The notes under the pieces are model-generated. The model saw nothing but the letters and a program-made list of their open reading frames with translations, was not told the origin of the DNA and made no database searches. The position numbers and the translations under genes are program-made. From a virus, in IMG/VR virus record IMGVR_UViG_3300028920_000265, positions 1-23,969 of that record: a stretch of DNA of 23,969 bases. One strand, given 5' to 3'. This document shows, piece after piece, positions 1-23,969 of this stretch; position 1 is the first letter of the stretch, and each line of letters starts with the position of its first letter.

Positions 1-198
1 AAAGGCGAGCCGGGAGCTGATGGAGAGCGCGGAGAGAAAGGCGAGCCGGGAGCTGATGGAGAGCGCGGAGAGAAAGGCGAGCCGGGAGCTGATGGAGAGC
101 GCGGAGAGAAAGGTGAGCCGGGAGCTGATGGGGAGCGCGGAGAGAAAGGTGAGCCGGGAGCTGATGGGGAGCGCGGAGAGAAAGGTGAGCCGGGACAG
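1..198 (+). repeat. Tandem 36-bp direct repeats encoding Gly-X-Y units
   Basis: Five full head-to-tail copies lie at 1-36, 37-72, 73-108, 109-144 and 145-180, with a partial copy at 181-198. The first three copies are identical. The last two differ by the same two substitutions (GGC to GGT, GGA to GGG). Copies extend to the window edge, so the array may be longer. The unit is exactly 12 codons, so copy-number changes keep the collagen frame. There are no spacers, so this is not a CRISPR array. Confidence 0.95.
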
Positions 199-663
199 GA
201 CGGCAAGAGCGTCACTGAAGAGGATGTTGAGAAGATGTTGGATGGTGTGATTTCTAAACATGTGTTGGATTTAGAACGGCGCACGAATGATATGGTACAG
301 AAAGCCGTTGATAGACTTGTTCAGCCAAAGGATGGAAAAGATGGAGAGGATGGAGCTCCGGGCGAGGATGGGGCAGATGGTTTTGGGTTTGATGATCTGG
401 ATGTAGTGCAGCTGGATGAGAAACGGCTTCAAATTGTTTTCACGAAAGGTGATCGCAGAAAGGAATTTGTTGTGGACATGCCCATCCTTATTGATCGAGG
501 AGTTTATAAACAAGGTATCACTTATACTAAAGGGGATGGAGTGACTTACGCTGGTTCTTTTTGGATTGCTCAAAAGAATAGCCCAAACCAAAAGCCGGGC
601 ACTGGGGAAGAATGGCGCTTGGCAGTTAAGCGGGGGCGCGATGCTAAGGAGCTTTCACAATGA
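1..663 (+). CDS. Collagen-like phage structural protein, 3' part (5' end outside window)
   Basis: The open frame runs from base 1 without a start, so the gene begins upstream. Its first 60 codons are five 12-residue Gly-X-Y units ([12 protein letters not shown]), then a partial sixth. A predicted helical stretch follows, then a second short Gly-X-Y run ([17 protein letters not shown], about codons 111-127). The C-terminal ~50 residues ([15 protein letters not shown]...SFWIA...[14 protein letters not shown]) resemble a small beta domain often found at the end of phage collagen-like proteins. Collagen-like phage proteins are usually virion fibres or capsid decorations, and the position just before the head-tail connector fits a head-associated role. 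The function is inferred. The ATG at 235 lies inside this frame and is probably not the true start. The stop overlaps the next start (ATGA). Confidence 0.85.
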
Positions 664-1049
664 CTATGATTGTTACTCGTGCTCAGGCAGCTGCTCATCT
701 CCGGATTGATGATTCAACCGATGAGGCAGCTGATCTCGATTTGAAGATTCAGGCAGCCTCAGCAATTGTGCTGGATTATATCGAATGGACTCCAGATAGG
801 TATGTTGCTGCGACTGAAATTAATGAATTGGATTCTGATTATGAGATTGACTCGGATTGGGATGAAGATTGGGACTCAGATTGGTTGGGTGATGAGGATT
901 ATTTATTCACCTTAAAAGCAGCAACATTGTTGCTTGTGGGCGACATGCATAGATACCGGGATGGAGGCAGCCCGAATTATACTGAGGCATTCTTGCCTCC
1001 GGCGGTTCGCGCGCTGCTGTATCCGGTAAAGAGCTGGGGAACATATTGA
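660..1049 (+). CDS. Phage head-tail connector protein (gp6-like)
   Basis: A 129-residue protein whose N-terminus ([13 protein letters not shown] followed by [18 protein letters not shown]) matches the helical start of HK97 gp6-like connectors. Those proteins form a ring under the portal and join the head to the tail. The C-terminus ([17 protein letters not shown]) also fits the family. A strong ribosome site (AAGGAG, 646-651) precedes the ATG, which overlaps the previous stop. Unusual: residues ~57-80 form a very acidic Asp/Trp-rich insertion ([18 protein letters not shown]) that I do not associate with typical gp6 proteins. Family assignment is from motif recognition only. Confidence 0.75.
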
Positions 1050-1591
1050 TGGTTGATATATTTTGTATAGCTTCTGGCCCAAGCTTGACCCAAGCTGATT
1101 GCGATCTTATCGCGCAGTCCGGGGCGAAGGTTTGCTGCGTTAATAATGCTTGGCAGATGTTTAATCGAATTGACTATTTGTATGCTGGAGATTTAAAGTG
1201 GTGGAAAGCGTATGCTGATCAGCTCACCATATCTATAGGAGAGAAATGGACTTGTGCCAAGTCAGCAGCAAAGAAGTTTGGGCTGAATCTCCACAAAGCT
1301 AATGGCCCATTTAATTCTGGAATGCGAGCTATTCAATGGGCCATCGAACAAGGATTTAAGTCAATTGCTTTGCTGGGATATGATTGCTCGATAAAGCTGG
1401 GGAGTCATTTCCATGGCGATCATACTTTTCCCAAAGCGCGCCAATTGACTAATCAAAAAGTGAGAAATTGGCATCTGCAGTTTTTGAAGGTGGAGAGACA
1501 AGCGTGTCGGGCAGGGGTGAAGGTTTACAACTGTAGCCGATACACGGAAATGGTGTGCTTCCCGCTAATGGATCTGGAGGAGGCGCTGTGA
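1049..1591 (+). CDS. GPSL-motif putative glycosyltransferase-like protein (DUF115 / GT42-like fold)
   Basis: A 180-residue protein. I chose the ATG at 1049, which overlaps the previous stop as TGATG; a TTG lies 3 nt upstream. Visible motifs in order: ASGPSL (residues 8-13), VNNAW (31-35), YAGD (45-48), FNSGMRA (88-94), LLGYD (108-112) and a His-rich HFHGDH (120-125). This order (nucleotide-binding GPSL loop, CN/VNN, SG..A helix, G-D strand, His) is that of Rossmann-like DUF115/MptE-type proteins and of GT42 sialyltransferases such as CstII. Such proteins are common in phage structural regions and usually unannotated. Transfer of a sugar is inferred; donor and acceptor are unknown. It is the first gene of a five-gene non-structural block inside the head-tail operon. 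Confidence 0.6.
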   Translation: MVDIFCIASGPSLTQADCDLIAQSGAKVCCVNNAWQMFNRIDYLYAGDLKWWKAYADQLTISIGEKWTCAKSAAKKFGLNLHKANGPFNSGMRAIQWAIEQGFKSIALLGYDCSIKLGSHFHGDHTFPKARQLTNQKVRNWHLQFLKVERQACRAGVKVYNCSRYTEMVCFPLMDLEEAL

Positions 1592-3021
1592 ATACAATTC
1601 AAGTTAAATCCTTGTGCAAGCATAAGTTCGGTGGAAAGAAACGTTTAAAGGGTTCCATATATGCTGTGAAGTCAAGACAGCTCAAATTTTTAGTGAAGAT
1701 AGGATGGGTTGAGGCAGTTGATGATGCTGTGTTTTTTGAGGAAGAGTTGAAGATGCTGAAACAACCCGTGCTAGAAAGCTCTTTCCTTCTCGGTGGTGGA
1801 CCAAGCATTTCCAATTTAGATTTGAGGGCGCTGGATGGGCAGCATGTTGTCGCGGTCAATCGTTCCTTTGAGACGTATCCATGTGATGAAATGTTCTTTG
1901 GGGATATGTCTTTTTTTGAAGAGTTTGGTGATAAGTTCATGGCGCTGGATTTTCCGAAAGTCACCGTGAAGCAGCAGCTCAAGGGTTTGCCTGGTATACG
2001 CGCGTTAAAGAAAAGTTCTAGTTGCAAAAAACTTCAGAGAACTCCGGGATGGCTCATTAGTAGTAATTCTGGGGTTATGGCGCTGAATTATCTTCTTCAG
2101 CGAGGCTGTAAGCTGGTTGTTTTGCTGGGGATGGACTTGCGTAAGATTGGTGGCCGCAAGCATCATCATGATGGCTACACTCATCCTTCTAAGCCTAAAT
2201 CTTGCAGGACGATGCTGGGCGAGTGGCGCGGGATTCGGAAACAGGCGTGGGAAAAATTTGATGCGGATATTATTCATGCGACTCCGGGGAGTGCGCTTGA
2301 TGAGGTTGAGTATTTACCATTGGAGGTTATTGTGGATGCAATTAAAACTAAAGATTATGTTGGCGGTTGGTGGTTACCAAAAGGCGAAAAACATTTTCGG
2401 ATGATGCTGGAGAAAAGTAAGCCTGCTCATGGACGGGCAACGTATCAATATCAGAAGCTTTCCCCGGCAGTGGCTCTTGTCAAGGATAAAAAAGGGATTG
2501 CGATTGATGTGGGATCGAATGTTGGGTTCTGGGCGTGGCATCTTGCGCGAGAGTTTGATCATGTTCATTGTTTTGAGCCTATTCCGATTCATAATGAATG
2601 TTTGAGGCTTAATTCGCAGGACGTGGAGAACATTAGTATTCATGAGGAAGCTCTGAGCGATAAGAAGTGCGAAGTTGAGCTGATTGTGTATGATGGGGAC
2701 TGCGGAGCCACGCACATTGATCAGAATTGTTCAAGACCGGGGGAGAAATTCACTAAGGTAAAATCTAAGTGTTGTACCCTTGATAGTTATAATTTCAAGA
2801 ATGTAAAGTTTCTGAAGATTGACTGTGAGGGGTTTGAATTGGCAGTTTTGAAGGGAGCAGAAAAGACTCTGCAAGAGAATAGTCCGGTGATTGTTGTGGA
2901 ACAGAAAAAGGAAAATGAGCGCTTTGGTTTACCATCCAAGGGCGCTGTTGAATATCTGAAGTCAATTGGGTATGTTGCCCGGCGCGTATTGGCTGGGGAT
3001 TACATTATGGAGAGAGAATAG
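1588..3021 (+). CDS. Three-part fusion: small phage domain + GPS-type transferase domain + FkbM methyltransferase
   Basis: A 477-residue protein starting at GTG 1588, which overlaps the previous TGA (GTGA) and sits behind a strong GGAGGAGG site. Residues ~1-45 (KG.IYAVKSRQLKFLVKIGWVE) resemble a small domain seen in phage head-region proteins. Residues ~64-250 carry a second GPSL-type domain: LGGGPSIS (68-75), AVNRSF, FFGDMSFFEEF, NSGVMALNYLL (~160), VVLLGMD (~175) and HHHDGYTH (~190). Residues ~300-470 are a class I SAM-dependent FkbM methyltransferase: IAIDVGSNVGFWAWHLA (motif I), CFEP, and KIDCEGFELAVLKGAEKTL, the FkbM hallmark. FkbM enzymes O-methylate sugars and related metabolites. The fusion suggests transfer and methyl capping of one glycan, which is inference. 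Confidence 0.75.
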   Translation: MNTIQVKSLCKHKFGGKKRLKGSIYAVKSRQLKFLVKIGWVEAVDDAVFFEEELKMLKQPVLESSFLLGGGPSISNLDLRALDGQHVVAVNRSFETYPCDEMFFGDMSFFEEFGDKFMALDFPKVTVKQQLKGLPGIRALKKSSSCKKLQRTPGWLISSNSGVMALNYLLQRGCKLVVLLGMDLRKIGGRKHHHDGYTHPSKPKSCRTMLGEWRGIRKQAWEKFDADIIHATPGSALDEVEYLPLEVIVDAIKTKDYVGGWWLPKGEKHFRMMLEKSKPAHGRATYQYQKLSPAVALVKDKKGIAIDVGSNVGFWAWHLAREFDHVHCFEPIPIHNECLRLNSQDVENISIHEEALSDKKCEVELIVYDGDCGATHIDQNCSRPGEKFTKVKSKCCTLDSYNFKNVKFLKIDCEGFELAVLKGAEKTLQENSPVIVVEQKKENERFGLPSKGAVEYLKSIGYVARRVLAGDYIMERE

Positions 3022-3024
3022 AAG

Positions 3025-3651
3025 ATGGTTATGGATGCGCGCGATGAGCTGAAAAAATATTTGATTGGCAAGACAATTTTAATTGTTGGGGGTGGGCCTG
3101 GTGCGGCATGTTGTTCCTCTTGCTGGTATAGTAAATTTGATATTATTGTTCGATGCAATAATTATCAAAAATCCTGCAATGCGCGGACAGACATCTTTGT
3201 TTCATATTTCGGGGAGAACATAACAAAAAGCAAGGAGGAGCTGATTGCTGATGGAGTAAAATTTGCTGTTTGTAATTGTCCGAATGCTGACATGAGTGAA
3301 GAATTGAATAAGAGCCCAGGCCAACAGAAAGATTTTCACTGGATATATGAATTTAGAAAAGATTGGTGGTTCTGTCCTGTTGTTGGTTTGACTAAAGAAG
3401 AATTGGTTACTCAGGTGGGTTTGCTTGATGGATATATGCCGTCAGTTGGATTATCAGCCGTCTTGTTTTTTGAGCAATTTTGCTCGCCTGTAAATATAAT
3501 TGGCTTTGATTGTTTCGAGTCTGGGTTGCACGATTTGAATAAAAAATGGGATCGGTCTGGTGAACATAATCCCCAGAGAGAAAAGCAATTATTAAAAAAA
3601 TTGGAACAAAGCGGTAAACTTATATGGCATGCGAAAGGAAAGGGATGGTGA
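3025..3651 (+). CDS. Putative sialyltransferase-like (GT29/GT42-type) glycosyltransferase
   Basis: A 208-residue protein; ATG at 3025 (or 3031) follows GGAGAGAGAA. Motifs: ILIVGGGPGA (residues 18-27), a probable nucleotide-binding turn; IIVRCNNYQKS (40-50); RTDIFVSYFGE (54-64); MPSVGLSAVLFFEQF (138-152); and NIIGFDCFESGLHD (157-170). The order GGGP, RCN, TD-aromatic, SxGxxA, G(F/I)D corresponds to the sialyltransferase motif order of GT29 and GT42 enzymes (CstII reads GNGPSL, FRCNQF, TSGVYM, LSGID). It is cysteine-rich (CCSSCW near residue 30). It is the third protein of this type in a row, although divergent from the first two. Activity and sugar are not established. It overlaps the next gene by a few bases. 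Confidence 0.55.
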   Translation: MVMDARDELKKYLIGKTILIVGGGPGAACCSSCWYSKFDIIVRCNNYQKSCNARTDIFVSYFGENITKSKEELIADGVKFAVCNCPNADMSEELNKSPGQQKDFHWIYEFRKDWWFCPVVGLTKEELVTQVGLLDGYMPSVGLSAVLFFEQFCSPVNIIGFDCFESGLHDLNKKWDRSGEHNPQREKQLLKKLEQSGKLIWHAKGKGW

Positions 3652-4193
3652 ACATGAAAAATAGAATGTCTATGGTTTATGTTCAAGAGCATACAGATCA
3701 TTCTTTGATAGTAGCGGAAATTGGGGTGTGGGCAGGGGACAATGCTCAGCGTCTGATGGGGCTGAATCTGGATCGTCTTTTCCTGATTGATTCTTACAAA
3801 GAATATGCTCGCCACGATCAAAAAGAATTAGATGAAGTTATGCATGCTGCTTTGCCAAAAATTGCGTCACATCCGAATGCTTATAAAACTAGTTTCATCA
3901 GAATGGAATCTGTTGAGGCTGCTGAGTTGTTTCTGGATGAATATTTTGATTATATTTATATTGATGGTAATCACACGCTGGATGCTGTGTCAAAGGATTT
4001 GGAAGCGTGGTGGCCAAAGGTGAAGCCTGGAGGATATTTTGCCGGGCATGATTACAGCTCGAGCATTGGAGTGATGCGAGCTGTTGAAACTTTTTGTGAA
4101 AAGTATGGGCTTGATTTTCAGTCTTGGGCTCCTCCGAGAACAGAGGATGGCCCAGAACATCTCGCGGATTGGCTTATCAGGAAGGCTGATTAA
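3645..4193 (+). CDS. Class I SAM-dependent methyltransferase (Methyltransf_24-like)
   Basis: The start is ambiguous: ATG at 3645 (182 aa) or 3654, both behind AAAGGAAAGGG (3634-3644); the in-frame ATG at 3624 has no such site. Numbered from 3645, VAEIGVWAGDNAQRL (23-37) is the SAM-binding glycine loop, FLIDSY (46-51) is the motif II acidic strand, and DYIYIDGNHTLDAVSKDL (102-119) plus KPGGYFAGHDY (127-137) are the motif IV/V pattern of the Methyltransf_24 family. That family often sits in glycan biosynthesis clusters and methylates sugars or small molecules. The gene ends directly against the next start (TAAATG). With the FkbM domain upstream it gives the block two distinct methyltransferases. 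Substrate unknown. Confidence 0.75.
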   Translation: MVNMKNRMSMVYVQEHTDHSLIVAEIGVWAGDNAQRLMGLNLDRLFLIDSYKEYARHDQKELDEVMHAALPKIASHPNAYKTSFIRMESVEAAELFLDEYFDYIYIDGNHTLDAVSKDLEAWWPKVKPGGYFAGHDYSSSIGVMRAVETFCEKYGLDFQSWAPPRTEDGPEHLADWLIRKAD

Positions 4194-4982
4194 ATGGGAC
4201 TTGGCGATGAAATAATGGCGATGGGCGAAGCAGAAGCGCTGTATGAAGTTACAGGTAGGCCAGTAGCTATTTGCGACAAAAACAATCGACCGCGCTGGCA
4301 CAAAGCGTGGAGAAATAATCCCGCGGTCAGCAGGGAGTTGAGAAGTGGTATTGATTCTATTATCAATTGCCCTGGTCAAAGGTCATACATCAAACAATGG
4401 AAACATTCTCCGCGTCGAACTGAGTTCAACCTGGATCATCGCGCAAGGGCTGGGAAGATTTATCTCACTGTTGAGGAGGAGTGTACAGTGCGTGCGTTGG
4501 TGCCGGAAGGGGAGTTTGTAATTATTGAACCAGCAACTCGGGTGAGTGTCAAAAGTAGTCGAAACAAGGATTGGGGTATGGAACGCTGGGCAGAGGTTAT
4601 TCGTGATTTTCCGGTTCCTGTGTATCAATTTGATATTGGAGATGAGACGCCTTTACTGGAAAGTGTTGGTATAATTTATTCAAATGATTTTCGGATATCA
4701 GTAGGAATAATAAAATTTGCTGTTTTGGTTTTGACTATTGATGGAGGTATGCACCATTTTGCAGCGAGCATGGGAACGGATGCTGTGGTGGTATTTGGTG
4801 GATTCTGTGATCCTAAAATAACTGGGTATAATTCTCATGCAAATTTTTACTCTGATATTGATGGGAGTCCATGCGGGCGTTATGATCCCTGCTCTCATTG
4901 TAAGGAAGCGATGGCGCTGATAACGCCTGAACAGGTACGCGCTGAAGCGCTGAAGAGATTGGAGGGGATTCGTGTCGCTTGA
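4194..4982 (+). CDS. Short GT9-family (heptosyltransferase-like) glycosyltransferase
   Basis: A 262-residue protein whose start abuts the previous stop. MGLGDEIMAMGEAEAL (1-16) matches the N-terminal G-x-GDxI loop of GT9 proteins. RVSVKSSRNKDWGMERWAEV (116-135) is the donor-site K/R-x-W..ERW segment. TIDGGMHHFAASMGTDAVVVFG (181-202) is the D(S/G)G..H.A...G...V..FG signature of ADP-heptose:LPS heptosyltransferases. A C-terminal cysteine pattern (C227, C233, C236) recalls the C..C motif near the end of many heptosyltransferases. At 262 residues it is shorter than typical GT9 enzymes (~320-350), with a compressed acceptor half. In bacteria GT9 enzymes add heptose to LPS core; here the acceptor is unknown. 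Last gene of the inserted block; it overlaps the head-tail joining gene by 11 nt. Confidence 0.7.
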   Translation: MGLGDEIMAMGEAEALYEVTGRPVAICDKNNRPRWHKAWRNNPAVSRELRSGIDSIINCPGQRSYIKQWKHSPRRTEFNLDHRARAGKIYLTVEEECTVRALVPEGEFVIIEPATRVSVKSSRNKDWGMERWAEVIRDFPVPVYQFDIGDETPLLESVGIIYSNDFRISVGIIKFAVLVLTIDGGMHHFAASMGTDAVVVFGGFCDPKITGYNSHANFYSDIDGSPCGRYDPCSHCKEAMALITPEQVRAEALKRLEGIRVA

Positions 4983-5307
4983 TTCGGGAAAACTGAGACA
5001 CAGGTTGCAGATTCTGACTCTGACGGCAGAGCAGAATTCTGATGGAGAAATGGTTGAGACTTGGGATGAGCTTGATACGGTGTGGGGGTCATTTGAACCT
5101 TATAGTACTAAGGATGTTTTGCTGGCTCGGAGCGCGCAGGAACAGTCTTCAGCACGTGCTGTTATTCGGTATCGTGATGATGTGACTTCAGCTGAGCGTG
5201 TGTCTTTTCGGAGTCGGTTGTATAAGATTGATGGGCCACCTTTGCCTGATCCGGAGAGTGGGACTGAATATTTGACATTAATGCTTGCGGAGATAGCGAA
5301 TGTTTGA
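4972..5307 (+). CDS. Phage head-tail joining protein (Phage_H_T_join / SPP1 gp16-like)
   Basis: A 111-residue protein starting at GTG 4972 with GGAGGGG just upstream, inside the 3' end of the GT9-like gene. The pattern LRHRLQILTL...DGEMVETWDELDTVWGSFEP...R..IRYRDDVTSAERVSFRSRLYKIDG is the standard beta-barrel head-tail adaptor/closure family (Phage_H_T_join). These proteins form the last ring of the connector, where the tail docks. It should sit next to the gp6-like connector but is separated from it here by 3.9 kb of sugar and methyl transfer genes. It overlaps the next gene by 8 nt. Confidence 0.88.
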   Translation: MSLDSGKLRHRLQILTLTAEQNSDGEMVETWDELDTVWGSFEPYSTKDVLLARSAQEQSSARAVIRYRDDVTSAERVSFRSRLYKIDGPPLPDPESGTEYLTLMLAEIANV

Positions 5308-5803
5308 TGTTGCGCACACGATGGAAGGAACAGCCCTTGTTGTCCGCGCTGCGAAAGAGCTGGGGCATGAAGTCAGTTACAAGGGTGGAAGGGCTGCTCT
5401 GCGTAAAGCTGCTAAGTTGGTCGCAGAGGCTGTCAAAAGAAATGCGCAGAGGCTGGATGATCCAGCTACAGCAAATAAGATTTCTGAAAATGTCGCAATT
5501 CGCTGGAGCTCAAAGAAGTTTAAACGCTCCGGTGATTTAATGTTTCGGGTTGGGTTGCTTGGGGGCGCTAAATCTAAGGCTGCTGGAGGTGAACTTCCGG
5601 GCAAAGGCAAGGGCAATCCGGGTGGTGATACGTGGTATTGGCGTTTGCTGGAATTTGGTACACGCAAATTGCAGGCTCATCCGTTCATGCGTCCAGCATT
5701 GGAGCGGAATACACAAGCAGCTACAGCAGAATTTGTCAAGCATTTTAAGGGAGCGATTGCGCGCGCCGTGAAGAGAGCGCAGAAGCAGAAAGGAGAAAAA
5801 TGA
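5300..5803 (+). CDS. HK97 gp10-like tail component / neck protein
   Basis: A 167-residue basic protein. The helical N-terminus (RAALRKAAKLVAEAVKRNAQRLDDP) and the C-terminal core (WYWRLLEFGTRKLQAHPFMRPALERN, residues ~112-137) are the signature of the HK97 gp10 family: an aromatic-rich strand, E-x-G-T, and HPFMRPAL. The family acts in tail completion and neck assembly. A Gly/Lys-rich loop (~88-110) precedes the core. The C-terminus is highly basic. ATGA overlap with the next gene shows translational coupling. Confidence 0.87.
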   Translation: MFDVAHTMEGTALVVRAAKELGHEVSYKGGRAALRKAAKLVAEAVKRNAQRLDDPATANKISENVAIRWSSKKFKRSGDLMFRVGLLGGAKSKAAGGELPGKGKGNPGGDTWYWRLLEFGTRKLQAHPFMRPALERNTQAATAEFVKHFKGAIARAVKRAQKQKGEK

Positions 5804-6162
5804 ATCCACCGATTTTCACTATTGCGGCTGCAGCCTCCACGGTAACAGCATTGCTGGGTGCTGATCCTGTTCGTTTTTTTCCGTTTGGGGAAGCGCCTGA
5901 TGTGACAGAGATGCCGTATGCTGTCTGGCAGACGGTCTCAGGAAGTCCTGAAAATTATTTGGCTGGAGTTCCAAGCATAGATAGCTGGTTGGTACAGGTA
6001 GATATTTATGCGAAGCGTGGTACCACTGCGCGCACTGTAGCTGAAGCGTTAAGAGACGCAATTGAGTCGGAAGCATATATCACTGCGTGGCGCGGTGAGA
6101 GGAAAGAAGGAGATAATATTTTTCAATATTCATTTGATGTCGAATTTTTAACTGAAAGATAG
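5800..6162 (+). CDS. Tail terminator / tail completion protein (DUF3168-like)
   Basis: A 120-residue protein. PPIFTIAAAASTVTALLGADPVRFFPFGEAPD..EMPYAVWQTVSGSPENYL, followed by DSWLVQVDIYAKRGTTARTVAEALRDAIE, matches the DUF3168/gpU-like tail terminator family, which caps the tail tube and mates it to the head. A strong GAAAGGAG site precedes the ATG. Length and position (after gp10-like, before the tail tube) are as expected. After its stop comes a 29-nt gap, one of the few non-overlapping junctions in this operon. Confidence 0.8.
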   Translation: MNPPIFTIAAAASTVTALLGADPVRFFPFGEAPDVTEMPYAVWQTVSGSPENYLAGVPSIDSWLVQVDIYAKRGTTARTVAEALRDAIESEAYITAWRGERKEGDNIFQYSFDVEFLTER

Positions 6163-6191
6163 ATGCTGGCTTTTCTTATAAGGAGATAATC

Positions 6192-6668
6192 ATGGGAGCC
6201 AAGTTGACTAAGGGAACGCAGATTTATTTTATTGATCCGGAAGATGACGGTGTGACTGAGATTACGGAAGTCACAGGTTTCAACCCTGGCGGAGCACCGT
6301 CAGATCAGATTGAAGTCACCGCATTGGACGATGATGCAAAGGAGTTTATGCGTGGTATGCGCACTCCGGGCGTAGCAACCATTGAGATCAATCCTGATCC
6401 TGGAAATGCGTCTCATTCTCGTCTGCACGAATTGTTTCTGGATGACACCGTGGAGTCCGTTCCCTTTTGTGTGGGATGGTCTGACGGTACAGCCGAACCC
6501 AGTGCTGATTCTGATGGAGCGTTTGATCAGACAGCTGTGGCGAGGACAATGTATTATTTCGATGGCTACATCGCTGACTTTCCGTTTGATTTCAGCATCA
6601 ATGCCGTTGTCAAATCCACCATCTCAATTCAGCGCACAGGTGAGGCCACTTGGGTTGAGACTACATAA
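6192..6668 (+). CDS. Major tail tube protein
   Basis: A 158-residue acidic protein with a strong ribosome site (AAGGAG ending 6 nt before the ATG), as expected for an abundantly made tube subunit. Sequence features: KGTQIYFID, EVTGFNPGGAPSDQIEVTALDDDAKEFMRGM and a C-terminal DGYIADFPFDFSINAVVKSTISIQRTG. These are typical of lambda gpV-type tail tube proteins (TDQIDVT.LDS.a.EF..G and a final beta strand ending near I..SG). It polymerises as hexameric rings around the tape measure. The position directly before the G/GT chaperones supports this. The stop overlaps the next start (TAATG). Confidence 0.87.
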   Translation: MGAKLTKGTQIYFIDPEDDGVTEITEVTGFNPGGAPSDQIEVTALDDDAKEFMRGMRTPGVATIEINPDPGNASHSRLHELFLDDTVESVPFCVGWSDGTAEPSADSDGAFDQTAVARTMYYFDGYIADFPFDFSINAVVKSTISIQRTGEATWVETT

Positions 6669-7039
6669 TGGTAGATGAACTGTCAATTGATGGTCTGACT
6701 AAGATGGGCGCGTTTACGGGCGCGCCTGTCAAAAAAACCATCACATGGAAAAAAGATGATGAAGAGTTCTCGGCCGTTGTTCACGTCCGGATGCTTAGTT
6801 ATCACAGCACTGTCGCGGAGTTGAATGCATTCTCAGATGGACACGCAGATGCCGTGGCCGGGAGGATTGCCGCTTGTATCTGTGATGCGAAGGCCAAGCC
6901 CATTTTTACTCCAGAAGACATTACCGGGGAAGCTGACCCTGAGCGTGGCCCACTTGATGGGAATTTGACTATTGCGTTGCTGACTGCTATCGCACAAGTC
7001 AACCGCTTGGGGGGATCGCAGCCGGAGCCCAAGAACTAA
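6668..7039 (+). CDS. Tail assembly chaperone, zero-frame product (lambda gpG-like)
   Basis: A 123-residue protein between the tail tube and tape measure genes, exactly where lambda-type tail assembly chaperones lie. It has an N-terminal domain with KKTITWKKDDEEFSAVVHVRML and a helical C-terminus ending at TAA 7037-7039. In lambda, gpG binds the tape measure and recruits tube subunits. Codons 115-116 contain the slippery run, so this is the un-shifted, more abundant form. The family is assigned by position, size and frameshift architecture rather than strong sequence motifs. Confidence 0.75.
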   Translation: MVDELSIDGLTKMGAFTGAPVKKTITWKKDDEEFSAVVHVRMLSYHSTVAELNAFSDGHADAVAGRIAACICDAKAKPIFTPEDITGEADPERGPLDGNLTIALLTAIAQVNRLGGSQPEPKN

Positions 7040-7329
7040 CCAGCCTCGATGAGTTCTGGCATGAACTGGTTCTGAATGGGGTTGGTGGACGAACAATAGC
7101 TGAAGCGAAACGCCGTATGTCTCATGCTGAGGTTATGAGCTGGATTGCGTACCGGGGCAAGCGAGGCAGTTTGTTTGGGGGGCGGAGGATGGAGATGGCG
7201 ATATCATCGTGGATGGCGATGTATGCGAATGCGCACAGCCAGAACGGCGGATATGACATGTATGATTTTGCGCCGCACGAGGAGGAGCCTGAATGGACTC
7301 TTGAGCGTGCGAAAAAGGAATGGGGTTGA
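6668..7329 (+). CDS. Tail assembly chaperone fusion made by -1 frameshift (lambda gpGT-like)
   Basis: Shifting -1 at 7009-7015 joins the first 114 codons of the upstream frame to GGG GGG ATC and continues open to TGA 7327-7329, giving about 220 residues. The T part reads IAAGAQELTSLDEFWHELVL, then GVGGRTIAEAKRRMSHAEV, SWIAYRGKRG and MAISSWMAMYANAHS. This resembles gpT-type domains: a short motif on R(T/S)..E...RMS..E...W..Y, then a helix with ..NAH. No good start codon or ribosome site begins the T frame; the ATG at 7117 lies inside the conserved part. In lambda the GT form links tube subunits to the tape measure. The zero-frame stop lies 22 nt after the slip site. Confidence 0.82.
7009..7015 (+). 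promoter_or_regulatory. Programmed -1 ribosomal frameshift slippery heptamer GGGGGGA
   Basis: In the chaperone frame the codons read TTG GGG GGA, so the heptamer is G GGG GGA, a perfect X XXY YYZ slippery site. After a -1 slip both tRNAs re-pair on GGG GGG. The downstream -1 frame is open for 104 more codons and encodes a gpT-like domain. I saw no convincing strong stem-loop directly downstream; only a 5-bp stem (AGTTC/GAACT) lies ~40 nt away. Confidence 0.85.
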
Positions 7330-7331
7330 AT

Positions 7332-9818
7332 ATGGCTAATCTCGGGACACTGACTCTTGACTTGATTGCGAAGGTTGGGGGCTTCACCAAGCCACTCGAT
7401 AAAGCTGGGCGTGAACATAAAAAGACTGCCAAGCAGATCGCGCGTGAACAAAAGAAAATGCGCGAGGCTTTCAAGAAGTCTATGGTGTCGATGGGTAAGT
7501 GGGGTGCAGCTATGGCTGCTGCTGCCGTTGCCGGCGCGGTTGCGATGACGAAGGCAAGCTTCAAAGCTGCAGATGTTATCGGGAAAACTGCAGATGCCGC
7601 TGGGGTCACAACTGATTCTCTTCAAGAGATGCGTTATGCGGCAGAGATTTCTGGGATGTCTATTGAAGAGCTTGATAAAGGCATCATGGGATTTGGAAAG
7701 CGCGTGGGTGAGCTGCGCGCGGGTACAGGTTCTTTGTATACCATATTGGATAAAACTAACAAGGGTCTTATGGCTCAAGTTAAAGCAGCTTCATCAGTAG
7801 ATGATGCTTTGAATCTGGTTATGGATGCAATGGCAAACACTGCCGATGATGCTGATCGTGCCGCGCTCGCGGTTGCAGCGTTTGGACGCTCTGGTCAGAA
7901 GATGGGTATTTTATCTAAAGATGTTGTACAGCTTCGCGCTGAAGCTCGTGAGTTGGGGTTGGTTTTGGATGAAAGTTTGATTCGTAGTGCTGAGAAAACT
8001 AATGATCAGATAACTGCTCTTTCTACAATAATTAAAACACAGCTTACTGCCGGAATTTTAGAGCTGGCTCCATATATTCAAGAGCTGACCGCGGAGATGA
8101 CTGCTTGGATAAAAAATAATAAAGAGTTCCTTTCTCAAGATATTCCAAATCACATTAAGAGTCTTGCGGAGAAGGTGCGTAGTTTCGTCAAGTCTCCTGC
8201 ATTTAGCGCTTTCAAAGAGTACTGGGAATTAATTGCTGGTGCAGTTGCAGGGTTTAAGGCAGGTGGGCTGCCGGGTTTGGTTTTAGGAGCTGGTGCTGGC
8301 GCGGGGGTTTCCATTTATCGGGATTTGAAAGCATATTTTGATGAAACGCTTCCAGAGAAAATTCGTGATTCAAAAAAGGAGCTTGCTGAGCTGTATGGTG
8401 ATCTTAAAACTGCTCCCTTTTATTCCACGATGTTTGTTAAAGGGAAATCAGAAGTTAAGGCTCGTATAGCAGAGGTAAAAAAAGAGCTTGCTCAGCATAG
8501 GAAAGTTCTTAAAGCCCAGCAAGATGCGATTATTAAAGTAAGAGAGAAAGCTCATGCAGAGAAAGAGGCGGCAGAGGCCATCAAATTGCAGGAGGCTGCG
8601 TACAAGCGTTTGGCTGTTGGTCTGAAAGACCTGAAGGGCTTCGCAATTGATTTTGAGGTGGAGAATCTTCAGAAGCAGATTGAGCAGACTTCGATGCTGG
8701 CTGGTGACCCGGAATCTCAGCGGATGTATGATATTGAACTCGCTGCTAAAAAAGAATATCTTCAACAGCTCTTATTTTTACAGGAGAAAGAGCGAAAGGA
8801 GCGCGCGGAACATTACGCAGAGATACTCAAACTTGATACCACGGTTCAGAATCAGCTTGAGCTTGTAGGGTTGGAGGGATATCAGAAGCAATTGAAGGCT
8901 CTCGAACAGAAACAGAGAGAGGAGCTGGAAAAATATCGCAAAGCTGGGGCAGATATAATTGCGCTTGAAAAATTACACCAGTCGCAGAGAGATGAGCTGA
9001 AGAGGCAAGCAACTATAGAGCTCATGGGCAGCTTTGGGGATGCGCCCGGGTTCGCTGGAACGGGCGGTGGGCTTGGGGAGTCTCAAACTCTCAAGCAGCA
9101 GCAGGAGGATCTCAATAAATGGTACGCTGAGCAGAAGGCTCTGCTGGAGCGATATCGTCAAGAGCGCTCTGATCTTAATGAGAAGTGGAATGAGAAAGAG
9201 CGCCAGATTGAACGACAGCATTCAGAGCAGCTCTCTAAGATTCAAGCTGCACGCACTCAGCTTATTCTGACTAGTAATGCGAATATGTTTCAGAGCCTTG
9301 CAGATATACAGAAAACTTTTAGCGATGATCAAGACTCTACTTATAAAACTTTGTTTGCAATTTCAAAAGCTTTCACCATCGCAGAAACTACTCTCAATAT
9401 GTACAATGCGATTACAGACGCATGGGCAACTGGAGCTACTGTGGCAGATAAAGTTGCAGCAGCAGCTATGGTAGCGAGCGGAATGCTTACAATTATACAG
9501 TCTGCGAAGGCTGTGGGGATGGCGCATGATGGTATGGATAGCATACCTGAGAGCGGTACATGGTTGTTACAAAAGGGGGAGCGTGTGGTGGCTGAGCGTA
9601 CCTCTAAGAAGCTGGATGATCAGTTATCCCGGATAGAAGCGGGGGGAAATATGAATGTGAATATTCATGAGGCTCCCGGAACAGCAGCGCAGGTGATACG
9701 GCGCGCGGATGGATTGGACATTCAAATCACAGCAATTGAAGCAAGGCTGACGGAACGTATGAGCCGGGGGACTGGTTTGGCCATTCCGTTGGATAGCAGG
9801 TATGGGAGGCGCGGTTGA
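7332..9818 (+). CDS. Tail tape measure protein
   Basis: An 828-residue protein. I chose ATG 7332 (MANLGTLTLDLIAKVGGF) over ATG 7320 because AAGGAATGGGG is well spaced for it; the start just follows the chaperone stop. The protein is mostly helix. It has a positively charged N-terminal helix, a hydrophobic alanine-rich segment (residues ~50-70), a second Gly/Ala hydrophobic stretch (~300-330), long charged coiled-coil regions (~370-650) and a C-terminal hydrophobic helix. The end carries AHDGMDSIPESGTWLLQKGERVV, a common C-terminal motif of lambda-H-like tape measures. Tape measures set tail length and pass into the host envelope at DNA entry. By the usual ~1.5 A per residue rule, the tail would be roughly 120 nm. 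It overlaps the next gene by 1 nt. Confidence 0.93.
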   Translation: MANLGTLTLDLIAKVGGFTKPLDKAGREHKKTAKQIAREQKKMREAFKKSMVSMGKWGAAMAAAAVAGAVAMTKASFKAADVIGKTADAAGVTTDSLQEMRYAAEISGMSIEELDKGIMGFGKRVGELRAGTGSLYTILDKTNKGLMAQVKAASSVDDALNLVMDAMANTADDADRAALAVAAFGRSGQKMGILSKDVVQLRAEARELGLVLDESLIRSAEKTNDQITALSTIIKTQLTAGILELAPYIQELTAEMTAWIKNNKEFLSQDIPNHIKSLAEKVRSFVKSPAFSAFKEYWELIAGAVAGFKAGGLPGLVLGAGAGAGVSIYRDLKAYFDETLPEKIRDSKKELAELYGDLKTAPFYSTMFVKGKSEVKARIAEVKKELAQHRKVLKAQQDAIIKVREKAHAEKEAAEAIKLQEAAYKRLAVGLKDLKGFAIDFEVENLQKQIEQTSMLAGDPESQRMYDIELAAKKEYLQQLLFLQEKERKERAEHYAEILKLDTTVQNQLELVGLEGYQKQLKALEQKQREELEKYRKAGADIIALEKLHQSQRDELKRQATIELMGSFGDAPGFAGTGGGLGESQTLKQQQEDLNKWYAEQKALLERYRQERSDLNEKWNEKERQIERQHSEQLSKIQAARTQLILTSNANMFQSLADIQKTFSDDQDSTYKTLFAISKAFTIAETTLNMYNAITDAWATGATVADKVAAAAMVASGMLTIIQSAKAVGMAHDGMDSIPESGTWLLQKGERVVAERTSKKLDDQLSRIEAGGNMNVNIHEAPGTAAQVIRRADGLDIQITAIEARLTERMSRGTGLAIPLDSRYGRRG

Positions 9819-10180
9819 TGGAAACTTGGCCGGTTACTTTACCTCAAAGTGTGCATACTGATTATACTTTACAGCCGTATTCTGGATTGATGAGTCAGAC
9901 AGAGCAGCGCAACCCAACACGCAATCGGGCTTATTCAGATTGGGTGGGGACATTTTCTATGATCATCACTACTGCGCAGCTTGCAACGTTTCGGACATTT
10001 TATGATACAACGATAAATCAGGGCGGAGATTTTGAGTGCCCGTGGTTGGCTGATCTTGGTTTGGTGTTTCATTTTGTTCGGTTCTTTTCCTCTCCGAGTT
10101 GGCGTGCAAGCCAAGCGCCTGGGAAGTGGGTGCTGACTTTGCCTTTGGAAATTATTGCTACAACATATCAGGGAGCATAA
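9818..10180 (+). CDS. Minor tail protein, paralogous to the N-terminus of the protein at 10582
   Basis: A 120-residue protein. The start is ATG 9818 (TGATG overlap with the tape measure stop) behind GGGAGG. It begins METWPVTLPQSV and contains QLATFRTFYDTTINQGGDFECPWLADLG and a closing WVLTLPLEII. The same plan (TWPxTLP, FxxFW or FRxFY, a W-LA-G turn and a late W..TL strand) occurs in the first ~120 residues of the protein encoded at 10582. By position, just after the tape measure, it is probably a distal tail or tail-tip component like the lambda M/L proteins. I do not recognise a specific family. Confidence 0.6.
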   Translation: METWPVTLPQSVHTDYTLQPYSGLMSQTEQRNPTRNRAYSDWVGTFSMIITTAQLATFRTFYDTTINQGGDFECPWLADLGLVFHFVRFFSSPSWRASQAPGKWVLTLPLEIIATTYQGA

Positions 10181-10183
10181 GAA

Positions 10184-10585
10184 ATGGCGAGTGGTATATA
10201 TAATAGATTTAAAGTGAATTTGCTTAATAAGGAAATTGATCTTGAGGTGGATGATATTAAGGTAATGTTACTCAATAACGTGCATTCCTTTAATGCAGCA
10301 CATATCAATAAGAGTCAGATTGAAGCGAATGAAATTAATGGTACTGGATATACAGCAGGGGGCGTTGTGTTAGTGAACAAGGTAGTTACTGAAGGGGCGG
10401 TTTCGAATTTTGATGCAGATGATCCGGAATGGACAGAAGCGACTTTTGGTGCGTGGCATGCAGTTCTCTATAGGGTAACTGAGAGCGATTTGATTTGCTC
10501 AATTGATTTTGGCGGAGAGAAAGCGGTGGAACTGGGCACTTTTTACATTCGATGGAATGATGATGGGATTATTACATTAACATGA
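10184..10585 (+). CDS. Conserved phage tail-region protein of unknown function
   Basis: A 133-residue protein beginning ASGIYNRFKVNLLNKEIDLEVDDIKVMLLNN, with INGTGYTAGG (~52-61) and a C-terminal beta-rich half (WTEATFGAWHAVLYR...DFGGEKAVELGTFYIRW). This N-terminal pattern (xIYNRFKxNLxNKxxDLExDxIKVxLL, then GYTxGG) recurs in many phage genomes near tail fibre genes, annotated as hypothetical structural proteins. It looks like a beta-sandwich virion component. The start follows the previous stop by 3 nt; ATGA couples it to the next gene. Function not known. Confidence 0.6.
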   Translation: MASGIYNRFKVNLLNKEIDLEVDDIKVMLLNNVHSFNAAHINKSQIEANEINGTGYTAGGVVLVNKVVTEGAVSNFDADDPEWTEATFGAWHAVLYRVTESDLICSIDFGGEKAVELGTFYIRWNDDGIITLT

Positions 10586-11724
10586 GTACTTGGCCAGCTA
10601 CTTTACCAGCACCTTTGCGCCTCGTGAATGTTATTCCGGGGAGTAAGGCAGAACGCTATGAGCAAGATTCAGGACGGCGGATTATACGTAACTGGGGGCA
10701 TATTCCTCCTGATCGTGTTACTGTTCAGTTCCGTATTGAAAAAGATTTTGTAGCGGATTTTCTTTATTTCTGGCATTCTGTTGGAATGGATGTGACTTGG
10801 TTTACTGCGTCATGGCTTGCAGAGATGGGCTATACTGATCACAAAGCGCGTATCCTTGGGTATCCACGCCGCAAAGGAATTGATACTAAATGGTCTGATT
10901 TTTCTGTTACGCTTTTGGTTTATTCTTCTGCATATTGTGTGGATGCGGAACCATGGTTGCCAGATGAAAGAAGGTATGATGTAGATGCGCTTTCTTTGTC
11001 TTTAGCTATTCCGGCGCCATACATTATTCGATATGGTTGGTTCTCTGCGACTATTTCAAGCGATAGATCACTTATCAATATGCGCGATGAAGCGGATATT
11101 CAAGGATATAATGGAGAGAATGGTGGGGATTTCACTTTGACTATTGGGGCTGGTACGCTGATTTCTTCTGACAGTCCTTCTAACCCGGCACTTGAAACAG
11201 GAGAATTTGAAGATGGCTTCTCTCTTTATCTTATTATTGAAAGTGGCGCACTTATACGGGGCGCTGGAGGAGATGGTGGAGATGGCAAGCCCACATCTTC
11301 AGAGGATGGGGAAGATGGAGGCACCGCAATCAAAGCTGACTGGCCAATAAGCATCGAGAACAATGGAGGCGTTTATGGCGGAGGTGGCGGCGGCGGCGGC
11401 GGCGGAGAGGGCACTACAGGCGGAGGAGGAGGCGGTGGAGGCGCTCAAGGTTATGTTCCGGGGTCTGGCGGTTCAGGAGGTTCAGGAGCCACTCCCGGTA
11501 ACCCGGGCTCTGCTGGTGCTCCGAATGCGCCGGGCGCTCCGGGTGCGGGTGGTGGCGATGGTGGAGCTGGAGGGGGTGGAGGTTCTGATGGTTCATCTGG
11601 TGGTCCTGGATCCGATGGGGCATCAAGCTCTGGAGGTTTTGGAGGAGCTGCAGGGAAATATGCGGAAGGTGATTCTAATATAATTTGGTCAGTGGCTGGT
11701 ACCCGCGTGGGAGATGTATCGTGA
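10582..11724 (+). CDS. Tail-tip protein with polyglycine adhesin-like C-terminus (gp38-like)
   Basis: A 380-residue protein in two parts. Residues ~1-120 (STWPATLPAPLRLV ... FLYFWHSVG ... WFTASWLAEMG ... WSDFSVTLLVYSS) are paralogous to the 120-residue protein at 9818. The rest has a beta-rich linker (DFTLTIGAGTLISS...GFSLYLIIESGALI), then a Gly-rich domain (~230-355) with runs of 11 and 8 glycines and many GGS/GPG/GAP segments, closing with NIIWSVAGTRVGDVS. The order 'IENNGG.. + poly-Gly + ..GTR.G' is seen in phage receptor-binding tips such as T-even gp38 adhesins, where polyglycine-II helices present host-binding loops. Receptor binding is inferred. Coupled by ATGA with weak ribosome sites. 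Confidence 0.65.
   Translation: MSTWPATLPAPLRLVNVIPGSKAERYEQDSGRRIIRNWGHIPPDRVTVQFRIEKDFVADFLYFWHSVGMDVTWFTASWLAEMGYTDHKARILGYPRRKGIDTKWSDFSVTLLVYSSAYCVDAEPWLPDERRYDVDALSLSLAIPAPYIIRYGWFSATISSDRSLINMRDEADIQGYNGENGGDFTLTIGAGTLISSDSPSNPALETGEFEDGFSLYLIIESGALIRGAGGDGGDGKPTSSEDGEDGGTAIKADWPISIENNGGVYGGGGGGGGGGEGTTGGGGGGGGAQGYVPGSGGSGGSGATPGNPGSAGAPNAPGAPGAGGGDGGAGGGGGSDGSSGGPGSDGASSSGGFGGAAGKYAEGDSNIIWSVAGTRVGDVS
11386..11403 (+). repeat. (GGC)6 trinucleotide run in the adhesin polyglycine segment
   Basis: Six consecutive GGC codons at 11386-11403 lie within an 11-glycine stretch. Slippage by whole units would change polyglycine length without breaking the frame. A second glycine run nearby (about 11420-11443) uses mixed GGA/GGC/GGT codons. 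Confidence 0.9.
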
Positions 11725-11737
11725 GAAGGACAGTGTC

Positions 11738-12262
11738 ATGGATATGAATGAAGCAATTCAGGAGGCATATGCTTACGCTGATCCTGAAGTAACAATTTAT
11801 GAAACGTTTGAGTTGATTCACTCTTCATGGTCAGGTTTTGATTCTGATTCTGATTCTGATACTGATGCTTCTATTCTTTTGGTTGATTCTGATCGGGTAC
11901 TGGTGACGGCGGATGGCACATTTCAGCCAGTTACTTTTACTGCTTCATTGCCTGAGACGGAAAGCTCAGTGCGCGGGCAATTAAAATTGACTATTTCTTT
12001 TCTGCCCAAAGAATATCGGGATATGTTGTGGGAAGCTTCTCAATCCCCTGAAACAGATCCAGTGTATTTGTATTATCGCCAGTATATTGGGGAGGGTGCA
12101 GAGGAGGAAGCTGCAGCAGAGTTACCTGTGCCCTTGGTAGTGAATACGATAGAGTTTACCGATGAGCAGACTCTTATTAATGCGCTGTATCCGGATTTGG
12201 TGAACATTCCTTTTGGACGTCGAATTATGTCTGTTACTGAATTACCGGGAGCACGAACATGA
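11738..12262 (+). CDS. DUF1833-like phage tail protein
   Basis: The start is ATG 11738, 7 nt after AAGGA; an upstream in-frame ATG (11714) lies inside the previous gene and lacks a site. 174 residues. The N-terminus (NEAIQEAYAYADPEVTIYETFELIHSSW) and C-terminus (ALYPDLVNIPFGRRIMSVTELPGAR) match the DUF1833 family, which lies beside the NlpC/P60 and J genes in many siphoviruses and is thought to be a tail-tip (lambda L-like) component. An acidic run, FDSDSDSDTDAS (residues ~35-46), is repetitive at DNA level (gattct repeats) and recalls the acidic insertion in the connector at 660. ATGA overlap with the next gene. Confidence 0.75.
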   Translation: MDMNEAIQEAYAYADPEVTIYETFELIHSSWSGFDSDSDSDTDASILLVDSDRVLVTADGTFQPVTFTASLPETESSVRGQLKLTISFLPKEYRDMLWEASQSPETDPVYLYYRQYIGEGAEEEAAAELPVPLVVNTIEFTDEQTLINALYPDLVNIPFGRRIMSVTELPGART

Positions 12263-12663
12263 GTCATTGGACGATGAATTATTTGGGGCAGTCGTGGACT
12301 CCAGAACGGAATTGTTATTATTGGTTTCGGAAAATTATGGCGGAGCGATTCGGTTACGAAGGGTTGCCGCTTAATGAGGTTGTGAGTGTGAATGGATCAG
12401 CGCGAGTGGCTATGCGCCAGTTCACAGATGAAGCTGCAAAGAATCAAGGCTGGATCCGCACAGAGACTCCGAGAGAAGGAGATGCTGTTATGCTTGCAGA
12501 GGGGAAGCGTTCCTCTCATATTGGAGTTGTGGTTTGGATAAAAGAAAAGCTAATGGTGATACATGCGAGACAGAATACAGGAGTTGTATTGAGTGATGCG
12601 CTGGCGTTGAAAATGAATAATTTGAGGATAACAGGATATTGGACAAATGAAAATACATTATAG
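12259..12663 (+). CDS. NlpC/P60 family tail peptidase (lambda gpK-like)
   Basis: A 134-residue protein. ERNCYYWFRKIMAERFG places a candidate catalytic Cys at residue 19 at the start of a helix, as in NlpC/P60 cysteine peptidases. PREGDAVMLAEGKRSSHIGVVV gives the candidate His at 87 in the usual strand, and IHARQNTGVV supplies a third polar position at His102. The GDxV...HxGV(V) order is the family hallmark. In lambda-like tails such proteins open peptidoglycan during DNA entry or tail-tip assembly. Position between DUF1833 and J is canonical. The last 17 nt overlap the J gene. Confidence 0.85.
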   Translation: MSHWTMNYLGQSWTPERNCYYWFRKIMAERFGYEGLPLNEVVSVNGSARVAMRQFTDEAAKNQGWIRTETPREGDAVMLAEGKRSSHIGVVVWIKEKLMVIHARQNTGVVLSDALALKMNNLRITGYWTNENTL

Positions 12664-15600
12664 TACCAATCCGCTTGCTCCTGGTTTTCAAACAACGATG
12701 TTTGATGTGCCGGATGGCTCATCTCCCAATTCAGCAATAGAAATCCTGGACTGGAATTTTCAGCAGCCAACTATCCTTCTTGTGAATGGGGAGGCGTGGG
12801 GACGGAATCAGTGGAACACAGCGCTGCCTGAATCTTCCAATGTTATATTTGTTGAGTTGCCCGGAGGCGCGGGCGCGGTACTGGCCGTTATTTCAATTCT
12901 TCTTACTGCATATTCCCTTTATTATTTTAGCACCTTAGATACTGATGTGCCAGAATATGGAACGCCGGATTCATTGTCTAGCTTTTCTACTGGGTCAAAT
13001 CGTTTGCGCCTTGGCCAGCCATTCACAGAGCATTTTGGACGTCTTCAGGCATACCCTGATTTAGTTCAGCAGCCTTATATTCAGAACATTGATAATGATC
13101 AGTATTTGTATTTCCTCGGAATCCTTGGAGTGGGAGAGTATTCTGTTGAAGAGGTTTATATTGCTAACACCCCTTTGGAGGATTATGCTGATTGCGAGTA
13201 TAATATTGTGGAGCCGGGCGGGGCACTTTCTTTAGTTCCCAATTTGGTCTGGACGTGCAATGCGGCCACGGGGCGTGAGCTTGATGTGGAATATTTTCCT
13301 TATGTTGTTACACCTCCTTTGACTTCAGTTTATTCTCTTGAGTATGATATTACATTTCCTGGTGGCTTGGTTCGTTATAATAGCAAGGGCAAAATAAAGA
13401 ATCAAAGCGTCACGGTTGAGACTGAAGTGCGGACTGTGGACAATGCTGGAGCGCCTATTTCTGAGTGGACTGCTTTGGAGACTCGAACGTTCACTGCTGC
13501 CAGTAAAGATCCAAAGCGATATTCAAATGATATTGCAGTTCCATTGGGAGCAGGGCGTTATCAATTCCGCATTAGGAGAACAACCGCAGCGAGTGAAAGC
13601 TCTCGAGTGATTGACCGAGCTGTGATGACCGGGCTGCGGGGATATGGCGCTGAGCACCCAGATTATGGCGATGTGACTCTGGTTGAAGCAAAACTCAAAG
13701 CGCAAGATCAGCTTGGCTCTGGGGCTGCTTCTCAGATCAATGTGGTTGCTACTCGAAAGCTTTATGAAGTGCAGTCTGCCGGATTTGGAGGGGTTCTGAC
13801 TGCGACTCAATCCGTTGTGGATGCTGTTGCTTATATGGTTACAGCAGAGAATGGCGGACAGCAGAGTAATAGCCTTCTTAATTTCAGTGAACTGGAAGCT
13901 GTCCGGGCTGCGCTGGAAACTGCTGACTATTCTTTTAATTTTCGTTTTGGTGGACGGCTGTCTGTAATGGATGCGGCTGCGAAAGCTGCTGCTTGTGGAC
14001 TGTGCGCGCCGTGTATGCCGGGCGGTGAGTTTGCTTTGATATTGCATGAGAATCATGAGACGCCCTCCTGTATGTACACTCACGATAATATTCGAGACTT
14101 GAAGGTGACAGTGGCTCCTCGGACACCTGATAATCCTACAGCTATTGAGATGCGGTATATTGATCCAGACACATGGGTTCAGGAATCCATTTTTTGTTAT
14201 GATGAGGATGGCTCTGAAGATACTCCGCTGGACATTACACTGGATGGGTGCGCTAATCGCCAGCAAGCGTTTGAGGTCGGGATGTTTGCATATTTGCATG
14301 AAAAGCTCGAACGCACCACAGTAAGTTTTGTAACTGATCTCTCTGGTTATATTCCATCATTGCTTTCTAAAATCCTCGTGCCTAATAAAACCACTACATG
14401 GAGCGCTTCTGGATTGATTTTGAGCGTGGATGGAACAAACATCTGGTTGTCTGATCCAGTTGATTTCGAGGATGAGGATGACGGCCAGCTGTATATTACG
14501 AAAGAGGATGGCACGGTGCTTGGGCCATATACTGTTACTCCTAGTGGAAGCAACCATTGTGTTGTTGGGTCAACCGCTTTGCTGAATACTCTCGCAGATG
14601 ACGGCATGAAGGCATCCCGCTGGCTGTTTGGATTAGAGACTGATGAGCCTCTGATGGTTCGTGTGACTTCAATCGCTCCGCAGGAGCGTAACTCTATTCA
14701 GATTTCTGGTTCCATGATAGATGATGATGTGTATGGTGCTCCGGGAGATGCTCCTGAGATTGAGGAGGGAAGCGGAGAGGCTGCGCTGCTCACTGGGGTG
14801 AGTCTCGAGCAGCTGGGGGAGGACAGCTCAGGGAACTATGAATTGCGATTGACGTGGAGCGGATCGGCGGTCAGCGTTCGGATAGAGCTGGATGAGGGCG
14901 ACAGTGCCGGATATGTTGTTCTTGAAGATGAATACACTTCTCACGTTTATGAATTTGAGACTACAGAAAATGATATTTCAGTAAGGGTTACTCCGTATAA
15001 TGAGAGCGGAATTCAGGCAGGTGAAGCTGTGATCCGTACTATCACCACCATCTCCGCGCCAACTGGGTTGACTATTGAGGTGGACTCGGATGGCAATATC
15101 AATATAGATTGGGATGATGATAGTGACGCTGATGAATATTTGGTGGCTTTGTATGTTGATGATGTGGAAGTGGATAATCAAACGGTGACAGAGTCATTCT
15201 TGGAAATTGAACTTGCGGATATAATAACGCTGGGCGGCCCATGGCCTGAGTTTGATGTATATGTTTGGAGTTTACTGGATGGGGAGCAATCTGCCCCGGC
15301 TATGGAAACTGAAATACTTGATCCCCTTCCTGCCCCGGCGGAAGTGACTTTTGAAGATAGGTTAGAGAATGGGTTGATGATTGGCTGGTCTGAGGTAACA
15401 AGCGCCGTGTCCTATGTTCTCTGTCATTCAACCAGTTTGGATAGTGATGGGGACTTTGTTCCAACTGATGAGAATGTAGTTTATGAAGGGGCGCTTCCTC
15501 AAGCACACATCATTGAATTAGTTATGGACGGAATAACGCAGCATGGGTTTAAAGTTGCTGCGCAGCAATATGGGCACCCGATTGATGAGCTGGATTTCAG

Positions 15601-18196
15601 TGATCCTTTGTATGGTGTGGTGTTTAACTTTGGGGATCACGGGCAGATGGATGGTCTTGGGGATGATGATCATGCGCAGTATTTATTGATTGATGGTACT
15701 CGAGCGATGACTGGGACTTTGGATATGGGTTCCAATAGTATAGATAATGTGACTTCATTGGTTGTAGGTAGCATCAACAACGGCGGGAGTGCGATTGCGG
15801 TAAGTGATAACCTTGATGCGCTTACCGATTCAGTAGAAGTATGGGCGGCAAAGTTGGGGATTGGCACAAGTGTCGTTCCTCATGGAGGTGTTGGAACTTG
15901 CTTGCTGGCGATTGAGGGCGCAAATACATCCTTCCCGAATGGGCCACACATCCAAGTGACTACTGATGCAGATGACTATCCCGTTGTCCAGTATCTTAAT
16001 TGGGGACATGATAACATCCAATGGAATTTTGATGCCTATTTTGATGGGACGGATAATATTAGCTGTGATGCGGGAAGTAATTTTCAAGTTATCAAAGTAT
16101 CGGATAGGTTCAGAATAAGATATGACACTGGGGTTGCTCAGGGTTCTGTTATATCATATAACACGGCATTTGAAATTGATCCAGCTATTGGAATAGAGTT
16201 TGGTTTACCCTTAAACGGGGACATAGCAGACCCATTGATTGTCTATGGAAATCGGGGTCGTATTGATATACGTGACGATGGAGATTCATACCCACAATTA
16301 AGTGCACTTGCTTACACACATGATAATTCAGGTTATTTGTTTGATGCTTATTACGATGGTGCGTTCAAGTCGTCAGACGCAGGAAGTAATTTTGCTTTAT
16401 ATAAAGTATCAGATACATTAGTTGTGCGATATGATTCTGGGGTTGCTCAAGGCGGGGCTGTTTCGTGGAATGTTGCATTTGCAGTGGATACGAGTGGGAA
16501 TGTAGACCTTCAAGGCAACGAACTCCAAACTGTATCAGCCATAGACAACGGCGGGAGTGCGATTGCTGTTAATGATGATTTAACCGTTGATGGCAGTATA
16601 TCTTTTGTTAATGTTGGTGACAAGATTGATTTCCCTAATTTTCTAATAGAAGAATGGGGAACCAACAGATTGATGTTCAAAAAAACAACGTCAGGAAGTG
16701 TTGGAATATTTGAGTTTTTTACACAAGATGGAGACAATACAGACCGAAATTGGATTATGATATATGGTTTGGGGAATGATACGGCAGGTGTAACAAATTC
16801 AGAAAGTCTATACATGGGTTTTGAGACTACCGGAACAGACAGATATATGGTGAAAACCTTTGCAACGGGTACTGGTTCAGCAAAACCGTTAGAGCTTACG
16901 ACATACGGGAACACAGAACAGTTATATTTAAACACGGACGGCAACGTTGGAATAGGAACGGCAACGCCGGGGACTATGCTTGAAATAGGCGATGCATCAG
17001 CTACTCCGGCCATCACACTTAATAAAAGTGGGTCAGGCACTTCGAGCATTTTATTTGATAATGGAGGAACACCTAAAGCGTTCGTGAGAAATACTGCCGT
17101 AGAAAAACTTGAGATAGGGACACAGGCGGCAACTGATCTTGATTTTTATACGAGTAATACGCTTAGAGTAACAGTTGATAGCACGGGATACGTTGCATTT
17201 CACAATAACGATTTAAGTCAGATCGCTAATATAACGATGTCCGGCAATCTTGAAATGGGTGGCGGAGAACTCCAGACCGTATCAGCCATAGACAACAATG
17301 GGAGTGCGATAGACGTAAACGACAACCTTGATTTGAGCACAAATGAAATGAGGGCAAGGGATAACAAGTGCAGGTATATGAAAAGTTATGCTACTGGTAA
17401 CACCATAATGGAGTTTGATGCTTCAGATTATATACAAATAAACGCAAGCGTTGTGAGTATGGTTTTTAACAGTGCAGACCTTGATTTGGGCGGCAACAAC
17501 CTCGACAACGTAGCCTCCATAGACAACGGCGGGAGTGCGATTGCGGCTAATGATGATCTTGATATGGCGGGTAGCGATATTAAAAATTGTCAAATCCTTG
17601 AAATAAACACAAGCGGTTGGATTCAAAGTGATACATACTTAAAGTTGTTGACTTCAGCAGGAAACAACATGATATTTGATGCTGGCGGTGAATTCAAGTG
17701 GCGCGATGTTGATGCGGCAGGAGCGGAGAGAATGATTCTTGATTCCGCAACGGGATTGCTCACAATGACAGGTGATATAGAATTAGCAGGCAACGAACTC
17801 CAAACCGTGAGCGCTCTGGATAACAACGGTTCTGCGATAACATTCAATGATGATATAACAATGGCAGACGGCAAGAGCATAAACCTTCAGGAAGATATAA
17901 CCTTCACAGGCGGTACAACCGTAAACCAGATTAAGTTTCCTGACGATCTTGCAACAGCGCTTGCGTTTGTGGAGGGTTCTACTTCGTATCTTGAGTTTTG
18001 CACTACAGACGGCTTTGAATACGTGCGCTCAAAAAGCTTTGTCCCGCTTTCTGATGATACCTATTATCTTGGCAGAAATGATGATGACCTTCCTCTTGCG
18101 TGGAAGGGACTGATACTTGCAGACCAAACAGACGGAAAATATTACAGGATTGAATTAAATAATGGTTCAATTGATGTTGTAGACTTAACTGATTAG
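12647..18196 (+). CDS. J-like tail tip / host specificity protein fused to a long repetitive tail fibre
   Basis: 1849 residues. The N-terminus resembles lambda gpI-type proteins (ILLVNGEAWGRNQW ... VIFVELPGGAG) and is followed by a hydrophobic segment (~75-95). Residues ~115-700 are J-like baseplate-hub domains: LRLGQPFTEHFGRLQAYPDL, DNDQYLYFLGILGVGEYSVEEV, RAVMTGLRGYG, and the DDDVYG end of the hub. Three fibronectin-III-like domains follow (~705-985). At ~998, DHGQMDGLGDDDHAQYLLID plus MTGTLDMG.NSIDNV is a fibre motif widely shared by phages. From ~1035 on it is a repetitive fibre with a duplicated ~105-residue block and five GNELQTVSAIDNGGSAIAVNDDL-like repeats, then a NVGIGTATPG motif, and it ends in DDTYYLGRNDDDLPLAWKGL. 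It should bind the receptor. I see no S74 peptidase. Lambda J is ~1130 residues, so the fibre is an appended extension. Confidence 0.88.
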   Translation: MKIHYSTNPLAPGFQTTMFDVPDGSSPNSAIEILDWNFQQPTILLVNGEAWGRNQWNTALPESSNVIFVELPGGAGAVLAVISILLTAYSLYYFSTLDTDVPEYGTPDSLSSFSTGSNRLRLGQPFTEHFGRLQAYPDLVQQPYIQNIDNDQYLYFLGILGVGEYSVEEVYIANTPLEDYADCEYNIVEPGGALSLVPNLVWTCNAATGRELDVEYFPYVVTPPLTSVYSLEYDITFPGGLVRYNSKGKIKNQSVTVETEVRTVDNAGAPISEWTALETRTFTAASKDPKRYSNDIAVPLGAGRYQFRIRRTTAASESSRVIDRAVMTGLRGYGAEHPDYGDVTLVEAKLKAQDQLGSGAASQINVVATRKLYEVQSAGFGGVLTATQSVVDAVAYMVTAENGGQQSNSLLNFSELEAVRAALETADYSFNFRFGGRLSVMDAAAKAAACGLCAPCMPGGEFALILHENHETPSCMYTHDNIRDLKVTVAPRTPDNPTAIEMRYIDPDTWVQESIFCYDEDGSEDTPLDITLDGCANRQQAFEVGMFAYLHEKLERTTVSFVTDLSGYIPSLLSKILVPNKTTTWSASGLILSVDGTNIWLSDPVDFEDEDDGQLYITKEDGTVLGPYTVTPSGSNHCVVGSTALLNTLADDGMKASRWLFGLETDEPLMVRVTSIAPQERNSIQISGSMIDDDVYGAPGDAPEIEEGSGEAALLTGVSLEQLGEDSSGNYELRLTWSGSAVSVRIELDEGDSAGYVVLEDEYTSHVYEFETTENDISVRVTPYNESGIQAGEAVIRTITTISAPTGLTIEVDSDGNINIDWDDDSDADEYLVALYVDDVEVDNQTVTESFLEIELADIITLGGPWPEFDVYVWSLLDGEQSAPAMETEILDPLPAPAEVTFEDRLENGLMIGWSEVTSAVSYVLCHSTSLDSDGDFVPTDENVVYEGALPQAHIIELVMDGITQHGFKVAAQQYGHPIDELDFSDPLYGVVFNFGDHGQMDGLGDDDHAQYLLIDGTRAMTGTLDMGSNSIDNVTSLVVGSINNGGSAIAVSDNLDALTDSVEVWAAKLGIGTSVVPHGGVGTCLLAIEGANTSFPNGPHIQVTTDADDYPVVQYLNWGHDNIQWNFDAYFDGTDNISCDAGSNFQVIKVSDRFRIRYDTGVAQGSVISYNTAFEIDPAIGIEFGLPLNGDIADPLIVYGNRGRIDIRDDGDSYPQLSALAYTHDNSGYLFDAYYDGAFKSSDAGSNFALYKVSDTLVVRYDSGVAQGGAVSWNVAFAVDTSGNVDLQGNELQTVSAIDNGGSAIAVNDDLTVDGSISFVNVGDKIDFPNFLIEEWGTNRLMFKKTTSGSVGIFEFFTQDGDNTDRNWIMIYGLGNDTAGVTNSESLYMGFETTGTDRYMVKTFATGTGSAKPLELTTYGNTEQLYLNTDGNVGIGTATPGTMLEIGDASATPAITLNKSGSGTSSILFDNGGTPKAFVRNTAVEKLEIGTQAATDLDFYTSNTLRVTVDSTGYVAFHNNDLSQIANITMSGNLEMGGGELQTVSAIDNNGSAIDVNDNLDLSTNEMRARDNKCRYMKSYATGNTIMEFDASDYIQINASVVSMVFNSADLDLGGNNLDNVASIDNGGSAIAANDDLDMAGSDIKNCQILEINTSGWIQSDTYLKLLTSAGNNMIFDAGGEFKWRDVDAAGAERMILDSATGLLTMTGDIELAGNELQTVSALDNNGSAITFNDDITMADGKSINLQEDITFTGGTTVNQIKFPDDLATALAFVEGSTSYLEFCTTDGFEYVRSKSFVPLSDDTYYLGRNDDDLPLAWKGLILADQTDGKYYRIELNNGSIDVVDLTD
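15777..17850 (+). repeat. Five interspersed fibre repeats (IDNGGSAIAVNDDL type)
   Basis: A 21-nt core (ACAACGGCGGGAGTGCGATTG) is exact at 15777-15797, 16545-16565 and 17523-17543, with diverged copies at 17292-17312 and near 17824-17844. Around the core, 16511-16578, about 17263-17330 and about 17789-17855 share a longer block encoding (G)NELQTVSA(I/L)DNNGSAI. Spacings are about 768, 747, 231 and 301 nt. Each copy is followed by a new fibre segment, so the repeats look like module boundaries of the fibre shaft. Confidence 0.85.
16031..16491 (+). repeat. Internal duplication in the tail fibre
   Basis: The segments at about 16031-16182 and 16342-16491 encode related ~50-residue blocks: FDAY(F/Y)DG..., DAGSNF...KVSD..., VRYDSGVAQG / IRYDTGVAQG, then S(Y/W)N.AF.(I/V)D. 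The copies have clearly diverged at DNA level, so this duplication is older than the 21-nt repeats. Confidence 0.8.
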
Positions 18197-18205
18197 GAGT
18201 TAAAA

Positions 18206-18493
18206 ATGAAAAAGGAAAACACACTGGAAGGAACGCCGTACAGGGGAATGTTTGACCCTACAAACGGCGTGAGCGTTTTGAACTTCAGGGGAGCAGGGAA
18301 TATACAGATCAAGGCTGAAGATGCTTCACCTGAACTGCTTACAAAGGCAAAGGCGTTTTTCTCACAGCTTGCAATGGAAGTGGGCTGTATGACAGAGGAC
18401 GAAAAGACGGATTTAACAAGCATTGAAAAGGAAGTCAATGACACCGTACAGTCTGTACTTGACGCAAAGGCAGAGCCAGCGGAAAAAGAGTGA
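18206..18493 (+). CDS. Small unknown protein downstream of the fibre
   Basis: 95 residues; the start is well supported by AGGAG (18195-18199) overlapping the J stop. The N-terminal half (EGTPYRGMFDPTNGVSVLNFRGAGNIQIKAED) looks beta-rich. The C-terminal half (SPELLTKAKAFFSQLAMEVGCM, then an acidic Lys/Glu helix) looks helical. I do not recognise a family. Its codon use (frequent AAC, ACA, ATA, GGC) is like the 3' end of the fibre gene and unlike the upstream tail genes, so the two probably arrived together. It could be a fibre-associated or fibre assembly protein, by position only. Confidence 0.6.
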   Translation: MKKENTLEGTPYRGMFDPTNGVSVLNFRGAGNIQIKAEDASPELLTKAKAFFSQLAMEVGCMTEDEKTDLTSIEKEVNDTVQSVLDAKAEPAEKE

Positions 18494-18550
18494 AATGCTG
18501 AAAAATCTTACATTTGAGCAATTTTTAACTTTATTTTGAAGGACGATGAA

Positions 18551-19009
18551 ATGGATGAAAACAAAGACGTACAGAAAAAGACAAAAGAAACGAAAACAGA
18601 AGCGGAAGAAACGAAAACAAAGGAGAAAAAGATTTCAATATTCACTCTCAGTTCTCCTCTGAGTAATCTTGCTACTGCTTTGCAGAAAGCTTCTAGCCAA
18701 TCATTTGGCTATGAAGCTGATAAACAACTTTATCGCCTCCTCAAAGAAATTCGCGGTAAATGTGAGGAGTACACCGAGATGAAAGATAAAATTATTAAAA
18801 ATCACGGCGTCCAGAAAAACGGTATGGTATTACTTCAGGGAGAAGGGATCAAACTGTTTGCTACTCTTAATGATGATCTTGGAGCGCAGGAGGTGGTGCT
18901 AGAGCATGCCCCAATTAAAATAGGGACATTTCCTGCTGGGGTGAGTGCGGGGGACATGCTGTTGTTAGAAGACAATGGAATTTTCAGGATTGATGAAAAA
19001 GGAAAGTGA
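18551..19009 (+). CDS. Unknown protein with charged N-terminus (weak DUF1617-like resemblance)
   Basis: 152 residues from ATG 18551, 6 nt after AAGGA; a TTG at 18536 is less likely. Residues 1-28 are almost only Lys/Glu/Thr (KKTKETKTEAEETKTKEKK), a disordered tail. The rest (ADKQLYRLLKEIRGKCEEYTEMKDKIIKNHG ... LNDDLGAQEVVLEHAPIKIGTFPAGVSAGDMLLLEDNGIF) follows the layout of a common phage family: a helix ending in Y-G/H-G, then 'F....N.LL..EV.L...PI......SA.D...L'. That family is often annotated as hypothetical or DUF1617. Function unknown. Its stop overlaps the start of a small membrane ORF. Confidence 0.6.
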   Translation: MDENKDVQKKTKETKTEAEETKTKEKKISIFTLSSPLSNLATALQKASSQSFGYEADKQLYRLLKEIRGKCEEYTEMKDKIIKNHGVQKNGMVLLQGEGIKLFATLNDDLGAQEVVLEHAPIKIGTFPAGVSAGDMLLLEDNGIFRIDEKGK

Positions 19010-19119
19010 TGAAGACTGATCGGGACAGCCTTTCTGGACGAGATTGCTATTTGTTCATTGCGCTGGGATTCCTTGCATTAATATGTGTGATTGCTGCCCA
19101 GTGTTCTTATAATGGTTAA
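19009..19119 (+). CDS. Small single-pass membrane protein, 36 residues
   Basis: The ATG at 19009 overlaps the previous stop (TGATG) and has AGGA 6 nt upstream. The product is a short charged N-terminus (MKTDRDSLSGRD), one transmembrane segment (CYLFIALGFLALICVIAAQC) and a four-residue tail. Coupling, ribosome site and clear membrane topology argue that it is real. Next to a lipoprotein and a second membrane protein it may belong to a lysis cassette (holin, antiholin or spanin-like), but no family is recognisable. Confidence 0.5.
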   Translation: MKTDRDSLSGRDCYLFIALGFLALICVIAAQCSYNG

Positions 19120-19140
19120 AACTTTTTAAAGGAGATGGAA

Positions 19141-19626
19141 ATGAAAATGACTATTATATTAGTGTTAATTGTGAGCTGTATAGTGGGCGTGGGATGCGCT
19201 CCCCAGAGCGTTAAACAATCCCTTGATATGGGGCGAAGTGCAATTGTCTATGCGAAGGTAAATAACACGCAGCCCGAGCTTGAGAAGCCATTGGATGATG
19301 CAGATATTTTACTTGAACCTGTTGCGCTCAATATCGGAAAGCCTAACACGCCTCAGATATATACTCCCGACATAAATGCTCAGATCATAGCAAGCCAAGC
19401 AGAACTGGAACAGAGATTCAGAAATATGATTCAAGGATTCATGGCTGATCTTACTGCGCAGATTCCTGTCATTGGCAATAAGATCGCGGAAGGCATTAAA
19501 CCTCCTGAGGATGAACCATTTGACATTATGAATTTACTCGCTATGCTGTCCGCAGTCATAGCTGGCATAGGCGGGTCAAAAGCGTCTGGGGCACTCGCAA
19601 AAAAAGTAGTTAAGAAAAAGGAATAA
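19141..19626 (+). CDS. Probable lipoprotein of unknown function (possible outer spanin or lysis/exclusion role)
   Basis: 161 residues from ATG 19141 (6 nt after AAAGGAG; the ATG at 19135 is too close). A lipoprotein-type signal (MKMTIILVLIVSCIVGVGCAP) ends at Cys19. The -3 position is Gly rather than Leu/Val, so the lipobox is imperfect. The mature protein is proline- and charge-rich, then has helical, Gln-rich AQIIASQAELEQRFRNMIQGFMADLTAQIP and a second hydrophobic Gly/Ala stretch (IMNLLAMLSAVIAGIGGSKASGAL), ending in KKVVKKKE. Such a two-ended protein could bridge membranes or sit in the outer membrane. Phage lipoproteins serve as outer spanins or block superinfection. Which applies here is unknown. 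Confidence 0.6.
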   Translation: MKMTIILVLIVSCIVGVGCAPQSVKQSLDMGRSAIVYAKVNNTQPELEKPLDDADILLEPVALNIGKPNTPQIYTPDINAQIIASQAELEQRFRNMIQGFMADLTAQIPVIGNKIAEGIKPPEDEPFDIMNLLAMLSAVIAGIGGSKASGALAKKVVKKKE

Positions 19627-19628
19627 TC

Positions 19629-19913
19629 ATGGATGAAGGCAACTCAATTAAAGACATGCTGAATGGCACGGAACCAAAAGACTCCGATATGAGATTAGTA
19701 TTTGGTTGCCTTAAAATACTTGGGCGTGAAATGCAAGAAATAAAAGAACTGTTTTTTATTAAGCAGGATGCGTGCGATGAGAAATTTGCAGAGATTGATA
19801 AAAGAACATTGAAACTTTCCCTGAAGATATTTGGAATAATGCTTTTGGGATCGTGTTTGTTTTCTTTGATAATTGCTTTTGTGCCTCCATTGCTTGCTGT
19901 CTTGTTCAAATAG
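19629..19913 (+). CDS. Small membrane protein with amphipathic helix and C-terminal anchor (XhlA/holin-like topology)
   Basis: 94 residues; AAGGA lies 6 nt before the ATG. Residues ~20-63 form a charged helix (MQEIKELFFIKQDACDEKFAEID), followed by a C-terminal hydrophobic segment (FGIMLLGSCLFSLIIAFVPPLLAVLF). The plan 'helix with regularly spaced charges, then a single C-terminal transmembrane segment' is that of haemolysin XhlA-like phage proteins, which act with holins. This is topology only; I cannot claim homology. It lies between the lipoprotein and the nucleotidyltransferase gene. Confidence 0.6.
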   Translation: MDEGNSIKDMLNGTEPKDSDMRLVFGCLKILGREMQEIKELFFIKQDACDEKFAEIDKRTLKLSLKIFGIMLLGSCLFSLIIAFVPPLLAVLFK

Positions 19914-19922
19914 GAGAGAAAG

Positions 19923-20432
19923 ATGGGCAAGGTAAAAAGCCTCCAGTACCTTCAGAACAAGCGCCTCGAATGGTCGGACAAAATCGTGGCCACAACTAAT
20001 GGCGCGTTCGATCTCCTGCACAAAGGTCATATTTATATATTTGAGACCGCGAAAAAACAAAGCGATATTCTGGTTGTGGGGGTCAACTCTGACGCTTCAA
20101 TCCGCCAATACAAGAGCCCAACTCGCCCGATAAATACCTTGTTAGATAGGTTAGCAGTTTTGGAAGCGATTGAGCATATTGATTATCTGGTGGTGTTTGA
20201 GGAGCTGGATCCAAGAGCCTTTCTGCAGGCAATTGCTCCTGATAAGCATTTCAAAAGCCGGGAAGGTTACAAGGGTATAGAGGAGGATGTGATTGCCCGC
20301 AAAAGAATTCACCTGCTTGATGACATCCCCAATTACAGCTCTACTCGATTATTTAAGCGCCTGTATGACGACTTGATTTATCAGGACATGCAAAGGGGTG
20401 AAAAGCTTCCCGGGGCGGATTTTCTGGAATAG
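19923..20432 (+). CDS. RfaE2/HldE-C-type nucleotidyltransferase (heptose-1-phosphate adenylyltransferase-like)
   Basis: 169 residues; AGGAGAG lies just before the ATG. TTNGAFDLLHKGHIYIF (24-40) carries the HxGH nucleotide-transfer motif (HKGH, 33-36). VVGVNSDASIRQYKSPTRPI (51-70) followed by N71 and DR, DYLVVFEELDP (87-97), and a C-terminal YSSTRLFKRL (138-147, the [ST]-S-T-x-L motif) are diagnostic of the RfaE domain II/HldE C-terminal family. In bacteria these convert D-glycero-D-manno-heptose 1-phosphate to ADP-heptose for LPS and other glycans. The kinase half of HldE is absent. Related cytidylyltransferases share the motifs, but the NSD.SIR..K.P.RP(I)N string favours the RfaE type. It could feed the GT9-like protein encoded at 4194. 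Confidence 0.85.
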   Translation: MGKVKSLQYLQNKRLEWSDKIVATTNGAFDLLHKGHIYIFETAKKQSDILVVGVNSDASIRQYKSPTRPINTLLDRLAVLEAIEHIDYLVVFEELDPRAFLQAIAPDKHFKSREGYKGIEEDVIARKRIHLLDDIPNYSSTRLFKRLYDDLIYQDMQRGEKLPGADFLE

Positions 20433-20481
20433 TGGGGAAGGCTCAATTTGACGGCTTTGTAGGACACGCCAGGAGGGAATA

Positions 20482-20517
20482 AAAAAGGGACACCCATACG
20501 TTCGGATGTCCCTTTTT
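20482..20517. terminator. Bidirectional intrinsic terminator between convergent operons
   Basis: Arms AAAAAGGGACA (20482-20492) and TGTCCCTTTTT (20507-20517) are perfectly complementary over 11 bp. Two more C-G pairs lie beyond a single mismatch, with a small loop around ATACGTTC. The T-run ends the hairpin on the plus strand, and the A-run gives the same on the minus strand. It lies 50 nt after the nucleotidyltransferase stop and 18 nt beyond the stop of the converging minus-strand gene. Confidence 0.93.
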
Positions 20518-20535
20518 AACAGAGAGAAGGATTAT

Positions 20536-21357
20536 TTAAAAGCCGTCCCCAACAGGCTCTGTTTCCTCCTTTGCAGCATCATACCGATGTTCCACCTGTC
20601 CCTCTATGACAGTTTTATGAAACTGTTTCGCTGCTGCGTACAGATCAGCTTTCTTTACAAATCCATTCAGCTCAAAATGCCATCCATGCCATGATCCCTT
20701 GTCATTGCTTTCCGGAACAGTTGTTGCCTTTACTAAATTAGCAAAAGTAGGCGGAGTAATCAACTGACCCCCAGAGTCTACCTTTACAGAAGCCAGCGCT
20801 GTCATCAGCGCCCGGGATTTCTTAATCTGGGTGGAGCTGAGGGAGATAAGTGCCTGGGTCCAGAGCCCTGTTTTTGAATCCACGATCAGCACATAATGAT
20901 TCCGGGTGTCAGCGATGCGATCAGATTCATCTGGATCAACAGCTCCATTTTTATCCGGCACATAGAGTTTTCCTCGGCGCTCTATTATTTCTCCTTCCTG
21001 GCGCATGCGGTTAACATCTTCAGGAAGCAGCTCGCCCTGAAAACCTTGACTTTCAGACCAGCGAAGAAACACGCGTCTGTAAGCACACGGAATGATAATG
21101 ACGCCGTCTTTCCCGTCAATCAGATTCCGGGTAATGTTCTCAAACAGCATCCCGGCTTTCGCACCTTCAATCGCCACGCCAGAGGATTCATCCACCTGCG
21201 GAGAGAGCTTCTGAAGAATCATCAGAAACGGTATAGCAAAGCTTTCCGCCCCTGTACCTTCCATCCCGGCTCCCGCATCTCCAGCAAACAAGCTCGTGGG
21301 ATCAGCGAGGGCTTTGGTCTGTTCATCTACCTTTGCAACTTCTTTTTTCTTAGCCAT
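20536..21357 (-). CDS. Conserved phage DNA-metabolism protein, possibly ssDNA-binding-like
   Basis: 273 residues; the ATG (complement of 21355-21357) follows AAAGGAG. The N-terminus is a Lys/Glu helix (MAKKKEVAKVDEQTKALADP), then a Gly/Ala linker, then ESFAIPFLMILQKLSPQVDESS (~38-60) and KAGMLFENITRNLIDGKDGVIIIPCAYRRVFLRW. This is a recognisable pattern of phage proteins of ~250-300 residues (IPF....Q..SP, then an I.G.....VI.....R...W strand) that lie beside replication genes. The C-terminus is acidic (AAKEETEPVGDGF), as in many single-strand DNA-binding proteins. The binding role is inferred from the acidic tail and neighbours, not from a certain OB-fold motif. Confidence 0.6.
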   Translation of the reverse strand: MAKKKEVAKVDEQTKALADPTSLFAGDAGAGMEGTGAESFAIPFLMILQKLSPQVDESSGVAIEGAKAGMLFENITRNLIDGKDGVIIIPCAYRRVFLRWSESQGFQGELLPEDVNRMRQEGEIIERRGKLYVPDKNGAVDPDESDRIADTRNHYVLIVDSKTGLWTQALISLSSTQIKKSRALMTALASVKVDSGGQLITPPTFANLVKATTVPESNDKGSWHGWHFELNGFVKKADLYAAAKQFHKTVIEGQVEHRYDAAKEETEPVGDGF

Positions 21358-21395
21358 TGTAAAATCTCCTTTATAGATTTGGCTGTGGCAGGAAA

Positions 21396-21926
21396 CTATT
21401 TCTTGCCTTTTTTAATTTTGACTTTGCTGTAAGGGTGAATTGAAAATAGATCAAAGGGTACAGCTTCCCCCTTTTCCATTTCTTCTTTGATAAACTTTTT
21501 AAGAGTGGCCGCATGCACGTTCTCCACCATTTCCCGGTCAATAACAACCTCCTCTCTTTCTGCTTCTTCAGCCATGCGGTCGGCTAACCTAAGCGCCAGC
21601 GCTCTGTCCTCGCGGTTAAATAATACCTCCAGTTTAGTTTTGATTAAACCGCCAAATCCATTCTCATCCAGCCACGCCATTGCAGCCGGGCGGTTTGCAT
21701 TGGTGATGCCGCATGAGATTTCATCTGTCAGCTCGATTATCCGTCCATCCTTCATGGTAAAGGAAGTGAACCCCACTTCCCTCATTAGCTCAGGCAAATC
21801 CTCTTGCTCAAGACGCGTCAATTCGCGTTTGGTTTCATCGAGCTCATCTGTCAGCTCCTTTACCCGGTCTTTGGTAGCGAGTAGCTGCTTTGCCATTGCC
21901 ATAATCCGTTCCAATGATTCGCTCAT
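21396..21926 (-). CDS. Conserved phage protein with N-terminal coiled coil, unknown function
   Basis: 176 residues, preceded on its strand by AAAGGAGAG. Residues ~1-50 (AKQLLATKDRVKELTDELDETKRELTRLEQEDLPELMREVG) form a heptad-like coiled coil. A middle beta segment (FTSFTMKDGRIIELTDEISCGI) comes next, then NRPAAMAWLDENGFGGLIKTKLEV. The C-terminus has VHAATLKKFIKEEMEKGEAVPFDLFSIHPYSKVKIK. This 'coiled coil, WL...G...LIK, then ATLK.F(I/V)+E...G...P.D.F' architecture recurs in phage replication regions next to ssDNA-binding-like proteins. No activity is known to me. It lies in the same operon as the helicase, 15 nt after the previous gene. Confidence 0.6.
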   Translation of the reverse strand: MSESLERIMAMAKQLLATKDRVKELTDELDETKRELTRLEQEDLPELMREVGFTSFTMKDGRIIELTDEISCGITNANRPAAMAWLDENGFGGLIKTKLEVLFNREDRALALRLADRMAEEAEREEVVIDREMVENVHAATLKKFIKEEMEKGEAVPFDLFSIHPYSKVKIKKGKK

Positions 21927-21941
21927 GTCTCTCTCCTTTCT

Positions 21942-22286
21942 TTAAATATATAACTGTATTTCAATTGGGTCATAATTCTTTTGGCGCTTATTCCAGCGCA
22001 AAATGCGCAACCGTCCCTCCAGCCGATTTGCTGCGAGCGCTGCTGTAATGCCGATGAGAATAGGATCACCCGTTGCCAGCAACCAATCCTCCTCTGAAAT
22101 ATTATACAGCTTATCGGACAGGATGCTTTGTATCTGCTCCGGCAGCATGCGCCCCGCTTCCGGGGGCAACAGCACCTCGATCTCTCCGAATACTTTTGCT
22201 GAGTCTAAATTGATGATTGGAACCCAGCTGTTGATGCTCTGATCATAACGACTCGGCACTTGTGGTACAAATACTTTGTTATTCAT
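21942..22286 (-). CDS. Conserved small phage protein, unknown function
   Basis: 114 residues, coupled to the helicase gene by an ATGA overlap. Sequence: VFVPQVPSRYDQSINSWVPIINLDSAKVFGEIEVLLPPEAG, then SILSDKLYNISEEDWLLATGDPILIGITAALAANRLEGRLRILRWNKRQKNYDPIEI. The closing pattern 'D.LL..GDP..I....A.AA....G....L.W.+....Y..I' is one I have seen in small phage proteins beside SNF2-type helicases and ssDNA-binding-like proteins. A partner role with the helicase is inferred from coupling only. Confidence 0.6.
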   Translation of the reverse strand: MNNKVFVPQVPSRYDQSINSWVPIINLDSAKVFGEIEVLLPPEAGRMLPEQIQSILSDKLYNISEEDWLLATGDPILIGITAALAANRLEGRLRILRWNKRQKNYDPIEIQLYI

Positions 22287-23734
22287 TTCTTTATGTCTCC
22301 CACTATGGCTGCGGCCATGTCGCTTTTACGCTGCAGCGCGGTTGCGATAACTTCATCAATGCTGTCCTCTGCGACAAGGTCAATATAGACAACATTCCCT
22401 TTCGTCCCTTTTCTGTGACACCTATCCTCCGATTGGAGCCGATGTTCCAAATCAAAATCATTACTGTAATAAATAGCCGTCTGCGCAGCCGTAAGAGTAA
22501 GCCCAGTGCCTGCTGCCTGCTGCTGGCCAATAAATGCCCGGGCTGTTCCCGTTTGGAAGTCATCAATTGCTGTCTCGCGGTCACTCATCTTTATTTCACC
22601 ATAATATGCAACCGCTGGGATTTTATTTTTGCGAAACAAATCAATGATTGCGCGGATTTCCTCCCGGAAACGCGCCCACACAATAAACTGTCCATCAATA
22701 TCTTCCACTAGATTTAGCAGCGCTTTAAGCCGAGCATTTTTGTCTGCAACATAATGCGTTTCACCTTCGTATAATACAAACCCGCTTGTAATCTGCTGGA
22801 GCTTCATCCCAGCACTTAGCGCTTGCACAGGTACCACTTCTTTTTTCAGTTCCATTCGCCGTTCTTTCTTCATCAGCTCATATGCCTTTTTCTGTCCCGG
22901 AGAAAGTTCAAAATAATGAGTTTGATAAATTTTTGGAGGCAGGTCAAGACATTCTTCCTTTTTTACTCGATATGTATGAGGCTCAAGAAGGCGCTGAAGC
23001 TTGCTAAGATTGCGCCATTTTGGCCGTCCCTCTTTATCCCGAGCCACGACCTGTGCCCGTGCCACCCGGGGATTCCTCTCAATCATTCTCTGCATCATCG
23101 GGTGATCTGGCGTCAATAGTTCTGCATACTCCGCATAGAATGCGCGGTATGAAGTGGTGCCCAGCAATCCGGACTTCAGAAACTCCATTTGCGAAAATAC
23201 ATCCACCGGAGCATTAGTCACCGGGGTACCAGTAGCAATACGGCGGTAACATGCGTGAGATTGTAGCTTCATAACAGCCTTTGTTCTCCCCGCGGAGGGG
23301 TTTTTGATCCGGGTACTTTCATCCACCACCATCATTGATCTGTACTTGGAAATGAATTCCAGCGCCATATCAAATCCCTTCTTAGTGATCAGCGCGTCAA
23401 TATTGATGGTGAAAATGCGCAGAGCTTTCCGCGCCCCCTGTACCACTTCCCGCATTTCCTCTGTATACCGTTTCCCAGCTCCAGACTTCCAAGCTCTCGC
23501 GATATACTTCACACTCATATGCCGCGGAATTTCCCGGCGAATCCAGTTGGTGTGAACACCGTTCGGCGCTACAACCAGCATTGCCTCGATTTCCCCGGAC
23601 TCATACAACCGTTCCGCATCCGCTAACAGGCACCATGTTTTCCCGGTGCCCTGTTCCATGAACAATCCGTACTGCATACGGCGCTCCATTCGCTCCAAAG
23701 CAATAGTCTGATGGCTCATCGGTTCAGTAAGCAT
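22283..23734 (-). CDS. SNF2-type superfamily 2 DNA helicase/translocase
   Basis: 483 residues; ATG (complement of 23732-23734) with a strong AAGGAGG site. Helicase motifs in order: Q-like MSHQTIALERM (6-16); motif I MEQGTGKT (26-33); motif Ia MLVVAPNGVHTNWIRREIP (52-70); motif II VVDESTRIKN (136-145), a DEST box instead of DEAH/DEGH; motif III IATGTPV (166-172); motif IV-like FIVWARFREEI; motif V AFIGQQQAAGTGLTLTAA; motif VI QSEDRCHRKGTKG (434-446). The HRKGTKG form is typical of phage and bacterial SNF2-like proteins, which use ATP to move on duplex DNA in replication, repair or recombination. At 483 residues it is a bare motor without accessory domains. It overlaps the upstream gene by 19 nt. 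Confidence 0.92.
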   Translation of the reverse strand: MLTEPMSHQTIALERMERRMQYGLFMEQGTGKTWCLLADAERLYESGEIEAMLVVAPNGVHTNWIRREIPRHMSVKYIARAWKSGAGKRYTEEMREVVQGARKALRIFTINIDALITKKGFDMALEFISKYRSMMVVDESTRIKNPSAGRTKAVMKLQSHACYRRIATGTPVTNAPVDVFSQMEFLKSGLLGTTSYRAFYAEYAELLTPDHPMMQRMIERNPRVARAQVVARDKEGRPKWRNLSKLQRLLEPHTYRVKKEECLDLPPKIYQTHYFELSPGQKKAYELMKKERRMELKKEVVPVQALSAGMKLQQITSGFVLYEGETHYVADKNARLKALLNLVEDIDGQFIVWARFREEIRAIIDLFRKNKIPAVAYYGEIKMSDRETAIDDFQTGTARAFIGQQQAAGTGLTLTAAQTAIYYSNDFDLEHRLQSEDRCHRKGTKGNVVYIDLVAEDSIDEVIATALQRKSDMAAAIVGDIKK

Positions 23735-23969
23735 TCCGCCTCCTTTCTTATCTCCTGTACAAGCTCTCCCCAGCTGACTTGATATTGCAAAAATTGATCC
23801 TGAATGAATCCATTTACTTCATCCGCGCATATTCCCGGAACAGCAAACACGTTTGCTCCAATGCCAATAACAATGAACCCTGTACCTCCCCATCGGCGCC
23901 AATTCAGCCACCAGTTGAGCTGATTCTGGCTGAGCCCTTTGCTGCGCCCAAGAACAGGAGTATTGAAGC
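23716..23969 (-). CDS. 3' end of an unknown gene (possible small nuclease-like phage protein), partial
   Basis: The minus strand is open from the window edge to a TGA at 23718-23716, encoding the last 83 residues of a protein whose start lies beyond base 23969. The visible part reads GRSKGLSQNQLNWWLNWRRWGGTGFIVIGIGANVFAVPG, then EVNGFIQDQF...SWGELVQEIRKEAECLLNR. The 'LS..Q..W...WR..GG..FIVI.....' pattern followed by a helical end recalls C-terminal halves of small phage VRR-NUC or resolvase-like proteins. That is a tentative resemblance; the catalytic half would be outside the window. It overlaps the helicase start by 19 nt and so belongs to the same operon. Confidence 0.6.
   Translation of the reverse strand, partial: FNTPVLGRSKGLSQNQLNWWLNWRRWGGTGFIVIGIGANVFAVPGICADEVNGFIQDQFLQYQVSWGELVQEIRKEAECLLNR

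Follow-up and report, generated by a model that had tools for sequence, protein, structure and literature searches.

A predicted phage GPS–FkbM fusion enzyme with an N-terminal domain that follows the capsid-adjacent protein of its lineage

Results

A predicted transferase–methyltransferase of uncultured phages carries at its N-terminus a small domain related to the protein encoded next to the major capsid gene, and two phage lineages with unrelated capsid proteins carry different, lineage-matched domains on one homologous enzymatic core. Sequence comparison suggests that this small domain is an interchangeable docking module, through which a glycosylation/methylation cassette reaches the head as it forms. 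The window, which is the whole stretch of DNA analysed, is a virus record of 23,969 bases whose connector and tail genes resemble those of siphophages. Positions 1588-3021 form a single open frame of 477 amino acids with a GTG start, and the start position of the relatives aligns with this GTG. The protein comprises a small N-terminal domain of about 45 amino acids (here, the dock domain), a GPS/sialyltransferase-like domain and a complete FkbM methyltransferase. An earlier sequence-only reading had named these three domains in this order, and searches with PF05050, TIGR01444, phrog_4603 and a dock profile confirmed them. The features are collected in Table 1.

Table 1. Features of the fusion gene and the surrounding cassette in the window.
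Feature	Coordinates	Strand	Evidence
gp6-like head-tail connector, left cassette border	660..1049	+	phrog_40 E=1.5e-12
Stand-alone GPS protein (relative of D3 orf7, P1 pmgO, PAJU2 ORF010)	1046..1591	+	phrog_4603 E=1.7e-47
Shine-Dalgarno-like GGAGGAGG	1576..1583	+	read from sequence; GTG start four bases further on
Small dock domain, residues 1-45	1588..1722	+	hhalign vs lineage-1 standalone proteins; HMM search
GPS/sialyltransferase-like domain, residues 62-252	1771..2343	+	phrog_4603; Maf and CstI/CstII fold
FkbM methyltransferase domain, residues 256-474	2353..3009	+	PF05050, TIGR01444, alignment to standalone enzymes, 2py6
GT29/sialyltransferase-like protein	3025..3651	+	PF00777 23.6 bits vs cutoff 23, E=4e-5
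Class I methyltransferase (Methyltransf_24)	3624..4193	+	PF13578 E=3.3e-15
GT9-like (heptosyltransferase family) protein	4194..4982	+	PF01075 25.8 bits vs cutoff 22
Head closure protein Hc1, right cassette border	4972..5307	+	PF05521 E=1.9e-21; phrog_25 E=3.4e-24

The FkbM part matched Pfam PF05050 (E=9.6e-15, 55.6 bits against a cutoff of 22.7, residues 307-462) and NCBIfam TIGR01444 (E=9.4e-25, 87.7 bits against a cutoff of 37.7), and the motifs DVGSNVGFW and KIDCEGFE are kept. It is a predicted SAM-dependent O-methyl transferase. The domain was modelled confidently by AlphaFold2, and its structural matches include the FkbM structure 2py6 (Z 13.9). This part of the fusion opens with GGWWLP (residues 259-264). 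Two standalone phage FkbM enzymes aligned with the fusion have a short leader followed by G(W/Y)W-P, which coincides with the start of its FkbM part. Since the starts of the standalone enzymes coincide with the joint, the fusion has the appearance of an entire GPS protein followed by an entire standalone methyltransferase. Phage FkbM proteins of phrog_8156, such as those of Caulobacter phage C1 and Pelagibacter phage Mosig, share the methyltransferase and the G(W/Y)W-P start with the fusion but are encoded by stand-alone genes and have neither a GPS nor a dock domain.

The GPS domain matched the profile of phrog_4603, annotated as 'alpha-2;3-sialyltransferase' (E=1.2e-21, residues 69-249). The alignment showed that its GPS, N91, D106, SNSG, GMD and HxH positions are kept; the significant profile match together with the conserved GPS, NSG, GxD and HxH positions places the domain in that family. 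The methyltransferase is complete, as had been claimed from the sequence, and the signature motifs of both enzymatic parts are intact. In the full-length model the GPS region was poor because the alignment is shallow there, and the structural conclusions rest on a model built from a separate GPS alignment. In this model the pLDDT is about 90 across most of residues 61-250, with a weaker stretch at residues 181-200 (about 57-76). Foldseek against the PDB returned a single match below 1e-3, an archaeal HPPK. The Maf/CstI/CstII family view comes from a second structural aligner, in which the top neighbours were the Maf glycosyltransferase 5mu5 (Z 13.4), CstI (Z 11.9), CstII (Z 11.6) and the archaeal HPPK (Z 10.9). 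A GT42-type fold like that of CstI/CstII is present in the model, and the best PDB match by sequence was CstII, at a weak E=0.067. The domain is a putative transferase of a nucleotide-activated sugar. Maf and CstI/CstII are cellular enzymes of flagellin or lipooligosaccharide glycosylation.

The dock domain is related to a small standalone protein encoded shortly after the major capsid gene. Wherever both genes are present, the start of the standalone gene lies 54-114 bp downstream of the capsid gene. In lineage 1, to which the window belongs, this standalone relative has 93-97 amino acids and its gene lies between the capsid and portal genes. In lineage 2 it is a different protein of 134-140 amino acids, encoded just after an unrelated capsid gene. 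Comparison by hhalign of the lineage-1 fused domain with its own capsid-adjacent protein gave a probability of 97.7% (E=1.5e-12; profile-profile range 95.8-97.7%), and the lineage-2 pair gave 99.4%. The cross-lineage pairs, fused domain against the standalone protein of the other lineage, gave 0.5% and 0.6%, that is, nil. When the profile of the lineage-1 fused domain was run against 14,085 ORFs, only fusions and capsid-adjacent small ORFs were found at E<0.01. Fused and standalone forms match clearly at the level of lineages and not of individual phages; the closest standalone relative of the window's domain is that of L025 (50% over 38 aa). Because the window opens beyond the capsid gene of its phage, the phage's standalone copy is not visible in it.

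The head-region relative proposed for the N-terminal segment was therefore found, in the form of this capsid-adjacent protein. AlphaFold modelling, which the sequence-only reading had suggested for confirming three folded units, was mostly confident for the FkbM and GPS domains and of low confidence for the small domain (pLDDT about 45-75). The dock domain did not reach the gathering cutoff (27 bits) of DUF7210 (PF23843) and is therefore not filed in that family; the best score, 18.8 bits (E=0.0012), was that of the fused domain of L002, followed by 17.6-17.9 bits for L006. No isolate in the phage collection was matched by the two standalone dock proteins searched against it. Phage D3 orf6.5 was considered as a dock-domain relative and the comparison was not significant. 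Two standalone lineage-2 dock proteins (L182:1219-1623 and L192:5980-6315) have a second, C-terminal motif, GGW(Y/F/W)(D/N)V(V/I)N...GK..N.K.L, to which Pfam and PHROGs offered no convincing match in the proteins scanned.

Eight further contigs of uncultured phages encode the fusion. They fall into two lineages, between which the catalytic core is about 47-51% identical. The full-length lineage-1 relatives (L001, L002 and L006) are 77-81% identical to the window protein, and L003 is partial. Lineage 2 (L182, L183, L184 and L099) is about 50% identical over the GPS and FkbM domains, and the L182 fusion carries an extra N-terminal domain. In L099 the fusion gene (L099:3-1447) is split into two overlapping frames around 362-422, an apparent frameshift; the downstream GT9-like gene is also split, which suggests sequencing errors. 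The eight fused rows of both lineages formed one clade in the FkbM tree (support 100/99) and in a second tree (100/100). Lineage 2 was paraphyletic, and a tree holding it together was not rejected (p-AU 0.138). The cassette neighbours are also homologous between lineages, with the GT9-like proteins 50% and the Methyltransf_24 proteins 45% identical, whereas the capsid proteins of lineages 1 and 2 had no match to each other. Where dS could be estimated, dN/dS indicated purifying selection on all three parts of the fusion (about 0.11-0.38 for the small domain, 0.05-0.13 for GPS and 0.04-0.08 for FkbM), the small domain evolving faster than the enzyme parts.

No described enzyme with this domain order was found, in agreement with the earlier reading. 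Among 50,697 phage records and the PLSDB plasmids, no record covered 80% of the fusion protein and no such fusion was seen. Two pattern scans of prokaryote genomes gave no full relative; the genome and plasmid scans used short patterns or tblastn, so that absence from them is not proof. No paper on the fusion architecture or on DUF7210 was found in the literature.

The window cassette sits between connector genes inside the structural operon, and a head-closure gene was found near the GPS gene in 50 of the 79 loci fetched for the phrog_4603-type GPS family. A collagen-like protein with a conserved C-terminal domain is encoded directly upstream of the connector gene (window 235-663; L001:2943-3905; L006:2227-3438) and is a candidate glycan acceptor. 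Elsewhere in the window, positions 19923-20432 encode an HldE-C-like nucleotidyltransferase (TIGR02199, E=2.2e-31, below the equivalog cutoff). This protein may provide an activated sugar for the GT9-like gene product; activated heptose as one possible donor is a guess from its presence.

Discussion

The dock domain follows the head-region protein of its own lineage while the enzyme stays the same, and this is why we read it as a docking module. The lineage-matched relation is the surprising part and had not been noticed from the sequence. Tethering to the virion, which had been proposed for the N-terminal segment, thereby gains comparative support, and docking itself is what we infer. The observation made from the sequence is confirmed and its interpretation partly supported, being strengthened on this point.

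We think it fairly probable, well short of certain, that the fusion is a virion-directed modifying enzyme that docks on the assembling head, transfers a sugar and O-methylates the resulting glycan. The dock domain would bind the assembling head through the partner of the standalone protein or through the standalone protein itself. The GPS domain would move a nucleotide-activated sugar onto a virion protein or a growing glycan, the FkbM domain would O-methylate this glycan, and the products of the neighbouring GPS, GT9-like and methyltransferase genes would complete it. Catalysis, acceptor, order of steps and docking are all putative in this scheme. Docking is favored by the position in the connector cluster, by purifying selection, by the lineage-matched tags on one core and by a lineage-2 dock domain found on another enzyme. 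In this last protein (L157:3039-3983) the domain is fused to a different transferase-like domain, of the kind found at the N-terminus of the L182 protein, ahead of the dock domain there; FkbM is encoded separately in L157. A virion-directed role is also favored by an independent fusion, a chain of 688 aa (L172:2501-4564) with a GT (phrog_1962), an MptE-like and an FkbM domain, encoded directly after capsid-region genes. According to the FkbM tree this fusion of GPS type and FkbM arose separately from those of the window type; it differs from them in its GPS subfamily and its extra GT domain, and no dock domain was detected in it.

Members of the GPS/GT42/Maf, GT9 and FkbM families often have surface glycans or flagella as their targets. 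In keeping with this, and with the HldE-C-like nucleotidyltransferase of the window (enzymes of this type make the ADP-heptose used for LPS), the acceptor could be a glycan of the host surface, such as LPS or capsule, modified as in superinfection exclusion or seroconversion; the small domain would then do no more than help folding or oligomerisation. We regard this as unlikely, since the genes lie inside the connector cluster and the fused domain tracks the capsid-adjacent protein of its lineage across unrelated phages, which host targeting does not predict.

The small domain could instead be a by-product without any targeting role, the capsid-adjacent gene having been duplicated locally and one copy having fused by accident with the enzyme gene that follows it, separately in each lineage. 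Every standalone copy of the lineage-2 type is directly followed by a GPS gene (most of these copies were retrieved by a search with the small domain alone), and with the two genes adjoining, an accidental fusion would be easy. The faster evolution of the small domain points the same way. We consider this origin somewhat less probable still: chance joining does not account well for a homologous core that bears a different, lineage-matched domain in each of the two lineages, for the third architecture seen in L157, or for the purifying selection that keeps the domain. Phages also use glycosyltransferases on hypermodified DNA bases, and yet action of the enzyme on DNA or a small molecule, not on a protein or host glycan, is very improbable given that no gene for DNA-base hypermodification was seen beside the fusion and that the cassette belongs to the head-tail operon and includes a fused capsid-adjacent domain.

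Virion direction by the dock domain can be compared with known systems. Head-tail operons that contain GPS genes (D3 orf7, P1 pmgO) are already known, as is the glycosylation of mycobacteriophage virions; the capsid-tagged fusion appears to be new. The GPS family of the window fusion is shared with phrog_4603 proteins D3 orf7, P1 pmgO, P7 hdmB and PAJU2 ORF010. As in the window, the GPS gene of D3, PAJU2 and Psp6 lies among head and connector genes, and PAJU2 has a methyltransferase gene near it; the GPS proteins of D3, P1, P7 and PAJU2, however, are stand-alone, with neither FkbM nor a fused capsid-adjacent domain. A PAJU2 neighbour that looked GT9-like by eye had no similarity to the window GT9-like protein and no Pfam match. 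No functional test of the phrog_4603 GPS family was found in the literature. Phage P1 pmgO and pmgP are nonessential in the laboratory (PMC10695390), which counts against virion decoration. Mycobacteriophages Che8, Corndog and Myrna encode glycosyltransferases that add sugars to their capsid and tail proteins (PMC12363180), a precedent for the kind of process proposed here. The enzymes of that system are different and no fused capsid-adjacent domain is described for it; virion modification by the window fusion is a prediction from sequence.

How the mycobacteriophage enzymes find the particle is a question for which we found no explanation in the literature, and a docking domain matched to the lineage would supply a rule for targeting that can be tested. 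It would also link virion modification to the GPS genes that are widespread, but so far unexplained, in D3- and P1-like phages, and hint at a role for the small proteins encoded just after capsid genes. A further idea, which we hold tentatively and would sooner doubt than accept, is that the fusion is a mobile decorating enzyme whose tag is swapped to match the recipient's capsid-adjacent protein when the cassette moves between phages with unrelated capsids. If so, the tag would act as an interchangeable code by which a phage directs post-translational modification to its own particle. In another contig, the region after the capsid and dock genes (L192:6317-10530) has GPS, GT, methyltransferase, epimerase-like (sugar-nucleotide), GT2-like and sulfotransferase-like genes, and is probably a large glycan cassette in a virion operon.
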